Shown piece by piece: positions 1-64,000 of a DNA stretch of 64,000 bases. The notes beneath the pieces are model-generated. The model ran no database searches. It saw only the letters and a program-made list of their open reading frames with translations, and was not told the origin of the DNA. Within the stretch, counting starts at the first letter, position 1. Each line of letters starts with the position of its first letter. Both the position numbers and the translations under genes were made by a program. The DNA comes from Acidimicrobiales bacterium (GTDB lineage Bacteria; Actinomycetota; Acidimicrobiia; Acidimicrobiales; MedAcidi-G1): the NCBI GenBank assembly GCA_014237715.1, contig JAAZZG010000003.1:124001-188000 (forward strand), written 5' to 3'.

Positions 1-1169
1 TCGGAGGCCGGAAGCTGCCAGACGGTGAGGGCCCGAAGTACAAGAACACCTCAGATGCCGCCGAGTACTACTCCAAGTCCGACGTGCTCTATGGCCTCCA
101 TTGGGCGAAGGCCGAGGCGGGGCGCCTCGACGAGTTGGTGGTATGCGAGGGCTACACCGATGTCATCGGTTGCCATCTGGCCGGTATCGAGCGGGCGGTA
201 GCCACCTGCGGGACAGCCCTCACCCCCAGCCACGCTCGACTCATCGGCCGGTTCGCCCGACGGGTGGTGCTGGCTTTCGACGCCGACGGAGCGGGCCAGG
301 CGGCGGCCGAGCGGGTCTACGCCTGGGAGGAGGAGTTCGGCCTCCAGTTCGCGGTGGCCGCCCTTCCCGAGGGAGCCGACCCCGGTGACCTTGCCGGGTC
401 GGACCCCGAGGCGTTGCGGAGGGCTATTGATGGCGCTCGCCCGTTCCTGGAGTTCCGCGTGGACCGGGTGCTGGCCCGCGGCGACCTGGACTCCGCGGAA
501 GGTCGGGCCCGGGCGGCCACCGAGGCCATGACGCTGGTCGCCGAGCATCCGGACTCGTTGGTACGTGACCAGTACGCCATGAGCATTGCCGACCAGTGCC
601 AGGTGGGCATCGACGAACTTAGAAGGCGGGGGGCGGCGGCTGTGGCAGCCGGCCTGAGGGGTCGGGCCGTGCCCTCTTCGGACGGAACCGCAGCGGGAGC
701 GTTGCCGGGCGCCGGTCAGCTCACTTCTGAAACCCAGGCGCTCCGTCTGCTCGTCCACCGACCGGACCCGATCAGCGTCCACCTCTCGCCCGTGCTGTTC
801 GATGATGGACTAAATCGTGCGGCCTACCTGGCGCTGCGGGAGGCTGGCGACCTCCACGGAGCCCGTGCGGAAGCGGAGCCCGACGTGGCCGACCTGTTGG
901 GAAGGCTGGCCGTTCAGGACGCGACCGATGACGAGCCGCTCGGGGTGTTGACCCGTCTGGCCTATCTGGCCGCCGAGCGTGCTGCCGTGAGACTTGAAGC
1001 CGAGGCACGCTCCTCGGGTGACCTCGCGGGGTATCAGCCCGTCATCTCGTTCCTTCGGACCGAAGTGATGAAGCTGAGAGAGCCGGTGGCCAAGGGCGCC
1101 GATATAGAGGAATTGCTAACTTGGCTCAACGACCACGATGAGGGGGCTGAGGGGAGGGTCGATGGCTGA
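1..1169 (+). CDS. dnaG: DNA primase DnaG, 3' part (5' end outside window)
   Basis: DnaG makes the RNA primers for DNA replication. The reading frame is open from base 3, so the gene begins before the window and about 388 C-terminal residues are present. The first residues (GGRKLPDG, then PKYKNTSD) match the end of the primase catalytic N-terminal core. A TOPRIM domain follows, with the conserved glutamate in CEGYTDV and the acidic FDADGAG motif that bind metal. The rest is the helical C-terminal region that in the family contacts DnaB helicase. The stop overlaps the start of the sigma factor gene by 8 nt, which is the classic macromolecular-synthesis pairing of dnaG with rpoD. The zinc-binding domain cannot be checked here. 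Confidence 0.95.
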   Translation, partial: GGRKLPDGEGPKYKNTSDAAEYYSKSDVLYGLHWAKAEAGRLDELVVCEGYTDVIGCHLAGIERAVATCGTALTPSHARLIGRFARRVVLAFDADGAGQAAAERVYAWEEEFGLQFAVAALPEGADPGDLAGSDPEALRRAIDGARPFLEFRVDRVLARGDLDSAEGRARAATEAMTLVAEHPDSLVRDQYAMSIADQCQVGIDELRRRGAAAVAAGLRGRAVPSSDGTAAGALPGAGQLTSETQALRLLVHRPDPISVHLSPVLFDDGLNRAAYLALREAGDLHGARAEAEPDVADLLGRLAVQDATDDEPLGVLTRLAYLAAERAAVRLEAEARSSGDLAGYQPVISFLRTEVMKLREPVAKGADIEELLTWLNDHDEGAEGRVDG

Positions 1170-2403
1170 AGCCGCTTCCGGATCACAGATCTGGTCCGGG
1201 GTTTCGGAGTTCGAGGTCGCACGCTTGCTGCGGCGTGGACGCGACCGTGGCAGCCTCGGTCTAGACGAGGTCATCGACGTCCTGCGCGACGCAGAGATCA
1301 CCTCGGAGTTGATCGCCGACGTCCGACGCCGGTTGGAAGCCGATGGCATCGAGTTCGACGAGACGGTGGCCGTCGAGGCTGGTCCCGACGAGGTGATGCG
1401 ACTAACGAGGGCCAGCAAGGCCGAGTACCGGGTTCGTCCAGAGGCCGTGACCGATGCTGGAGGGGTCACTGATTCGACCCGCCTGTACCTCCGTGAGATC
1501 GGACAGGTCGCCCTGCTGACCGCCCGCGAAGAGGTGGAGTTGGCTGACGGCATCCGGAATGGGAACGAAGCGGAGGGGCGCCTGGCTGACCTGGCGGCAG
1601 CTGGCGATCTGAGTCGGACGGACCGGGCGGAGCTGGCCTCCCTGAAGCGGATCCAGCGGCGCGGCGACCGTTCCCGGGACCGCCTGACACGGGCCAATCT
1701 CCGGCTGGTCGTTTCCGTGGCCAAGAAGTACGGGGGTCGCGGTCTGCCGCTTCTCGACCTCTTTCAGGAGGGGAACCTTGGTCTCATGCGGGCTGTGGAG
1801 AAATTCGATGCCGGCAAGGGCTTCAAGTTTTCGACCTATGCCACCTGGTGGATCCGCCAATCAATCACCCGCGCCATCGCCGATCAGTCGCGGACCATCC
1901 GAATTCCCGTCCACAAGGTCGACGCCATGAACCGCGTGCTCCGTGTTCAGCGTGATCTGGCCCAAGAACTAGAGAGGGAACCGTCCCATGCTGAGATCGG
2001 CGATCGGGCGGTGGTTACGCCCGAAGAGGTAGAGAGTCTGCTGAGGCTGGCCAGCGAGCAGGACAATCCGCTTTCGCTCGACTCGCCAATGGGGGAGGAG
2101 CAGGACGCGAGCCTGGCCGACCTTGTGGCCGATCCCCGGGCTGTCGCTCCGGTCGACGCGGCAACTCGCCTTCTGTTGGGAGAGGCCGTGCTGGCCGCTC
2201 TCGATGAGCTGGATGATCGTGAGAAGGACGTAGTCCGCATGCGATTCGGTCTAGACGGGACTGAGCCTCAGACCCTTGAACAAGTCGGTACCCACTTCGG
2301 CGTGACACGCGAACGGGTGCGCCAGATCGAGGCTCGGACCATGTCCAAGTTGAAGCATCCGAACCGCCCGCAGCGGCTTCGGGACTACCTGGACGACGAC
2401 TGA
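1162..2403 (+). CDS. rpoD: primary RNA polymerase sigma factor (RpoD/SigA family)
   Basis: Housekeeping sigma-70 factor that directs RNA polymerase to -10/-35 promoters. From the ATG at 1162 it is 413 residues. Visible in order: an N-terminal region 1.1-like segment (about residues 10-70), region 1.2 (STRLYLREIGQV), region 2 (NLRLVVSVAKKYGGRG, the core-binding DLFQEGNLGLMRAVEKFD, then TYATWWIRQSITRAI for -10 recognition), region 3, and region 4 (LDDREKDVVRMRFG with the helix-turn-helix VTRERVRQIEARTMSKL). An ATG 24 nt upstream is also in frame, but 1162 follows a GGGGAGGG ribosome-binding site and gives the usual tight overlap with dnaG. Region 1.1 is short compared with large RpoD proteins, as in other actinobacterial SigA proteins. 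Confidence 0.95.
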   Translation: MAEAASGSQIWSGVSEFEVARLLRRGRDRGSLGLDEVIDVLRDAEITSELIADVRRRLEADGIEFDETVAVEAGPDEVMRLTRASKAEYRVRPEAVTDAGGVTDSTRLYLREIGQVALLTAREEVELADGIRNGNEAEGRLADLAAAGDLSRTDRAELASLKRIQRRGDRSRDRLTRANLRLVVSVAKKYGGRGLPLLDLFQEGNLGLMRAVEKFDAGKGFKFSTYATWWIRQSITRAIADQSRTIRIPVHKVDAMNRVLRVQRDLAQELEREPSHAEIGDRAVVTPEEVESLLRLASEQDNPLSLDSPMGEEQDASLADLVADPRAVAPVDAATRLLLGEAVLAALDELDDREKDVVRMRFGLDGTEPQTLEQVGTHFGVTRERVRQIEARTMSKLKHPNRPQRLRDYLDDD

Positions 2404-2485
2404 CGCTACGACCGGATACACGTCTGTTCGAGGTCTTCGACCCGGCCGGGAGATGGGGTGCCTCTGGTATCCTGCGCACGCCCAT

Positions 2486-2561
2486 TCCGGGGTAGCTCAG
2501 CTGGCAGAGCGTCGGACTGTTAATCCGCAGGTCGTGGGTTCGATCCCCACCCCCGGAGCCA
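2486..2561 (+). tRNA. tRNA-Asn (GTT)
   Basis: A 76-nt cloverleaf with an encoded CCA. The acceptor arms TCCGGGG (2486-2492) and CCCCGGA (2551-2557) pair fully, followed by discriminator G. The anticodon GTT is at 2519-2521 in the loop CTGTTAA. The T-loop is GGTTCGATCCCC-like. Confidence 0.97.
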
Positions 2562-2574
2562 CAAACATGCAGTT

Positions 2575-2602
2575 CAGGGTCGGTCTTTCGGGATCGGCCC
2601 TG
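2575..2602 (+). terminator. hairpin after tRNA-Asn, possible terminator
   Basis: An 8-bp stem (2575-2582 with 2595-2602, one G-U pair) around a 12-nt loop begins 13 nt after the tRNA. No U-tract follows, so it may be a processing or weak termination structure. From 2603 to 2723 I see nothing further. Confidence 0.3.
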
Positions 2603-2723
2603 TTCGCGTCCAAAGCTATGAGTCACATCAGAGATACAAATTGCCTGCTCTAATGCCGCGAAACGGCGGGGGTCGGCCCTACCGGCCGGACTGACCTACG
2701 GGGCCGGTGGTTTACCGGTCTAA

Positions 2724-3959
2724 TCAAGGACGCACGCCCCGCCAGGTGAGGCGGGAGCCGAGGAGGTAGCTGGCCGGCGTGATGGCGGCCAAAGCCACGC
2801 AGAATGCGGCCAGCGGACCGAGGTGGAACCAGTTGACCAGCACGTTGATCGCAAGCAGACGCCCGAACAACAGCGTGCCCAAGGCGATCTGGACTCCGAG
2901 GAGGCGCCGGATCCGGTCGATGGTGCCCCGTGTGGCCCGCCCGGCGAACGTCCAAAGGTCATGTAGGGCCACGGTGAGGAGGATCCCTACCTCACCGGCG
3001 ATAGCTGCCGAACGGGTCAGGTTCCAGCCCTGGCGGTCGAATATCCAGAGGAAGACGATGGCGTCGGCCAGCAGCGCCACAGCGGTGACCAACAGGTAAC
3101 GCACCAGTGCCCGGCTTCGCAGCGGATGGAGTCGTAGCCGCATGAGGTGGCGGAGGTAGCCGACGTAGTGGCCGGCAGCGACCTTTGATTCGCCCTCAGC
3201 TCGTTCGAGGAACACGTAGGGTCGCTCGGCTACCCGACGGACATCGCCACGGGCCAGCACCTCAAGCAGGATCTTGTAGCCCACTGGATCAAGATCCGCA
3301 GTGGCCACCACGTCCCGTCGGACCAGAAAGAATCCGCTCATTGGGTCGGTCACCCGACCGACCGTGCCCGGCAGGAGGAGGAGGCCGAGGGCCTGGGCGC
3401 CCCGGGAGAGCAGGCGTCGGATGGCCGACCAGTTCGAAACTCCACCTCCGGGGACGTGTCGGCTGGCCACGGCTACGTCGGTCCGCTCGTCCATGGCGGC
3501 GACCAGGTCGGCCACCACCTCTGGTGGGTGCTGGCCGTCCCCGTCGATCACGCCGAGGACGGCTCCACGGGCATGGGCCCATCCGCAGATGACTGCGGTA
3601 GCCAGGCCGGATGCGCCGGTTCGGCGGAGCACCCGGATGCCCGGGAGTTCAGAGGCGACCGCGGCGGCCACCTCCCAGGTCCGGTCCGGACTGTCATCGT
3701 CGACCACGATCAACTCGAAGGCGGCTCCGGTCCGGGTCAGGACCGCGTGCAGCGAGCAGAGGAGGTGACCGATGTTGGCCGCTTCGTTGAAGGTGGGGAC
3801 GACGAGACTGACCTCTGTCAGCGAATCGCCCGCAGTGCCGATTGGCAGGGCCCGACCACCCACTTGTTCAACTTGGGCGTTGACCGGATCCTCATCCGAC
3901 GTCGTGTCGGATGCCGGGTCCGGGTGTTCGGAATGTGGGACGACCGCGTCGTCGGTCAC
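2724..3959 (-). CDS. polyprenol-phosphate glycosyltransferase (GT2) fused to a GtrA-like membrane domain
   Basis: 411 residues. The N-terminal 40 residues are acidic and variable. A GT-A fold of the dolichol-phosphate mannosyltransferase type follows: VSLVVPTFNEAANI, IVVDDDSPDRT, then DGDGQHPPE (DxD metal site), the GFFLVRRDV segment and the YKILLEVLARG segment. This group moves a sugar from a nucleotide donor to polyprenol phosphate at the inner membrane face. From about residue 285 there are four hydrophobic segments typical of GtrA (LVRYLLVTAVALLADA, GEVGILLTVALHDLWTF and later helices), which in the family flip or anchor the lipid-linked sugar. Fusions of this kind are known in Actinobacteria. 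The sugar cannot be predicted. The gene stands alone between two tRNA genes on the opposite strand. Confidence 0.88.
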   Translation of the reverse strand: MTDDAVVPHSEHPDPASDTTSDEDPVNAQVEQVGGRALPIGTAGDSLTEVSLVVPTFNEAANIGHLLCSLHAVLTRTGAAFELIVVDDDSPDRTWEVAAAVASELPGIRVLRRTGASGLATAVICGWAHARGAVLGVIDGDGQHPPEVVADLVAAMDERTDVAVASRHVPGGGVSNWSAIRRLLSRGAQALGLLLLPGTVGRVTDPMSGFFLVRRDVVATADLDPVGYKILLEVLARGDVRRVAERPYVFLERAEGESKVAAGHYVGYLRHLMRLRLHPLRSRALVRYLLVTAVALLADAIVFLWIFDRQGWNLTRSAAIAGEVGILLTVALHDLWTFAGRATRGTIDRIRRLLGVQIALGTLLFGRLLAINVLVNWFHLGPLAAFCVALAAITPASYLLGSRLTWRGVRP

Positions 3960-4053
3960 GGTCGCTCCATCGGTGGCCGTCGGATCGTCGCCAAGGTACC
4001 GGATGGATGCCCGATGCCGAGGTGCCGCTGGCGTCGCCTGCCAGACTGCGGGC

Positions 4054-4126
4054 GGGCCGGTAGCTCAGTGGTTAGAGCAGGCGACTCATAATCGCTCGGT
4101 CGTGGGTTCGATCCCCGCCCGGCCCA
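4054..4126 (+). tRNA. tRNA-Met (CAT), elongator type
   Basis: A 73-nt cloverleaf. The acceptor arms GGGCCGG (4054-4060) and CCGGCCC (4119-4125) pair, with discriminator A. The anticodon CAT is at 4087-4089 in the loop CTCATAA, as in elongator tRNA-Met. CCA is not encoded (CGA follows). tRNA-Ile with a lysidine-modified CAT cannot be fully excluded by eye. Confidence 0.93.
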
Positions 4127-4270
4127 CGAGGTTCGATCACCTGTGCAGGGGTTGGTTGGGCAAGGCAGACCGGCTCCTACCAGGTGTTATCCAGCCCGAG
4201 GGACTGGCCGTCTTCGGCACAACAGCGGTGTGGTTGGCGTTCGTGCCCCTGGTCGGTGGAGAATGGCGGT

Positions 4271-5038
4271 GTGCCCCGATCGGTATTCGTTCACGAGACC
4301 ATCGACATTGTCGGTCAGGGTCAGTACGCCTACATGGAACACGTCCGGGGTGAGCCGACGAACCGGATGCCGGGCATGACCACCCTCCAGGGCTCGTTCT
4401 TTGTTCTTGGCTTCGGCGGAGGACGCTGGCCCCAGGTGGTGAATATCTGGGACTGCGGTGCGGATGGCTGGGAGGGATGGCGGCGAAACCTCGACCGGCT
4501 CAACCTGAAGCGCCGTAGCGCTTTCTACGGCGATTGGTGGGACGAGGCATCCCGGTGGAGGACCGGAGGGTACGACCGGGTATGTGCTGGGGTGCCCGGG
4601 TCCCCGACCACAGAGGAAATCGCCGAGCGGGGCATCATGGGATCGTTGTTCGTCAACGAGGTGTTCACGGTTCGACCGGGGACCCAAGTGGAGTTCCTGG
4701 CTGAGGTGGTTGATTGTCGGGTCCCCGTGTTCGCCGACCATGGGGTAGTGGCCACCGGGCTCTGGGAGGTGACCACCAACTCCACGGAAGTGGTCATGGT
4801 GTGGGCCACCACTGTCGACGACTGGGTAGGGATGCGTCGCAGCATGGATTCCGCTCGCGGCCTCGACGATGGGGATCCCGACGACCGTCTCCTTGACTGT
4901 CGGGTCCTGATCGACAGCTATGTGACCGCCGGCGATACCCGGCTGATGACGCCACTCCCCGGGACCATCTACGGCCCGGCGGGTTGGGAGGAGGCCGACC
5001 TCGAAGACTGGCTGGAAGGCGCGGCTCCGGAGAAGTGA
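4271..5038 (+). CDS. conserved protein, possible NIPSNAP-like dimeric alpha/beta barrel
   Basis: 255 residues from a GTG start. Translation from 4271 begins PRSVFVHETIDIVGQGQYAY, the first strand of what looks like a ferredoxin-like alpha/beta domain. A GGTGGAG ribosome-binding site sits 9 nt upstream. Longer in-frame starts back to 4184 add residues of low quality that lie close to the tRNA. The protein is rich in Trp and Gly in the first half (GFGGGRWPQVVNIWD, GWEGWRRNLDRLNLKRR), has no membrane segment or signal peptide, and shows a second similar-length half (SLFVNEVFTVRPGTQVEFL). This layout recalls NIPSNAP-type proteins, but I see no decisive motif. Function unknown. The next gene follows after 45 nt, so the two may be co-transcribed. 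Confidence 0.6.
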   Translation: MPRSVFVHETIDIVGQGQYAYMEHVRGEPTNRMPGMTTLQGSFFVLGFGGGRWPQVVNIWDCGADGWEGWRRNLDRLNLKRRSAFYGDWWDEASRWRTGGYDRVCAGVPGSPTTEEIAERGIMGSLFVNEVFTVRPGTQVEFLAEVVDCRVPVFADHGVVATGLWEVTTNSTEVVMVWATTVDDWVGMRRSMDSARGLDDGDPDDRLLDCRVLIDSYVTAGDTRLMTPLPGTIYGPAGWEEADLEDWLEGAAPEK

Positions 5039-5083
5039 CACCGGCGCGCTGATCTACTGCGCGAGGCTTCATGGGGAGGTCTC

Positions 5084-6799
5084 GTGGAGTTCGTTCTGCT
5101 CATCGGGTTGGTGTTCGGCATCGTCGTGTACCGCAGGCGGGCCGACGGGCGCCGGGTCGACGTCGGTTTGATGGCTCGTCGACTTTTCGAGTTCGGCTTT
5201 CTGTACGGCCTGGTCATCGCCACAGCGATTGGTGCCACTGGCGCCCTAAGTCGCCTGGTGCAGGTGGTGGAGGACGGTCGACAGAGCGAACCGGAAGGAC
5301 TGGCCTTCTGGCTGAGTCTGGTGATCGTGGCCGGGTCGGCACTTGTCGGCATGACCATCTGGCTACGCCGACGGTTCCGGACTTCGGACACCGAGGCGGG
5401 GTCCGGCGGATGGTCGTTCTACCTGTCGACTATGGACCTCCTGTCGACCGGCATTGTCGTGGGTTCGGCTATCAACGTCCTCGGGTGGTTGCTCGACGGC
5501 TGGTCGTTCAGTCCCTGGTCCGTTGCCGCCGTACCGGTCTGGCTCGCCGTTTCGATCGTTCACTGGCGGCTACCGGGCACCCGCCGCCTCCTCCACTACC
5601 TGGTGGCCTCCACCGTTGCCCTTCTCGGCATGGCGGTCAGCACAGCGGTGATTGTCGAGCACCTTCTCCAATGGGCCTACGAGGGAGTGATGCCCGACCC
5701 GCTGCCCTTCCACTACACCGGAGACACCTCGTGGGCAAACAGCTGGGATGGCTTACGGGGGTCCCTGGCGCCCGTGCTGGCCTTCGGAGTGGCCTGGTGG
5801 TGGTACTGGTGGCGGCATGCCCGAGTCTTCGAGCGCAGCCCGGAGCGCGATGGCTATGTGCTCGTTGTGGGGGTGCTGGGTGGCCTGGCGACCACCGTGG
5901 TTGCCGCCTCAGGCCTGCTCCACACGATGTTCTCGTGGCTGCTCGTCGGGTCGTCTCGTGACGGCTCGGCGGTTGAGCACTTCCACATCCTGTCGGTCTT
6001 CGCTGCACTCCTCGTGGTCGGTGTGGCCCTGTGGGCCTATCACCGACGTGAAGTCCCGCACGCCGTGCGCCGACAGGTCGACGGTCGAGACGAGGTGGCC
6101 CGCCTCTATGACCATCTCGAGTCGGGCGTGGGTCTGGTGGCCTCAACCATCGGAGTGGCTGTTCTGCTGGGCATCGTGTGGAACGAGGTTTTGCCAGCCG
6201 GCGACGACTGGGACATCGACGTGGACGAGCTGGTGGCCTTCGCCCTCACGGCACTACTTGTTGGGGGACCGATCTGGAACCGGGCCTGGAAGCGGATCAA
6301 GGCCCACGCTGGGACGGTGGCCGAGGAGACGTCGGCCGTTCGACGGGTCTACCTGTTCGCCGTTTTCGGCACCACGGCTCTTGTGGTGCTGGGGAGCTTC
6401 CTGGTCATGGTCTACATGGTGGTGTTTGCGCTCTTGGACGGGAGCCTCGAAGCCGAGACCCTGGAGGGCTTCCGGATACCGCTGGCCCTCGTCTGCTCAA
6501 CGGGAGGTGTCGCCGTCTACCACGGCCGGGTGTTGCGGTCCGGCCTGCGGGCTGTCCCGACGTCCAGCCGCCCCTCACCACGCACGGTGACCGTGGTCGG
6601 ACCTCCCGCCCCAGCGTTGGTGGCGGCCCTCGAGGGGTTGTCCGGCCTCAGGGTTGTTCAGTACCGGCGGCTCGACGTCTCCGTCCGGGTCGACCTTGTC
6701 CCGGAGTCCGTGGTCGAGGAGGTACGGACTGGAGCCGGAAACATGGTCGTGGTGGTGGCGGCCGACGGCTCTACGGAGGTCATCCCGGTCGCCGACTGA
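5084..6799 (+). CDS. large polytopic membrane protein, DUF5671-like
   Basis: 571 residues with roughly ten or more hydrophobic segments, starting with EFVLLIGLVFGIVVY at the N-terminus. The GTG start is preceded by GGGGAGG at 5073-5079. The repeated pattern of paired helices separated by charged loops (for example VARLYDHLESGVGLVASTIG) resembles the DUF5671 membrane family of Actinobacteria and Chloroflexi. The last 90 residues are soluble (about TVVGPPAPALVAALEGL onward) and look like a small cytoplasmic alpha/beta domain. No transport or catalytic motif was recognised, so no function is assigned. Confidence 0.7.
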   Translation: MEFVLLIGLVFGIVVYRRRADGRRVDVGLMARRLFEFGFLYGLVIATAIGATGALSRLVQVVEDGRQSEPEGLAFWLSLVIVAGSALVGMTIWLRRRFRTSDTEAGSGGWSFYLSTMDLLSTGIVVGSAINVLGWLLDGWSFSPWSVAAVPVWLAVSIVHWRLPGTRRLLHYLVASTVALLGMAVSTAVIVEHLLQWAYEGVMPDPLPFHYTGDTSWANSWDGLRGSLAPVLAFGVAWWWYWWRHARVFERSPERDGYVLVVGVLGGLATTVVAASGLLHTMFSWLLVGSSRDGSAVEHFHILSVFAALLVVGVALWAYHRREVPHAVRRQVDGRDEVARLYDHLESGVGLVASTIGVAVLLGIVWNEVLPAGDDWDIDVDELVAFALTALLVGGPIWNRAWKRIKAHAGTVAEETSAVRRVYLFAVFGTTALVVLGSFLVMVYMVVFALLDGSLEAETLEGFRIPLALVCSTGGVAVYHGRVLRSGLRAVPTSSRPSPRTVTVVGPPAPALVAALEGLSGLRVVQYRRLDVSVRVDLVPESVVEEVRTGAGNMVVVVAADGSTEVIPVAD

Positions 6800-6857
6800 A
6801 CAGCCGCCGGACTGCTCCGGCTGGGCTGATCCCGGGGTCGTGGGCCACCATCTGCAC

Positions 6858-7361
6858 ATGGTCGCCGAAGAGGACACAGGTAGTGGTAGGGAAGAGATCC
6901 CGAGTCGCGAGGTGAGCGTCGTCCGTGACGTCGCAGCGGACCCGGATGTTGTCTGGGATCTGGTTAGCGACTTGGTCGGCATGGGGCGCTGGTCGCCCGA
7001 AAACCGGGGCGGGCGTTGGATCGACGGCGCCACCGGTCCGACCGTGGGAGCCGTCTTCCGGGGTCGTAACGGTATTCGGTGGCGTCGGTGGCAGACCAAC
7101 GTGACCGTCATAGAGAGCGATCCGCCTCGCCGGTTCGCGTTTCGTCTGAAGATCGGTTCGCTGGGTGGCTGCGACTGGTCCTACGACATCGTGCCCACAT
7201 CGAACGGTTGCCGGGTCACTGAATCATGGGTGGATGACCGCTCGCCGTTCCTGGCAGGGATTGGGTGGCTGTTCACCGGGGTGGGCGACCGGGCCGCTCA
7301 CAACCGGGACACCATGGAGCGAACACTGGAGAACCTGGCCGCCGCGGCCGAGGCAATCTGA
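6858..7361 (+). CDS. SRPBCC (polyketide cyclase/START-like) family protein
   Basis: 167 residues from the ATG at 6858. The fold signature is clear: VSVVRDVAADPDVVWDLVSD (first strand and helices), GAVFRGRNG, WQTNVTVIESDPPRRFAFRL, then CDWSYDIVP and a long C-terminal helix (NRDTMERTLENLAAAAEA). The family binds hydrophobic ligands in a deep cavity, and the ligand here is unknown. There is no clear ribosome-binding site, so the start is provisional. It converges with a nitroreductase gene 6 nt downstream. Its sequence resembles the SRPBCC half of the fused protein encoded at 8024-9238, which suggests duplication within this locus. Confidence 0.8.
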   Translation: MVAEEDTGSGREEIPSREVSVVRDVAADPDVVWDLVSDLVGMGRWSPENRGGRWIDGATGPTVGAVFRGRNGIRWRRWQTNVTVIESDPPRRFAFRLKIGSLGGCDWSYDIVPTSNGCRVTESWVDDRSPFLAGIGWLFTGVGDRAAHNRDTMERTLENLAAAAEAI

Positions 7362-7367
7362 ACGGGT

Positions 7368-8027
7368 TCAGTCCCAGCTGTTCCAGGAGGTCACGGCCGC
7401 TGCACCGCCTTCACGGGAAGCCGGCTGGAAGTCGGTTCCCAGAGTGTGGCCGACGGTGATGAGCGCCACCTGGCTCACCTCGTCGTAGGGGATTCCGAGA
7501 AGTTCGGCAGCCTCCTCCTCGAACATGAGGTGAATGGTCGTCCAGCACGTCCCGAGACCACGCTCCCGAGCTCCCAACATGAAGCTCCAGGCGCTGGGGA
7601 TGATTGAAGCCAGCGACGAGGCGGCGCCGAAGCCCGCCTGGTCAAGCCGACCGGGGAGGCAGGGGATGACCATGGCCGGCACCCGGTGCATGTTCTCTGC
7701 CAGAAAGGCGGCGGACCGCATGACCCGCATCTGTTGGGAGGCCCTCTCCGACTCCTCGCCGTCAGCCAACGCCGCGGCACTGGCGGGCATCCCGGCGTAC
7801 TGCTCCCAACCCCTCCGGTAGAGCTCGCCCAGTCCGGCCTTCTTCTCAGGGTCGGTTACGACCAGGAAACGCCAACCCTGACGGTTCGACCCGGTGGGGG
7901 CCTGCACGGCGTACTCGAGACATTCCTCGAGAAGTTGATCGTCGACCGGTCGGTCGAAGTCGAGGCGCTTTCGCACCGACCTCGTGGTGGTCAGAACGTC
8001 GTGGACGGACAGTCCGAGGGTGGTCAT
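7368..8027 (-). CDS. nitroreductase family protein
   Basis: 219 residues. Flavin-dependent nitroreductase fold: TTRSVRKRLDFDRPV is the FMN phosphate-binding arginine segment, AVQAPTGSNRQGWRFLVV is the second flavin-contact segment, and RGLGTCWTTIHLMFEEEAAELLGIP with VALITVGH forms the C-terminal signature. These enzymes reduce nitro, quinone or enone groups with NAD(P)H. Substrate unknown. The start overlaps the stop of the upstream nitroreductase-SRPBCC gene by 4 nt (ATGA at 8024-8027), so the two are probably translationally coupled and may form a heterodimer, since the family is dimeric. That last point is inference. Confidence 0.9.
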   Translation of the reverse strand: MTTLGLSVHDVLTTTRSVRKRLDFDRPVDDQLLEECLEYAVQAPTGSNRQGWRFLVVTDPEKKAGLGELYRRGWEQYAGMPASAAALADGEESERASQQMRVMRSAAFLAENMHRVPAMVIPCLPGRLDQAGFGAASSLASIIPSAWSFMLGARERGLGTCWTTIHLMFEEEAAELLGIPYDEVSQVALITVGHTLGTDFQPASREGGAAAVTSWNSWD

Positions 8028-9238
8028 TGGTGGGTCTCCCGTTCGCCAGCGTTGCCGCCGCGCTCGCTGTCGACGAGGTCACGGATGCCCTCGACGCATC
8101 GACGCATGTTGGCTGTCTGGCTCAGTTGTCGGTTGGTGATGATCTTTTGTTCCTTGTCGGGCATGGTGTCGATGAGCGACGTGAGGCCCGACGGGCCAGG
8201 TCCCAGCACCATGTCGAACCGCAAACGCGTGGCGCCGGCCAGGGGTATGAGCTCGAACCGCCACTGGGCGGCCGGCTGGTCGGGGTCGACCGAGTTCCAA
8301 GCGAACACCCGCTCATGCTCGTAGCCGACGATATGACAGGTGACCTCCCAGTCGCCCATGCGTTCGTTCCGGTTACGGCCCAGAAAGGTGGCGCCGACAG
8401 CGGGTTCCGCGGAGATCCACTCGGCACCCTGGAACTCGTCGCTGAATCGGGCCGGGAGCTCGATGTCACTGATGTACGGCCACACCGCCGAGGGGGGCGC
8501 ATCGATATCCACCTCGACTGTGACGCCGGCACCGTCGGCATGTATCGGGGCCTCGCCGGTGGGTCGCTCGATGGTGTGGCCCCAGTGGTCGAACCACGTG
8601 ATGTCGTTCGCAGGTCGGCGCTCGGCCGGTGAGAAGTCGTCGCCGATGGTCCACGCCACGGGAAGCAGCACGATCTGGCTGACGCCGTCGGGAATGCCCA
8701 GTAGTTCGGCCACCCGGTCGGCCGCGCCGAGGTGAATGGTCGTCCACGCGCTGCCAAGGCCCCGTGACCGCAGCGCGAGGCAGAAGGTCCATGCGGCTTG
8801 GACGACCGAGTCGAACAGTCCCGGGCGTCCGCTCCCGTCGTGTTCGCCGTGGATGGTGACCAGCACGATGGCTGGTACGTGTTCGAGGTTGCGGGCCAGA
8901 TGGTCGGCCGATCGGAGGGCCTTCTCGTTGTGGTGACCGGTTCCCTCGACCTGTTGGTAGGCGTCACTGATCCAGTTTCCACCGGCTTCCCGATACAACT
9001 CGGCCAGCGCCGCCTTCGTGTCGGAGTCCCGAATGACCAGCCACCGTCGACTCGACTGGTTCCCGCCGGTCGGTGCCTGCTCGGCCAGGTCAATGCAGTC
9101 CAGGATCACCTGGGGCGGGACGGGCTGCTCGAGATTCAGACGCCGCCGCACCGCCCGGGTGGTGGAAAGCAGGCGGTCGGTTTCGCCTATGTCGAAAGGT
9201 GTGTTGAACGGGGCGTCAGCCGGATGATCGGGGGGCAT
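8024..9238 (-). CDS. nitroreductase-SRPBCC fusion protein
   Basis: 404 residues with two domains. Residues about 20-225 are a nitroreductase (STTRAVRRRLNLEQPV, AEQAPTGGNQSSRRWLVI, RGLGSAWTTIHLGAADRVAELLG, PVAWTIGDDF), close in sequence to the gene immediately downstream. From about residue 245 an SRPBCC domain begins (VTVEVDIDAPPSAVWPYISD, GATFLGRNRNERMGDWEVTC, FELIPLAGATRLRFDMVLG), ending with a helix. No stop or frameshift separates the halves, and the linker is short. Fusion of a flavin reductase fold to a ligand-binding helix-grip domain suggests the second domain delivers or sequesters a hydrophobic substrate. That role is inferred, and I know of no characterised example. Confidence 0.85.
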   Translation of the reverse strand: MPPDHPADAPFNTPFDIGETDRLLSTTRAVRRRLNLEQPVPPQVILDCIDLAEQAPTGGNQSSRRWLVIRDSDTKAALAELYREAGGNWISDAYQQVEGTGHHNEKALRSADHLARNLEHVPAIVLVTIHGEHDGSGRPGLFDSVVQAAWTFCLALRSRGLGSAWTTIHLGAADRVAELLGIPDGVSQIVLLPVAWTIGDDFSPAERRPANDITWFDHWGHTIERPTGEAPIHADGAGVTVEVDIDAPPSAVWPYISDIELPARFSDEFQGAEWISAEPAVGATFLGRNRNERMGDWEVTCHIVGYEHERVFAWNSVDPDQPAAQWRFELIPLAGATRLRFDMVLGPGPSGLTSLIDTMPDKEQKIITNRQLSQTANMRRCVEGIRDLVDSERGGNAGERETHQ

Positions 9239-9255
9239 ACCCCGGAACTATTGCC

Positions 9256-9837
9256 CTAGAACCCCTCGAAGCCGTCACCGAGCCACGCCGGTGCCCGATC
9301 CAGGAGGTACTCGCTGATTGCCCGGGACCGCTCGAGGGCGTCGCACAGCCAGTCGGCTTCACCACCGCGCATGAGGGCGGCCAACGGCGTCTCCAGTCGG
9401 GCCGTCACGCCGAGGGATCGTTGAGGGGCGTCAGTCACAGCTTCAAAGGAGTCGACGGCCGACACCTGGGTCGGCAGATCGGGCCCCCCCAGACCAGCCA
9501 ACTCGGTAGCCAGCACGAGGAGGTCGGGGCCGTGGTCCAGCGGCGGCAGTGCCCAACTGAACACCAGGTTGATGATCAGGTCATCACTGGGGTCCTGATC
9601 CTCGGGGATGGACATGACCTCGTCTTCGAAGGCCAGCAGTGTCCGAACCTCGATGTCCAGCGAAAGGCGAAGATCGAGAGGTCCGCCGCACGCTGCCTCG
9701 GGATGCAGGTCGACCTCGAAGGCCTGGTGCATGGAGTAGGTCTCGACGAAGTGGCGCTCGTCGTGGACGTGAAATCCGTGGTCGGCCGCGTGGTCCTTGA
9801 GATCGGCGACGAAGCCTGCGATATCGACGACGGCCAC
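9256..9837 (-). CDS. conserved protein of unknown function
   Basis: 193 residues from a GTG at 9837, which has a good ribosome-binding site (GGAGAGG, 7 nt upstream). The open frame continues upstream to 10164, but that extension runs antisense to the start of the next gene and is arginine- and proline-rich, so I exclude it. The protein is soluble, acidic and without a signal peptide. Its N-terminus (IAGFVADLKDHAADHGFHVH) and the central acidic stretch show no motif I recognise. It lies 17 nt upstream of the nitroreductase fusion in transcription order, so it may be the first gene of that minus-strand operon. Confidence 0.7.
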   Translation of the reverse strand: MAVVDIAGFVADLKDHAADHGFHVHDERHFVETYSMHQAFEVDLHPEAACGGPLDLRLSLDIEVRTLLAFEDEVMSIPEDQDPSDDLIINLVFSWALPPLDHGPDLLVLATELAGLGGPDLPTQVSAVDSFEAVTDAPQRSLGVTARLETPLAALMRGGEADWLCDALERSRAISEYLLDRAPAWLGDGFEGF

Positions 9838-9969
9838 GTGGTTCCTCTCCGCTGTCCGGGTCTCGGGTCTTTGAATCTTGGGGCCTGTCCCACGGGTCTG
9901 TGGGGGGGTGTCGGGACAGCGTAGGGCCACCCCGACATGCGAGCCACGGGGGTTTGGCAGACTGGCCCG

Positions 9970-10770
9970 GTGAGCGACTCGTCGGACGAACCAACGGATG
10001 CCGGGGTAGAGGCGGTAGCTGTCGACCCGACGATGGTCCTGAGCGCCCTCCATGACTCGGTCGACGTCGTGGTCGCCGCGCTTGCCGAACACGAGGATTG
10101 GGGGCCGTCGGGTCGACGCGTCGGCCAGTACGCCAGCGACCTGGTGGCCGACCAGGCGGTCCATGACCTGCTGGATCCCCGGGGTTACGGGGTGCTGAGC
10201 GAGGAGTCGGGCCTACGGGAGCCTGATCTGGAGGGCATGCCGGTGGTGGTCGTGGACCCGTTGGATGGTTCCACCAACGCCTCACGGGGGTTGCCCTGGT
10301 TCGCCACCAGCCTCTGTGCGGTCGATGGAAACGGACCATTAGCCGCGGTCGTGGTCGACCTGATCTCGGGTACCCGGTACGACGCGGTGCGGGGGTGGGG
10401 AGCCAGACGCGACGGCGAGTCGATCCGGCGGACCGACGCCCCGGCGCTGAGCGAAGCGATTGTCGGGCTGTCGGGTCTTCCACCCCGCGACCTCGGCTGG
10501 GGTCAGTTCCGGGCCATGGGCGCCGCGGCGCTCGATTTGTGCGCGGTGGCTGACGGGCGTCTCGATGGTTACGTGGACTGCTCGGTCGACGCCCACGGCG
10601 TGTGGGACTACCTGGGCGCTCTGCTGGTCTGCGCGGAGGCGGGCGTGGCGGTGGTCGACGCCCATGGCCGGGACCTGTGTGTGCTGGATCCCGATGCCCG
10701 ACGGACCCCGGTGGCCGGCGCCGGTCCGGTTCTCTCCGAGGCCCTCCTGGAGGCCCGCCGCTCCTTCTGA
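9970..10770 (+). CDS. inositol monophosphatase family protein
   Basis: 266 residues from the GTG at 9970 (an in-frame ATG lies at 9937). It belongs to the Mg-dependent, Li-sensitive sugar-phosphatase family: LSEESG supplies a metal-binding glutamate, DPLDGST is the second metal site, and the C-terminal part has GAAALDLCAVADGRLDGYVD followed by AHGVWDYLGALLVCAEAG with the catalytic-site aspartate of the WDxxA region. Likely substrates are inositol phosphate, fructose-1,6-bisphosphate, histidinol phosphate or PAP. These cannot be told apart here. A second member is encoded at 47545-48336. The gene runs divergently from 9256-9837, so the spacer of about 130 bp holds both promoters. Confidence 0.88.
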   Translation: MSDSSDEPTDAGVEAVAVDPTMVLSALHDSVDVVVAALAEHEDWGPSGRRVGQYASDLVADQAVHDLLDPRGYGVLSEESGLREPDLEGMPVVVVDPLDGSTNASRGLPWFATSLCAVDGNGPLAAVVVDLISGTRYDAVRGWGARRDGESIRRTDAPALSEAIVGLSGLPPRDLGWGQFRAMGAAALDLCAVADGRLDGYVDCSVDAHGVWDYLGALLVCAEAGVAVVDAHGRDLCVLDPDARRTPVAGAGPVLSEALLEARRSF

Positions 10771-10848
10771 CCGAACCCGTTGCCCCCACCGAGTCACGAG
10801 TGGCCATCGGGGCGAGGGCTGCCCCATGCTGCGTTGATCACGAAGCGG

Positions 10849-12198
10849 ATGGTGATCAGGTTCGGGCTTGCAGCAGGGTTGCTGCTCGTTCTCCCCGCAT
10901 GTGGCAGCGACGGGTCCACTTCGGAACCGGTTGCGACTGCGACGGCACCCCCGTCGCTGCCAACGACGGTGCCTCCACCCACGACGACCGTGGCCCCGCC
11001 CACCACAGTGGAGGCAACCACCACGACCGTCGCACCAGATGCCTCCACGACGACCAGTTCGTCCACGACAGTGACGACGACGGTGCCTCCGGCCACGACC
11101 AGTGCACCGGCTACCACGACGTTGGTGGTCGAGGAGGAGACGAAAGAAGTCGACCTGGATCGTTACGACTTCACCGCCGTGACGCCCATCATCGAGGACT
11201 ACCTGACCGAAACGGGATTGAACGGCGCCGGCCTGATCGTGGTCGAGCGCGCTGACGGTGTCGTCTTCCACGACCACTGGGGGGAATTTGGGCCAGACCG
11301 GATCTCACTGATCGCTTCATCATCCAAGATGGTCGTGGCCGGTGTTCTGATGCGCCTCCATGATGAGGGTCTGCTTGATATCGACGCCCCGGTATCCGAC
11401 GTCGTGGCGTGGGGCTCCGGGAATCCCGACATCACGCCTGCACATCTCATATCCAACAGCTCCGGTCTCGTAGGCCTGCTTCCTAACCCGGCCTACGGGC
11501 CGTATCTCTGCCAGTTCTTCCCGGTGGGAAGCCTGCAGGACTGTGCAGAGAACATCTTCAACACGACCGACGACGATGCTGACATTGTTGCCCCGGACAC
11601 CGAGTTCCGATACGGAGGCGGTCAGTGGCAGGTCGCGGGAGCGGTCGCCGAGGTGGCCTCCGGCCGATCTTGGGCGGAGCTGATCGACGAGACCTACGTG
11701 CAGCCCTGCGGCCTGGACGTACTGGCCTTCAATAACCCCTTCACCCAGTTCGACGCGGCGCCCTTCACCTACCCGGCGGCCTTCAACGGCGATCCGTCGA
11801 CCCTCGTGGAGACCGACAACCCGAATCTGGAGGGAGGGGCCTACACCACGACCAGCGCCTATGGCGCCCTGCTCCTCATGCACCTACGCGACGGAATGTG
11901 TGGCGACCACCGCGTCCTGTCCACGGAATCGCTCACCCGAATGCACGATGACCGGATCCGGGAGGCCTACGACGGCGAGGCGTGGGGTACGAACATGGGC
12001 TACGGCATGGGTTGGTGGATCGACCATGGGGTCGGACGGATCACCGACGGTGGGGCGTTCGGTACCCAACCGTGGTTGGACCTGGAGGACGGGTATGGCG
12101 CCTACCTGGTGGTTGAGGCCACCTCGACACATGGGGGAGAACTGTCGGACAGACTCCACAGCGTCGTCGAGGAAGCCGTGCTCGCCGCCAAGGGCTGA
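10849..12198 (+). CDS. secreted serine hydrolase lipoprotein (beta-lactamase/class C family)
   Basis: 449 residues from the ATG at 10849; a TTG at 10834 would add charged residues to the signal. The N-terminus is a lipoprotein signal with lipobox LPAC (Cys18). About 70 residues of Thr/Pro/Ala-rich linker follow, then the penicillin-recognising fold. The SxxK catalytic motif is SSSK at about residue 157 (IASSSKMVVAGVLMRL). The tyrosine motif reads YGG in FRYGGGQWQVAG instead of the canonical YxN. DGGAFGTQPW near the C-terminus corresponds to the K/HxG box. Such proteins act as D-aminopeptidases, esterases or DD-peptidases. The YGG change argues against classical beta-lactamase activity. The linker would let the domain cross a thick envelope. 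Confidence 0.85.
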   Translation: MVIRFGLAAGLLLVLPACGSDGSTSEPVATATAPPSLPTTVPPPTTTVAPPTTVEATTTTVAPDASTTTSSSTTVTTTVPPATTSAPATTTLVVEEETKEVDLDRYDFTAVTPIIEDYLTETGLNGAGLIVVERADGVVFHDHWGEFGPDRISLIASSSKMVVAGVLMRLHDEGLLDIDAPVSDVVAWGSGNPDITPAHLISNSSGLVGLLPNPAYGPYLCQFFPVGSLQDCAENIFNTTDDDADIVAPDTEFRYGGGQWQVAGAVAEVASGRSWAELIDETYVQPCGLDVLAFNNPFTQFDAAPFTYPAAFNGDPSTLVETDNPNLEGGAYTTTSAYGALLLMHLRDGMCGDHRVLSTESLTRMHDDRIREAYDGEAWGTNMGYGMGWWIDHGVGRITDGGAFGTQPWLDLEDGYGAYLVVEATSTHGGELSDRLHSVVEEAVLAAKG

Positions 12199-12291
12199 CC
12201 CGGTGACCGCTGTGGTCCGGATTCGGATTGGTTCACAGCCCGGCCGTCAGGGTCGGTGCTACGTTCCGCGCCACAAGAGGGGAGTGGCTCC

Positions 12292-13491
12292 GTGTCAGTG
12301 ACCGACCAATCGATTTTTTCGCCGGAGCGCTACGTCGGCACTCGCGCTCCGATCGAGGAGGCCGTGCCGCTGCCGCCCGAGGTCTACTTCTCTGAGGAGT
12401 GGTACGACCGCGAGGTCGAGACGATCTTTCGAAGGGAGTGGCTGGTGGCCACCCGTGAGGAGGAGATACCGAACCCCGGCGACTACGTACGGCTCGACAT
12501 CGTCGATGAGCCGCTGGTCATCCTCCGCGATGATGATGGTGTGATCCGGGCCCTGTCGGCGTCCTGTCGACACCGTGGCTCCGAGCTCATGACCGGCAGT
12601 GGGAACTGCCGCCGGATTACCTGCCCGTACCACGCCTGGTCCTATGCGCTGGACGGCGAGTTGATCGCCACCCCGGCGATGCATGAGGCTGACGACTTCG
12701 ACAAGGCCGACCATCCACTACCCAGCGTCCGTGCCGAGACGTGGGGCGGCTTCGTCTTCATCAACTTCGATCCGGAGGCCAAACCGCTACTCGAGTCGCT
12801 CGGCGGCCTGGTCGAGCGCATGGCCCCCTACCGCATGGAGGAGATGAAGGTCACGAGAAAGTGGGAGAACCGCTTTAATGCCAACTGGAAGATCTGGGTG
12901 GAGAACTCCCGGGAGGGGTACCACGTCCAGACCGTGCACCGTGAGTCGCTTGACACCTTCTACCCGGGCGCCAGGCGAAGCGAGTTCTACCCGGACGGTG
13001 AACCAATGGTGTACGCCATCAACAGCACGGCCAACGAGAACGGCCTCTACGTGCCCAGGGAACCAACACTTCCTTTCGTCGCCGGGCTGTCGGACTTCGA
13101 CAATGAGAACACCCACTTCATCATCCACTACCCGCATCTTCTGCTGAACTCGCCTCCGGACCGGTTCTCGTTCCACCAGTACTTCCCCGAGGGTCCTGAG
13201 TGGACGCGGATCACCACCTGGTGCTGCTTTCCGCAGTCCACCATCGACCTCCCCGAGTTCGAGGCCGAGGCCGAAGAGAAGTACTACACGTCGATGGACC
13301 TGTTCCTGGCCGAGGACAAGGGGATTTGTGAGGTGGTCCACCGGGGCATCCGAGGCAGGTTGGCCGGATTGTCGCGGTACTCGCCGGCCGAGGAGCAGAC
13401 CGTGCACGAGTTCTCGAACTACGTGTTGGACCACGTGCTCGGGCCGGAAGAACCCACCCCCGATGGTCGGGCGCCCGACGCCTACTGCTGA
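12292..13491 (+). CDS. Rieske [2Fe-2S] aromatic ring-hydroxylating oxygenase, alpha subunit
   Basis: 399 residues from the GTG at 12292, which is 7 nt after GAGGGGAG. The Rieske cluster ligands are CRHRG and, 17 residues on, CPYHAW. The mononuclear iron facial triad is in NWKIWVENSREGYHVQTVH (two histidines) with the aspartate in EDKGICEVVHRGI. The overall length and the interdomain aspartate context fit the terminal-oxygenase family that includes betaine-, carnitine- and stachydrine-type demethylases as well as ring dioxygenases. No ferredoxin reductase gene adjoins it, so the electron donor is elsewhere. The RidA and phosphotriesterase-like genes follow immediately, suggesting a small catabolic operon for an amine- or ester-containing compound. 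Confidence 0.92.
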   Translation: MSVTDQSIFSPERYVGTRAPIEEAVPLPPEVYFSEEWYDREVETIFRREWLVATREEEIPNPGDYVRLDIVDEPLVILRDDDGVIRALSASCRHRGSELMTGSGNCRRITCPYHAWSYALDGELIATPAMHEADDFDKADHPLPSVRAETWGGFVFINFDPEAKPLLESLGGLVERMAPYRMEEMKVTRKWENRFNANWKIWVENSREGYHVQTVHRESLDTFYPGARRSEFYPDGEPMVYAINSTANENGLYVPREPTLPFVAGLSDFDNENTHFIIHYPHLLLNSPPDRFSFHQYFPEGPEWTRITTWCCFPQSTIDLPEFEAEAEEKYYTSMDLFLAEDKGICEVVHRGIRGRLAGLSRYSPAEEQTVHEFSNYVLDHVLGPEEPTPDGRAPDAYC

Positions 13492-13502
13492 AGGAAGTTG
13501 CT

Positions 13503-13895
13503 GTGACCACCAACGAACGCATATCGATTCCCAACGTCGCCGAACCGGCCGACCCTCGGGCTGCATCCCAGTGCATCCGCCGTGGCGACCTGTTGTTCAT
13601 ATCCGGCCAGATCGCCCTCGACCACGGGGAACTAGTCGGGCCCAATGATCCGCTCGAGCAGTGTCGGCAGTGTCTTCGCCATATCGAGAGCTACGTGACC
13701 GCGGCCGGTGGGACGCTCGACGACGTGGTGTCGCTCGACATCTTCCTGACTGACATTCGGTATCGGCCGGCTGCCGGCCAGGCCCGTGCGGAGTTCTTCA
13801 ACGACCCTGGGCCGAGTGGCACCGTTGTGGGTGGGGTCGCCCTGGCCTTCGAAGGGCTCCTCGTGGAGATGAGTGCACGGGCGGTGCTGTCCTGA
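13503..13895 (+). CDS. RidA/YjgF family protein
   Basis: 130 residues, GTG start, 11 nt after the oxygenase gene with AAGGAAG as ribosome-binding site. RidA proteins are trimeric and hydrolyse reactive enamine/imine intermediates. Seen: IRRGDLLFISGQIALD, QCRQCLRHIESYVTAAGGTLDDVV, the DIRYRPA segment, and EMSARAVL at the C-terminus. The usual active-site arginine in the segment before VE.E is not obvious (VALAFEGLLVEMSA), so it may be a divergent subgroup without the classical imine deaminase residue. Position in the operon suggests it handles a product of the oxygenase. Confidence 0.88.
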   Translation: MTTNERISIPNVAEPADPRAASQCIRRGDLLFISGQIALDHGELVGPNDPLEQCRQCLRHIESYVTAAGGTLDDVVSLDIFLTDIRYRPAAGQARAEFFNDPGPSGTVVGGVALAFEGLLVEMSARAVLS

Positions 13896-13933
13896 TTACG
13901 GGGGAACCAGCCGGTCCCGGACAGGCGCAGACC

Positions 13934-14962
13934 GTGCTGGGGCCGGTCGACGCCACGGACCTCGGCATCACGCTGGCTCACGACCATCTCGTGTTCGACG
14001 GCACGTTCATGTACGTGGATCCCCCCGATGGTGCGGACCGGCATCTCGCCGACGAGGAGATCACCCTCGACAATCGGGGCTGGGTGGCCTACCACTGGAC
14101 GTCGAACCACCACAACGTGTCCTTGGATTCCGAGGCCGTGGCGATCGCTGAACTAGGTCGCTTCCTGACGGCAGGAGGTCGGACCATTGTTGATCCCACG
14201 AACCTGGGGCTGGGCCGAGACCCGGAACCCGTCGTCCGCATCGCCGAGGCGACCGGTGCCCAGATCATCCTCGGGGCCGGCTATTACCTGAGCGGTACGC
14301 ATCCCGACGACATGGGCGACCGGTCGGTGGACGACCTGACTCTCGAGATCGTGTCCGACATCCGGGAGGGAATCGACGGCACCGGGGTGAGGGCAGGGGT
14401 GATCGGCGAGATCGGCTGCACCTACCCGTGGCTACCCAACGAAAAGAAGAGCCTTCGGGCAGCGGTGGCCGCCCAGGTCGAGACCGGGGCGCCTCTCATG
14501 GTCCATCCCGGCCGTGATCCGATGTCGCCTGTCGAGATTGCCGAGATCGTGGATTCCGAGGGCGGCGACCTGAGCCGCACGACCATCTGTCACATCGACC
14601 GCACCTGTACCGACCGGTCGTGGCTGGCCGACATGGCGGCAACCGGTTGCTACCTGGAGTACGACCTTTTCGGCAACGAGAGTTCGTGGTATCCGCCCAA
14701 CCCGGCGGTCGACATGCCGTCGGATGCCGAGCGGATGGATGTCATCCTTTGGCACTTCGAACACGGGCTCGAGGGCCAGGTGCTCCTTTCGCACGACATC
14801 GCCACCAAGCATCGACTGCACGCCTACGGAGGCTTGGGATACGACCATCTGGTTACCAACGTGGTCCCACGACTACGTCGTCGGGGCCTGTCGGAGGCCG
14901 ACGTGCGGACCCTGATTGTCGACAACCCGGCCCGGATCTTCGCTTTCACTACGGGCCAATAA
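13934..14962 (+). CDS. phosphotriesterase-family metal-dependent hydrolase
   Basis: 342 residues. Binuclear-metal amidohydrolase of the phosphotriesterase/lactonase group: HDHL near the N-terminus (HxH), GEIGC, where glutamate takes the place of the carbamylated lysine as bridging ligand, VHPGRD, CHIDRT and SHDIATKHRL (metal aspartate). The glutamate bridge is the variant found in many lactonase-like members. Real substrates are usually lactones or esters, so organophosphate activity should not be assumed. The start is uncertain: homologous proteins have several residues before LGPV, and the frame continues to about 13895, but there is no ATG/GTG/TTG between. An ATT at 13895, overlapping the ridA stop, is possible. 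Confidence 0.88.
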   Translation: MLGPVDATDLGITLAHDHLVFDGTFMYVDPPDGADRHLADEEITLDNRGWVAYHWTSNHHNVSLDSEAVAIAELGRFLTAGGRTIVDPTNLGLGRDPEPVVRIAEATGAQIILGAGYYLSGTHPDDMGDRSVDDLTLEIVSDIREGIDGTGVRAGVIGEIGCTYPWLPNEKKSLRAAVAAQVETGAPLMVHPGRDPMSPVEIAEIVDSEGGDLSRTTICHIDRTCTDRSWLADMAATGCYLEYDLFGNESSWYPPNPAVDMPSDAERMDVILWHFEHGLEGQVLLSHDIATKHRLHAYGGLGYDHLVTNVVPRLRRRGLSEADVRTLIVDNPARIFAFTTGQ

Positions 14963-14993
14963 CTTCGGCCGAGGTCGGTAAGGTCGCCCTCCC

Positions 14994-15070
14994 GGGCGCG
15001 TAGCTCAGTTGGCTAGAGCACCTCCCTTACAAGGAGGGGGTCGGGGGTTCAAGTCCCTCCGCGCCCACCA
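14994..15070 (+). tRNA. tRNA-Val (TAC)
   Basis: A 77-nt cloverleaf with encoded CCA. The acceptor arms GGGCGCG (14994-15000) and CGCGCCC (15060-15066) pair, discriminator A. The anticodon TAC is at 15028-15030 between perfect stems CCTCC and GGAGG. No second copy of the tRNA 3' end was noticed nearby that could mark an attachment site. The 108 nt after it hold no gene. Confidence 0.96.
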
Positions 15071-15178
15071 GGATCGTTGAGATATCAGGACGTTTCGCTG
15101 CGCTGGAAGCCGTGGCCGTCTCCGCACCCGAGATTTAGGGCACCGAGAGGGGCGCGGGGGTTGCCCTGCTGGGCAGCT

Positions 15179-15709
15179 CTACTCGGTTTCCAAGAACCTC
15201 TGGTAGATGGCGAGCATTCGCGAACTAAAGGCCACAAGGACAACCTCTTCGATGCCGTGGCCAGGTTCGCGAAGAGACTCTCTCACGGTGTGGACTGCAA
15301 TCAGGGCAGCCTCCTCAGCCGGGTAGCCGAAGATCCCCGTCGAGATTGCAGGTAATGCCACGGTCCTGGCACCGAGGTCGGCAGTTGCCTGAAGGGAGTT
15401 GCGGTAACAATCCGCGAGCAAGTCAGATTCGCCTCGATCACCGCCATCCCAGTGGGGGCCGATCGTGTGGATCACCCATTTAGCGTTTAAGCGGTGTCCA
15501 GCGGTAACGAAGGCGCCGCCGGTAAACCCGCCATCCGGGTAGCGGGTCCGACATTCCTCGAGCAGGGCGGGTCCGGCGCCCCGGTGGATAGCGCCGTCGA
15601 CTCCGCCGCCGCCCCGAAGACTTTTGTTGGCGGCGTTAACGATCACGTCAACGTTCAAGGCAGTGATGTCGCCCTCCCATGGGCGTATGGAGGTGTCTAG
15701 TTCAGACAT
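15179..15709 (-). CDS. macro domain protein (O-acetyl-ADP-ribose deacetylase-like)
   Basis: 176 residues, a single macro domain of the MacroD type. Seen: WEGDITALNVDVIVNAANKSL with the catalytic-site asparagines, GGGGVDGAIHRGAG, the substrate-loop region, and ALPAISTGIFGYP (diphosphate loop). These residues fit enzymes that remove acetate from O-acetyl-ADP-ribose and ADP-ribose from acidic side chains. It is a lone minus-strand gene next to tRNA-Val, with no ART, sirtuin or toxin gene beside it. Confidence 0.93.
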   Translation of the reverse strand: MSELDTSIRPWEGDITALNVDVIVNAANKSLRGGGGVDGAIHRGAGPALLEECRTRYPDGGFTGGAFVTAGHRLNAKWVIHTIGPHWDGGDRGESDLLADCYRNSLQATADLGARTVALPAISTGIFGYPAEEAALIAVHTVRESLREPGHGIEEVVLVAFSSRMLAIYQRFLETE

Positions 15710-15798
15710 TGGGGAACGGTACCCCTTGATGGCTCACGCGGCCTGAACTGGTTTAGCCGATGGGCCGGGAACCTGGTGGTGGGAGGCATGATGGCCGG

Positions 15799-16101
15799 AT
15801 GGAAGACCGCTATGACGCCGTCGACATCGTGGTCGAACGAAACAAGGGTCTGACCGTGACCTTCGCTGACGAGCACGTCGCTGAGTTCAACCTGATGCAA
15901 CTTCGCCTCGCCTGCCCGTGTGCGACGTGTCGGTCGCTCCGAGATCGCGGGCAGGAAGCCTGGCCTACCCATGGAAACCCGGTCCGGCTACAGATCACGA
16001 CCGCCGACTTGCACGGCGCGTGGGGCCTGAACGTCACCTGGAACGACGGGCACAGCACCGGCATCTACACGTTTGAACAGTTGCGGAGCTGGTCTGAGTG
16101 A
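15799..16101 (+). CDS. DUF971 family protein
   Basis: 100 residues. The DUF971 fold (also the N-terminal domain of gamma-butyrobetaine hydroxylase) is shown by VTFADEHVAEFNLMQLRLACPCATCR and GLNVTWNDGHSTGIYTFEQLRSW. The cysteine pair CPCATC could bind zinc or an Fe-S cluster. In other bacteria the family is linked to Fe-S cluster carriers, but function here is unknown. Other ATGs at 15788 and 15791 are out of frame. Confidence 0.85.
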   Translation: MEDRYDAVDIVVERNKGLTVTFADEHVAEFNLMQLRLACPCATCRSLRDRGQEAWPTHGNPVRLQITTADLHGAWGLNVTWNDGHSTGIYTFEQLRSWSE

Positions 16102-16139
16102 TCATGCAGATCGACTGCGCCTATCCGTGACCTTGTGAC

Positions 16140-16862
16140 ATGACTCGCCGCCTGACTGACCACTCAGTCCTCACTTTCGACTGCTACGGCACACTCATCG
16201 ATTGGGAGACCGGGATATGGGATGCGTTCCAGCCGCTCTTGGTGGAGAACCCGCCAACGGGCCTCGAGCGCGACGCCCTGATTACGGCCTTCAACCACCT
16301 GGAAGCGGAGCAGCAGTGCGCAGCGCCCACTATGAGTTACCCCACCGTTTTGGAATGCGTGCACCGGGCGTTGGCCGAGGACCTGGAGTTGAAGACGTCG
16401 CCAATGCTCGATCATGCGTTCGGAGCGTCAGTTCCATCTTGGCCGGCGTTTCCCGATTCAGCCGATTCCCTTAGTTTCCTATCCGGCCACTTCGGGCTTG
16501 TGATCCTGTCCAATGTCGACCGTGCGGGATTCGCCGCCTCCAACACGTTGTTGGGCGTCGAGTTCGACGCCGTCTACACAGCCGAGGACATCGGCTCGTA
16601 CAAGCCTGACCCCTCCAACTTTGAGTACCTGATCGAACACGTGGAGTCCGACTTGGGGTACGGCAAGTCAGACATATTGCATACGGCCCAGGGCATCAGA
16701 CACGACCAGATCCCAGCCCGAGCAATCGGTCTTGCCAACGCGTGGATTGATCGGACCCGCCTATCTGAAACCGGCATGGCTGGTCTTCCGGCAACCGACC
16801 ACCTGTTTTTCTCCATGGCCGAAATGGCCGCTGCCGTGAAAACCGAGGTGGCCTCTCGATGA
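16140..16862 (+). CDS. haloacid dehalogenase type II-like HAD hydrolase
   Basis: 240 residues. HAD motif I is LTFDCYGTLIDWE (nucleophile Asp in FDCYGT), motif II is ILSNVDR, motif III lysine is in SYKPDPSNF, and the C-terminal HTAQGIRHDQIPARAIGLANAWIDR matches the L-2-haloacid dehalogenase branch. Substrates of the branch are 2-haloacids or small phosphates. The aspartate of HAD motif I is present, so it should be active. The next gene starts 19 nt later. Confidence 0.9.
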   Translation: MTRRLTDHSVLTFDCYGTLIDWETGIWDAFQPLLVENPPTGLERDALITAFNHLEAEQQCAAPTMSYPTVLECVHRALAEDLELKTSPMLDHAFGASVPSWPAFPDSADSLSFLSGHFGLVILSNVDRAGFAASNTLLGVEFDAVYTAEDIGSYKPDPSNFEYLIEHVESDLGYGKSDILHTAQGIRHDQIPARAIGLANAWIDRTRLSETGMAGLPATDHLFFSMAEMAAAVKTEVASR

Positions 16863-16881
16863 GTAACGGGACCTTGGTGCT

Positions 16882-17745
16882 GTGAGGACCTCTACCTCTG
16901 TTCTGGCTATCGGCGCAGCGATCTTGATCGGGGTTCTCGTGGCATTCGCTGGGAGTTTTGGGGGCCTTCGCTGGGGCGGCTTTCCGATCTTCGCGTGGGG
17001 CGCCCTCCTGGTCTTCTTAGTGCAGTGGGTCGTGTTCGTTCCTTCATGGTTCGGCCACACTGAGCACTTCTTCGACCTCACGGGGTCCCTCACGTATCTC
17101 GCCGTCGTCGCCCTCACCCTGGTTACCCGCGGCTCCGTGACTTCGTATTCTCTGCTTGTTGCCGCCATGGTCGCGGTTTGGGCGTTGCGACTCGGGGCGT
17201 TTCTCACGACTCGTGTCAGGGCCGCTGGTTCCGACACCCGATTCGATGCCATGAAGTACCGCTTTGCCTGGTTCCTTATGACCTGGACCTTGCAGGGACT
17301 CTGGGTTCTACTGACCGCCGGGGCTGCCTTGGCCGCCATCACCAGTCCCGAAGACCGTCAAGTCGACGCCTTAGTCCTCCTAGGGGCGGCTATCTGGGTG
17401 TTCGGATTCGGCATCGAAGTCACAGCAGACGAACAGAAGCGCAGGTTTCGCGCACGACCCGAGAACCTGAACAGGTTCATCGCCACCGGGCTTTGGGCGA
17501 AATCACGGCATCCCAACTACGTCGGAGAAATTCTCCTCTGGTTCGGCGTGTCCGTAGCGGCCTTCCCCGCCCTTTCGGGCTGGAGAATGGTGACCCTGGT
17601 CTCGCCATTCTTCGTGTGGCTTCTTCTCACCCGGGTCAGCGGAGTTCCACTCCTTGAAGCGTCAGCCGACCGGCGTTGGGCCGGCGACCCGGAGTACGAG
17701 GCCTACAAGGTGGCTACTCCGACGCTGCTGTTCAAGATGCGGTAG
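16882..17745 (+). CDS. DUF1295 membrane protein (steroid 5-alpha-reductase/isoprenylcysteine methyltransferase-like)
   Basis: 287 residues, GTG start, at least six transmembrane segments. The N-terminus is hydrophobic (AIGAAILIGVLVAFAG). The C-terminal signature FIATGLWAKSRHPNYVGEILLWFGV contains the RHPNY motif shared by DUF1295, steroid 5-alpha-reductases and ICMT, and binds NADPH or SAM in characterised relatives. Related genes often sit near cyclopropane-fatty-acid or photolyase genes in other bacteria. Here the neighbours are an acyltransferase and a desaturase, consistent with lipid modification. The 3' end overlaps the convergent acyltransferase gene by 14 nt. Confidence 0.88.
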   Translation: MRTSTSVLAIGAAILIGVLVAFAGSFGGLRWGGFPIFAWGALLVFLVQWVVFVPSWFGHTEHFFDLTGSLTYLAVVALTLVTRGSVTSYSLLVAAMVAVWALRLGAFLTTRVRAAGSDTRFDAMKYRFAWFLMTWTLQGLWVLLTAGAALAAITSPEDRQVDALVLLGAAIWVFGFGIEVTADEQKRRFRARPENLNRFIATGLWAKSRHPNYVGEILLWFGVSVAAFPALSGWRMVTLVSPFFVWLLLTRVSGVPLLEASADRRWAGDPEYEAYKVATPTLLFKMR

Positions 17746-18784
17746 CTGGCGAAGATGGTTCCGGGGTGTTGGTGGCCACCCAGTCGTCGAACTCCTCCCA
17801 ACGGGTATCTAGCCAGTCGACCACCTCGCTTGCACCAGGGGTCTCATTGCGCGAGATGCGCGTTGCATGGAATCGGATCGGAACCGGGAACGGGACGTTG
17901 TGCCACAAGTCGCCGAGGGTTCGAAAGTCGTGGACACCCACGTGGTTCAGGAACAGCAGATCGGTCGACGGCGCTGCGTCCATGATTGAGAGCAGGCCAG
18001 CGGTCCGGATTGGGAGCACGTGCCGAAGCCGTCGCGCCGAGGCCACCCGACCGGGTGCTGTGGTTCCGAGGGTGTCAATCGCCTGTTTCCGTTTGGCATC
18101 TGAGTACCGAGTTCCTTCCGGGAAGATGACGATCGCTTCGTCGTCTTCGAGATCGGATGCGAGCCGCGCGATGTTGTCCAACTCGGTCCGGTTGTCAGTC
18201 GAGTTACGGTCGACGAAGTAGTTGGGTAGCCGGTGGCCCACTACGTCGAGACACGGATCCCAGAGCAGTTGCCGCTTCAGGACGAAACGGGGCCGTAGCC
18301 CAGCCGTAGCGAGGATGGATGCCACAAGCAGAGCGTCGCCCTGGCTGCCGTGTCGGGCCAACACGATGAGCGGCCCCCCCGCCCGGAGTGCCTCACGGCC
18401 CTCCAACCCGTGCGCCATACCGAGGAGAGACCGCGCTCCCCGCACAAGGTTGGTCGACCACCATCGCTGGAGCCGGCTGTGAGCGTGCAGGGAGTTGCGG
18501 CTGTCCAACTGGCCCAGGAGGGAGTACCTAACCCAGAGCACGGCAGCCCAGAGCACCCCCGCAGATTCCAGCCCGGCCCACCAGACGGCATAGATGGCGA
18601 GCCGGACCGTTGATCCGCGTCGCCGGGCCAGCAGGTCCACGATTCCGCCGACGATGAGCGCCGGTACGAGCAGCACGACGAAGGCAAAGAAGCCGGTCAG
18701 GATGGCAGGGACCGTGAAGACGCGACGTCGCCACCGGTTCCTCCTCGTCGAGTCCCGAGATGACCAGACTCGCGGTCCGTGCAT
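17732..18784 (-). CDS. PlsC-like lysophospholipid acyltransferase family protein
   Basis: 350 residues from the ATG at 18784. A longer GTG start at 18820 would overlap the upstream gene by 32 nt, so I prefer the shorter form. Two or three N-terminal transmembrane segments (VFTVPAILTGFFAFVVLLVPALIVGG) precede the acyltransferase domain, which has the HX4D motif ARHGSQGDA and the phosphate-binding FPEGTRYS. The family acylates lysophospholipids, but the acceptor is unknown. The C-terminal 60 residues (DLWHNVPFPVPIRFHATRIS) are typical of the DUF-rich actinobacterial branch. Confidence 0.88.
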   Translation of the reverse strand: MHGPRVWSSRDSTRRNRWRRRVFTVPAILTGFFAFVVLLVPALIVGGIVDLLARRRGSTVRLAIYAVWWAGLESAGVLWAAVLWVRYSLLGQLDSRNSLHAHSRLQRWWSTNLVRGARSLLGMAHGLEGREALRAGGPLIVLARHGSQGDALLVASILATAGLRPRFVLKRQLLWDPCLDVVGHRLPNYFVDRNSTDNRTELDNIARLASDLEDDEAIVIFPEGTRYSDAKRKQAIDTLGTTAPGRVASARRLRHVLPIRTAGLLSIMDAAPSTDLLFLNHVGVHDFRTLGDLWHNVPFPVPIRFHATRISRNETPGASEVVDWLDTRWEEFDDWVATNTPEPSSPATAS

Positions 18785-18788
18785 TGCG

Positions 18789-19223
18789 CTAGCCGCGGGC
18801 ACCGCGCGGTGCAGCGGCACCGAGACCGGTACTGGCCAGGAGCCTGGTGGCCTCGATCACGACAACTCTGCGCTCGTCGCCGCGATCCTTCGGAGGCCGG
18901 TAGCGGGCGGCGTAGGCGGCGACCGCCTCGGCACAGGTGCCCGGATCGCTGGTGACATGGGCTACCCCTTCGATGGTGAGCCAGCGCCCACCGTCGACCT
19001 GGCAGATGGAACCGCGGAGTTGCCCTACCTCGAGCAGCTTTGCCTTCACACTTCCCGACCAGGTGATGATCCGGGCCGATCCCGTGTTTCGGTCCCACGT
19101 GAAGCCAACCGGGGTGGTGTGGGGATAGCCGTTGGGCCTCACGAGTGTGAGCACGGCCAGGTGCCGTTCGCCTACGAAGTCCTCAAAGGGAGGTCCAGGA
19201 TCTGGAAGTGAGAGCGTTGGCAT
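18789..19223 (-). CDS. PPOX-class (F420/FMN-binding) split-barrel protein
   Basis: 144 residues. Pyridoxamine-phosphate-oxidase-like split barrel: HLAVLTLVRPNGYPHTTPVGF, RIITWSGSVKAKLLEVG and WLTIEGVAHVTSDP. In Actinobacteria this size class often uses F420, which this protein may share. Substrate unknown. It is 4 nt upstream of the acyltransferase gene, so both are probably one transcript. Confidence 0.85.
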   Translation of the reverse strand: MPTLSLPDPGPPFEDFVGERHLAVLTLVRPNGYPHTTPVGFTWDRNTGSARIITWSGSVKAKLLEVGQLRGSICQVDGGRWLTIEGVAHVTSDPGTCAEAVAAYAARYRPPKDRGDERRVVVIEATRLLASTGLGAAAPRGARG

Positions 19224-19382
19224 GCTTGGAGACTCAGCCCGTCCGGTGTGCCCGTGACCGGGCAGCCGATTCGCGGGGTTCGTCGAGTTGGTCCCGGTGG
19301 CAGTAACCGAGTTCCAGTTGGACGACGGGCCCGTGGTTTGCCCCTTGAGTGGCGGTCACGAGCGCCTTGTGAGAAAGAACGA

Positions 19383-19832
19383 TCAACACGCTGAACCATC
19401 TTTGAACATGTCGGCGAGTCGTCGGAGATTCCGCTGCCAGATGAGCGCCAGAAGCGGACGTGCCAACGCAGCGGTAGAGCGACCACCCAACCACCAGGGA
19501 AAAGAGAGGTCCTCATCCCAGAAGAAAATCGTTCCGCCGTTGCTCTGGTCTTCGAGACGGAACCTGCCGACACCAGTGACGAGGCCGCGATGCTCAACGC
19601 CCATAAGACGACCCTCCTCCCAGTCGGTCACGGCCATTCGGTCGAGTGTTCGGAGTGGTCCGACTCGGGTTTCACACTCGAACGTCGTACCCACTCCGGT
19701 CGCCTGCACCGAGGTGAGTCGGATCTCGGCGGCATCGGCCATCCAGTCTGAGTGCCGACGTACATCCGCGATTACCTCCCAGACGAGAGCCCGGGGGGCG
19801 TCGATGCTGACACTTGACCTGAAGTGGGCCAT
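19383..19832 (-). CDS. SRPBCC family protein
   Basis: 149 residues, ATG at 19832 with GAGGAG six nt upstream. The open frame extends upstream to 20174, but that part lies opposite the next gene and is not supported. Helix-grip signature: FRSSVSIDAPRALVWEVIADV, TTFECETRVGPL, RGLVTGVGRFRLEDQ, and a final amphipathic helix. Ligand unknown. It is divergent from the TIGR01777 epimerase gene. SRPBCC proteins and TIGR01777 epimerases are often neighbours or fused in other bacteria. Confidence 0.83.
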   Translation of the reverse strand: MAHFRSSVSIDAPRALVWEVIADVRRHSDWMADAAEIRLTSVQATGVGTTFECETRVGPLRTLDRMAVTDWEEGRLMGVEHRGLVTGVGRFRLEDQSNGGTIFFWDEDLSFPWWLGGRSTAALARPLLALIWQRNLRRLADMFKDGSAC

Positions 19833-19951
19833 CAATTCGCTCCTCGGGACTCCAAGTTGACGGTGGCGATCTGACGAACGCCGCACATACTGGCGTACGA
19901 GTTTGCCGACTGCCCATCCGCTGGCGTCGGATCTCTGAGGAGGAAATCGAC

Positions 19952-20854
19952 ATGCGTACGGTTGCGGTGACTGGCGCCTCAGGGCTGATTGGAACCGCCC
20001 TGACAGCTGCTCTGGAAAAGCGCGGTGATCGGGTTGTTCCCGTTGGACGACGCCCGCCTGCTGGTGGTGTGGCCTGGGACCCGGTTGCCCGCCGGATCGA
20101 CACAGCGGCCCTCGAAGGTATCGACGCCGTCGTCCATCTGGCAGGTGAACGCATCGACGGCCGGTGGACGGCATCCAAGAGGAGGAGGATCCTCAACAGT
20201 CGCGTAGAGGGAACTCAGGTACTGGCCGAAGCATTGTCGGGGTTGGATCGCCCACCGTCCGTCGTCGTGTCGGCCTCCGCAATCGGCTTCTATGGCGACC
20301 GCGGCGATGAGGAACTCACCGAGGACTCGAAGCCGGGGACCGGCTTTCTCGCCGAAGTTTGCGAACAATGGGAGGCGGCGGCAGCGCCGATCGCCTCGCC
20401 TGACACCCGTCTGGTGCTGGCCCGAACCGGCATCGTGTGTACGCCTGACGGCGGTGCACTGGGGCGAATGCTGGCCCTGACCCGACTAGGCCTTGGTGGC
20501 CGGCTTGGCAACGGCCGACAGTGGTGGCCGTGGATAACACTCGAAGACGAGATCCGGGCCCTCCTTCATCTATTGGACACGCCGGTAGCGGGCCCGGCGA
20601 ACCTGGTGGCCCCCGGAACCTGCCGCAATGTTGAATTTGTTCGCGAGTTGGCACGTGCTCTTCGGCGTCCAGCAGTGCTCCCCGCGCCTGCCTTGGTGCT
20701 ACGGGCTGTCCTCGGTGAGATGGCAGACGGGTTGCTGCTAGCTAGTGCCAGAGTTCGACCAGTCAGGCTGGAGGATTCCGGGTTCACCTTCAGGTCACCG
20801 GATCTCACCTCTGCAATAGCCGAGTTGCTCTCTTCTGGTCGGCCGAGGCCCTGA
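19952..20854 (+). CDS. TIGR01777-type NAD(P)-dependent epimerase/SDR
   Basis: 300 residues. Rossmann motif TGASGLIGTAL (GxxGxxG), then DAVVHLAGERI, VVSASAIGFYGDRGDEEL and the family hallmark LGNGRQWWPWITLEDEIRA. Characterised relatives (YfcH, SulA, plant GC1) have varied roles, so the substrate is left open. The ribosome-binding site is GAGGAGG, 9 nt before the ATG. The C-terminal DUF1731 segment is present (APALVLRAVLGEMADGLLLASARVRP). Confidence 0.93.
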   Translation: MRTVAVTGASGLIGTALTAALEKRGDRVVPVGRRPPAGGVAWDPVARRIDTAALEGIDAVVHLAGERIDGRWTASKRRRILNSRVEGTQVLAEALSGLDRPPSVVVSASAIGFYGDRGDEELTEDSKPGTGFLAEVCEQWEAAAAPIASPDTRLVLARTGIVCTPDGGALGRMLALTRLGLGGRLGNGRQWWPWITLEDEIRALLHLLDTPVAGPANLVAPGTCRNVEFVRELARALRRPAVLPAPALVLRAVLGEMADGLLLASARVRPVRLEDSGFTFRSPDLTSAIAELLSSGRPRP

Positions 20855-21049
20855 CAATCCCGAACCTCCCCGGGGGAGACGCCGAATACCGAGGGTGCTA
20901 CTCCGGTGTAGGTCAGTTATCGGGCAGGCCGAGGCGGGGCCTTCATCGATGGCTATTACGTCTCCTGTCTGATAGCCGGCACGGAGTGCCCCGAACTAGT
21001 CTTTTGAACACCGGATTGTGTTGTCTGCGCTGAGAGGCTGGGGAGTCCT
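20855..21049. other. intergenic spacer before the desaturase gene
   Basis: 195 nt without a gene. A short palindrome CTCCCCGGGGGAG lies about 15 nt after the epimerase stop and may act as a terminator. The rest probably holds the desaturase promoter, but I could not fix -35/-10 boxes. Confidence 0.3.
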
Positions 21050-21973
21050 GTGGGGCCAAGAGTTGGAACGGATCGCCTCCTGTATGAACGGCACGCGATC
21101 GCTCCCTACACGGGGGCGATCGGCTGGCGGAGTTTGTTCAACATCGCGTGGTGTGTCTCCGGCTGGGTGCTGATTGTCAGTCTCGAACTTGCAGGGAAGC
21201 TCCCGTTGTGGCTGGCAATGTTTCTTGCTGCCGTATTTCTCCAGGCTTGCTACATGCCAATGCATGAATCGGTCCACAAGACCTTGTCGGGTGGAAGACG
21301 TTCGTTGGCATGGGTAGATCGAACGGTCGGGGCTCTGGCCGGGTGGCTGCTTTGCGAGTCTTTCAAAGCACACCGGATCACACATTTGAAACACCACACC
21401 CATACCAATGACGAAACCGATCCTGATGTCCTGAACTCAAAGGGGTCGCCCAGCCAGATACTCGGCCGAGTGGTGGCTGGAACCGTGCTCTACCCGCTTC
21501 AGCCGCTTCTTGCCGTGGCCCCACCGCTACGCCGCCTGATTCCTAACGGCTTGGCGGCCCGGCTGGGGCAAATGGCTGAACTTCGTGGTCCAGAGGCGGT
21601 GGCTGCTGCCCGGCCGGTAGTCCTTAGCCACTTCGCAGTACTCCTCGTCGGCACAATCCTCGGCTACGGAGAGTTGGTCTGGCTGCTGTGGTATGTCCCG
21701 GTCTGGGCTGCCAGATTTTGGTTGTCGCTGGTGTTCGGTTGGCTTCCCCACCATCCGCATGCCGAGACAGGCCGTTATCGCGATACCAGGGTGTTTACGT
21801 TTTTCGGGTCGACGTTCCTGATTCGGGGACACGACTATCACCTGCTGCATCACCTATTTCCGGTCGTGCCCCACTACCGGCTGCGGGCACTGTGGCGCGA
21901 TATCGGCGAACACCTCAACGAACAGGGGGCGAGAATCGAAGGTCGTGCGACTCGCTCTTTGTCGACAGGATGA
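21050..21973 (+). CDS. membrane fatty acid desaturase/hydroxylase family protein
   Basis: 307 residues, GTG start. Three histidine boxes are present: HESVH, HRITHLKHHTHTND and HDYHLLHHLFP, the di-iron ligands of the membrane desaturase superfamily. Four or more hydrophobic segments surround them (for example LAMFLAAVFLQACYMPM). The spacing and the PHHPH motif in the loop resemble carotenoid hydroxylase/ketolase-like and sphingolipid-type members more than acyl-CoA desaturases. Substrate unresolved. The gene stands alone on its strand, and by eye its bases look less GC-rich than its neighbours. Confidence 0.88.
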   Translation: MGPRVGTDRLLYERHAIAPYTGAIGWRSLFNIAWCVSGWVLIVSLELAGKLPLWLAMFLAAVFLQACYMPMHESVHKTLSGGRRSLAWVDRTVGALAGWLLCESFKAHRITHLKHHTHTNDETDPDVLNSKGSPSQILGRVVAGTVLYPLQPLLAVAPPLRRLIPNGLAARLGQMAELRGPEAVAAARPVVLSHFAVLLVGTILGYGELVWLLWYVPVWAARFWLSLVFGWLPHHPHAETGRYRDTRVFTFFGSTFLIRGHDYHLLHHLFPVVPHYRLRALWRDIGEHLNEQGARIEGRATRSLSTG

Positions 21974-22061
21974 ATCGCGACAACTGAAGTAGGCGGCAGT
22001 GGGCTTCGTACTCATGGAGTACTTCTAGTTGGCGGCCTGATGATCGCGGTGACTGGCTTGC

Positions 22062-22163
22062 TCAGCATCGGTATCGGTTTAGTACGGGATCTACCTCAGA
22101 CCCGCTGCTAGCGACTGCTTCAACGAAGGCTTCGCCGGTCTTGAAGCGCAACGCCTCAAACAT
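22062..22163 (-). CDS. possible 33-residue small protein or gene remnant
   Basis: A short frame on the minus strand in the 274-nt spacer between the desaturase and molybdoenzyme genes. It starts ATG-TTT-GAG and has a GGGAGGG ribosome-binding site 5 nt upstream. The translation begins MFEALRFKTGEAF. No homologue is recognised. It could be a real small gene, the remnant of a longer one, or chance. Confidence 0.2.
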   Translation of the reverse strand: MFEALRFKTGEAFVEAVASSGSEVDPVLNRYRC

Positions 22164-22247
22164 CGATTCCCTCCCGGTGGAGACCACCTTTCCGCACCGC
22201 TGACCGAGAGCAACTTCATCTGAAACCGGTGCCGTAGGTTCCAGGTC

Positions 22248-23822
22248 ATGGCCCGAGAGTCGGACATGTTGAGAGGCGTTGCGGTAGGGATGGGATCGGC
22301 AATTCTGGCGCTCGGGGTGGGGGAGTTCCTCGGGGCGGCTCTCGCCGATGCGTCGCTTGTCGCCTCGGTAGGTGATGTCGCCGTGGACCTTGCGCCCGGT
22401 TGGCTGGTCCGACGAACCATCGGCATCCTGGGCGCAGCCCAGAAGCCGGCGCTGCTGACGGGCATCATCTGTGTGGCGGTGGTTCTGGGCGGCTGGGTCG
22501 GCTCTCGTGGGACCTCCGGTCGGGTCGCCTTGGGCCTCGCCGGACTGCTGGGAGCGCTCGCCGCCCTCAGGTCCGGGGCGGGCCAGGGCGGAGTGCTGGC
22601 CGCGGCCGCTGCGGTCGGTGTTGGGATCTTCTCATTGGGGGCCAGCCAGCAGAAGGCCGATCGACCAGCAGTCGCTGACGGCGAAGATCTCCATGTAGAG
22701 GTAGGTGCCTCGCCGTTTGAAGACCCGAAGGTCCGGGCGGCGACCCGGCGGAGGTTCTTGGGGTACGCCGGTGGCCTGACCGTGGCCGGTGGCGCCCTGG
22801 CTCTGGGAAGTCGGGCTCTCGCCGACCGGGCTTCGGCGTCCTACCGCGACGTGGTGCTGCCCAGCGTGCGCCGGACCGATGGCGACCGTCCGGCGCCCAC
22901 GACCACCACCGAGGGTCCGTGGCGCCCGCCGGACGGACTCTCATCATGGATCACCCCCAACGACGGCTTCTACCGCATCGACACCGCCCTCGTCGTCCCC
23001 CGTGTCGATCCCACTAGTTGGTCAATGCGGATCGACGGATTGGTCGATCGACCCCTCACGTTCACGCTCGATGACCTGTTGGCCCGTGATCTGGTGGATG
23101 CCGCCGTGACCCTCAGTTGCGTGTCCAACGAGGTGGGGGGTCACCTGGTGGGCAACGCTGTGTGGACCGGAGTGCCGCTGATCGAGCTTCTCGAGGAGGT
23201 GGGAGTCCGACCCGACGGAGAGCAGGTGATGGGCCGGTCGGTGGACGGCTTCTCGGCAGGGTTCCCTCGTTCGGTTCTGGATGACGCCCGCACGGCATTG
23301 GTGGCCGTCGGCATGAACGGCGATTCGTTGCCGTTTCGCCACGGTTTTCCGGCCCGTCTGGTCATTGCCGGCCTCTACGGCTACGTGTCCGCAGTGAAGT
23401 GGCTCGAGCAGATCGAGCTGACGCCCATGTCGGTGGACGGTTACTGGATCCCCCGAGGCTGGGCCAAGGAGGCCCCGGTCAAGATCGCCTCGCGGATCGA
23501 CGTACCGCTCCGGTCACAGACTGTTTCGGGACGACAGGCGGTGGCCGGTGTGGCCTGGGCGCCGGTGTCCGGCGTAGAGGTCGTGGAGTTGGCCGTTGAT
23601 GACGGCCCCTGGGAGGAGTGTCGACTGGAGCGGGGTGTGGGCCCCGGTCGCGACGGCGAGTCCTGGGTCCAGTGGTCGACGGTCTGGGATCCCCAGCCCG
23701 GAACTCGGAAGCTACAGGTCCGGGCGTGGGACCGAGCCGGACAGGTCCAGCCAGAGCGTCCGAAGCACATTGCCCCCGATGGCGCCGAGGGCTATCACGT
23801 TCGGCACATCATCGTGACCTAA
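22248..23822 (+). CDS. membrane-anchored molybdopterin-dependent oxidoreductase (sulfite oxidase family)
   Basis: 524 residues. The first 140 residues hold several hydrophobic segments (VGMGSAILALGVGEFLG, LLTGIICVAVVLGGWVG), then a twin-arginine-like RRRFLGYAGG stretch with a hydrophobic helix. The Moco domain follows: TPNDGFYRIDTAL, then TLSCVSNEVGG, where the cysteine is the molybdenum ligand, DGFSAGFP, PFRHGFPARLVIAGLYG and VKWLEQIEL. A C-terminal Mo-co dimerisation Ig-like domain starts near IASRIDVPLRSQTV. The family includes sulfite oxidases and YedY-like reductases acting outside the membrane. The partner and substrate are unknown. Confidence 0.92.
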   Translation: MARESDMLRGVAVGMGSAILALGVGEFLGAALADASLVASVGDVAVDLAPGWLVRRTIGILGAAQKPALLTGIICVAVVLGGWVGSRGTSGRVALGLAGLLGALAALRSGAGQGGVLAAAAAVGVGIFSLGASQQKADRPAVADGEDLHVEVGASPFEDPKVRAATRRRFLGYAGGLTVAGGALALGSRALADRASASYRDVVLPSVRRTDGDRPAPTTTTEGPWRPPDGLSSWITPNDGFYRIDTALVVPRVDPTSWSMRIDGLVDRPLTFTLDDLLARDLVDAAVTLSCVSNEVGGHLVGNAVWTGVPLIELLEEVGVRPDGEQVMGRSVDGFSAGFPRSVLDDARTALVAVGMNGDSLPFRHGFPARLVIAGLYGYVSAVKWLEQIELTPMSVDGYWIPRGWAKEAPVKIASRIDVPLRSQTVSGRQAVAGVAWAPVSGVEVVELAVDDGPWEECRLERGVGPGRDGESWVQWSTVWDPQPGTRKLQVRAWDRAGQVQPERPKHIAPDGAEGYHVRHIIVT

Positions 23823-23888
23823 CGGTCGCTGGTAAGCATTTTCGGGAGGCGACACGCGTGGAGGGTCCGGCTCTGGAATACTCACCCC

Positions 23889-24518
23889 ATGCTCACGCGC
23901 ACAAGTACCTCCGTCGCCATCCCCGCTGCACTCCTGACTGTCGCCCTGGCCGCCACCGGCTGCGGGCTTCTGGAGACCAATGACGACGAGTTGGAGACCC
24001 TCCGCGTTGAGATCATCCAACTCCGGGAGGACTTCCTGGAGATCGAGGCCGAGGTGTCCCTGATGGCCCGGCGCGTGGCCACCACTACCACCACGCCGGC
24101 GCCGGCCACCACCGCTGCTCCGACCGCAGTCACGACCACCGTCGCCCCCGCCGATGCTGCCGATGACGAGGTGACGACCCCGACGGTTCCCGTCGGCCTC
24201 GACGAGGACACCATCCTTACGGCCACCTACCAGTGGGGGCCCAGTGATCCGGCGATCATCCTCCAGGAACTCCTGGGTATCACGGCTGACGGGTGGTACG
24301 GAAACGGGACAAGGGGCGCCCATCTGGCTGAACTCGAGGCCCGCGACCTGGATACCTCTGGCGTTCCCAGTCCGCCGACCACCACGACCGAGGTGGCGGC
24401 TGATGATGCCACCGACGATGGTGCTGACGATGCCACGACGACCACCGAGGCGACAGAGGCGACCACGACGACCACCGAGGCAACAGAGGCGACCACCACC
24501 ACCGCTGCTGGCGGTTGA
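23889..24518 (+). CDS. Thr-rich lipoprotein with a peptidoglycan-binding-like motif
   Basis: 209 residues. Lipoprotein signal with lipobox ATGC (Cys25). A short coiled-coil segment follows (ELETLRVEIIQLREDFLEIEAEVSLMARRV), then a Thr/Ala/Pro linker. At about residues 110-155 there is LQELLGITADGWYGNGTRGAHLAEL, which looks like half of a PF01471-type peptidoglycan-binding repeat (LQ..LGI.ADG.YG..T). The C-terminus is again Thr/Glu/Ala-rich and encoded partly by a 30-nt tandem repeat. Surface location with loose cell-wall contact is the likely role, as an inference. Enzymatic motifs are absent. Confidence 0.75.
   Translation: MLTRTSTSVAIPAALLTVALAATGCGLLETNDDELETLRVEIIQLREDFLEIEAEVSLMARRVATTTTTPAPATTAAPTAVTTTVAPADAADDEVTTPTVPVGLDEDTILTATYQWGPSDPAIILQELLGITADGWYGNGTRGAHLAELEARDLDTSGVPSPPTTTTEVAADDATDDGADDATTTTEATEATTTTTEATEATTTTAAGG
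24432..24491 (+). repeat. two tandem 30-nt coding repeats
   Basis: Units at 24432-24461 and 24462-24491 differ at two positions. Because 30 is a multiple of 3, copy-number changes would lengthen or shorten the Thr-rich tail of the lipoprotein without a frameshift. Confidence 0.85.
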
Positions 24519-24527
24519 TCCGGGAGG

Positions 24528-24555
24528 CCCCGACTGGACCCTGAGCGGGTCGGGG
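24528..24555. terminator. hairpin between convergent genes, possible bidirectional terminator
   Basis: Arms CCCCGAC (24528-24534) and GTCGGGG (24549-24555) form a perfect 7-bp stem in the 69-nt space between two convergent stops. No U-tract is seen. Confidence 0.35.
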
Positions 24556-24587
24556 GGCGGAGTGTCTGACGGATGTGGTCCCGGCGG

Positions 24588-25817
24588 TTAGCCGCCGAGG
24601 ATGTTGTGTTCCGGGCCGAACGGGAAGCCGGTGATGTTCTCGGCGCCGTCGGTACCCACGATCAAGATGTCGTGCTCCCGGTAGCCGCCTGACCCGGGCT
24701 GACCGGCTGGGATGGCGATCATCGGTTCCATCGACACGACCATGCCCGGTTCGAGCACCGTCTCGACGTCCTCGCGGAGTTCAACGCCGGCCTCGCGGCC
24801 GTAGTAGTGGCTGAGCACGCCAAAGCTGTGCCCGTACCCGAACGACCGGTACTTTAGGAGACCGTACGAGCGGTATATGTCGTTCAGCTCGGCGGCGATG
24901 TCGCAGCATCGGACCCCTGGCTGGATGAGGTCGAGCCCGCGCTCGTGGACCTCGACGTTGACCTCCCACAGCCGGAGGTGTTCGTCGGATGTCACATGGT
25001 CGCAGAACATGGTGCGTTCGAGCGCCGTGTAGTAGCCGAAGATCATCGGAAAGGTGTTCAACGACAAGATGTCGCCCGATTCGACGAGTTTGTTGGTGAC
25101 CGGATTGTGGGCGCCGTCGGTGTTGTTACCCGACTGGAACCACGTCCAGGTGTCCATCAACTCTACGAAGTCGAAGCTGGAGGCAATCTCGCGGACCATG
25201 GCCTGCGTCACGGCTAGGGCTACCTCGTGTTCGGACACGCCGGCGACCACGGCATCCACACAGGCCGCGGCACCGAGGTCGCAGATCCGGGTGCCATGAC
25301 GGATGAGGTCGTGTTCCTCTGCGGACTTCACGGTCCGCATCCACATGGTCGCTTCCCCGACGTCGACTAGTTCGACGCCGGGGAGGGCTGCTTCGAGTGC
25401 TCGGAACTGGTCGACCGAGAGGTGGTCGAACTCCACGCCGAGACGACGCACGCCCGTGGTCAGGTCCCGAACAGCCTGGTAGTAGTTGTCCCTCCGCCAG
25501 TCGGAGTAGACGACGTTGTCGCCGTGAGTACGACGCCACGGTTGGCCACCGTCGATGCCCGCCGAGATCGTGGTGGCGTGCTCGGCGTCCACGACCATGC
25601 CGTACTTGCGTCCGAAGTAGCAGTACAGCCAGCCGGAGTAGTAGCAGATGTTATGGAACGACGTCAGCAGGCAGGCATCGACGTCTTGGGCAGCCAGGTG
25701 GGTCCGGAGGGCGTTCTGACGGCGGTCCATCTCGGTCGCTGAGAACGGCGACCATTCCTTGGATCCCCAGTGCCAGCGGGTGACATGGACCATGTCGTCA
25801 GTGGGTGCGGACTTCAT
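24588..25817 (-). CDS. creatinase (creatine amidinohydrolase), M24 pita-bread fold
   Basis: 409 residues from the ATG at 25817, which has a strong AGGAGG site. Creatinase hydrolyses creatine to sarcosine and urea in the cytoplasm. The sequence follows the Pseudomonas enzyme closely from memory: LLTSFHNICYYSGWLYCYFGR, SAGIDGGQPWRRTHGDNVVY, KSAEEHDLIRHGTRI, ELMDTWTWFQSGNNTDGAHN, FPMIFGYYTALERTMF, RSFGYGHSFGVLSHYYGREAG and VVSMEPMIAIPAGQPGSGGYREHDIL. The active-site histidine is in GYGHSFG, and the metal residues of M24 aminopeptidases are replaced, as in creatinase. Close relatives in marine bacteria may act on other guanidino or amidino compounds, so the substrate is likely but unproven. No creatininase or sarcosine oxidase gene is adjacent. 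Confidence 0.88.
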   Translation of the reverse strand: MKSAPTDDMVHVTRWHWGSKEWSPFSATEMDRRQNALRTHLAAQDVDACLLTSFHNICYYSGWLYCYFGRKYGMVVDAEHATTISAGIDGGQPWRRTHGDNVVYSDWRRDNYYQAVRDLTTGVRRLGVEFDHLSVDQFRALEAALPGVELVDVGEATMWMRTVKSAEEHDLIRHGTRICDLGAAACVDAVVAGVSEHEVALAVTQAMVREIASSFDFVELMDTWTWFQSGNNTDGAHNPVTNKLVESGDILSLNTFPMIFGYYTALERTMFCDHVTSDEHLRLWEVNVEVHERGLDLIQPGVRCCDIAAELNDIYRSYGLLKYRSFGYGHSFGVLSHYYGREAGVELREDVETVLEPGMVVSMEPMIAIPAGQPGSGGYREHDILIVGTDGAENITGFPFGPEHNILGG

Positions 25818-25845
25818 CTCGGTACCTCCTGGAAGGAGACCGGGC

Positions 25846-25925
25846 CACCACAGCGTTGGGTCCGATCTCTCGGGAAAACGGCGAAGGGACCACCTTGTTG
25901 GTGGCCCGCACGTCTCTCGCTGGTG
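25846..25925 (-). promoter_or_regulatory. structured 5' region upstream of creatinase (candidate terminator or cis-regulatory RNA)
   Basis: Within the 146-nt space before creatinase, the minus-strand RNA can form a closing helix between 25918-25925 and 25846-25855 (with a bulge). Inside it is a strong hairpin, 25886-25894 with 25900-25907, loop TTGTT on the plus strand. The hairpin is followed on the transcript by TTCGCCGTTTT, so it could be a terminator for the upstream aminotransferase gene. The enclosing helix makes a regulatory leader equally possible. It does not fit the glycine or guanidine riboswitch consensus as I know them. Confidence 0.35.
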
Positions 25926-25963
25926 ATGCAAGGCTAGCGGAAGGCGCTGTTTCCGATGCCGGT

Positions 25964-27184
25964 TTACGGACTCGATCCCGAACTCGTTCCGATGCCGGCG
26001 ACGAGACGGTCGATCATCTCGTCGAGCAAGGCAGTAGAGGTACCGAAGGTGAGCCGGGCATGGCCCTCGCCGCCCGGTCCGAACAGCGGTCCGTCTTTAC
26101 AATCAAGGCCGGTTCGGTCGCGGAGCCATCGTCCGGGCCGGTCGCCGGGCCCTAATGCCGAGAGGTCCAGCCAGGCCAAGAAGGTCGACTGGGGAACGTG
26201 CATGCGGACGTCGGGCAACTCGTCGGCGAGCCGGGACGCCAGGTGGTGGCGGTGGTGGTCGAAGAGGGCGACCAGTTGGTCCACCCAGGTATCGCCCTCT
26301 TCCCAACCGATGATCGCCGCCTCGCAGCCCAGGCGGTTGGGGCTGCCCAGTAGGTACTCGGGAATCCTCCGGTAGCGGACCAGCATGCCCTCGTCTCCGA
26401 ACGACGCAACCGAGGCCCGGAGCCCACCCATGGCGAAGGTCTTGATACCCGACGTGACGGTGACCGTGCAGGACGCAGCCCCCGGCACGGTGGCCAGAGG
26501 CACGTGGGTGGCGCCCGGATAGGTGAAGTCGGCGTGGATCTCGTCGGACACGATCACCACGTCGTGCTCGGAGGCCAGTTCCACGATCCGGGTCAACTGG
26601 TCCGTGGTGAGTACCCGACCTGTCGGATTGTGAGGGTGGCACAACAGCAGCATCTGAATACCCGGATCGTCGGCCAGCAGATCAGCCAACCCATCGAGGT
26701 CGTAGTGCCATCCTTCGTCGTCCCTGATGAGGGACCAGTCCACGGTCCGTCGACCGGTCGACTTGCTGATGGTGTTGAACGGGAAGTAGATGGGTGGGGT
26801 GAGGATGACGGCCCCGGTCGGCTCGGTGAAGGCCTCCACGCACGACCAGACGCCCTGAATGACTGAGGTGTTGGGGACTGTGAGCGCCGGATCGGGTGCC
26901 CAGCCATGGCGTCGGGCCGACCAGCCGCAGAACGCCTCGACCATGTGGTCGATGGTGGAGTGGTAGCCGAACCCACCGAGGTCCACCACCTCCCTCAGTC
27001 GGTCCCGCATGGCCGGGAACGGGCCCAGGTCGTGTTCGGCCACGAAGGCCGGGATCCACTCCGGCGCCCGATCGGTCCACTTGTAACCCCCGGAGGCCAC
27101 CTTCCGAGCGATGTCGACGTGATCGCCGAGGAGGGAGTCATGGAGTGGTGGCGTGTCGACGGTGGGCGGCTCGGATTCGGGCAT
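25964..27184 (-). CDS. MalY/PatB-like PLP-dependent aminotransferase or C-S lyase
   Basis: 406 residues from the ATG at 27184. Fold-type I PLP enzyme: AFVAEHDLGPFPAMRDRLREVV (in place of the usual WVADMDF segment), PNTSVIQGVWSCVEAFTEPTGAVIL, LLCHPHNPTGRV (conserved NPTGR), SDEIHADF (PLP-ring aspartate), SGIKTFAMGGLR (PLP lysine), and the C-terminal HARLTFGTS arginine. MalY/PatB members are cystathionine beta-lyases or aminotransferases. It lies between the E3 gene and creatinase on the same strand, so it may belong to the same transcript. Confidence 0.88.
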   Translation of the reverse strand: MPESEPPTVDTPPLHDSLLGDHVDIARKVASGGYKWTDRAPEWIPAFVAEHDLGPFPAMRDRLREVVDLGGFGYHSTIDHMVEAFCGWSARRHGWAPDPALTVPNTSVIQGVWSCVEAFTEPTGAVILTPPIYFPFNTISKSTGRRTVDWSLIRDDEGWHYDLDGLADLLADDPGIQMLLLCHPHNPTGRVLTTDQLTRIVELASEHDVVIVSDEIHADFTYPGATHVPLATVPGAASCTVTVTSGIKTFAMGGLRASVASFGDEGMLVRYRRIPEYLLGSPNRLGCEAAIIGWEEGDTWVDQLVALFDHHRHHLASRLADELPDVRMHVPQSTFLAWLDLSALGPGDRPGRWLRDRTGLDCKDGPLFGPGGEGHARLTFGTSTALLDEMIDRLVAGIGTSSGSSP

Positions 27185-27259
27185 CAGGGGACGGTACCGC
27201 GCCCACCGGTGATGGTCAGATCCGCACCTCAACAAACTGTTGCCCCCGGTGGGGGTCGG

Positions 27260-28663
27260 TCAGCGGGTGTGGATGGGGCGACCAACCAGCCCCAGAGCAG
27301 CCTCCATGAGAGTCTCGCCCATGGTGGGATGGGCGTGGATGGTGCCGGCCAGGTCTTCCACGGTGGCTGCCGTCTCTACGGCCAGCGCCGCCTCACCGGC
27401 TAGTTCAGCCACGTGGGCACCCACCGCTTGGACGCCGATCACCGTGCCGTCGGCATCGGCCACCACGGTGACCGTGCCCTCGGTGTCGCCCATCGTCCGG
27501 GCCCGCCCCGAAGCGGCCAACGGGAACCGGAAGGCCGCCGGTTCCATACCGGCGTCGGTCGCCTCGTCGCGGGTGAGCCCCACCGTCATGACCTGCGGGT
27601 CGCCGAACACCACCATCGGAATGGTCGTCGGGTCGAACGCCGCGGGTAGGCCGCAGGCCGCGTCGGCGGCCACCTCAGCTTCGGCGGTCGCCTTGTGGGC
27701 CAGCGCCGGTCCGGGGGTGAGATCGCCAATGGCGTACACCCCGTCGGCGGCCCGTCGGCTGGCGTCGACGGCCACGTGGCCTGACGGCTCCAGAGTCGCT
27801 CCCGATCGGGTCATGGCCACTGAGTCGGCATCGGGTCGGCGTCCGACCACTACGCCGATTCGGTCAGCGGGCAGGGTGACCCGTCCGCCGGAGTTTCCGC
27901 CGCCCGCCTGCTCGACGACCAGCCCGTGGTCGTCGGTCCCGACGGCCAGGTGGCCCAGGCACAGCCCGACTCCGAGGCCGCGTAGCCCCCGTTCGACGAG
28001 GCGGGTGGTCCGGGCGTCGAAGGTCGTCAGCACGCGGTCCTCAGACTCGACGATGGTCACCTCACTACCCAGTTTGGCGAAGGCGCAGCCCAGCTCGATT
28101 CCGACGTAGCCGCCGCCGACCAGCACCAGTCGATCGGGGAGCGTGTCGGTCGACAGCAACTCAGCCGAACCGACGACCCGATCCCCGTCCAGGGGCACAC
28201 CGGGCAGTTCGATGGGGCGGGAACCGGTGGCCACGATGACGTCACGGGGATCCAGGAACTCCACGGTGTCGTCATGCTCGACCGACACCCGGCCGGGCCG
28301 GGTGAATCGTCCGTGCCCCGCCAGCACCGTTACCCCGGCGTCGGCCAACAGTCTCGACACCCCTGAGGTGAGGTCGCTGACCACACCCACCAGATGGGCT
28401 TGGACCCGGCCCATGTCGACTGTCGAGGTGGCGTCGATACCCCACGAGCCGACCCGCCCGGTTAGGGCGTAAGCGTCGGCGACCTCGATGAGCGTCTTGG
28501 ACGGGATGCATCCGACGTTGAGGCACGTTCCGCCAATGGCCCCGCGTTCCACGAGGGTCACGTCGCGGCCCAGGCGGGCGGCGCGGAGGGCCGCTGCGTA
28601 GCCGCCCGGTCCGGCGCCGATGACCAGCAGGTCGACCGGACTGGCTACCTCACCGACGACCAC
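27260..28663 (-). CDS. lpdA: dihydrolipoyl dehydrogenase (E3)
   Basis: 467 residues. FAD-NAD disulfide reductase that reoxidises dihydrolipoyl groups of the E2 core. Seen: FAD site VIGAGPGGYAAALRAA, redox disulfide GGTCLNVGCIPSKTL, NAD site VGGGYVGIELG, the second FAD segment YAIGDLTPGPALAHKA, and the C-terminal catalytic HAHPTMGETLMEAAL. The frame is open far upstream, but that part overlaps the E2 gene; the GTG at 28663 lies 4 nt past the E2 stop and gives the expected N-terminus before DLLVIGAG. Confidence 0.95.
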   Translation of the reverse strand: MVVGEVASPVDLLVIGAGPGGYAAALRAARLGRDVTLVERGAIGGTCLNVGCIPSKTLIEVADAYALTGRVGSWGIDATSTVDMGRVQAHLVGVVSDLTSGVSRLLADAGVTVLAGHGRFTRPGRVSVEHDDTVEFLDPRDVIVATGSRPIELPGVPLDGDRVVGSAELLSTDTLPDRLVLVGGGYVGIELGCAFAKLGSEVTIVESEDRVLTTFDARTTRLVERGLRGLGVGLCLGHLAVGTDDHGLVVEQAGGGNSGGRVTLPADRIGVVVGRRPDADSVAMTRSGATLEPSGHVAVDASRRAADGVYAIGDLTPGPALAHKATAEAEVAADAACGLPAAFDPTTIPMVVFGDPQVMTVGLTRDEATDAGMEPAAFRFPLAASGRARTMGDTEGTVTVVADADGTVIGVQAVGAHVAELAGEAALAVETAATVEDLAGTIHAHPTMGETLMEAALGLVGRPIHTR

Positions 28664-28667
28664 CGGT

Positions 28668-29942
28668 TCAGGCTTCGATGAGCAGGTGTAGCGGCTCGAT
28701 GAGGTCGTCGACCACGGCTCTCCGAAACGTCTCGGCCAGGTCGCCGTCGATGAGCCGGTGGTCGGCGCCCAGCACCACCGGAAGGGTGGGTCGGGCCAGC
28801 ACCTCGCCCTCGACGGCCACGGGCCGTTCTGCGATCGCACCGAGTCCGAGGATGGCGCCCTGGCCCGGTGGAATGATCGGGGTGGCAAACCGTCCGCCCA
28901 GCGAGCCGTAGTTGGTGATGGTGAAAGTGGCGCCAGCGAGGTCCGCCGTCGTGAGGTCGCCGGCTCGGGCAGCGGCGACCAGTGAGGCGATCCGTTCGGC
29001 CATGGTGAACAGGTCGAGCGTGCCGGCGTTGTGCACCACGGGTACGACAAGCCCCCGCCCAGTCGCAGCGGCGATGCCAAGGTTGATTTCCTCTGGAATG
29101 ACGATGGCGTCGCCCGGGTGGCCCTCCACGTGGCCGTTGACCACGGGGAATCGCCGTAGCGCCCGTGCCGCGGCGACGGCAGCGATGGCCAGAGGCGTTA
29201 CCTGCGCCGCTCCCGGACGGTCCATCGAGCGGACCCGTATCCGGAAGTCGACCAGTAGCGATGCGTCGAGTTCGTCCATTGTGTGGATATGGGGGATCTC
29301 CGTCCACGCCTGGACCATGTTGCGGGCCACCACGCCTCGGAGGCCTCGGAGGGGGTGGCGTCCCGACGGCATCTGACCCAACGTGCTTGACAGTGGCTGG
29401 GAACCAGCGTCGACGGGTCGCGATGCGAGACGAGTGGATGGCTTTGGCCCAGAGGCGGGTACCGGCGTCTCTGCGTTCCGCACGTCGTCGGCGGTGATCC
29501 TCCCTGCGGGACCGGTTCCGGTCACAGTGTTCAGGTCTATCCCTGATTGGAGGGCCAGCCGCCGGGTGGCCGGCGCGGCCTTGGGTCGGGCGGTTGTCGC
29601 CGATCGCTGTGTGCCCGATGGTCGCGGAGTGGATCCGGAGACGGGGTCCCCGACCGATCCGGCGGCCGGTGGTGGTCGGCGTACTCCAGCATTCGCCGTT
29701 TCCGAGCCGTCGTCGATCTCGATGAGCACCTCGCCTACCCTGAGATGGGCGCCCTCGGCGGCTCCGAGTGACAGCACCGTGCCGGCCACCGGTGACGGCA
29801 GTTCCGAACTGGCCTTGTCGGTGAGGACCTCCACCAGAGCCTGGTCGCGTACGACGACGTCGCCGATCGCCACGAACCATTCGACGATCTCAGCTTCGTC
29901 GAGACCTTCGCCGATATCGGGCAGTCGGAAGACGTGAGCCAC
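28668..29942 (-). CDS. 2-oxoacid dehydrogenase E2, dihydrolipoamide acyltransferase
   Basis: 424 residues. One lipoyl domain (residues 1-80; lipoylated lysine in LTDKASSELPSP), a Pro/Ala/Ser/Gly linker, a peripheral subunit-binding domain (ATRRLALQSGIDLNTVTGTGPAGRITADDV, about 130-165) and the catalytic core with GADHRLIDGDLAETFRRAV (catalytic His and DG). It transfers the acyl group made by E1 to CoA. A single lipoyl domain and the neighbouring E1 alpha/beta favour a branched-chain or pyruvate complex of the heterotetrameric E1 type. Subunit choice cannot be settled by sequence reading. Confidence 0.94.
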   Translation of the reverse strand: MAHVFRLPDIGEGLDEAEIVEWFVAIGDVVVRDQALVEVLTDKASSELPSPVAGTVLSLGAAEGAHLRVGEVLIEIDDGSETANAGVRRPPPAAGSVGDPVSGSTPRPSGTQRSATTARPKAAPATRRLALQSGIDLNTVTGTGPAGRITADDVRNAETPVPASGPKPSTRLASRPVDAGSQPLSSTLGQMPSGRHPLRGLRGVVARNMVQAWTEIPHIHTMDELDASLLVDFRIRVRSMDRPGAAQVTPLAIAAVAAARALRRFPVVNGHVEGHPGDAIVIPEEINLGIAAATGRGLVVPVVHNAGTLDLFTMAERIASLVAAARAGDLTTADLAGATFTITNYGSLGGRFATPIIPPGQGAILGLGAIAERPVAVEGEVLARPTLPVVLGADHRLIDGDLAETFRRAVVDDLIEPLHLLIEA

Positions 29943-29953
29943 TGAACCGACGC

Positions 29954-30943
29954 TCAGGCAGTCTCAAGGGTGCGACGGACCGCAGCGGCGATCCGGGCCT
30001 CGTCGGGGACGAAGGTGTCCTCGAGCATCCCCACCGGATAAGGCACGTCGAAGCCCGACACACGGATCACCGGTGCTTCCAGTGACCAGAAACACTCCTC
30101 GACAATGGTGGCCACCACCTCGCCGGCGAAACCGCCGGTCGGGGAGGCCTCCTCCACGACCACCGCCAGGCCACATCGGTCCACCGCTTCGGCGATGGCC
30201 TCAATGTCGAGGGGAACCAGACTGCGAAGATCGAGGACGGCGACCGATAGCCCCTCCTCGGCCAGGGAGTCGGCCACCCGGCAGGCCAGTTCGACCTGAT
30301 AGCTCCAGGCGATGATCACCAGGTCGTCGCCCTCGCGTGCGGAACGCGCCGACCCGAGGGGCACTACGTGGTCGCCGTCCGGCACCTCGCCACGGATACC
30401 CCGGTAGCCGCGCAGTGGTTCGAGAAACATCACCGGGTCGGAATCGCGCACCGCGGCAGCCAACAGACCCTTGGCGTCGGCGGCGGTGGCCGGTGTGACC
30501 ACCTTGAGGCCAGGGATGTTGGCCAACTGGCCCTCTAGTGAGTCCGAGTGCATCTCCGGGGTCCGGACGCCACCGCCGAACGGAGCGCGAATGGTGATGG
30601 CTGGTTCGAACCGTCCCTGGGAGCGGTACCGCAGTCGGGCCACCTGCCCGGCGATCTGATGCATGGCCTGGTACGAGAAGCCGAGGAACTGGATCTCGGC
30701 CACCGGGACCAATCCGGCCATAGCCAGCCCGACCGCCGATCCGACAATCACGCCCTCGGCCAGCGGGGTGTCGACCACCCGGGCGGCACCGAACTTCTCA
30801 AAAAGGCCCTCGGTGGCCCGGAAGACACCACCCGCGTGGCCGATGTCTTCGCCGAGGAGTACCACACGCTCGTCGCGGGCCATTTCCCCGTGCAGAGCCT
30901 CGTTGATGGCCTGAAGCATGTTCATTTCGGAAGTACCGGTCAT
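29954..30943 (-). CDS. 2-oxoacid dehydrogenase E1 component, beta subunit
   Basis: 329 residues. Transketolase-like pyrimidine-binding half of a heterotetrameric E1. Seen: MNMLQAINEALHGEMARDERVVLLGEDIG (catalytic glutamate context), TPLAEGVIVGSAVGLAMAGLVPVAEIQF, RAPFGGGVRTPEMHSDSLEG (histidine), and C-terminal FDVPYPVGMLEDTFVPD. It overlaps the alpha-subunit gene by 4 nt and is 11 nt from E2. Confidence 0.95.
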   Translation of the reverse strand: MTGTSEMNMLQAINEALHGEMARDERVVLLGEDIGHAGGVFRATEGLFEKFGAARVVDTPLAEGVIVGSAVGLAMAGLVPVAEIQFLGFSYQAMHQIAGQVARLRYRSQGRFEPAITIRAPFGGGVRTPEMHSDSLEGQLANIPGLKVVTPATAADAKGLLAAAVRDSDPVMFLEPLRGYRGIRGEVPDGDHVVPLGSARSAREGDDLVIIAWSYQVELACRVADSLAEEGLSVAVLDLRSLVPLDIEAIAEAVDRCGLAVVVEEASPTGGFAGEVVATIVEECFWSLEAPVIRVSGFDVPYPVGMLEDTFVPDEARIAAAVRRTLETA

Positions 30944-31932
30944 GGTGCGCCGTCCAGTAGCGCGGCCCGCTGACGGGCCATGCGGGGGGTGTCGGTCGCG
31001 AAGCAGTGGTCGAAGATGGCGTCGGTTGCCAGGGGCTGGGCAATAGCCCGTTCGAACGCCTCGTCGACACGGGTCATGGCCTCGGCCTCGACGGCTGAGC
31101 GGGTCTCGTCGTCCCAGAGCCCGAGCCCGACAAGGTGGTCGGCCAGACGCTCGATCGGGTCGTCCCGACGGGCGGCCTCGAGGTCCTCGGCCGGGACATA
31201 GCGGGTGGGATCGTCGGCGGTCGTGTGGGCGCCAAGCCTGTACACCACGGCTTCAATAAGCGTTGGTCCACCTCCGTCCAGTGCCCGTTGCCGAGCCTCG
31301 TCGACAGCGTCGAACACCGCAGCGGCATCGTTTCCGTCGATGCGGACGCCGGGCATTCCGTAGCCGACGGCTCGATCGGCCAACGTCTCGGCGGCGGTCT
31401 GCTGGTGCAGCGGTGTGGAAATAGCCCACTGGTTGTTTGCGCACAGAAGGATCACCGGCGCCTTGAGGACGCCAGCCAGGTTGGCCGCCTCGTGGAAGTC
31501 CCCTTCCGAACTGGACCCGTCCCCGAAGAACACAGTGGTCACGCCAGGTTCGTCCTGCAGGGTCATGCCCCAGGCCAATCCGACAGCGTGGGGAATCTGA
31601 GTGGCCAGCGAGATCTGCAGCGGAGCGACCCGCACCGACGGCGGAAACCTGCTGCCGTCGGGATGGCCGATGTTGTAGAGCATGTACTGCTCCAGCACCT
31701 CAGGGCCGAAGCGTTGGAGGGCAAGAGGCTCCCGGTACTGAGGCAGGATCCAGTCGTGCGTGGGGTCCAGAGCGTGGGCCGTGGCGGCCACCACGGCCTC
31801 GTGCCCGTCGATGGGGGCGAGGGTGCCGACCTGGCCCTGACGTTGGAGATTCCATAGTCGGGCGGCCTGGGTGCGGGCCTCCACCATGTCCACGAGGATG
31901 GCTCGAAGTTGTTCGTCCGACGGTCGGGTCAC
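30940..31932 (-). CDS. 2-oxoacid dehydrogenase E1 component, alpha subunit
   Basis: 330 residues. ThDP-binding half of E1: GDGSSSEGDFHEAANLAG followed by CANNQWAIS gives the GDG...NN thiamine-diphosphate motif; LGAHTTADDPTRYVP is the phosphorylation-loop region. IDGHEAVVAATAHAL and the MYNIGHPDGSRFPP loop support the pyruvate/branched-chain group. First gene of the minus-strand E1 alpha-E1 beta-E2-E3 operon. The 320-nt spacer upstream holds its promoter and, on the other strand, a candidate 6C RNA. Confidence 0.94.
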   Translation of the reverse strand: MTRPSDEQLRAILVDMVEARTQAARLWNLQRQGQVGTLAPIDGHEAVVAATAHALDPTHDWILPQYREPLALQRFGPEVLEQYMLYNIGHPDGSRFPPSVRVAPLQISLATQIPHAVGLAWGMTLQDEPGVTTVFFGDGSSSEGDFHEAANLAGVLKAPVILLCANNQWAISTPLHQQTAAETLADRAVGYGMPGVRIDGNDAAAVFDAVDEARQRALDGGGPTLIEAVVYRLGAHTTADDPTRYVPAEDLEAARRDDPIERLADHLVGLGLWDDETRSAVEAEAMTRVDEAFERAIAQPLATDAIFDHCFATDTPRMARQRAALLDGAP

Positions 31933-32076
31933 GCCGATGAACCTAGCCGCGGGAGTCTCAGCGGTTGCCGGTCACAGGTGTCCGAAGTCACTGGTTCTGG
32001 CACGGTCCGGGGGTTTACCAGTCGGTAACTTGTTATCCAACTGCGGTTCCCATTCCCCCTCGGGAGCCGCACATAC

Positions 32077-32156
32077 CTCCGGCCCGAACTCCCCCCGATT
32101 TCAGAGGCCGAGAGTGACCGCACGCCCCGCCCCCCCGGTGGGGCGTGCGCAGTTTT
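32077..32156 (+). ncRNA. candidate 6C small RNA (two hairpins with C6 and C7 loops)
   Basis: The plus strand of the 320-nt gap between E1 alpha and the PPOX gene forms two hairpins. The first has stem CGGCC/GGCCG (32080-32084 with 32106-32110, extendable with a bulge to 32077/32114) and a loop containing six consecutive Cs at 32091-32096. The second has a 9-bp stem (32120-32128 with 32140-32148) and a loop containing seven Cs at 32130-32136; it is followed by GCAGTTTT like an intrinsic terminator. Two C6-loop hairpins are the defining trait of the actinobacterial 6C RNA. No gene precedes the terminator on this strand. The 5' end is approximate. Confidence 0.7.
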
Positions 32157-32253
32157 GTGGCCATGACCAGCGATGCCTACCATCCATGGGTCGGAACGAT
32201 GTCTGACCGGCGCCCGGCACGGAAAGGTGACGGGTCGAGACGAGGGGGGCCCG

Positions 32254-32748
32254 GTGGGCGAGAGTCGACGCGACCGCATAAGGATGAACAACGAGGAACT
32301 GGCGGCATTCATTGCCGACCAGAAGAGCCTCCAGGTGGCGTGCCACGACCGGGACGGCGCCATCCACCTTTCCACCCTCTGGTTCGCCATGGTCGAGGAC
32401 CGTTTCGCCTTCGGGACCTACACGAAGTCACAGAAGATCGTGAATCTGAAACGGGACGACCGCATCACTGTCCTCCTCGAAGACGGTACGAAGTACGACC
32501 AGCTCCGCGGGGCGATGATCAGGGGACGGGCCGTCCTCCACGCCGAGGACGGTGCGGGGGGTGCTGACGAGGTCCGACGAGTGGCCCGGGCCGTGATGCG
32601 TCGCTACGAGCCGGACATTCCCGAGGAACACTTCGAGGGCGCGGTGGGACTGTGGGCCGCCAAGCGCACCGTGGTAATCGTGGAGCCGGAGAAGGTCATC
32701 ACCTGGGACCACTCCAAACTCGGCGGTGCTGGCCCGTATGGGTACTGA
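32254..32748 (+). CDS. PPOX-class pyridoxamine 5'-phosphate oxidase-like protein
   Basis: 164 residues from the GTG at 32254, preceded by GAGGGGGG. Split barrel: RDRIRMNNEELAAFIADQKSLQVACHDRDG, HLSTLWFAMVEDRFAF, KSQKIVNLKRDDRITVLLEDG and GAMIRGRAVLH. The arrangement is typical of actinobacterial F420- or heme-linked PPOX proteins of unknown substrate. The C-terminal WDHSKLGG segment is often seen in this subgroup. Confidence 0.85.
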   Translation: MGESRRDRIRMNNEELAAFIADQKSLQVACHDRDGAIHLSTLWFAMVEDRFAFGTYTKSQKIVNLKRDDRITVLLEDGTKYDQLRGAMIRGRAVLHAEDGAGGADEVRRVARAVMRRYEPDIPEEHFEGAVGLWAAKRTVVIVEPEKVITWDHSKLGGAGPYGY

Positions 32749-32802
32749 TGAAGCGATCTGGTCCGAGATCCCCCGGGCGTCGCCGGACCTAGGGTGACGG
32801 CC

Positions 32803-33507
32803 ATGGAATCCCTCTTCGCTGTACAGGATGAGGATGTCGTTCGTGGACAGCTCGAACACCGTCGGGCGCACCTGTCTGAACGCACCTCGGTGATGGACGC
32901 CGAAGCCGCCCGGGCCATCACGGTCACCGAGGTTGAACGCGTCGGCCTGGAGCGTCTCGACCACGCCCGACGTCAGCACCGGTACGAGGGCGAGGTGGCC
33001 GCAGTCGAGACCCGGTTGGCCGAGTTGAACGAGAAACTCTACGGCGGCGCCATCACCTCGCCAAAGGAGGCCACCAGCATCCAGACCGAGGTAGGCCACC
33101 TCCGCAAGAGACAGGACGATCTTGAGGGGCAGGTCCTCGAGATCATGGAGACCATCGAGCCATTGGATGGCGAGTTGGCCACGCTGGCCGTCACCGGGGA
33201 GGCCCAGGATGCGACCATCGCCGCCGCACAGGCCGTCCTGGATGACACAGAGGCCGAGATCGTCGCCGAACTGGCGGCCTCTGCCGAGCGGCGTGACGTA
33301 GCCGTGGCAGGCCTAGAGGCCGACGTGCTGGCTCGCTACGAGAAGGGTCGCCCGTCGTTCGGATCGAGCGCCGTGGTGCGATTCTCCGGTACTGACTGCA
33401 GCGGTTGCCCCTACTCCATGCCTGCCATGGAGGCTGATCGGGTCAAGTCCCTGGCGGCAGGGACGCTCTCCGATTGCAGCGAATGCGGCCGACTCGTCGT
33501 TCGCTGA
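32803..33507 (+). CDS. coiled-coil protein with C-terminal C4 zinc ribbon (DUF164-like)
   Basis: 234 residues from the ATG at 32803 (a GTG at 32794 is also in frame). A long, largely alpha-helical coiled coil spans about residues 10-185, with KLYGGAITSPKEATSIQTEVGHLRKR as the conserved hinge of the family. The C-terminal zinc ribbon has CSGC and CSECGR. This family is widespread in Actinobacteria and commonly lies next to a histidine-phosphatase gene, as here. A nucleic-acid-binding role is likely but unproven. Confidence 0.9.
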   Translation: MESLFAVQDEDVVRGQLEHRRAHLSERTSVMDAEAARAITVTEVERVGLERLDHARRQHRYEGEVAAVETRLAELNEKLYGGAITSPKEATSIQTEVGHLRKRQDDLEGQVLEIMETIEPLDGELATLAVTGEAQDATIAAAQAVLDDTEAEIVAELAASAERRDVAVAGLEADVLARYEKGRPSFGSSAVVRFSGTDCSGCPYSMPAMEADRVKSLAAGTLSDCSECGRLVVR

Positions 33508-33523
33508 TCGTCGGCCTCCACCA

Positions 33524-34009
33524 GTGTTCGTTTGGTTCGCGGTAGGGGCCGTGGTCGCTGTGGCCCTCGTCTTCGACAGCTCGGCCATGGACTTCCGCCT
33601 CGTGGTGCTCGGTGCGGTCCTGCCGGTGGCCGAGGGTGCCGTAAGTGGGCCGTGGCTGCTCCATACGCTGCTGGCCAGCGTGGTCCTGTTGGGTGGGGTG
33701 ATGCTGCTTGCTCGGGGTCGACGCCTCGTGCAGCGTCGATGGTTGGGCGTACCCATCGGCTTGATGGCCCATCTGGTACTGGACGGAACGTGGTCCGACA
33801 CCGAGGTGTTCTGGTGGCCGTTCGCCGGGATAGATGCGCTCGGCGGATCCCGGGTGCCCGAGTTCGGTCGGGGTGCGATCGGTCTGCTCCAGGAGGTGGT
33901 CGGGTTAGCTCTCGGGGTCTGGGCGTGGCGCCGATTCGGCCTCCACGATCCGGCGGCCCGTCGTGCACTTCTTACTGATGGTCGCCTGACCGCCCTGCGG
34001 AGAGCCTGA
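33524..34009 (+). CDS. membrane protein, metal-dependent hydrolase-like
   Basis: 161 residues, GTG start, four hydrophobic segments. Histidines and aspartates in WLLHTLLASVVLLGG and MAHLVLDGTWSDTEVFWWPF match the pattern of the YdjM/DUF457 membrane-bound hydrolase group, though the protein is shorter than most. It ends with the TGATG overlap onto the histidine phosphatase gene. Confidence 0.7.
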   Translation: MFVWFAVGAVVAVALVFDSSAMDFRLVVLGAVLPVAEGAVSGPWLLHTLLASVVLLGGVMLLARGRRLVQRRWLGVPIGLMAHLVLDGTWSDTEVFWWPFAGIDALGGSRVPEFGRGAIGLLQEVVGLALGVWAWRRFGLHDPAARRALLTDGRLTALRRA

Positions 34010-34602
34010 TGCTGTACGTGGTTCGACACGGCCGGACTGAAGCCAACGCCGCCGGCCTCCTACTCGGGCGTCTCGATCCGGACCTTGATCAACTGGGGGA
34101 GAGCCAAGCCGAGGCCCTTGCTGCCGCCATCGGTCCGGTGGACCGGGTGGTGTCCAGCCCGCTACTGCGGACCCGCCGCACTGCAGATGCATTCACCCGC
34201 TGCCATGGTCGGGACGGCCCGCCCGTCGAGGTAGACGAGCGGTGGATTGAGATGGACTACGGGACCTTCGACGGCCAGCCGGTGTCTGACGTGCCCCGAG
34301 AGACCTGGGCGGCGTGGCGGGCCGACCTGGACTGGGCTCCGCCGGAAGGCGAATCACACCGGTCTCTCGGCTCGCGCGTGCGGTCCGCCCTAGATGACAT
34401 CTTCGAGGCATCTAGGACTTCGGAGATAGCGGTGGTGACCCACGTGTCGCCCATCAAGGCAGCGTTGGCGTGGACCCTTGGCGTGGGCGACGAGGTCGCG
34501 TGGCGCACGTTCGTGGCGCCGGCCTCGATCATGACCATCGGCGCCGGGCCGACCGGACCGTCCCTCCAGGGATTCAACGACGTGGCTCACCTCAGGGCAT
34601 GA
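34009..34602 (+). CDS. histidine phosphatase family protein (phosphoglycerate mutase-like)
   Basis: 197 residues. Catalytic RHG motif in VVRHGRTEANAAG (His receiving the phosphate), arginine in SSPLLRTRRTADAF, glutamate region EMDYGTFDGQPV, and the second histidine in VVTHVSPIKAALAW. The family includes phosphoglycerate mutases, alpha-ribazole phosphatases and RNase H-linked phosphatases. Partners here (zinc-ribbon protein, membrane protein) suggest the RNase HI/CobC-like branch without the RNase H domain. The start overlaps the upstream stop by one base. Confidence 0.9.
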   Translation: MLYVVRHGRTEANAAGLLLGRLDPDLDQLGESQAEALAAAIGPVDRVVSSPLLRTRRTADAFTRCHGRDGPPVEVDERWIEMDYGTFDGQPVSDVPRETWAAWRADLDWAPPEGESHRSLGSRVRSALDDIFEASRTSEIAVVTHVSPIKAALAWTLGVGDEVAWRTFVAPASIMTIGAGPTGPSLQGFNDVAHLRA

Positions 34603-35683
34603 GCTCACCGGCGTCGAGGTCGCGGATGGCCGTGATGGACCGGTCGAGCATGCCTGTCACCAGTTGCACCGCTCGTTCGTTGACCAGTTCGATGCTGCCT
34701 CCAGACTGGATGGGGTAGCAGAGGCAGAACAGCACAGTTCGTCGGTAGTCCTCGAAGAGTTGGTCTGCCGGATAGTCGATGCCCTTGTCAGCCAGGCAGG
34801 TCCGGTAGAGGTCGAGTAGGTGCTGCTCGTGGGTCCGCCGATCCTCGATGGTCAGGCTCTGGCTGATGAAGTAGCCGACGTCGTAGGCGCCGGCGGTACG
34901 GATGCAGATCTGCCAGTCGATGGCCGTCACCTCCGGCCCGTCGTCGCCGGGTCGGAAGAAGAGATTGTCTAACCGGTAGTCGCCGTGGCAGAGGGTGGTC
35001 GGGCCCGCTTGGAACGACATCATCTCCTCGGCCGCAGCGGGGAACCGCTCGCCGATGGCCCGGATGTCGTCACCGAGGTGATCTCCGAAGGCAGCCAGAA
35101 AAGGCTCCCAGGCTGTCGCCACCCCATGCTGGACACCCTGCGGCATTGGGGGATCCCACCCGTAGGGGACCCAGGACAACTCGGCGTCAAAGGCCGGGGA
35201 CTCCCAGAACGCTGCGTGGTGACGGGCCAACGCCCTGATGGCGGCCTCGGCTAGGTCCAGCGGGCAGCCGTCGAGCTGACTGACCACCTCGGCGTCGGCC
35301 AGGTCCTCTAACAGGAGGACGAACTCATCGCTCTCCGAGTCGTGGTCTGCAGCGAAGCAGCGGGGAGTGGTGAGTGGGCTGTCGTCAGCCGCCGTCCGGT
35401 AGAAGCCGACTTCCTTGCTGTAGAACATGAAGGTCCGGGCCACAAAGCGTGTTCCCTCGTCCTGAACCGGGGACTTGAGGATTACCGTCTCCGGCCCTGA
35501 GCCTCCGTCGTAGGTCGGTCGGAGTCGGTGGAGTAGGCCCATGATCCCGACTCCCTGGCCGATCAACTCGGCCTCGAAGCCAGTCACCGAGCCAATTTCG
35601 AAGCCGCCGGCGGAGCGCAACGCGTTGGTCAGCCAAGCCGGGGTGACCTCGTCGACACCGGTAGGAAATCTCTGGTCCGTCAT
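34592..35683 (-). CDS. phosphotransferase family protein (APH/choline kinase fold)
   Basis: 363 residues. Kinase-like fold: nucleotide-binding N-lobe (IGQGVGIMGLLHRLRPTY, VILKSP with the ATP lysine), CHGDYRLDNLFF catalytic loop (Asp), and IDWQICIRTAGAYDVGYFI metal-binding segment. The family covers aminoglycoside kinases, choline kinases and acyl-CoA dehydrogenase-linked kinases; size and motif spelling fit the last (DUF1679/ecdysteroid kinase-like). Substrate unknown. Its 3' end overlaps the convergent phosphatase gene by 11 nt. A truncated metY lies directly upstream. Confidence 0.85.
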   Translation of the reverse strand: MTDQRFPTGVDEVTPAWLTNALRSAGGFEIGSVTGFEAELIGQGVGIMGLLHRLRPTYDGGSGPETVILKSPVQDEGTRFVARTFMFYSKEVGFYRTAADDSPLTTPRCFAADHDSESDEFVLLLEDLADAEVVSQLDGCPLDLAEAAIRALARHHAAFWESPAFDAELSWVPYGWDPPMPQGVQHGVATAWEPFLAAFGDHLGDDIRAIGERFPAAAEEMMSFQAGPTTLCHGDYRLDNLFFRPGDDGPEVTAIDWQICIRTAGAYDVGYFISQSLTIEDRRTHEQHLLDLYRTCLADKGIDYPADQLFEDYRRTVLFCLCYPIQSGGSIELVNERAVQLVTGMLDRSITAIRDLDAGELMP

Positions 35684-35694
35684 ATCCGTCTCCT

Positions 35695-35943
35695 TTATCG
35701 GGAGACCGCCAAGCCGACCTCGAGGGTCTGCAGGCGGGCCTCGAACATCATCTGGGTGGGGTTCATGATCTGGGTGTAGGTGTTGTCCACCTCGGCGAGA
35801 GGAAACAGATTGGCTGCGTGCTGCGAGTCATGCAACAGATACGACGTGGTCTGGTAGATCGGAGCGCCCCGGCTACCACTCGCCGGGTCTGGCTCTTGGT
35901 TGGCATGGATCTGTCGGATCTCGAATCCCCATTGGCTCCCCAT
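35695..35943 (-). pseudogene. N-terminal fragment of O-acetylhomoserine sulfhydrylase (MetY-like)
   Basis: 82 codons that match only the start of MetY-type enzymes: WGFEIRQIHANQEPDPASGSRGAPIYQTTSYLLHD, then HAANLFPLAEVDNTYTQIMNPTQMMFEARLQTLE. The catalytic PLP lysine and about 350 downstream residues are missing; the frame ends SR-stop and the phosphotransferase gene begins 12 nt later. A strong GGGAGG ribosome-binding site is kept, so the stub could still be translated. Full-length MetY is about 430 residues. It is best read as a truncated gene. An alternative is a retained short protein. Confidence 0.75.
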
Positions 35944-36002
35944 GGAGCGCCTCCCTGTCTGGTCTGAACTTCTGGTCTGGTATCTAGTGCGATCTTCTGC
36001 AG

Positions 36003-36021
36003 GATTCCCAGAACGGGAATC
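36003..36021. terminator. short perfect hairpin after the pentapeptide gene
   Basis: Arms GATTCCC and GGGAATC around a 5-nt loop, at the stop of the pentapeptide gene; it could terminate that minus-strand transcript. Next to it, TCTGGTCTG occurs twice (within 35956-35985). Confidence 0.3.
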
Positions 36022-36727
36022 AGTCGTGGTCGTCGAGGCCTCCCGATGACGGGGGGCTGAAGCCGTCGGGCCACCTGGTGGTGTCGTCGTGGCGGATGCC
36101 GTCGAGGACCACCTGATCGAGTTGCGCTCCTGACAGGTCAGCTCCGACGAGGTCCGAGAGGCTCAGGTCGGCGCCGATGAGCGAGGCATCGCGGAGGATC
36201 GCCCCGGAGAGGTTGGCAGCCCGGATGGTTGCCCCGTTAAGTATGGCGCTCCGGAGATCGACGCCGCCGGCGAAGACCCCGGTGAGATCGGCTTCGCGCA
36301 TGCAGGTCCGGGTCATCGAGGTCCCGGCCAGTGTGGCTGCGCCGAGTGCCGCGCCGGTGAGGTCAGTGGCCGTCATCCAGGCGCCACCCAGATCGGCGCT
36401 CCGCAGGTCGGTTCCGGTAAGGCGGGCGCTTCCCAGCCAGCATCGGCTCAGGACTGCGCCGCCGAGTCGGGCATCGGTGAGATCAGCGCTCCACAGGTTG
36501 GCGTGGTGCAGGTCAGCGTCGGCGAACACCGTCCGTCGGCAGATGGCGTGTCGTAGGTCAGCCCCCACCAGACGAGCGTCGGACAGGTCAGATCCGGAAA
36601 GGACGGCGCCTCCCAGCCAGGCGCCGGTGAGGTCTACGGTCCGGAGGTCGGTGTCGGTTAGGTCCGCGCCGGCCAGGTCAGCATTGGTGGTGATCTGGTG
36701 TCCTCGGACTTCCATGGTCCCATCCAT
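36020..36727 (-). CDS. pentapeptide repeat protein
   Basis: 235 residues almost entirely of A(D/N)LXX repeats from about residue 15 to 210 (ADLAGADLTDTDLRTVDLTGAWLGG and so on), which fold as a right-handed quadrilateral beta-helix. No transmembrane or kinase domain is attached. Some family members mimic DNA and protect gyrase from quinolones; most have no known role. A second ATG at 36715 has a GGATGGGA site and is an equally likely start. Confidence 0.9.
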   Translation of the reverse strand: MDGTMEVRGHQITTNADLAGADLTDTDLRTVDLTGAWLGGAVLSGSDLSDARLVGADLRHAICRRTVFADADLHHANLWSADLTDARLGGAVLSRCWLGSARLTGTDLRSADLGGAWMTATDLTGAALGAATLAGTSMTRTCMREADLTGVFAGGVDLRSAILNGATIRAANLSGAILRDASLIGADLSLSDLVGADLSGAQLDQVVLDGIRHDDTTRWPDGFSPPSSGGLDDHD

Positions 36728-36756
36728 CGAGGTGGAGACTAGGGCAGCATGTCCGG

Positions 36757-37614
36757 GTGCCTGTCATTCTCGCCGGTCTGTCGGCTCTCGCTTTCGGTTT
36801 TGGAGACCTGTTGGGGGGCGTGGCTATCCGCCGGTCGGGACGTCCCGGAGCGGCTCTCGGTGTGGCGATGGTGGCGACGTTGGTGGGCGCTGTCCTGATT
36901 GGCCTCTTACTTGTTGTCCGGCCGCCCGAGGTCGTCCGGTGGGAGGACATTGTGTGGCCGGTTGGAGCCGGGGCCTTGATGGTGGCCACCCGTCCGCTCC
37001 TCTACCTGGGGATGGCTCGTGGCCCGGTAGCGGTGTTTGCTCCGTCGTTCGGGTTGGTGATGATTGTTGTTCCGACGATTGTGGGGCCGCTGATCGGACA
37101 GACCCTAAAAGGCATTGAAATGGCAGGGGTGGCGTTGGCCATACCCGCGGTCGTGCTGTTGTCCGGCGAGGGCCGACTGCCGAAACTGGGCGTTGTTCTC
37201 CGCAGCCCAGTCTTGGGCCTCGCTGCGGTGGTGGGCACCAGTGTCGGTACGGCGGGACTGTTTCTGACGCAGGCGGCACCCGAAGCCGGAGAGGTCCCAG
37301 CCTTCGTAGTGTTGGTCACCGGTGTGATGGTGATGCCGTGGATCCTCCGTCAGCGAACGGGTTCATTCTGGCCGGAGCGCGAAATCCTGGGATTCGGGTC
37401 GGTACTCGGCGCATCGAGTGCGGTGGCGTTCGTGCTTAGTACCGCCGCGTATCTCCGTGGCTCGGCTGCCGTCGTCTCAGCATTGATCGCGATGGCTCCG
37501 GTAGTGAGTGTGGTCATCTCGTGGCGGTTCCTCGGCGAACGCCTCCACGCGGTGCAGGTGCTTGGTGGGGCTTTCGGCATGGCGGCCGTGACAGCGTTCG
37601 CAATGGCCGGCTGA
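36757..37614 (+). CDS. EamA/DMT-family transporter
   Basis: 285 residues, GTG start, with ten predicted transmembrane helices in two EamA halves (FGFGDLLGGVAIRRSGRPGAALG in the first; GFGSVLGASSAVAFVLSTAAYLRGSAAVVSALIAMAPVVSVVISWRFLGERL in the second). The RFLGERLHAVQVLGGAFG end is the family signature. It likely exports or takes up a small metabolite. Substrate unknown. Divergent from the pentapeptide gene. Confidence 0.9.
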   Translation: MPVILAGLSALAFGFGDLLGGVAIRRSGRPGAALGVAMVATLVGAVLIGLLLVVRPPEVVRWEDIVWPVGAGALMVATRPLLYLGMARGPVAVFAPSFGLVMIVVPTIVGPLIGQTLKGIEMAGVALAIPAVVLLSGEGRLPKLGVVLRSPVLGLAAVVGTSVGTAGLFLTQAAPEAGEVPAFVVLVTGVMVMPWILRQRTGSFWPEREILGFGSVLGASSAVAFVLSTAAYLRGSAAVVSALIAMAPVVSVVISWRFLGERLHAVQVLGGAFGMAAVTAFAMAG

Positions 37615-37669
37615 TCGGCTCAGTTGGTTGCCCAACCGAGTTGATTGCACCCCGGCGCCAGGTGTGGGT

Positions 37670-38051
<382 letters not shown>

Positions 38052-38117
38052 GGGTACCAGTCTGGCGGGAGATTTCCCTTGCGTCACCCGGCGCTGCGAA
38101 CTAGCAACGCACGCGAC

Positions 38118-38483
38118 ATGGACACCCTTCTCGACACCCCCGTTCAGCCCGGTCTCGCCCCTTCATCGGTGACCCCGGCGGCCAGCTTGTCGGTGACCCG
38201 ATCTGAGACCCTGACGGCAATGGACGTCGAGGCGCTCGAAGGAGTCGACACTTCCGGTCAGTGGTATCTCCGGGGTGCCTGTCGTGGCCTCGAGGCATCG
38301 ATCTTCTACCCGGATCCCGACGTGACCGAGGACGTCGCCCGGGCACTCGCTGTGTGCGCGGCGTGCGAGGTGCGTGAGGTCTGCCTCGCCCACGCCCTGG
38401 GTCGCAGGGAATCCACCGGCATCTGGGGCGGGACGACCGAGCGTGAGCGCCGCAGGGTGCTGCGTCGGCGCCGTTCGGCCTGA
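38118..38483 (+). CDS. WhiB-family [4Fe-4S] transcriptional regulator
   Basis: 121 residues from ATG 38118; ATG at 38220 would give a shorter protein and is also possible. Four cysteines in GACRG, then CAACEVREVC, bind the Fe-S cluster, with the GIWGG turn and a basic C-terminal tail (TERERRRVLRRRRSA) for DNA binding. WhiB proteins bind the primary sigma factor and respond to redox or NO. It is divergent from rnpB with a 66-bp shared upstream region and lies 10 nt before trpD. Found only in Actinobacteria and their phages. Confidence 0.93.
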   Translation: MDTLLDTPVQPGLAPSSVTPAASLSVTRSETLTAMDVEALEGVDTSGQWYLRGACRGLEASIFYPDPDVTEDVARALAVCAACEVREVCLAHALGRRESTGIWGGTTERERRRVLRRRRSA

Positions 38484-38493
38484 CCAGAACGAC

Positions 38494-39522
38494 ATGACTC
38501 TGGAAGACCACGGGGGCTGGCCCGGGCTGCTGGACCGGTTATGCCGTAGCGAGGACCTGTCGGCGCTCGAGACCGAGGCCATCCTCGGCGAGATCCTGAG
38601 TGGCGACGCCGAGCCTGCACAGATCGCTGGCTTTCTGGTTGGACTCAAGGTCAAGGGTGAGACGGCCGAGGAGACCAGCGGACTGGTTCGGGCAATGGTG
38701 TCCATGGCCGAACCACTGGCTCTCCCTGATGGCACGATCGACATCGTCGGCACCGGTGGGGTAGCGAGTCGCCGCGAGGCGACCCTGAACGTCTCGACCA
38801 TGGCCTGTTTCGTGGCCGCCGGAGGGGGAGCGACGGTCTGCAAGCACGGCAACCGTCGGGCCTCGTCGACCTCGGGCGCCTTCGATGTACTCGAGGTTCT
38901 CGGCATCGATATCGACATTGCTCCAGACCAGTTGGCCGCACAGGTGGTCAAGCACCGGATCGGGTTTGCCTTCGCCCGGACGTTCCATCCGGCGATGCGG
39001 TTCGCCGGGCCCATCCGCGCTGGGCTGGGGATTCCGACGGTGTTCAACGTCCTGGGCCCACTTTCCCACCCCGGACAGCCAGTCCGTCAACTGATTGGTG
39101 CCGCCGATCCTGCTCTAGCCGACCGGATGGTCGAGGTCTTCCGGGTCAACGACTCGGTCCACACATGGGTGGTCACCGGCCATGCTGGTCTCGATGAGAT
39201 TTCCCTGACCGGGCCGACACGGGTCCTTGAACTCCGCGAGGGGGCGGTCACCGAGTGGACGTTGGATCCGACCGACCTCGGGCTCTCACTGGCCGATCCG
39301 GTCGATCTGGCTGGTGGTGGCCCGGACCGCAACGCTGAGATCGCCCGGGCCTTGTTCGATGGTTCGGAGACTGGGGCACGTCGCGACATCGTGGCCCTAA
39401 ACGCTGGCGCCGGTCTGGTGGTGGCCGGCATCGCCGACGGGATAGCGGATGGTCTGGAACGGGCCATGGCGGCACTTGCAGATGGGTCCGCCGGCGCGGT
39501 TCTGGACTCGATCTCGAGCTGA
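38494..39522 (+). CDS. trpD: anthranilate phosphoribosyltransferase
   Basis: 342 residues from ATG 38494. Second step of tryptophan synthesis: anthranilate plus PRPP. Seen: IVGTGGVASRREATLNVSTM (PRPP/anthranilate glycine loop), KHGNRRASSTSGAFDVLEVLG, FARTFHPAMRFAGPIRAGLGIPTVFNVLGPLSHP. The catalytic and PRPP-binding motifs are complete. Other trp genes are not in the window. It may be co-transcribed with whiB. Confidence 0.95.
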   Translation: MTLEDHGGWPGLLDRLCRSEDLSALETEAILGEILSGDAEPAQIAGFLVGLKVKGETAEETSGLVRAMVSMAEPLALPDGTIDIVGTGGVASRREATLNVSTMACFVAAGGGATVCKHGNRRASSTSGAFDVLEVLGIDIDIAPDQLAAQVVKHRIGFAFARTFHPAMRFAGPIRAGLGIPTVFNVLGPLSHPGQPVRQLIGAADPALADRMVEVFRVNDSVHTWVVTGHAGLDEISLTGPTRVLELREGAVTEWTLDPTDLGLSLADPVDLAGGGPDRNAEIARALFDGSETGARRDIVALNAGAGLVVAGIADGIADGLERAMAALADGSAGAVLDSISS

Positions 39523-39524
39523 GG

Positions 39525-40994
39525 TCAGCAGTTCGCCGACCCTCCGGTCGGGCGGTCCCCGGTGTCGAGGAACTGGGTGACCAGGTGGGTGGCACACGGA
39601 TTCCACGTGGAGGGTGCGTGCGTCCAGCGAGGGGACATGACCACCTCCACGTCATCGAGCCAGCGGGCAACGGTCTCGGCCCATCTGGCAGGGGTGATCG
39701 GGTCCAGTTCACCAGCCAGGATCAGTGTGGGGACCGCCGATCGCACGGGCGTCCGAGTCGCCGGATCGGAGGACGGAATCTTCCAAGCTGCGCACCGGGC
39801 CCGGAGCTCCGACCAGCGACCGTGTTCGGCCCGGTGGACGGGATCGTCGAGGTCGGTTGGTTCGAACGCCATCCCAGGGCGTTGGTCGCCGCACGTCACC
39901 GCGACCCACGCCCCCTCGGACAGGGTGTCACCGGCCGAGCGGCTGGTTCCGGCCGATGCGTCAACCGGCGCTAGGCGGTCCACGGCCTCTGCCAGACGTC
40001 CGGCATCGGCCAGTGCGATGGCTTCAGTAAGCGCCATCGGGCCGTCGGGGCGACTCAGAGTTCGGACGGACGCGGCCAGGAAGGCAGTGTCGTCGAAGGT
40101 GAGTGACCGGGCGTCGATCTGAACCACCGTCGGGTCGCGAGCCAGTCGGTCGAGTGTTCGACGAAGGGGTTCGAGAACTCCGACGGGACAGGCACCGTCG
40201 TCGGTGCAGCGGTCCTCGAGTTTGGCGAGAGCAGCGACGATCCCATCAGGTAGGTCGGCGGTCTCGTCGGCGTCGGGAGGCACAACGGAGTCCAGCGCCA
40301 GGGAGACGATGGCGGCATCGTCGATGCGGAGGAGCTCGAGAGCGATCCGTGTGCCGTACGAGACGCCATAGAGGTGCCACCGATCGATTGCCAGAACTCG
40401 ACGGACGGCCACCAGGTCTGCGGCGATCCTTCCGACGGTCACAGTGGATGGTTCGAATCCAGCCGAGACCAGTCGGTTGCGACAGGCCCGGTCTTCGGCC
40501 AGACCTTCTGGCGCGTTGTCCTCGGGGCCGCGGTATTCCATCTCGGGGCAGTCCAGCGACGGGGTCGAGTTGCCACCGCCTCGTTGATCCACGAGGACCA
40601 CGTCGTGGTTGGCGAGAAGCTCGGACCGGGGAGCGAGCCACCGATCCCGATCAGCGACAGCCCGGCCGCCGGGTCCGCCATGGAGGAAAAGGACTGGTGC
40701 CCGGTCGGGGTCGGGCCCGTGTAGGACGGCGACGGCGAGCGAAGCGCCGTCCACCTCGATCCGGTGGCAGGTGACCGTGAGTTCGGTGGGCACTGGCTGA
40801 CCTGGGCAGTCGATATTGGTTGGGGCGGTCACCGGTCGGTCGCCGACAGACTCCTCGGGGGCGCACCCGACGAGGCTCAGGGTCAGGAGGACGGCCGTGA
40901 TGACGCCGAGCAAGGAGGCGGCAGCGGGGCCTGACAGGGTGGAGACCATGGGTCGGAGGTAGGACCAGTCGGGGCGGCGGGGATCGGACACCAC
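39525..40994 (-). CDS. secreted alpha/beta hydrolase lipoprotein (prolyl/tripeptidyl aminopeptidase-like)
   Basis: 489 residues with a GTG start; ATG at 40949 is an alternative. The lipobox LVGC puts a Cys at residue 44, so the protein is a lipoprotein. Alpha/beta-hydrolase fold: LFLHGGPGGRA (oxyanion), VVLVDQRGGGNS, LYGVSYGTRIALELL (nucleophile Ser), ILAGELDPITPARWAE (Asp), MSPRWTHAPS (His) and a C-terminal TAP-like domain (CVTCGDQRPG region). In Streptomyces relatives act as tripeptidyl or proline aminopeptidases. The exact peptide substrate is not known. Confidence 0.88.
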   Translation of the reverse strand: MVSDPRRPDWSYLRPMVSTLSGPAAASLLGVITAVLLTLSLVGCAPEESVGDRPVTAPTNIDCPGQPVPTELTVTCHRIEVDGASLAVAVLHGPDPDRAPVLFLHGGPGGRAVADRDRWLAPRSELLANHDVVLVDQRGGGNSTPSLDCPEMEYRGPEDNAPEGLAEDRACRNRLVSAGFEPSTVTVGRIAADLVAVRRVLAIDRWHLYGVSYGTRIALELLRIDDAAIVSLALDSVVPPDADETADLPDGIVAALAKLEDRCTDDGACPVGVLEPLRRTLDRLARDPTVVQIDARSLTFDDTAFLAASVRTLSRPDGPMALTEAIALADAGRLAEAVDRLAPVDASAGTSRSAGDTLSEGAWVAVTCGDQRPGMAFEPTDLDDPVHRAEHGRWSELRARCAAWKIPSSDPATRTPVRSAVPTLILAGELDPITPARWAETVARWLDDVEVVMSPRWTHAPSTWNPCATHLVTQFLDTGDRPTGGSANC

Positions 40995-41093
40995 CAGACG
41001 GTAGTCAGCGTCTCGCTCTGGTCACGGGCCGTGCCCGGAAGGGGAGGGGTGGTCGGCGGACCGGTTCGGCCAGGACGCCGCCGTAGTGCTCAA

Positions 41094-41234
41094 TCACGAT
41101 CCGGCGGGGATCCGCTTGAGCCAGGAGGCGCAGGGGACCTGATCACGGCGATCCAAAACGGAGGCCAGGGCGCCGACTGGGTCCCGTATCTCGACGGCCA
41201 CATCCTCGAAGCGTTCATTGTTTGCCAGCAGCAT
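41094..41234 (-). CDS. possible 46-residue small protein or remnant
   Basis: A short minus-strand frame in the 308-nt gap before the next gene. It begins MLLANNERFEDVAVEIRD and ends SWLKRIPAGS. The reading is protein-like with GC-rich third positions, but there is no recognised family, and the ribosome-binding site is weak. A frameshift would continue it as RIVIEHYGGVLAEPVRRP, so it may be a decayed gene. Confidence 0.25.
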   Translation of the reverse strand: MLLANNERFEDVAVEIRDPVGALASVLDRRDQVPCASWLKRIPAGS

Positions 41235-41303
41235 CACCCGCTCGGCTGTGATGGTGGGACCATCACGGGAGGGCTGTCACAGCCGGTCGTCAAGATGATC
41301 CAC

Positions 41304-41573
41304 ATGAGCGATCAACATGAGATTAGGTACGAGATTCAGCACGAGAACCAGCACGGGAACGGCGACCGGGACTCGAGCGGTGAGGTCCTAGTGATCGACT
41401 GCGAGACCTGTTCCGAGCGGGATACCTCAACGTGCGACGACTGCATCGTGACTTTCCTGTGCGCGCGTGACCCTGACGATGCTGTGGTGGTCGATCTGGG
41501 CGAGTTCCGGGCGTTACGGGTACTGGGGGAGTCCGGCCTGGTGCCTCCACTTCGTCACTCGCACCGCACCTGA
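41304..41573 (+). CDS. short conserved actinobacterial protein with CxxC motifs
   Basis: 89 residues from ATG 41304 (41295 also in frame). It has IDCETCSERDTSTCDDCIVTFLCARD, a pair of CxxC motifs that could bind a metal, and an acidic hydrophobic core after it. Similar small proteins are widespread in Actinobacteria and their role is unknown. The first 30 residues are charged and histidine-rich. Confidence 0.6.
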   Translation: MSDQHEIRYEIQHENQHGNGDRDSSGEVLVIDCETCSERDTSTCDDCIVTFLCARDPDDAVVVDLGEFRALRVLGESGLVPPLRHSHRT

Positions 41574-41612
41574 CCAACCTCGGGGGCCCGACCGGCGTGG
41601 GAGGCTGAGACC

Positions 41613-42755
41613 ATGTCGATCGGCCACCCCTCCGACAGGCCCGCGACGGAATCCGCCGTCAGGTCGGAGGCCTTTCGCGATTCGCTCCTTGCGGTGGGTT
41701 CGTCCGCAGGATTGGACGCCATTGGCGTGGCCGGCGCCCACCCGTTCGATGACGTCCGACGGGAGATCGAACGACGCCGTGATGAGGGCCTCCACGGCGG
41801 CATGCAGTTCACCTTCCGGAACCCGGCCCGGTCGACCGACCCGACCCGGATCCTCGCCGGGGCACGCTCCCTGGTGGTTGGTGCACGACGGACCCCCGCG
41901 GCCCGGCTCGCTGAGGTAGGTGCCGGTCGGATGAGGATTGCCGCCTATGCCCGCCACGATCACTACGCCGACCTTCGTGCCTCGCTGCAGGTGGTAGCCG
42001 AGCGACTCAGGTCTGATGGGTGGTTGGCCATCGTGGTCGCCGACGACAACTCGCTGGTCGATCGTGCGGCCGCGGTCCGGGCCGGTGTGGGTTGGTGGGG
42101 GAGGAACGCCAACGTGCTGGTGCCCGGCCGGGGAAGTTGGTTCGTGCTCGGGTCGGTGGTTACCGACGCGCCCCTGACGCCGTCGACCCCCCTAAACGAC
42201 GGCTGCGGTACCTGCCGGCGGTGCCTCGACGGCTGCCCAACGGGTGCCATCCTCGACAACGGGGTGATCGACGCTCGACGTTGCCTCGCCTGGTTGGTCC
42301 AGGCACCGGGCCCCATCCCGAGGGAGTTCCGTGAAGCCCTCGGCGGACGGCTCTACGGTTGCGATGACTGTCAGGAGGTCTGCCCGGTTGGGCGCCCCGA
42401 ACGGACCACCGATGGGAAGGAGGACCTCAGAGCGGACGTCGAGTCATCCGACGTGCTTGACGCCACCGACGACGAGCTCCTCGAACGGTTCGGACGGTGG
42501 TACATCGCTGAACGTGATCCTCGGTACCTACGCCGCAACGCTCTGGTGGCGCTGGGAAACACGGGATCGGGAACCGACCCCAACGTCGTACGCCGGATGC
42601 GACGTGCGCTGGACGACCCCGATCCACTCATTCGCAGCCATGCCGTCTGGGCGGCCGGTCGACTGGACCGGCTGGATTTGCTCGACGGGATCGACGACTC
42701 GGCGCCCGAGGTGGCCGAGGAGTTGGCCGCCTTGACCGGCAGGGTGGGGTCGTGA
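41613..42755 (+). CDS. queG: epoxyqueuosine reductase
   Basis: 380 residues. Last step of queuosine synthesis in tRNA; a cobalamin-dependent enzyme with two [4Fe-4S] clusters. Seen: AYARHDHYADLRASLQVVAERL, WWGRNANVLVPGRGSWFVLGSVVTD, and the cluster cysteines CGTCRRCLDGCPTGAI with CDDCQEVCP. A HEAT-like repeat segment (VRRMRRALDDPDPLIRSHAVWAAGRL) ends the protein. The stop overlaps the next start by 4 nt. Confidence 0.93.
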   Translation: MSIGHPSDRPATESAVRSEAFRDSLLAVGSSAGLDAIGVAGAHPFDDVRREIERRRDEGLHGGMQFTFRNPARSTDPTRILAGARSLVVGARRTPAARLAEVGAGRMRIAAYARHDHYADLRASLQVVAERLRSDGWLAIVVADDNSLVDRAAAVRAGVGWWGRNANVLVPGRGSWFVLGSVVTDAPLTPSTPLNDGCGTCRRCLDGCPTGAILDNGVIDARRCLAWLVQAPGPIPREFREALGGRLYGCDDCQEVCPVGRPERTTDGKEDLRADVESSDVLDATDDELLERFGRWYIAERDPRYLRRNALVALGNTGSGTDPNVVRRMRRALDDPDPLIRSHAVWAAGRLDRLDLLDGIDDSAPEVAEELAALTGRVGS

Positions 42756-43885
42756 GGCGTCATCTTCTGGTTACCAACGACTTCCCACCAAAGGTCGGGG
42801 GCATCCAGTCCTACCTGTGGGAGCTCTGGAGGCGGCTGCCTGCTGACTCGGTGGCGGTGTACAGCACGCCGTACGAGGGTGCTAGCGAGTTCGACGCCGC
42901 GCAAGACTTCGCCGTGAGTCGAAGTCGTGAATCGGTCCTGTTGCCCACGCCGATGGTGTCGCGGCGGGTCAACCGTCTCGCTGAGGCCCACGGGGCTGAT
43001 CTGGTCATCTGGGATCCGGCGCTGCCGGTGGGTCATGCCGCCCCGAAGGTGGGTCGGCCCTACGCCGTCGTGCTGCACGGGGCCGAGGTGGCTGTTCCCG
43101 GGCGGCTCCCCGGCACCCGCCAACTACTCCGACGGGTCCTGCGGGGGGCGTCGCTGGTTATCTGTGCCGGGCGGTACCCAAAAGCCGAGGCTGAACGGGC
43201 GGCCGGCCGGCCACTCCCCACCGTGGTAGTTCCACCAGGTGTCGACACGGCTCGGTTCCAACCGCTCGACTCGGCCGAGCGTGCATCGGTCCGTGACGAG
43301 TTGGGTTTACCGGTGGATGCCCCGCTCGTGGTGAGCGTCAGCAGGTTGGTGCCCCGAAAGGGAATGGACACCCTCATCCGTGCCGCGGCGCGACTTCGTG
43401 ACCGGGTTCCCGACGTGGTGGTGGCCATTGCCGGTTCGGGACGTGACCGGGCGCGCCTCGAGGGATTGGTCGCCTCGACCGGCGCTCCTGTACGGCTTCT
43501 GGGCCGGGTCCCCGACGAAGTCCTTCCGGGTCTCTACGGAGCGGGAGACGTGTTCTCGATGTCGTGTCGAAATCGATGGGGTGGGCTTGAGCAGGAAGGC
43601 TTCGGCATCGTCTTCGTGGAGGCTGCAGCGGCCGGCGTACCGGCGGTGGCCGGCGACAGCGGTGGGTCGGCCGAGGCGGTGGCCCACGGCGAGACCGGCT
43701 TGGTTGTTCGACGTCCCGCCGCTCCGGATCAGGTAGCCGATGCCCTGGCTGACCTCCTCGATGACGACACCCGCCGACGAGAGATGGGCCGCCGGGCCCG
43801 CCAACGGGCCGAGAACGAGTTCTCCTACGACGTGCTGGCTGCACGGCTCCGCTCCGGGATTAACGATGCGGAACTCCGGTTATGA
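42752..43885 (+). CDS. GT4 glycosyltransferase, PimB-like
   Basis: 377 residues, GTG start. GT-B fold with TNDFPPKVGGIQSYLWELWRRL at the N-terminus, which is typical of PimB-type mannosyltransferases of phosphatidylinositol mannoside synthesis. Then VVPPGVDTARFQP, VSRLVPRKGMDTLIRAAARL and EQEGFGIVFVEAAAAGVPAVAGDSGGSAEAV (nucleotide-sugar EX7E motif). A role in PIM or related glycolipid synthesis is likely; other GT4 roles are possible. The 4-nt overlap with queG suggests co-expression without functional link. Confidence 0.85.
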   Translation: MRRHLLVTNDFPPKVGGIQSYLWELWRRLPADSVAVYSTPYEGASEFDAAQDFAVSRSRESVLLPTPMVSRRVNRLAEAHGADLVIWDPALPVGHAAPKVGRPYAVVLHGAEVAVPGRLPGTRQLLRRVLRGASLVICAGRYPKAEAERAAGRPLPTVVVPPGVDTARFQPLDSAERASVRDELGLPVDAPLVVSVSRLVPRKGMDTLIRAAARLRDRVPDVVVAIAGSGRDRARLEGLVASTGAPVRLLGRVPDEVLPGLYGAGDVFSMSCRNRWGGLEQEGFGIVFVEAAAAGVPAVAGDSGGSAEAVAHGETGLVVRRPAAPDQVADALADLLDDDTRRREMGRRARQRAENEFSYDVLAARLRSGINDAELRL

Positions 43886-43950
43886 ATGGCTAAGGGGAAC
43901 GCCACGGCGAGTTCGACGACCGGTAGTGTCCGGGCGAGAGGAGGCCGACG

Positions 43951-44409
43951 ATGACCGATCACGCCAGCCAGCACACGATCGTGCGGGCCACGCCGGGGGA
44001 CTGCTACGAGACGGTGCTTGACGTCGAACGCCTGCCGGAGTGGGCCCCAGACATCAAGGAGGCAACGGTCCTTGTCCGCGATGATCAGGGCCGTCCGGGC
44101 GATGTGGCCTTTCGTGCCGCGGCCATGGGGCGAAGCACCAAATACACGCTGCGTTACAACTACGGATCCAACCCACTCCGCATCTCCTGGCGACTCGTTG
44201 AGGGTGACCTCCTCGAACGCATGAGCGGCGAGTACGAGTTCCTCCCGGTCCCGGGAGACGATGGGGCCACCCGGGTCATGTACGACCTCGACGTCGACCT
44301 GCTGATCCGGTTGCCGGGCTTCGTCCGACGGCGCTTGGAGGCCAAGGTCGTCCATGCGGCCATCGACGACCTCAAGGCACAGATCGAGGTTGGGACCTCC
44401 TCTGGCTGA
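43951..44409 (+). CDS. SRPBCC family protein (Coq10/cyclase type)
   Basis: 152 residues with GAGGAGG 9 nt upstream of the ATG. Helix-grip signature: HTIVRATPGDCYETVLDVERLPEWAPDIKEATVL, TLRYNYGSNPLRISWRLVEGDLLERMSGEYEFLPV and a C-terminal helix (RRRLEAKVVHAAIDDLKAQIE). The ERLPEW segment places it in the cyclase/dehydrase, Coq10-like group. Ligand unknown. Confidence 0.85.
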   Translation: MTDHASQHTIVRATPGDCYETVLDVERLPEWAPDIKEATVLVRDDQGRPGDVAFRAAAMGRSTKYTLRYNYGSNPLRISWRLVEGDLLERMSGEYEFLPVPGDDGATRVMYDLDVDLLIRLPGFVRRRLEAKVVHAAIDDLKAQIEVGTSSG

Positions 44410-44424
44410 CTGCTACCAGGGCCC

Positions 44425-44649
44425 ATGGAATTTCGACGGCTCGGCTCCCTGTCACCGTCTGTCTTGACCATCATCGACACCCTCAAGATCGAGGTCCGTC
44501 GAGCTGGTGAGGACGTCATCGACCTTGGCTTCAGAAACCCCGACCTGCCGTAGCCCGACATTTCGGTGAAGAAGTTGGCTGAGGCGGCCCGTCGCCTCCG
44601 GCGACTTTGGTCGCTTGGTTCCCTGAGCTGCCTCTGTGGCCGGTGTTAA
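44425..44649 (+). pseudogene. remnant of an AlaC/DapL-like aminotransferase
   Basis: From ATG 44425 the frame reads MEFRRLGSLSPSVLTIIDTL, continues IEVRRAGEDVIDLGFRNPDLP, and hits an in-frame TAG at 44551. After it the same frame continues PDISVKKLAEAARRLRR before losing similarity. These are the first 60 residues of AlaC-type alanine aminotransferases (compare the known MEFRR..LPPYVF and DLGFGNPDLPSP motifs). The enzyme body is absent. The end overlaps the convergent GerMN gene. Nonfunctional decay product. Confidence 0.75.
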
Positions 44650-45299
44650 CCCTCCGGCTGGCCGGGCAGCAGTGACAGGTAGTTCGCACAGCTCACCGGT
44701 GCACCCTCCTCGGGAGGTTCGCCGTCGCTCACCGGCACGTTGATCGCCTCTAGCCCAGCCTCACCTTCCAGCAGCACCACTACCCGGTCGATTTCGGCAC
44801 CGGCCACCAGCCGATCGGCCGTGCAGACCAGCATGGCGAAGGCCAGACGGTTGCCGGCACTGTCGTCATGGGGAAAGCCTTCGAGGGTGTCGAGGTGGAC
44901 CTCCAGAAGTCCGTTCTCGAGCACGGTTCCGATCACCTCGCTGCCCTCGGCGAACGGTGAGATCAATCCCGCGTCCTGTTCATCTGCACTCGGTCCAGCG
45001 AACACCTCGGCCAGGATCACGTTGATCGAGCCGTCGCCCTGAATGTCCCGGTCAACCGGCTCAAGGATCTGACGGTCTGCCTCGTCGACCCGGGCAAGAA
45101 AGATCTGCACGGTCTCGGTGGGTGCCGGCGCCTCGGTGGTGGTCGACGCAGCCGGAAGGAGAGCGTCGGGCAGATCAACGGACAGATCGCGGGTGGCTCC
45201 GTCCATCGGGATGCCACAGGCGGCAAACGTAATTGTCGCGACGAAGACCGATGCCGTCCACCGCCCTCGAGTGATGGCTCCGATGATGGCGGGCTTCAC
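44646..45299 (-). CDS. GerMN-domain lipoprotein, short LpqB-like
   Basis: 217 residues from the GTG at 45299. Lipoprotein signal with lipobox FAAC (Cys28), a Thr/Pro linker, and a GerMN (sporulation/germination-type) domain around VQIFLARVDEADRQILEPVDR and the ISPFAEGSEVIGTVLENGLLEVHLD core. In Mycobacterium the third gene of the mtrA-mtrB-lpqB operon encodes LpqB, a GerMN plus beta-propeller lipoprotein that tunes the sensor. Here the same position is taken by a GerMN-only protein. It overlaps mtrB by 4 nt, so it is co-translated. Confidence 0.85.
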   Translation of the reverse strand: MKPAIIGAITRGRWTASVFVATITFAACGIPMDGATRDLSVDLPDALLPAASTTTEAPAPTETVQIFLARVDEADRQILEPVDRDIQGDGSINVILAEVFAGPSADEQDAGLISPFAEGSEVIGTVLENGLLEVHLDTLEGFPHDDSAGNRLAFAMLVCTADRLVAGAEIDRVVVLLEGEAGLEAINVPVSDGEPPEEGAPVSCANYLSLLPGQPEG

Positions 45300-46726
45300 C
45301 ACTCCACGTCCGAGTTCGCGAGGGTCAGGGTGAGCGGTAACTCCAAGACGAACCGGGCGCCCTCGCGTCCGTCCGATCGGTCTTCGGCCCACACGCGTCC
45401 TCGGTGGAGGCGGAGATCCTCGGCTACGAGGCTCAACCCCAGCCCCGTGCCGCCATCGTCACCACGACGACCGCCGGTCGAGCCCCGGGCGAACCGGTCG
45501 AAGATCTCGTGGCGCTCCGTTTCTGGGACACCCGGTCCCTCGTCCTCGACGGCGATGCGGATGGTCTCGTCGTGTTCCAAGATGACGGCGGTAACACCAC
45601 CGCCGTACTGGCGGGCGTTGTCCAACAGGTTGGCCATGACCCGGGCCAAGCGTCGCTTGTCGGCGTCGATGACCAGCGACCCGGTGGTGGGCGGGATGGT
45701 TAGGACGAGTGCCGGGTCGGCGGCGACGGTGGCCTGCAGGAACCGGACGATGTCCACCTCGGAGAGGTCCAGGGCGGCCACGCCGGCGTCGTAACCCGAA
45801 ATCTCCAGCAATTCGTTTACCAGACGGTTGAACCGTTCTAGGTCCTGCACGAGGAGGTCGAGGGCGGTACGGGACCGTTCCGAGAGTTCGTCACGGCGGG
45901 CATCCAGCACCCCGACGCCGGCCATGAGGGTGGTGAGTGGACTCCGGAGTTCGTGGCTGACATCGGAGGCGAAGCGGGCGTCGCGGTGGATTCGATTCTC
46001 GAGGGCTCGGGCCATTTCGTTGAAGGAGTCCGAGAGGCGATCCAGGTCGGGATCGGCCTGCGGGCCGAGCCGAGTGTCGAGACGGCCGCCGGCAATGGCC
46101 TCGGCAGCCCCCCGGATCCTTCGGAGAGGCCGGAGCACCCGGGTGCTGGCCCAGGAACCGAGGAGGGCCGCCAACACGGTGGTTACCGCGCCGGCCCCGA
46201 GCAGGATGATCCGCAGGTCGTCGAGCGTGTCGGAGACCTCGACCAGGTCGACTACGGCGTAGTAATCGGCGTCAAATGCGGTCAGGGGAATGCCGACCAC
46301 GAAATGGGGGTCGCCGCGCACCGGAGCGAGCACCTGGCCGGCGGCGCGCTGCTCGAGCCGCTCGAGGAGGTCAAGCGGCAGGTCGTCGTGGTCCAGCTCG
46401 GGAGCGGGGAGCCAGTCGTCCCCGAGTCGGATGATCCGCTGCCCGCCTTCGAGCCGAGTCAACGAGTCGGCGATGGTCGGAAGGTCCTCGATGGTGGAGT
46501 CGGGGGTGAGCTGGTTGCTGAGTCGGGTGGCGTTACCGACGGCCATGGCCGCTGCAGCGCCCTCCCGGGACTCCACGAGTTGGCGTCGGGTCATTACCAG
46601 CGTGCTGATGGCCAACAGGCTCGACACCAACAGGCCGCCTACCGCGAACACCATGGCGATCCGGCCGCTGAGTCCGAGGCGGCTCGCATCATCGGCTACT
46701 GCTCTGCCGGTCATGGGTGGGTTCAA
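45296..46726 (-). CDS. mtrB: sensor histidine kinase, MtrB-like
   Basis: 476 residues. The 46726 start is TTG; ATG at 46714 (MTGRAVADD) is equally likely. Two transmembrane segments (RIAMVFAVGGLLVSSLLAISTLVM and IILLGAGAVTTVLAALLGSWAST) flank an extracytoplasmic domain of about 135 residues. HAMP (RVLRPLRRIRGAAEAIAGGRLDTRL), HisKA with phosphorylated histidine in DVSHELRSPLTTL, and HATPase (NLLDNARQYGG, DEGPGVPE, GTGLGLSLV) follow. Order with MtrA and GerMN protein fits the MtrAB system controlling cell division and osmotic response in Actinobacteria. Confidence 0.92.
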   Translation of the reverse strand: MNPPMTGRAVADDASRLGLSGRIAMVFAVGGLLVSSLLAISTLVMTRRQLVESREGAAAAMAVGNATRLSNQLTPDSTIEDLPTIADSLTRLEGGQRIIRLGDDWLPAPELDHDDLPLDLLERLEQRAAGQVLAPVRGDPHFVVGIPLTAFDADYYAVVDLVEVSDTLDDLRIILLGAGAVTTVLAALLGSWASTRVLRPLRRIRGAAEAIAGGRLDTRLGPQADPDLDRLSDSFNEMARALENRIHRDARFASDVSHELRSPLTTLMAGVGVLDARRDELSERSRTALDLLVQDLERFNRLVNELLEISGYDAGVAALDLSEVDIVRFLQATVAADPALVLTIPPTTGSLVIDADKRRLARVMANLLDNARQYGGGVTAVILEHDETIRIAVEDEGPGVPETERHEIFDRFARGSTGGRRGDDGGTGLGLSLVAEDLRLHRGRVWAEDRSDGREGARFVLELPLTLTLANSDVEW

Positions 46727-46736
46727 GAGGAGCGCT

Positions 46737-47417
46737 TCAGGCCTGGAGCTTGTAGCCCATGCCTCGGACGGTCATCACGTACCGAGGATTCGCCGGGTCG
46801 GGTTCGATCTTGGTCCTGAGTCGTCGAACATGGACGTCGACAAGTCGGCCGTCTCCGAAATAGTCATATCCCCAGACCTTCTCGAGGAGGTCCTCGCGGC
46901 TCAGCACCCGACCGTCGGCGGTAGCCAACTCCACCAGAAGTCGAAACTCGGTACGGGTGAGGTGGGCGTCGTCTCCCGCGTGGCGAACCACGCCCTCCTC
47001 GGGCAGGATCTCCAGCTGGCCGATCTGGATTCGAGTCGGTGGGCCGTCGTCGGTCCGGACACGTCGGAGAAGGGCCCGTATCCGCGCCGAAAGTTCCTTG
47101 GGGTCGAACGGCTTGCGGAGGTAGTCGTCCGCGCCGGCTTCGAGGCCGGCCACCACGTCGTGGCTGTCGGACCGGGCGGTGACCATGACGATGGGGACGT
47201 CGCTAAGGCGGCGAATGTTCCGACACACCTCGAACCCGTCGATGCCGGGAAGCATGATGTCGATGAGAACAACGTCAGCGGGCTGGCGGGTGAACGCTTC
47301 GAGTGCCGCTTCACCGCTGGCCGTTTCCTTGACGTCCCAGCCCTCCTCTTCGAGGGCTAGTCGGACAGCGGTTCGAATGCGTTCGTCATCCTCGACGGTC
47401 AGGATCCGGGTGCTCAC
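46737..47417 (-). CDS. mtrA: OmpR-family response regulator, MtrA-like
   Basis: 226 residues from the GTG at 47417; an ATG at 47435 is an alternative. Receiver domain: TRILTVEDDERIRTAV (acidic pocket), VLIDIMLPGIDGFEV (phospho-acceptor Asp), VMVTARSD (Thr), RKPFDPKEL (Lys). C-terminal winged helix: LTRTEFRLLVELATADGRVLSREDLLEKVWGYDYFGDGRLVDVHVRRLRTKIEPDP. The LVDVHVRRLRTKIE recognition helix and length match MtrA. First gene of the three-gene minus-strand operon. Confidence 0.93.
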   Translation of the reverse strand: MSTRILTVEDDERIRTAVRLALEEEGWDVKETASGEAALEAFTRQPADVVLIDIMLPGIDGFEVCRNIRRLSDVPIVMVTARSDSHDVVAGLEAGADDYLRKPFDPKELSARIRALLRRVRTDDGPPTRIQIGQLEILPEEGVVRHAGDDAHLTRTEFRLLVELATADGRVLSREDLLEKVWGYDYFGDGRLVDVHVRRLRTKIEPDPANPRYVMTVRGMGYKLQA

Positions 47418-47544
47418 CCCACAATGCTGCCCCATGGGAGTACCGCTTGTCGCCAGATGGTGGATATCGGCGTCTCGCTTCCCGATAGTGCTACCGGCGA
47501 TGGCCCCGATAGAGCCTTCGGAGGAACCCTGCTGGGTGCCCGGA

Positions 47545-48336
47545 TCAGACACGGTCGGCGCCGGCAGATCGGAGCAGATCCAGCAGCGGTCCGTGGATGG
47601 CAAGGGGGGCGGCCACAGTCATTTCTCCGGTTGTGGGACGTCCTTCGAGGTCGGTCACCCGACCCCCGGCCTCGGTCACCAGCACCGCACCCGCCGCGCT
47701 GTCCCACGGATTTAGTCCCCGCTCGAAGTAGGCGTCGACCCGTCCGCACGAGACCGAAGCCAGGTCCAGTGCAGCGCCGCCCATCCGTCGGATGTCTCGC
47801 ACCCGGGGGAGCACCTCGACGAGCACTCGGGCCTGGCGACGCCGGCGATCGGCGTCGTAGGAGAAGCCGGTGGCCACCAGCGCCCGCGGTAGTTCGTCCA
47901 CGTTGCTCACCTGCACCGACTCGCCATTACGGGTCGTGCCGTGGCCGACCGCCGCGCAGAACTCGTCGCCGAGTAAAGGATCCACGACTACTCCGGCGAC
48001 TGGGTTTTCGTCCACCTCCACGCCTATGGAGATCGAGAAGCCTGGATGGCCGTACACGAAGTCCGTGGTTCCGTCGATGGGGTCGATCACCCAACGCACC
48101 CCGGACGTCCCGGTCACGCCAGTGCCTTCCTCGCCAAGGATCGAGTCATCGGGCCGGTCGTCGAGGATACGGCTGACGATCTGCGCCTCGGACCAGCGAT
48201 CAACCTCGGTCACCAGATCGGTGGATGTCGACTTGGTGGCCGACACATCCACTTGCCCGGCCTGTCGTCCAATTTCCGGGGCGACCGCCCGCGCTATCGC
48301 CAGGGCCAGGTCTCGGAGCGTGTCGGGATCGGCCAC
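47545..48336 (-). CDS. inositol monophosphatase family protein
   Basis: 263 residues from the GTG at 48336. Longer starts up to 48402 would overlap the neighbouring gene. Motifs: STDLVTEVDRWSE, LGEEGT (metal Glu), WVIDPIDGTTDF (metal Asp, IDGT), MGGAALDLASVSCGRVDAYFERGLNPWDSAAGAVLVTEAGG (WDxxA). This set is the classical IMPase one, so inositol phosphate is more likely here than for the member at 9970-10770. Inositol supply would fit PIM synthesis. No direct link is shown. Confidence 0.9.
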   Translation of the reverse strand: MADPDTLRDLALAIARAVAPEIGRQAGQVDVSATKSTSTDLVTEVDRWSEAQIVSRILDDRPDDSILGEEGTGVTGTSGVRWVIDPIDGTTDFVYGHPGFSISIGVEVDENPVAGVVVDPLLGDEFCAAVGHGTTRNGESVQVSNVDELPRALVATGFSYDADRRRRQARVLVEVLPRVRDIRRMGGAALDLASVSCGRVDAYFERGLNPWDSAAGAVLVTEAGGRVTDLEGRPTTGEMTVAAPLAIHGPLLDLLRSAGADRV

Positions 48337-48347
48337 GGTGGGGCAGA

Positions 48348-48644
48348 TCAGTCCACCGGGTGACGGTCTCGGGCGGTTCGTTGGCGTTCGGTGGTCTCCC
48401 ACTCAGCCATGGCCCGCAAGGCGAGCACGGCCACCACAGCTACGCCAGCCGCTGCCAGGACCGCGCCGACGAGTCCCATTGACCCGGCCAGCATGGGGCA
48501 ACTCTCGGCGCACTGCAGGTCGGTCACCGAGTGGCCCACCAGACCTCCACAGATCCCGGCTACCAGAATGGCCAGCAGGGCTAACGCCCGGGCCAGTGTG
48601 GACGGTTCGGCGGAGGCGTCGTCGACTGATCGTGGTTCGTTCAC
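48348..48644 (-). CDS. small membrane protein
   Basis: 98 residues from the GTG at 48644. Two transmembrane segments: RALALLAILVAGICGGLVGHSV and GLVGAVLAAAGVAVVAVLALRA, separated by CAESCPM, which could be an exposed CxxxC pair. The longer upstream frame lies antisense to the NUDIX gene and is excluded. No family recognised. It is 11 nt before the IMPase start in transcription order. Confidence 0.6.
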   Translation of the reverse strand: MNEPRSVDDASAEPSTLARALALLAILVAGICGGLVGHSVTDLQCAESCPMLAGSMGLVGAVLAAAGVAVVAVLALRAMAEWETTERQRTARDRHPVD

Positions 48645-48691
48645 GGCCCGAACGCTACCGGCCCCCTTCGGGCGGCTGTCAGACTGCGAAG

Positions 48692-49297
48692 ATGGCCGAA
48701 CACAGCGAGGACCCCCGGAAGATGTGGTCGACGCTCGCGGACCCCCAGCTCGGAGATAGGAAGCTGCGGGTCCGGGAGTGGGTCGTCGTCGGTGGCCTCC
48801 TGGTGACCGGTTCCGAGGGGGGCGGGGGGTCCGAGGAGATCCTGTTGGTGGCCAACCGACGTCGTGGCGGCGCCGTCGAGTGGACGCCTCCCGGCGGGGT
48901 CGTCGACCCGGGTGAGGTGCCGCTGGACGCTCTGAGCCGTGAGGTAGCCGAGGAGACAGGGCTCGAGGTCGATGGATGGACGGGGCCCTGCTACCGCGTG
49001 AGGGTGGACTTCCCTGATCGCGAGATGACGCTGGACGTGGTAGTCCACCGGGCTGTGTCGTGGTCCGGGGTGATGTCATTCGACGACCCAGACGGCATCG
49101 TGGAGGACGCCCGATTCGTTGATGTGGGTGAAGTGGATGCCCTGGTGGCCACGGCACCGGTTTGGGTGAGCGAACCCTTAGGCGCCTGGCTGGTCGATCC
49201 GGTTCGCGACCAGTGCGACGAGCACGATTTTATCGCCCGGGGTCTCCGAGCCGAGGACCTCGTCGTGGAGCGCGTGGTCGACCAGCCGGGAACGTGA
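48692..49297 (+). CDS. NUDIX hydrolase
   Basis: 201 residues. The Nudix box GGVVDPGEVPLDALSREVAEETGLEV is complete, with the metal-binding REVAEETG core. The N-terminal VREWVVVGGLLVTG strand and later residues are typical of MutT-like/ADP-ribose-type hydrolases. Substrate not predictable. The stop overlaps dinB by 4 nt, so it is co-expressed with a DNA repair polymerase, which would suit pool sanitation. That is only inference. Confidence 0.9.
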   Translation: MAEHSEDPRKMWSTLADPQLGDRKLRVREWVVVGGLLVTGSEGGGGSEEILLVANRRRGGAVEWTPPGGVVDPGEVPLDALSREVAEETGLEVDGWTGPCYRVRVDFPDREMTLDVVVHRAVSWSGVMSFDDPDGIVEDARFVDVGEVDALVATAPVWVSEPLGAWLVDPVRDQCDEHDFIARGLRAEDLVVERVVDQPGT

Positions 49298-50544
49298 GCA
49301 CCGAAACCCCGATCTTGCACGTTGACATGGACGCCTTTTTCGCGTCCGTCGAGGTGGTGCGTCGTCCCGAGCTTCGAGGTCGTCCGGTAGTGGTCGGCGG
49401 CGAGGGAGATCGTGGCGTCGTGGCTGCCGCGTCGTATGAGGCTCGGGCTTTCGGGGTCCGCTCGGCCATGCCGTCGACCCGGGCTCGACGGCTGTGCCCC
49501 GACATCGTCTTCCTCCGGGGCGACCATCGGCTTTACGGGGAGGTCAGCGGTCGGATCATGGAGGTCTTCCGCCGCTACACGCCTCTGGTTGAGCCGCTCT
49601 CTCTGGATGAGGCGTTCCTGGACGTGTCGGGCGTCAGTCGGCTCCACGGGTCGCCGGAACAGGTGGCGGCAGCCATCAGGGCCGACCTCTCGGCCAGTGA
49701 GTCATTGACCTGCAGCGTCGGCGTGGCGCCTAACAAGTTCCTGGCCAAGTTGGCAAGCGGGCAGGCCAAGCCGAAGGCTGGACTCGCCGGACCCGTGTTC
49801 GGAACCGGCATCGAGGTGGTGGCGGTCGACGGGGTGGAGGCGTTTCTGGATCCGCTTCCCGTTCAGACCGTGTGGGGGGTCGGGCCGCGTACCTTCGAGC
49901 GCCTGGAACGGTTCGGGGTTCGAACGGTGGCAGATCTCCGGGACGTACCGGCCGACACGCTGGTCTCAGCGCTGGGCCGTGCGGTGGGCAGCCAGCTCTG
50001 GCGTCTGGCCCGCGGAATCGATGATCGAGCGGTAGAACCCGAGCAGGTCACCAAGTCGGTCGGGCACGAGGAGACATTTGCCCGGGATCTGGCCGACCCC
50101 CTGGAGATTCGCCGCCACCTCGTTCGCATGGTCGACGCGGTGGCCCGTCGGGCCCGCTCCGCTGGGGTGGCCGGACGCACGGTGTCGGTGAAGCTCCGCT
50201 ACCCGGACTTCACCACGATGGGCCGTAGCCATACGCTTCCCGATCCGACGGACCTAGCCGTAGAGATTCTCGAGGTGGCCACCGGACTGGTGGATTCGGT
50301 GGACACCACCCCGGGGATCCGTCTTCTCGGGGTCTCGCTCGGCAATCTTCAGGACGGTTCGGTCCGTCAACTCCGCTTCAACGACATCGAGGTCGCGCAG
50401 GGTCGGGCGCCCGGCTGGCGGGCCGCCGAGGGAGCCGTGGATGAGATCCGGGAGCGCTTCGGGAACAATGCCATTGGACCGGCGGTGGCTGATGAACTGG
50501 GGCCCAAGGAGATCGGTGACAGCCAGTGGGGGCCCGACGTCTGA
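49294..50544 (+). CDS. dinB: DNA polymerase IV (Y-family)
   Basis: 416 residues from GTG 49294. Translesion polymerase. Seen: LHVDMDAFFASVEVVRRPELRGRPVVVGG (first catalytic Asp pair), YTPLVEPLSLDEAFLDVSGV (SLDE), VGVAPNKFLAKLASGQAKP, GVGPRTFERLERFGV helix-hairpin-helix, and the little-finger domain after SVGHEETFARDL. No obvious C-terminal sliding-clamp peptide could be fixed by eye, and an LexA-type site was not seen upstream. Confidence 0.95.
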   Translation: MSTETPILHVDMDAFFASVEVVRRPELRGRPVVVGGEGDRGVVAAASYEARAFGVRSAMPSTRARRLCPDIVFLRGDHRLYGEVSGRIMEVFRRYTPLVEPLSLDEAFLDVSGVSRLHGSPEQVAAAIRADLSASESLTCSVGVAPNKFLAKLASGQAKPKAGLAGPVFGTGIEVVAVDGVEAFLDPLPVQTVWGVGPRTFERLERFGVRTVADLRDVPADTLVSALGRAVGSQLWRLARGIDDRAVEPEQVTKSVGHEETFARDLADPLEIRRHLVRMVDAVARRARSAGVAGRTVSVKLRYPDFTTMGRSHTLPDPTDLAVEILEVATGLVDSVDTTPGIRLLGVSLGNLQDGSVRQLRFNDIEVAQGRAPGWRAAEGAVDEIRERFGNNAIGPAVADELGPKEIGDSQWGPDV

Positions 50545-50613
50545 TCCGCCGGTTCCCCGTTTTCGATGAGCGGGAGCGTTGTCGCTCGCGTGCCCCTGTG
50601 CGATGCTTGAGGG

Positions 50614-51012
50614 ATGCCACTTTCCGAGGAAGAGGAACGCATCCTCAGCGAGATGGAGGAACGTCTGGTTGAGACGGATCCCCGCCTGGTCCGTGAGGTG
50701 AGCGAGACGACTGTCTACACCCAGCCGTTGCGGTCCATGAAGTGGGCGATCGGCGGATTCGTGGCTGGAGTCACCCTGATGGTGGCGACCCTCTCGACGT
50801 CGTACCTGCTGGCCTTTGTCGGCTTCTTGGTCATGTTGGGTTCGGCACTTCGCCTTGAACGCGATGCCCGACAGGTCGGCCGTACCGGTCTGCGACAGGT
50901 CGCCGATTCCGGCCGGACCACCTCCCTGCGCGATGCGGTAGGCGGAACTCGGGCACGGGTCCGCGATCGGATGCGTGACCGCTTCCGGCGCGGTGAGGGT
51001 GGACGGATCTGA
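50614..51012 (+). CDS. DUF3040 membrane protein
   Basis: 132 residues. The DUF3040 hallmark PLSEEEERILSEMEERLVETDPRLV opens the protein, followed by two hydrophobic segments (WAIGGFVAGVTLMVATLSTS and YLLAFVGFLVMLGSAL) and a basic C-terminal tail rich in Arg. Actinobacteria-specific, often located just upstream of the dcw cluster. Function unknown. Confidence 0.92.
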   Translation: MPLSEEEERILSEMEERLVETDPRLVREVSETTVYTQPLRSMKWAIGGFVAGVTLMVATLSTSYLLAFVGFLVMLGSALRLERDARQVGRTGLRQVADSGRTTSLRDAVGGTRARVRDRMRDRFRRGEGGRI

Positions 51013-51038
51013 GCAGAGGAGCCGACCGTCGACCCACG

Positions 51039-51968
51039 GTGCTGGCCATCGATGTGGGTGGCACCAAGTTGGCTGCGGGTCTGGTGGACGGCGATGGTCG
51101 GCTGATCGACCAACGCCAGAGGGAAACCGTCGCGTTTGCCGGTGTTGGCGCTGATCCTGCACCTCTGGACGGTGGACATGCGATCGACGGCACGTTCGAA
51201 GCGCTCTGGTCCATTGTCGAACCCTTCGTCGACCGCGCTGATGCGGTCGGCGTGGGATGCGGGGGCCCGATGGTGGGTGGGCCGGAAGACCGACGAATGT
51301 CCCCGTTGCACATTCCCCTGTGGGACGACCTTCCGTTGGCGGGCCTGTTGGCCGAGCGGTCCGGGCTGGACGTCGTGGTCGACAATGACGCCAAGGCGTT
51401 GGCCCTTGGTGAGGGTTGGTGCGGGGCGGCGGCCGGCCACCGGAACTTCCTGGCCATGGTCGTGTCGACCGGCGTCGGTGGGGGGATCGTGCTCGACGGT
51501 CGTCTGGTCGACGGCGCCACCGGCAACGCTGGTCATATCGGCCACCTCGTGGTGGATCCTGATGGCCCGGACTGTGCCTGCGGGTCCCGCGGTTGCCTCG
51601 AGGCGGTGGCGTCGGGGACGGCGATCGCCCTGGCTACCGGTGCGCCCGCTACCGAGGCCTCGGACGAGATTCGTCGTCGGGCCGGGATGATGGTGGGTCG
51701 GGGAGTAGCCGACGTGGTGAACCTGCTCGACCTCCCGTTGGTCGTGGTGGCCGGTTCGGTGGCCCTCGGCTTCGGCGTTCCCTTCTTCGATGCAGCCGAG
51801 GAGGAGCTTCGTGCAAGGTGTGGCCTGCCATTCACCCGGGGCGCACGCATCGTGCCGGCCGGCCTGGGGGCCGACGGTCCGTTGGTGGGGGCGGCGGCAG
51901 TGTGGCACCACCACCGTGGTAGCGGGGTACTTCCCGCGGACCCTTCCGTGGGGGAGGATCGGAACTGA
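51039..51968 (+). CDS. ROK-family sugar kinase (glucokinase-like)
   Basis: 309 residues, GTG start. ATP-binding LAIDVGGTKLAAGLVD, catalytic Asp in VVDNDAKALALGE, phosphate motif VSTGVGGGIVLDG, the zinc-binding ROK signature CACGSRGCLEA with the preceding GHIGH, and the second phosphate site VVVAGSVALG. Lacks a DNA-binding domain, so it is an enzyme and not a ROK repressor. Glucose is the usual substrate; others cannot be excluded. Confidence 0.9.
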   Translation: MLAIDVGGTKLAAGLVDGDGRLIDQRQRETVAFAGVGADPAPLDGGHAIDGTFEALWSIVEPFVDRADAVGVGCGGPMVGGPEDRRMSPLHIPLWDDLPLAGLLAERSGLDVVVDNDAKALALGEGWCGAAAGHRNFLAMVVSTGVGGGIVLDGRLVDGATGNAGHIGHLVVDPDGPDCACGSRGCLEAVASGTAIALATGAPATEASDEIRRRAGMMVGRGVADVVNLLDLPLVVVAGSVALGFGVPFFDAAEEELRARCGLPFTRGARIVPAGLGADGPLVGAAAVWHHHRGSGVLPADPSVGEDRN

Positions 51969-52216
51969 TGGACGTTCGGTGGTTTGCACGGATGGCGGTG
52001 GCGGTGGCACTGCGCCCCGTCTTATGGGGCGTGGCCCTTCGGCAGGCTCACCGTCTGGCTGGTCGGGGCTGGTGGCGGCGTCCCCCGTTCCTTCCGGTAC
52101 CGGCTCGGGCCTATGCGGCCTTTCGGGCCACCACTCAGTACGGCGATCCGACGGCGGCGCCAACGGTTGACGACGTCATTGTGTGGCTGCAATGGGCTCG
52201 ACGCTTCCCGGGTTGA
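51968..52216 (+). CDS. small conserved protein of unknown function
   Basis: 82 residues. The start overlaps the kinase stop by one base (TGATG). Basic and Trp/Arg-rich, with VALRPVLWGVALRQAHRLAGRGWWRRPPFLPVPARAYAAFR as a conserved-looking core; one possible amphipathic or membrane-surface helix at the N-terminus. The same small gene is commonly beside ROK kinases and lipoate-ligase genes near the dcw cluster in related bacteria, as far as I recall. No function known. Confidence 0.75.
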   Translation: MDVRWFARMAVAVALRPVLWGVALRQAHRLAGRGWWRRPPFLPVPARAYAAFRATTQYGDPTAAPTVDDVIVWLQWARRFPG

Positions 52217-52241
52217 CCCGGGAGCCGGTTCGGACGTCTAG

Positions 52242-52285
52242 ATGGCTGAGTGGTTGGATTGCCGGATGACTGGATGACTGGATGA
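52242..52285 (+). promoter_or_regulatory. relay of overlapping upstream mini-ORFs before the lipoate ligase gene
   Basis: An 8-nt unit GGATGACT/C is repeated three times (52264-52271, 52272-52279, 52280-52287). Each unit holds an ATG whose next stop TGA lies in the following unit as ATGA: ATG-ACT-GGA-TGA at 52266-52277, again at 52274-52285, ending on the real start at 52282. An ATG at 52242 reads in frame into the first of these (11 codons). Ribosomes could pass from stop to start in steps of 8 nt. Confidence 0.5.
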
Positions 52286-52995
52286 CCGGATGGAACGTGC
52301 GTTGGCCGGAGGGCTCGGTGGCCGACCGACACGGACCGGTTGGAGAGATCTCCGAGCGCTCGGTACTGCGTCACCGAGTGTCCCGTTCGACTGTGGTGCT
52401 GGGGAGCGGCCAACGGAACCTTTCGGGGTTGGTTGATCGAGCAGCCGCGAATGGTCTGGACGTGGTTCGACGCCGGTCAGGCGGGGGAGCGGTCCTGTTG
52501 CAACACGAGGGAGTCCTCTGGGTCGACGTTCTGGTGCCTCGGAACGATCCCTTGTGGGATGACGACGTGGGACGGTCATCCATTTGGTTGGGGGCCACCT
52601 GGTGCGAAGCGTTGGCCGTCTCGGGCGTGGCGGCCGACGTCCATAGGGGGTCGTTTATTTGCGGGCTGGCCGGCCGGGCCGTGTGCTTCGTGGGCCGGGC
52701 CGCCGGTGAGGTGGTGTCCGAAGGTCGCAAGGTGGCGGGGATAAGCCAGCGTCGGGACCGGAGCGGAGCCCGGTTCCAGTGTGCGGTTCTGCTGGGGGCC
52801 GATGCCGCGGCGCGGTCGGTGGCCCCTCTGGTCGATCTGCTCGGCCTGGTACCCCGTGCGGAGGTGCTCGCCGAGGTCGAGGCCACCGTTTCCGGGGTGG
52901 TGATTCCCGGCGTGGCCGATGTTGATACTGCGGGTGTTGCTGCGGCCGATCACCTCTTCGATGCCTTCATGGAGGCTATTTCCTCTACCGGTTGA
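52282..52995 (+). CDS. lplA: lipoate-protein ligase A-like (BPL/LPL catalytic domain)
   Basis: 237 residues. The biotin/lipoate ligase fold is shown by RRRSGGGAVLL, GVLWVDVLVPRNDPLW and the catalytic lysine loop GRKVAGISQRRDR. It is shorter than E. coli LplA (338) and lacks the C-terminal accessory domain, like many actinobacterial forms. It would attach lipoate to the E2 subunits such as the one encoded at 28668-29942. ATG 52282 lies inside an 8-nt tandem repeat. Confidence 0.82.
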   Translation: MTGWNVRWPEGSVADRHGPVGEISERSVLRHRVSRSTVVLGSGQRNLSGLVDRAAANGLDVVRRRSGGGAVLLQHEGVLWVDVLVPRNDPLWDDDVGRSSIWLGATWCEALAVSGVAADVHRGSFICGLAGRAVCFVGRAAGEVVSEGRKVAGISQRRDRSGARFQCAVLLGADAAARSVAPLVDLLGLVPRAEVLAEVEATVSGVVIPGVADVDTAGVAAADHLFDAFMEAISSTG

Positions 52996-53079
52996 GCCGA
53001 GCTTCCGGTGCAGTTTCTGCAGGTCGAGGGGCTCGCGCGCGCCTGTAATCGGAGTTGCGCCGTTTGTGGTGGTGGCGAC

Positions 53080-53110
53080 TTGCATCGTGGGGGTGGAAAA
53101 GGGCTAGAGT
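53080..53110 (+). promoter_or_regulatory. possible dcw promoter (-35 TTGCAT, -10 TAGAGT)
   Basis: TTGCAT at 53080-53085 and TAGAGT at 53105-53110 are spaced 19 nt, longer than the usual 17. The -10 box abuts the first MraZ operator repeat. Weak match, proposed from position only. Confidence 0.3.
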
Positions 53111-53134
53111 GGGGCGCTGTGGGGAGTAGTGGGG
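53110..53134 (+). promoter_or_regulatory. MraZ operator, three TGGGG repeats at 10-nt spacing
   Basis: TGGGG at 53110-53114, 53120-53124 and 53130-53134, one helical turn apart, 77 nt before mraZ. In E. coli MraZ binds three TGGG repeats with 5-nt gaps and represses its own operon. The same geometry here implies autoregulation of the dcw operon. Confidence 0.8.
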
Positions 53135-53210
53135 ACCCAGCGATGAACGGTACCGGGTTCCTCCTCCACGGCAATCGACACCACCGGACGAGTAGAGGGG
53201 AGGCATCGAC

Positions 53211-53636
53211 ATGGTCTTCGTGGGAGCCCATGACCACACGCTGGACGACAAGGGCCGACTCGTACTCCCCGCCCGGTTCCGCAGTCACTTTGCCGAATCG
53301 GCCTATCTGCTGCCGAACGCCGGATGCATCTCGCTCTGGGAGCCCGAACGCTTCGAGAAGATGATCGGTCGTCTCGGTGAACAGGTCCGAGCGGGCGAGA
53401 TCGATCCTCTCTCCCCGAAGCAGGTGGCCCACGCGTCGAGCATCGTCCGGCCCGATGCCCAGGGGCGAATCACCATTCCCGAACGACTGCGCACCTTTGC
53501 CTCCCTCGAGCACGACGTCATGGTCTGCGGAGCGGTCGAATCCCTCGAGATCTGGAATGCGGAGACCTGGGCGGCGATGTCGTCCGATCTGGATCAGTCG
53601 GTGGCCGATCTATTCCTGCGCGGCGGCGGGATCTGA
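53211..53636 (+). CDS. mraZ: transcriptional regulator MraZ
   Basis: 141 residues, ATG with GGGGAGG upstream. Two AbrB/MraZ repeats: FVGAHDHTLDDKGRLVLPARFR and ASSIVRPDAQGRITIPERLR, each with the DxKGR/DAQGR DNA-binding signature. First gene of the dcw operon. The TGGGG operator in front fits its known role as a dcw repressor. Confidence 0.95.
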   Translation: MVFVGAHDHTLDDKGRLVLPARFRSHFAESAYLLPNAGCISLWEPERFEKMIGRLGEQVRAGEIDPLSPKQVAHASSIVRPDAQGRITIPERLRTFASLEHDVMVCGAVESLEIWNAETWAAMSSDLDQSVADLFLRGGGI

Positions 53637-53764
53637 TCACCCTTCACCTGCACGCCTCGACCCTGCCGGAGCGGGTCAAGGGCGACATCCGACACGACAC
53701 ACCGAACACAGGAGACGACCAGCACCCACGAGATCTGAAGACCAGGACGACCGACACCGTTCGG

Positions 53765-53890
53765 CTCGTCCCTGGACCGTCCCCCGATCGGCAGGATGGG
53801 AGGCCCCTACTCCGCCCGCTTGCCATCCAACCCGACTCGGGGAGACATCCCGACGGGTGCCGCCTGATCGGGGGACGGTCGAGGGACGAG
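53765..53890 (+). ncRNA. structured leader before rsmH (mraW-motif-like candidate)
   Basis: In the 307-nt untranslated space between mraZ and rsmH, 53765-53789 pairs with 53866-53890 as a 25-bp stem with one mismatch, enclosing a 76-nt loop. The loop has smaller inner hairpins, such as GGATGG/CCATCC. A conserved RNA called the mraW motif is known in 5' leaders of this gene in Actinobacteria, which this position and size would suit. The match to its consensus was not checked. Confidence 0.65.
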
Positions 53891-53943
53891 CCTTGGGGCC
53901 GAGGCGCCGAGGTGGTCGGACAGGTACGGATGCGGCCCGGACC

Positions 53944-54936
53944 ATGACAGAGCAGTTCGATGAACAGATGAGGGTCGAGAGCCTCGGATCGTCGGCCTTC
54001 CACCACGTTCCGGTGATGTGCTCCGAGGTGCTCGATGTGCTGATGGAGGCACCAGCAGGGGTGATCCTCGATGCCACGGTCGGTGGAGGAGGCCACGCCG
54101 AGGCCGTTCTCACCGCACGACCCGACCTGACTGTGCTGGGCCTTGACCGTGACGACGCCGCACTGGCTGCCACCGCTGAACGCCTAGCGCCCTTCGGCGA
54201 CCGGGTGGTGTTGCACCGTTCGGCCTTCGGTGACCTGTCGACCGCCCTGGATGCCGTCGGTGTGAATCGAATCTCGGGCTTCCTGTTCGACCTTGGCGTG
54301 TCCTCTCCGCAACTTGACCAAGCGGACCGGGGGTTCAGCTACCGGGAGGCCGGCCCGCTGGATATGCGAATGGATCGCCGACAGGAGCTCACTGCCGCAG
54401 CGGTCGTCAATGAGTACGACGAGGCGGACCTGGCCCGGGTGCTGCGTTGGTACGCCGATGAACGCCACGCCCGCCGGATCGCCCGAACGGTGGTTGCCGC
54501 CCGACCGGTGACCGACACGGCCCAACTGGCCGAACTGGTACGTGACGCGATTCCGGCCCCGGCCCGCCGTCGCGGTGGCCATCCCGCCAAGCGCACCTTC
54601 CAGGCCATCCGTATCGAGGTCAACGGTGAACTAGACCAGTTGGCGGGCGCCATCGATGAGGCGATTAGACGCCTGGTGCCCAGCGGGCGGGGAGCGGTTC
54701 TGTCCTACCACTCGGGTGAGGACCGGATCGTGAAGCACCAATTCGATCGGGCGGCCACCGGTGGATGCTCCTGCCCACCTCGCCTCCCTTGCGCCTGCGG
54801 TGCCCAACCGACGGTCGTCATGGCTCGCCGTGCTGGCTGGACGCCGGGTGACGATGAGGCCACCGTCAATCCCCGTGCCGTCAGCGCCCGACTCCGGACC
54901 GTGGAACGGGTCGAACGTCAGTTGGAGACGCCGTGA
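53944..54936 (+). CDS. rsmH: 16S rRNA (cytosine1402-N4)-methyltransferase
   Basis: 330 residues from ATG 53944 (ATG 53968 is an alternative). SAM-dependent methylation of 16S C1402. Seen: HHVPVMCSEVLDVLM, DATVGGGGHAEAVL (SAM-binding), LDRDDAALAATAERL, GFLFDLGVSSPQLDQADRGFSYREAGPLDMRMD, RTFQAIRIEVNGEL, LSYHSGEDRIVK. A zinc-ribbon-like CSCPPRLPCACG follows near the C-terminus. The stop overlaps ftsL by 4 nt. Confidence 0.95.
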   Translation: MTEQFDEQMRVESLGSSAFHHVPVMCSEVLDVLMEAPAGVILDATVGGGGHAEAVLTARPDLTVLGLDRDDAALAATAERLAPFGDRVVLHRSAFGDLSTALDAVGVNRISGFLFDLGVSSPQLDQADRGFSYREAGPLDMRMDRRQELTAAAVVNEYDEADLARVLRWYADERHARRIARTVVAARPVTDTAQLAELVRDAIPAPARRRGGHPAKRTFQAIRIEVNGELDQLAGAIDEAIRRLVPSGRGAVLSYHSGEDRIVKHQFDRAATGGCSCPPRLPCACGAQPTVVMARRAGWTPGDDEATVNPRAVSARLRTVERVERQLETP

Positions 54937-55394
54937 CCGCCGTACTTCGCCCGGTCCGGACGCCTCGGACCGCTCCGATAGGGCCTGTTGCTGAGGTACC
55001 AGATCCTCCGGGCATGGCCGGGCAGCGGACCCTGGAACAGCGACTGGCCCGCACGATGGGTGGTACCCGGTTCGGAGTGGTCGGTCTCCTAGCAGTGGTC
55101 GCCTTCTTCGCAGGTCTGCTGGTTCTGGCCAACTTCCATGTGGTGGTCATCGGTGACCAGTTCGAGTTCGATCGCCTGGAGCGTCGGCTGGAGTCCGGAC
55201 TCGAGCAGGCACAGGTGCTGCGTAACGAAGTGGCGCGTCTTGAGAGTCCGGATCGGATCCTCCGGGTGGCTGAGGGTCGTCTCGGGATGGTGCCTCCGCC
55301 TGAACGCCTCCAGTTGAACCTCGTCCTGTCGGATGACCCGGAGTCCGGGCTCGCGGCGCCGATCGGCGATCCCTTTGCCGCTGGAGACCGGTGA
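54933..55394 (+). CDS. ftsL: FtsL-like septum formation protein
   Basis: 153 residues. Cytoplasmic N-terminus, one transmembrane segment (FGVVGLLAVVAFFAGLLVLANFHVVVIG, about 48-75), then a leucine-zipper coiled coil (FDRLERRLESGLEQAQVLRNEVARLES) and the conserved RILRVAEGRLGMVPP end. Bitopic divisome scaffold protein, partner of FtsB/FtsQ. Position between rsmH and ftsI is the standard one. Confidence 0.88.
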   Translation: MTAVLRPVRTPRTAPIGPVAEVPDPPGMAGQRTLEQRLARTMGGTRFGVVGLLAVVAFFAGLLVLANFHVVVIGDQFEFDRLERRLESGLEQAQVLRNEVARLESPDRILRVAEGRLGMVPPPERLQLNLVLSDDPESGLAAPIGDPFAAGDR

Positions 55395-57247
55395 GTCGTC
55401 GGCCGGATTCCACCGTGGCCGGGGGGCGCGGAGCCGTACGTCAGGTTCCTCTTCGTGCCGTTCAGATCGGATTCCGCCGCCGTCTGGTGTTCGTCGCCGG
55501 GCTGCTGCTCATTGCTGCAGCCCTCCTCGTGTGGAGGCTGGCCGTGGTCCAGATTGCCGAGCCGGACCGCTTTCTGGCCTACGGCGAGTCGCAGCGGATC
55601 CGGTCAGTGGCGATCACCGCGACTCGGGGCGCCATCGTGGATCGCAACGGCGTCGATCTGGCGCTCTCGCTTCCGCTGCCGTCGTTGGTCGCCAACCCAC
55701 AGGTCGTGGAGGATCCGCGCCAGGTGGCCCGTCTACTCGCCTCTGTTCTAGATGAAGACGTCGACTTCCTGGAGGGGCGACTCTCTGGTGACGGACAGTT
55801 CGCGTGGCTCGGACGCCACCTGGATCCGGCGGTGGCCGCCGAGGTCGTGGACCTTGAACTACCGGGCGTTCGAATTCTGGAGGAGCGGGCTCGTGTCCGC
55901 CCTGGTGAACGGTCGGCGCTCGGCGTCCTCGGTCGGACCAACATCGACTCGGTGGGCATCAGCGGTCTTGAGCTGGTCTACGACGGGCTGCTCTCCGGTG
56001 TCCACGGCCGGAAGATCGTCGAGCGCGATCTGAGGGGTGCGTCGATCCCGGGGGGCGAGTACAACGTCGAACCCCCCTCGCATGGACGAACCCTGGTGCT
56101 GACCATCGATCGCGCACTCCAGTTCGAGGCCGAACGACTCCTATTCGAGGGTGTTGAGCGGGCCGGCGGACAGAGCGGAATCCTGGTGGCTATGGATCCG
56201 GCTACCGGTCAGGTTCTGGCATCGGCCACCGTGGTCCGTGGGGACGATGGCGAGATCCGGGCGTCTGGTGAGCATCGGGCCGTGACGTGGACGTACGAAC
56301 CCGGTTCTATTGTCAAGCCGCTCACCTTCTCCGCCGTGCTGGATGCGGCGGTTGCTTCGCCGGACACCGTCCGGGAAGTCCCGGGTCGGATCGAGGTCCA
56401 TGACGCCACGTTCCGTGATGCGCCATTACACGATCCGGTCGACCTTTCGGTGGCCGACGTGTTGCGTCGTTCTTCCAACGTCGGAACGATCATGTGGGCC
56501 ACTGACCTCGGACGGGAGGCTCTCCACGCCAAGTTCCGCGAGTTCGGCTTAGGCCGAGTGTCGGCGCTGGATTTCCCGGGTGAGTCGGGCGGCAGCCTCT
56601 TGACGTTGTCGGGATGGTCCGGTACGTCACTCCCTACCATCGCCATTGGTCAGGGCGTGTCGACCACCCCGATGCAGATGCTCACCGCTTACGCCACCCT
56701 GGCTAACGCCGGAATCCGACCCGCGCCCACCCTGGTCCTTGGAACGCGAGACGATGAGGGGATGTTTGAGCCACGCCGTGCCGGTCGCACCACAACGGTC
56801 ATCCCGTCCACGGTGGCTACCGAGGTAGTGGCGATGATGGAAGGGGTCGTCGAGTCGGGCACCGGCACCCGTGCCGCGGTGCCCGGCTACCGGGTGGCCG
56901 GCAAGACCGGAACCGCCTGGAAGACCCGTCCGGAAGGCGGCTACGGGTCTGAGGGTGACCGTGACTACGTGGCCAGCTTCGCGGGGTTCTTGCCGGCTGA
57001 CGATCCCCAACTAGTGGTCCTTGTGGTGGTCGACGAGCCGTCATTGGCCCACTATTCCGGAGGGAGGGCCGCGGCGCCGATCTTCTCGGAGTTCGCCCAG
57101 TTCGCGGTCCGCCGCCTTCGGATTCCTTCGGAATCCGAACGTGCTGGTCTCGAACAGGTCGGTCGAGTACGGGCCTTAACCCCTGCACACCAGCGGCTGC
57201 TCGACGAAGCAGCGTTTGAGATGGCCGCTTCCTCGATCGGAGGCTGA
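55391..57247 (+). CDS. ftsI: penicillin-binding protein FtsI (PBP3-type transpeptidase)
   Basis: 618 residues. One N-terminal transmembrane anchor (RLVFVAGLLLIAAALLVWRLAVV), a PBP dimer domain, then the transpeptidase: catalytic SIVK in YEPGSIVKPLTF, SSN in RRSSNVGTI, and KTG in VAGKTGTAWK. Makes septal peptidoglycan cross-links with FtsW. GTGA overlap with ftsL; murE starts 2 nt after its stop. Confidence 0.95.
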   Translation: MSRRPDSTVAGGRGAVRQVPLRAVQIGFRRRLVFVAGLLLIAAALLVWRLAVVQIAEPDRFLAYGESQRIRSVAITATRGAIVDRNGVDLALSLPLPSLVANPQVVEDPRQVARLLASVLDEDVDFLEGRLSGDGQFAWLGRHLDPAVAAEVVDLELPGVRILEERARVRPGERSALGVLGRTNIDSVGISGLELVYDGLLSGVHGRKIVERDLRGASIPGGEYNVEPPSHGRTLVLTIDRALQFEAERLLFEGVERAGGQSGILVAMDPATGQVLASATVVRGDDGEIRASGEHRAVTWTYEPGSIVKPLTFSAVLDAAVASPDTVREVPGRIEVHDATFRDAPLHDPVDLSVADVLRRSSNVGTIMWATDLGREALHAKFREFGLGRVSALDFPGESGGSLLTLSGWSGTSLPTIAIGQGVSTTPMQMLTAYATLANAGIRPAPTLVLGTRDDEGMFEPRRAGRTTTVIPSTVATEVVAMMEGVVESGTGTRAAVPGYRVAGKTGTAWKTRPEGGYGSEGDRDYVASFAGFLPADDPQLVVLVVVDEPSLAHYSGGRAAAPIFSEFAQFAVRRLRIPSESERAGLEQVGRVRALTPAHQRLLDEAAFEMAASSIGG

Positions 57248-57248
57248 C

Positions 57249-58706
57249 GTGCGGCTCGCCGCGTTGCTTACTGCAGCCAGTCTGGAACCATGCGACCCGA
57301 CCGGTGATCCCGATGTGCTCCGGGTGGCGCATGACTCAAGGGAGGTCACCGATGGTGACCTGTTCTGCTGTATCCCCGGTGGCACCTATGACGGACACGG
57401 CTTCGCTGCCGACGCGGTGGCCGCCGGTGCCGTCGCCGTCCTGGCTGAACGGTCCATCGGGGGCGTAATGGCACCGACGGTGATCGTGCCTTCGGTACGC
57501 GCCGTTATCGGACCGGTGGCTGCGGCGCTCCACGGTTGGCCGTCTCGGGCCCTCGACCTGGTGGGAGTGACCGGCACCAACGGCAAGACGAGTGTCGTTC
57601 ACCTACTCCGGTCCATCCTCGAGACCTCGGGCCTCCACGCAAGGTCGTGGGGCACCCTGTCCGGCGAGCGCACCACGCCGGAGGCGACGCACCTTCAGGC
57701 CACCATCGCTGGTTGGGTGGACGAGGGTGTCGAGGCGGCAGCGATTGAGGTCTCCTCCCATGCCCTGGCCCAGCACCGGGTGGATGGGATCACGTTCGCC
57801 GCGGTGGGGTTTACGACCCTCGGGCGCGACCACCTGGACTTCCATGGTTCGCCGGCCGTCTATGAGGCGGCCAAGGCCCGGCTGTTCGAGGAAGGGTTCT
57901 CAAACCACGCGGTCGTGAACGTTGGCGATGCGGCCGGTGCACGCATGGCATCGGTGGCCGAAGCGGCGGGGCTGTCGGTCGTACGGGTCGATCCAGTAGA
58001 AACCGACGCCGATCTGAGACCCGACGGATGCACGTTGAACTGGCGTGGTCAGACCGTGCGGGTGGCCACCGGTGGCCGGTTTACGGTCGCCAACGCACTG
58101 GTGGCTGCTGAGTTGGCCGTGGTCCTGGGATGCGGGGAGGAGGAGGTGGTCGCCGGGCTCACCGTTGCCACTCCCGTCCCCGGACGCTTCGAGCCGGTCC
58201 TGTTGCCCGACGGCCCGACCGTGATCGTCGACTACGCCCACACGCCCGATGCCCTCTCGGCGGTACTGGGTGCCGCCCGGGAGGTCCTGGATGGTCAGGT
58301 CTATCCCCATGCGGCGGCGCCCGGGCGGTTGCTGGTGGTGTTTGGATGTGGTGGTGATCGTGATATCGGGAAGCGGCCGCTCATGGGTCAAATGGCCGAC
58401 GAGGCCGCCGATGTCGTGGTCGTCACGTCCGACAATCCGAGGGGTGAACCACCTGAGGGGGTGATAGCGGACATCCTTGCGGGAATGGAACGACCCGATC
58501 CGCTCGTGGAGCCCGACCGTCGCCGTGCCATCGCCGTCGCCCTGGCTGCAGCGTCGACCGCCGATCTGATCGTGGTGGCCGGCCGGGGTCATGAAACCTT
58601 CCAGGAGATGGCAGGTCTTCAGCTCCCCTTCGACGACCGCGCGGTGGTCGTCGAAGAGTGGACGCGGATGATGGACAGTGAGTCCGGTCCGGGGGTAGGC
58701 CGGTGA
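57249..58706 (+). CDS. murE: UDP-MurNAc-tripeptide synthetase MurE (meso-DAP type)
   Basis: 485 residues from GTG 57249. ATP P-loop GVTGTNGKTSVVHLL, middle domain HSRE-like ALAQHRVDG and GRDHLDFHGS, and the C-terminal DNPRGEPP motif whose DNPR arginine selects meso-diaminopimelate. FGCGGDRDIGKRPLMG is also typical. The catalytic lysine region follows LFEEGFSN. The next gene is mraY, not murF as in most dcw clusters. Confidence 0.93.
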   Translation: MRLAALLTAASLEPCDPTGDPDVLRVAHDSREVTDGDLFCCIPGGTYDGHGFAADAVAAGAVAVLAERSIGGVMAPTVIVPSVRAVIGPVAAALHGWPSRALDLVGVTGTNGKTSVVHLLRSILETSGLHARSWGTLSGERTTPEATHLQATIAGWVDEGVEAAAIEVSSHALAQHRVDGITFAAVGFTTLGRDHLDFHGSPAVYEAAKARLFEEGFSNHAVVNVGDAAGARMASVAEAAGLSVVRVDPVETDADLRPDGCTLNWRGQTVRVATGGRFTVANALVAAELAVVLGCGEEEVVAGLTVATPVPGRFEPVLLPDGPTVIVDYAHTPDALSAVLGAAREVLDGQVYPHAAAPGRLLVVFGCGGDRDIGKRPLMGQMADEAADVVVVTSDNPRGEPPEGVIADILAGMERPDPLVEPDRRRAIAVALAAASTADLIVVAGRGHETFQEMAGLQLPFDDRAVVVEEWTRMMDSESGPGVGR

Positions 58707-59749
58707 TCCGGATCCTGTTGGCCGCCGGTATTGCCATGGTGGTATCCCTCATCGGTACCCGCGTGCTCATCCTGTGGTTGACCCGTCTGCGACTCGGCCA
58801 GCCCATCCGGGACGACGGTCCGGAAGGGCATGTCACCAAGGCCGGTACGCCGACCATGGGAGGACTGGCCATCATCGGCGGAGCGTTTCTCGGCTATGTC
58901 CTGAGCGACCTGTACCGAGGCATTTATACCCGCACGGGGATCTTCGTGATGCTGGCCATCATCAGTGGGGGCGCGGTCGGGCTGATGGACGACTGGATCA
59001 AGGTGGTGCGGGAGCGCAACCTCGGGCTCAACAAGCGGGCCAAGATGCTCGGGCTCTTCGCAGTGGCTCTCACCTTCGCTGTACTGATGCTGGAACACGC
59101 ACCGACCCACACCACGCTGTCGGTCACCCGTTTTGACCAGCCGGGCATTGAACTGGGCTCGATCCTCTGGTCGATCTGGGCCGTGCTGCTCATCATCGGT
59201 TCGGCCAATGCCGTCAACCTGACCGACGGTCTAGATGGCCTGGCGGCCGGGGCGGGCACCTTCTGCTTCGGCGCCTACACCGTCATCGCCTTTTGGCAGT
59301 TCCGGTATCCCGAGACCTACGACATCGCCCATGCCCTCGACTTGGCGGTGGTAGCGGCGGCCATGGCCGGCGGCTGCCTGGGTTTTCTGTGGTGGAACGC
59401 CGCTCCGGCTCGGATCTTCATGGGTGATACGGGGTCCCTGGCCATTGGAACGGGCCTGGCCACCCTCGCGCTGGCCACTGGAACGCACCTGCTGTTGCCC
59501 ATCGTGGCTGGCCTGTTCGTGGCCGAAACGGTGTCGGTGATCGTGCAGGTCGCGAGCTTCCGCCTGTTCGGCGGCCGCCGGGTATTTCGGATGGCGCCCT
59601 TCCACCATCACTTCGAGCTGAGCGGATGGCCCGAGACCACGGTGATCATCCGGTTCTGGATCATGTCGGGACTCTGCACGGCTGCAGGTCTGGGGATTTT
59701 CTATGCCGATTCATTGTCGGCCGGGGTGGCCGACGGGCTCGGCGGATGA
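58703..59749 (+). CDS. mraY: phospho-MurNAc-pentapeptide-transferase MraY
   Basis: 348 residues with about ten transmembrane segments. It forms lipid I on the inner membrane face. Seen: GPEGHVTKAGTPTMGGLAII, AVGLMDDWIKVVRERNLGLNKRAKM (Mg-binding DDxxK), NAVNLTDGLDGLAAG and the cytoplasmic HHHFELSGWPETTVIIRFW. GTGA overlap with murE and ATGA overlap with murD. Confidence 0.96.
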   Translation: MIRILLAAGIAMVVSLIGTRVLILWLTRLRLGQPIRDDGPEGHVTKAGTPTMGGLAIIGGAFLGYVLSDLYRGIYTRTGIFVMLAIISGGAVGLMDDWIKVVRERNLGLNKRAKMLGLFAVALTFAVLMLEHAPTHTTLSVTRFDQPGIELGSILWSIWAVLLIIGSANAVNLTDGLDGLAAGAGTFCFGAYTVIAFWQFRYPETYDIAHALDLAVVAAAMAGGCLGFLWWNAAPARIFMGDTGSLAIGTGLATLALATGTHLLLPIVAGLFVAETVSVIVQVASFRLFGGRRVFRMAPFHHHFELSGWPETTVIIRFWIMSGLCTAAGLGIFYADSLSAGVADGLGG

Positions 59750-61068
59750 CCGACGCCACCACGCTGGTCCTCGGACTGGGAGTGGCCGGTCGGGCTGTGC
59801 TGGATGCCCTGGTCCGCCGGGAGTTCCACGTGGTGGCCGTGGACGATGCACCGGGTGGTGCGGCCCGCCAGTGCGCTGATCGCCTTGGTGTGCCGTTGGT
59901 CGAGGCACCGGCGGCCGACGCGTGGCCACGGCTTCTGTGTGGAATCAGTGAGGTGGTCATGGGCCCTGGCGTTCCCGATGCCCACCCCTGCCACGCCGCG
60001 GCACGGGCGGCCGGGGTACCGGTGGTCGACGAGTCTGATCTGGCAGCTCGCTGGGACGACCGCCCCCGTTGCGCTGTAACCGGCACCAACGGGAAGACCA
60101 CGGTGGTGACTCTGGTGGCGGAGATGTTGGAACGTTCCGGGATTCGGACCCTGACGGCCGGGAACACCGATACGCCGCTCGTGGCGGCCATCGATGACGC
60201 CGAGGTGTCGACCTTCGTGGTCGAGGCCTCTTCGTTCCGCCTCGGTCACGCCGACATGTTCAAGGCGTCGCCTGCCGGGTGGCTGAACTTCGCGCCGGAC
60301 CATCTCGACGTGCACGCGGACGCTTCCGCCTACGAGGCGGCCAAGGCCCGGATCTTCGAAGGGGTAGCCCGGCCAGAAGATGCGGTGGCCAACGCTTCTG
60401 ATTCGGTGGTCATGGCCCACGCTCCCGAGGGGGCGTTGTTGTTCGGGGGTGTCGACACGCCCTGTCGAGTCGACGGTGAGGGATCGTCCGCTCTTCTGAT
60501 CGTGAACGACGAGCCCCTCATCGAGGTGGCCGCCTTGATGCGTTCGCTGCCCCATGACCTAGACAACGCTCAGGCGGCCGCCGCCCTGGCCATTCGCGCC
60601 GGAGCCTCCCGGGCGGCCTGCGCCGAGGCCCTGCTCGGGTTCGCCGGATTGGCCCACCGGATGGCCCTGGTGGCCGAGATTCAGGGCGTCCGTTTCGTGG
60701 ATGACAGCAAGGCCACCACCCCGCACGCCACGCTGACCGCCATGGCCGGCCTCCCGGGATCGGTCCTGATCGCCGGTGGGCGCAACAAGGGTGTGGACCT
60801 CGCTGTACTGGGCAGGTCCCGACCCCGGGCCGTGGTGGCCATTGGTGAGGCAGCCGACGAGATTGTCGAGGCGTTCGCTGGCCGCTGTCCCGTCCACGAG
60901 GCTGCCTCGATGGACGAGGCGGTGGCTCTGGCCCACGAGGCAGCCGACGGTTCCGGAACGGTGCTGCTCTCCCCGGGTTGCTCGTCGTTCGACTGGTACG
61001 GCTCGTATGTGGAACGTGGCCTCGACTTCGGACGGATCGTCCGTTCCTTGGACGGGGCCGAGGCGTGA
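59746..61068 (+). CDS. murD: UDP-MurNAc-L-alanine:D-glutamate ligase
   Basis: 440 residues. Rossmann-like N-terminal domain (LVLGLGVAGRAVLDAL), P-loop VTGTNGKTTVVTLV, EASSFRLGHAD (in place of EISSFQL), NFAPDHLDVHADASAYEAAKARIF and the C-terminal SKATTPHATLTAM with GGRNKGVDL, GSGTVLLSPGCSSFDWYGSYVERG. Adds D-Glu in the cytoplasm. 4-nt overlaps on both sides. Confidence 0.95.
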   Translation: MTDATTLVLGLGVAGRAVLDALVRREFHVVAVDDAPGGAARQCADRLGVPLVEAPAADAWPRLLCGISEVVMGPGVPDAHPCHAAARAAGVPVVDESDLAARWDDRPRCAVTGTNGKTTVVTLVAEMLERSGIRTLTAGNTDTPLVAAIDDAEVSTFVVEASSFRLGHADMFKASPAGWLNFAPDHLDVHADASAYEAAKARIFEGVARPEDAVANASDSVVMAHAPEGALLFGGVDTPCRVDGEGSSALLIVNDEPLIEVAALMRSLPHDLDNAQAAAALAIRAGASRAACAEALLGFAGLAHRMALVAEIQGVRFVDDSKATTPHATLTAMAGLPGSVLIAGGRNKGVDLAVLGRSRPRAVVAIGEAADEIVEAFAGRCPVHEAASMDEAVALAHEAADGSGTVLLSPGCSSFDWYGSYVERGLDFGRIVRSLDGAEA

Positions 61069-62210
61069 AGGCCGTGACGACCGATAAACGTCGGGTTCGA
61101 GAGTTAGGTACTTCGACGCATCGGCCACGCCGTCCAGCCCGCTTCGTGGTGCTGGCCTTCATGGCCATGCTGATGGTCCTGTTGGGCATCGTGATGGTCC
61201 TCTCGGCGGCATCGGTGCAGGACCTCCGAATCCATGGCAACGCCTGGTACCACCAGCGCCGGCAGCTCATCTGGGTCGTGCTGGGTCTGGCTGGACTGGT
61301 GGCCACCTCGAGGCTCGACTACCGGCGACTAAAGCCGATGGCCGTCTGGCTCCTGGTTGGCTCGGTGGTACTCCTGCTGGCCGTCTTCATCCCGGGGATT
61401 GGCATTCGGGCCAACGGTTCGTCACGGTGGATCGGCGTCGGTGCCGCTACCTTTCAGCCATCGGAGCTGGCCAAACTGGCCGTAATTCTCTACGGGTCGG
61501 TCCTCCTGTCGAGTCGACCGGTGAATGACCTCCGGGGCACGGTTCTGCCGCTGGCTGCCGTGCTGGGTGGAGTCGGTGCGCTCGTCTACGCTGAACCTGA
61601 CCTGGGAACCACGATCATCCTGGCGGCCATCGCTGCCTCGCTGCTCTTCTTCGCCGGACTGCGACTGGCCATCGTGGGAGCGACCGCAGCGTTGGGCATC
61701 AGCATGATGGGGGGCATGACAATGACCGCCGGCTACCGGCGCGAGCGCCTGCTGTCTATGTTCGACCCGTGGAGCGACCCGCTCAACACCGGTTGGCAGG
61801 CCATCCAGTCCGGCGTTGCCATGTCAAACGGTGGCCTTTGGGGCATGGGCCTGGGGGCCAGCCGGGCCAAGTGGGGCTTTCTGCCGTTTGCTCAGACGGA
61901 CTTTATTTTCGCCATCGTGGCTGAGGAGCTCGGCTTTGTGGCCGGTCTCGGCGTGATCCTCGTCTACCTGGTGATCGGCCTGGTTGGCCTGAACACAGCG
62001 CTTCGGGCTCCCGACCGTCTCGGCCAACTCCTGGCGGCCGGCATCACGACCTGGATCATGATCCAGGCCTATGTGAACATCGGTGCAGTCTTGGGTGTGC
62101 TTCCCATCACCGGGGTGCCTCTGCCGTTCGTCTCCTACGGCGGGAGTTCGATGGTCCTCACACTGACCGCGTACGGCGTCCTGTTGAACGTGGCCCGGCA
62201 GACACCATGA
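61065..62210 (+). CDS. ftsW: lipid II polymerase FtsW (SEDS family)
   Basis: 381 residues, GTG start, about ten transmembrane segments. SEDS signatures: GSSRWIGVGAATFQPSELAKL, AEPDLGTTIIL, and the periplasmic loop GIQSGVAMSNGGLWGMGLGASRAKWGFLPFAQTDFIFAIVAEELGF, then TGVPLPFVSYGGSSM. Polymerises septal glycan with FtsI. An unusual basic N-terminal tail of about 25 residues precedes the first helix. Confidence 0.95.
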   Translation: MKAVTTDKRRVRELGTSTHRPRRPARFVVLAFMAMLMVLLGIVMVLSAASVQDLRIHGNAWYHQRRQLIWVVLGLAGLVATSRLDYRRLKPMAVWLLVGSVVLLLAVFIPGIGIRANGSSRWIGVGAATFQPSELAKLAVILYGSVLLSSRPVNDLRGTVLPLAAVLGGVGALVYAEPDLGTTIILAAIAASLLFFAGLRLAIVGATAALGISMMGGMTMTAGYRRERLLSMFDPWSDPLNTGWQAIQSGVAMSNGGLWGMGLGASRAKWGFLPFAQTDFIFAIVAEELGFVAGLGVILVYLVIGLVGLNTALRAPDRLGQLLAAGITTWIMIQAYVNIGAVLGVLPITGVPLPFVSYGGSSMVLTLTAYGVLLNVARQTP

Positions 62211-63376
62211 GCGGCTCGGAGACCCGAGTGGTCCTGATCGCCGGCGGCGGTACGGCCGGGCATGTGTTACCCGGGCTGGCTATTGCTGAGGCGCTGGTGG
62301 ACCGGAGCGTCGTGCCGGACCGTTCGGGAGTGCACTTGGTCGGTAGTCGACGGGGGGTTGAGGTCGACCTGGTGCCTCCGTCAGGCTTCGGCCTGACCCT
62401 TCTTCCAGGGCGGGGTATCCAGCGGAGGTTGACGCCGGCCAACCTGGTAGCGGCCTCCGGCCTGGCGCTGGCCTTCCTGCAGGCATTGGCGCTATTGGTC
62501 CGACGCCGACCGGCCGTGGTGTTGTCCCTCGGTGGTTACGCCAGCGTGCCGTGTGCCCTCGCTGCCATCGTTTTGCGAATTCCGCTGGTGGTGGTCGAAC
62601 AGAACGCGGTGCCGGGTGCGGCTAACCGACTGGCCGGCCGTTTCGCCCGGGCCTGCGCGGTTTCGTTTCCGGATACGGGCCTTCCGCGCTCGACGGTGAC
62701 CGGCAACCCTGTACGTGGTGCCGTTAAGGCAGTGGCCTACGGTCGACGGCGTCCCGGCGAAGGGGCGTCCGATCGCCGGTCCGCTCGCGAGGCCCTGGGT
62801 GTCGATGAGCGGCCGTTCGTGGTGGTCTTTGGTGGATCTCTTGGTGCACGGCGCATCAACCGTGCAGCGGCGCGTGCGGTGGAAGACTGGACGGGTGGTC
62901 CGGTGGTCATCGAGCACGTGGTGGGCGCCCGAGGCTGGAACGACCCTCGGGAACGAGCCGGGTCACCGGCACCGGAGGTCGAGTATCGACCGGTGGAATA
63001 CGAGGCCGACATGCCGACCGTGTTGAGCGCCGTGGACCTGGTGGTGTGCCGGGCCGGGGCGACGAGCGTCGCCGAGTTGTCGGCCATTGGCGTGCCGTCG
63101 ATCCTGATACCGCTACCTGGCGCTCCCGGTGATCACCAGACGGCCAATGCCCAATACCTGGAGCGGTGCGGCGGGGCGCGACTGGTACCTGACGGAGAGC
63201 TAGATGGAGTCCGGTTGGAAGCTGAACTGTCAGCGCTGCTGGCCAATCCGACGTCATTGGAGGCCATGGCTGACGGCGCTCGGTCCGTCGGGGTTCCCGA
63301 TGCTGCCGATCGCGTCGTGGAGATGATCGCCGATCTACTGGATGGTCGGCCCGGGTCGAGGGACTCGTCGTCATGA
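62207..63376 (+). CDS. murG: UDP-GlcNAc:lipid I N-acetylglucosamine transferase MurG
   Basis: 389 residues. GT28, GT-B fold: AGGGTAGHVLPGLAIAEAL, VGSRRGVEVDLVPPSGF, SLGGYASVPCALAA, VVEQNAVPGAANRLA, VVFGGSLGARRINRAA and VVCRAGATSVAELSAIGVPSILIPLPGAPGDHQTANA. Makes lipid II. A slightly long insert lies between residues 175-195. Overlap of 4 nt with ftsW and murC. Confidence 0.95.
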   Translation: MSGSETRVVLIAGGGTAGHVLPGLAIAEALVDRSVVPDRSGVHLVGSRRGVEVDLVPPSGFGLTLLPGRGIQRRLTPANLVAASGLALAFLQALALLVRRRPAVVLSLGGYASVPCALAAIVLRIPLVVVEQNAVPGAANRLAGRFARACAVSFPDTGLPRSTVTGNPVRGAVKAVAYGRRRPGEGASDRRSAREALGVDERPFVVVFGGSLGARRINRAAARAVEDWTGGPVVIEHVVGARGWNDPRERAGSPAPEVEYRPVEYEADMPTVLSAVDLVVCRAGATSVAELSAIGVPSILIPLPGAPGDHQTANAQYLERCGGARLVPDGELDGVRLEAELSALLANPTSLEAMADGARSVGVPDAADRVVEMIADLLDGRPGSRDSSS

Positions 63377-64000
63377 GCGGGGATGGTCTCCTGGACCTGG
63401 GATCGACCGTGCATGTCCACGTGATCGGTATCGGCGGTGCCGGCATGAGTGCGATTGCCGAGGTGCTTGCCACCATGGGACACCGGGTCTCGGGATCGGA
63501 TCTGAAGGCCTCCACTGGCTTGGATCGTCTCCGGGCACAAGGCATCGAGGTCTATATCGGACACGATGCGGCCCATGTCGGCGAGGCCGACGTCGTGACC
63601 CGATCGACAGCGGTGCCTGACGACAATCCTGAGTGTCGGGAGGCCGTCCATCGGGGGCTTTCGTTGCTGAGTCGGGCCGAGGTCCTAGGTGCCGTCTCCC
63701 GCCTCCGCAGGACGGTGGCGGTGGCGGGCACCCACGGAAAGACCACTACGTCGTCGATGCTGGCCCTGGCCCTCCGTGGGGCGGGACTCCGACCGTCGTT
63801 CGTCATCGGCGGCGACGTGAACGAGATTGGAACTGGAGCGGCGTGGGACAGTGGGGACCTGTTGGTGGTGGAGGCGGATGAGAGCGACGGCTCCTTTCTC
63901 CGACTGGCGCCAGAGTTGGCCGTGGTGACCAACCTGGAACCGGATCACATCGAGCACCATGGCGGGTTCGAGGCGCTGCGATCGTCGTTCGACGAGTTCG
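63373..64000 (+). CDS. murC: UDP-N-acetylmuramate-alanine ligase MurC, 5' part (3' end outside window)
   Basis: The first 209 residues are present. VHVIGIGGAGMSAIAEVLATMGHRVSGSD is the N-terminal Rossmann-like motif, TRSTAVPDDNPE follows, then the P-loop VAGTHGKTTTSSML and VVEADESDGSFL with PDHIEHHGG. The frame is open at base 64000. First step of the peptide stem (adds L-Ala) and, by position, the last gene visible of the operon. Confidence 0.93.
   Translation, partial: MSGDGLLDLGSTVHVHVIGIGGAGMSAIAEVLATMGHRVSGSDLKASTGLDRLRAQGIEVYIGHDAAHVGEADVVTRSTAVPDDNPECREAVHRGLSLLSRAEVLGAVSRLRRTVAVAGTHGKTTTSSMLALALRGAGLRPSFVIGGDVNEIGTGAAWDSGDLLVVEADESDGSFLRLAPELAVVTNLEPDHIEHHGGFEALRSSFDEF

Follow-up and report, generated by a model that had tools for sequence, protein, structure and literature searches.

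The mycobacterial interspersed repetitive units (MIRU) have a unit length of about 77–101 nt. They are inserted at start codons, where an ORF of the repeat is coupled to the gene at a spacing of −4 nt (Supply et al. 1997, cited in PMC12548453), and the passage on them in that 2025 review of translational coupling describes host gene expression as thought to be little changed by the insertion. The same −4 nt junction is used in termination–reinitiation coupling via ATGA overlaps (PMC6728339, PMC10666635), which in Escherichia coli and Haloferax is almost abolished at a distance of about 20 nt (Huber et al. 2023, PMC10666635). Single upstream minigenes can also raise downstream translation, as at axe-txe, where the stop codon of the minigene mg2 lies 15 nt before the toxin start, without overlap (PMC8708949). 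In the simple-sequence-repeat phase variation of Haemophilus, changes in repeat copy number shift the frame or the promoter spacing and thereby switch expression (PMC2651432).

The window analysed here, a 64 000 nt stretch of DNA from a marine actinobacterium, contains three 8 nt tandem units that each carry an ATG, the last of which is the start codon of a gene of the lipoate/octanoate protein ligase family. The features of this junction, all on the forward strand, are:

51968–52216, +: 82 aa ORF with a TGA stop at 52214–52216; C-termini aligned in orthologs, strong Shine–Dalgarno pairing (−11.2 kcal/mol)
52206–52223 (ends approximate), +: G+C-rich hairpin over the stop codon of the 82 aa ORF, core CCCGGG-UUGA-CCCGGG; MFE −48.5 and z −2.47 for 52196–52310
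52241–52264, +: degenerate 8 nt units GATGGCTG AGTGGTTG GATTGCCG, seen in the sequence and in a 24 nt period array that TRF places at 52241–52293
52242–52277, +: 11-codon mini-ORF MAEWLDCRMTG-stop, its stop overlapping the ATG at 52274; in the ORF listing, with a weak Shine–Dalgarno-like site (−6.9 kcal/mol)
52250–52285, +: alternative 11-codon mini-ORF VVGLPDDWMTG-stop with a GTG start, its stop overlapping the ligase ATG; in the ORF listing
52265–52288, +: 8 nt units GATGACTG GATGACTG GATGACCG, from the sequence, TRF, shuffles and the ORF listing
52266–52277, +: mini-ORF MTG-stop, its stop overlapping the ATG at 52274, nested in frame in the 52242–52277 ORF; in the ORF listing
52274–52285, +: mini-ORF MTG-stop, its stop overlapping the ligase ATG at 52282; in the ORF listing
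52282–52995, +: lipoate/octanoate protein ligase family gene, 237 aa; Pfam LplA-B_cat, orthologs with the same start

The ligase product contains the Pfam lipoyl ligase A/B catalytic domain LplA-B_cat (8.8e-14), and NCBIfam equivalogs fall far under their cut-offs. The gene lies between the conserved 82 aa ORF and mraZ. As there is an in-frame stop at 52267 with no other standard start between it and 52282, and the homologs align from residues 1–4 with the Trp at residue 4 conserved, the start at 52282 is well supported. The 82 aa ORF, which has no Pfam or NCBIfam match, is kept genus-wide between a ROK kinase gene and the ligase gene.

From 52241 to 52296 the sequence reads GATGGCTG AGTGGTTG GATTGCCG GATGACTG GATGACTG GATGACCG GATGGAAC, with GATGGAAC directly 3′ of the array, and TRF returned a period of 8 with 3.6 copies at 52264–52292. 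The degenerate units are probably older than the three near-perfect ones. In the latter, ATGA occurs at 52266, 52274 and 52282, and the three ATGs are in three different frames. Both MTG mini-ORFs and the 11-codon ORF stop on the next ATG, and at 52274 and 52282 the stop and start overlap by 4 nt, one of the two spacings (−4 or −1 nt) of a termination–reinitiation coupled junction. The sequence and the ORF listing thus agree with the preliminary description, which had reported three units with ATGA links, two MTG ORFs and one 11-residue ORF, with the ATGs cycling through all frames. The ORF with the GTG start at 52250 is additional to that description, as is a fourth unit-like ATG, at 52290, which is inside the ligase gene and out of frame. 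The pattern ATGAN4ATGAN4ATGA has a single occurrence in the window, where dinucleotide shuffles give 0.01 on average, and a single one in the 2.33 Mb draft genome; the array is the sole 8 nt triple with at most one mismatch in the window.

Where ATGA recurs at a period of 2 mod 3, the ORF from each copy stops on the next copy, and the last ATG receives every upstream start at any copy number. With a period of 1 mod 3 the ORF stops on the second next ATGA, and with a multiple of 3 it never stops on a copy. As an ATGA unit with a 2 mod 3 period gives the relay by arithmetic, the relay is not a separate coincidence, and the same arithmetic bears out the earlier proposal that a change in copy number, which in that proposal might tune reinitiation, would be frame-neutral.

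Like MIRU, the array is a repeat at a start codon, with its ORF overlapping the gene by −4 nt. MIRU are much longer, apparently mobile and interspersed, whereas here an 8 nt unit, itself start-codon sequence, is repeated at one place and gives 3-codon ORFs. When 52190–52300 was compared with the genome, no second copy was found, other matches being pieces of approximately 14–25 nt. A 32 nt match in contig 11 was rejected as a second copy; it is short and chance-like, and lies in another sequence context. Ordinary ATGA coupling has the same −4 nt junction (PMC6728339, PMC10666635) but normally only one, between two genes, whereas here mini-ORFs link several of them in a row. Leader minigenes and ribosome-delivering upstream ORFs that are translated (axe-txe mg2, PMC8708949; PMC12548453) share with the array a very short ORF in cis and a dependence on stop-to-start distance, but leader minigenes are single and not tandemly repeated. 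Simple-sequence-repeat phase variation likewise has a tandem repeat at or near the start codon, with octanucleotide units known there, but in the array the last ATG keeps its frame at any copy number. In the open-licence literature searched, no paper describing relays of start-codon microsatellites was found. The statement that no case of this form had been described was nevertheless too strong, as MIRU couple a mini-ORF at −4 nt (in the review's account of them, PMC12548453) and further small-unit cases were found (see below). The idea is already described through the coupled mini-ORFs of MIRU, with a long mobile unit.

The ligase ATG has no Shine–Dalgarno sequence. Its best anti-Shine–Dalgarno pairing is −4.5 kcal/mol, close to the random median of −4.6, while the value for mraZ is −15.3, and this makes the stop–start hand-over that had been proposed plausible. 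Pairing at the first relay ATG (52242) is weak (−6.9 kcal/mol). Between the stop of the 82 aa ORF (52216) and this ATG there is a 25 nt gap, and the hairpin intervenes as well. As the gap exceeds the distance of about 20 nt at which coupling is almost abolished (PMC10666635), the relay at this locus is left open on its upstream side. The loop of the hairpin contains the stop codon of the 82 aa ORF. A promoter or terminator within the leader was considered and rejected, as a sigma-70 consensus scan of 51900–52400 returned no promoter-like site and a consensus scan of the leader returned no terminator-like site.

The nearest orthologs, in genomes G002 and G016, are 89% identical and their junction reads CCCGGGTGACTGA|ATGACCGGATGG. 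The array is absent from both, and the stop of the upstream ORF lies immediately next to the ligase ATG, which is identical in position. They also lack the hairpin, a feature of the window's lineage only, and they carry a degenerate, near-duplicate 8 nt seed, TGACTGAA/TGACCGGA. In G014 (81%), an 11 nt unit, GGATGAGTGGC, is present twice and gives a 4-codon ORF (MSGG-stop) that ends on ATGA, with the first ATG 4 nt past the upstream stop. Farther relatives have short gaps or TGATG or GTGA overlaps and no array. Copy number therefore differs by species, from one degenerate unit in G002 and G016 and two 11 nt units in G014 to three near-perfect and further older units in the window. As the orthologs keep the start and the seed without the array, the array is lineage-specific while the ligase start codon is not, and the slippage seed appears to predate the expansion. 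A special function of the array at the ligase is not supported, because the orthologs use the same ATG without it. The preliminary description had named, as incompatible with its reading, homologs that lack the repeat and start well inside the ORF. The repeat is indeed absent and the start is the same ATG, a result that in substance goes against that reading.

The same form was found at other genes in a scan of 296 Acidimicrobiia genomes for ATGA occurring three times at a period of 8, in which each locus was then read and the proteins were checked against Pfam, and among arrays of period 11 and period 5. In the following list L051 came from a separate scan of 17 genomes, and gene names that go beyond Pfam are our reading of the sequences.

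L051: SDR gene, 8 nt ATGA array at the gene start
L082: FGGY kinase gene, 8 nt array at the gene start
L153 (genome G333): gene for a GlpK-like FGGY protein, 8 nt array at the gene start, closed chain
L086: MR/MLE enzyme gene, 8 nt array of 8 units at the gene start
L162: MR/MLE enzyme gene, 8 nt array of 4 units at the gene start
L065: XdhC protein gene, 8 nt array at the gene start
L079: gene for a PMT_2-like protein, 8 nt array at the gene start
L132 (genome G019): gene for a mycothione-reductase-like protein, 11 nt array of 5 units at the gene start, closed chain
L141: O-methyltransferase gene, 11 nt array at the gene start
L205: aldo/keto reductase gene, 5 nt array before the gene

Chains that are closed from the stop of an upstream ORF via every link to the gene were found at L132, L153 and L083, the last with non-identical units. 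At L132 and L153 the geometry is that of an upstream gene delivering ribosomes to the junction. In congeners of the L132 genome the array is absent and the two genes are approximately 7 nt apart. The relay form recurs independently at other genes. Genes of the MR/MLE (enolase) superfamily start with an 8 nt ATGA array in genomes of two families (L086 and L162). At L066, positions 1501–1564 consist of eight copies of ATGAGTGG, with no evident downstream gene start.

In the Acidimicrobiia sample, 8 of the 23 tandem ATGA arrays with a period of 8 or 11 are at gene starts (leaving out the window's own locus and L051), versus 1 of 43 with a period of 7 or 10 (Fisher p=0.0006), where gene-start calls were partly manual and post hoc. 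Counting two arrays that lie 30–60 nt upstream of a start, the latter figure becomes 3/43 (p=0.012). For this sample the counts suggest a frame filter, by which a duplicated start would persist only if its period is 2 mod 3. In viral contigs, counted automatically with a threshold of at least four ATGA, the difference is in the opposite direction (9/166 for period 8/11 versus 24/190 for 7/10, p=0.027). A general frame filter, backed by the one sample and contradicted by the other, is not claimed, and the relay period is no general rule because in the viral contigs 7/10 nt arrays are at least as frequent at gene starts as 8/11 nt arrays. No relative of the ligase was found in the viral contigs. 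At L363, L408, L425 and L464, all in viral contigs, long ORFs begin with heptad arrays (ATGAxxx, at least four units); their relays skip every second unit, and one wrong-frame start is left open.

The explanation that we favour, and consider rather probable, is that the array is a start region grown by strand slippage, a tolerated and near-neutral spacer that would carry ribosomes to the ligase; slippage as the cause, the order of gain and loss, actual reinitiation and near-neutrality are what we infer from the sequences. The ancestral junction between the 82 aa ORF and the ligase would have been short and probably coupled, with the near-duplicate 8-mer TGACTGrA/TGACCGGA already present, and slippage would then have multiplied the unit in the window's lineage. 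A ribosome entering at 52242, 52250 or 52266, or at the ligase ATG itself, is envisaged; one that started on any upstream copy would terminate on the next and could reinitiate there, and traffic from every copy would reach the ligase ATG in the right frame at any copy number. The array would be tolerated because ATGA at a period of 8 (2 mod 3) always hands over to the right frame. It looks like a tolerated start-site stutter rather than a dedicated switch, because close relatives lack it and similar chains occur at other genes. It may have a cost to expression, as peptidyl-tRNA drop-off can take ribosomes off three-codon ORFs; the minigene literature, as treated in PMC8708949, describes very short ORFs as potentially toxic or ribosome-losing.

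Alternatively, the array could be an inert 5′ untranslated leader, with de novo ribosome binding at the ligase ATG or a transcript start just upstream, and mini-ORFs that are never translated. The orthologs that start at the same ATG without an array, the ease with which three-residue ORFs arise incidentally and the weak pairing at the first relay ATG are consistent with this, and we regard it as possible but doubtful: any ribosomes loading in the leader would meet four ATGs within 24 nt, in competition with the ligase start, which lacks a Shine–Dalgarno sequence, no promoter-like site was found by the sigma-70 scan, and the chains at the GlpK-like and mycothione-reductase-like genes run from upstream stop to downstream start. 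Copy number could also be a selected, variable dial, with a fixed share of ribosomes lost per unit, so that slippage tunes the ligase while the frame is kept. The unequal unit numbers between the window, G002/G016 and G014 fit this, as does the arithmetic that preserves the frame, but lipoate ligase, GlpK and mycothione reductase are housekeeping-type genes and atypical as contingency loci, and the upstream units are degenerate, indicating that the array is not kept pure; such a dial seems unlikely. Least of all do we expect that the ligase operon is regulated by a leader peptide or an attenuator (e.g. lipoate- or translation-sensing) in which the repeat is incidental. The 11-codon leader ORF and the stability of the local fold (z −2.47) speak for this, but the nearest orthologs conserve neither that ORF nor the hairpin, and no terminator-like site was found. 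A broader version of the favoured explanation, in which start-codon tandem repeats are frame-proof relays at operon junctions that arise by recurrent slippage, bridge distances that would break coupling and grade output by copy number, is improbable.

Should ribosomes travel along such arrays, start-codon slippage would include a class of frame-safe outcomes (ATGA at a period of 2 mod 3), and the intergenic distance could grow without uncoupling the genes. The natural arrays, of 2 to 13 units, and their array-less congeners are ready constructs for measuring how much is lost at each reinitiation step and how short an ORF can be and still allow reinitiation, both of which are disputed in the coupling literature (PMC10666635).

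Two other readings of the leader were set aside. A pseudo-tRNA at 52240–52256, which resembles the 5′ part of a tRNA-Ser/Leu, was rejected, as ARAGORN finds none and the genome matches are no commoner than those of a reversed control. Acyl-CoA dehydrogenase-derived filler at 52214–52238 was left as chance or filler; these 25 nt match PGAGSDV-type codons in the acyl-CoA dehydrogenase-like genes of several congeners.
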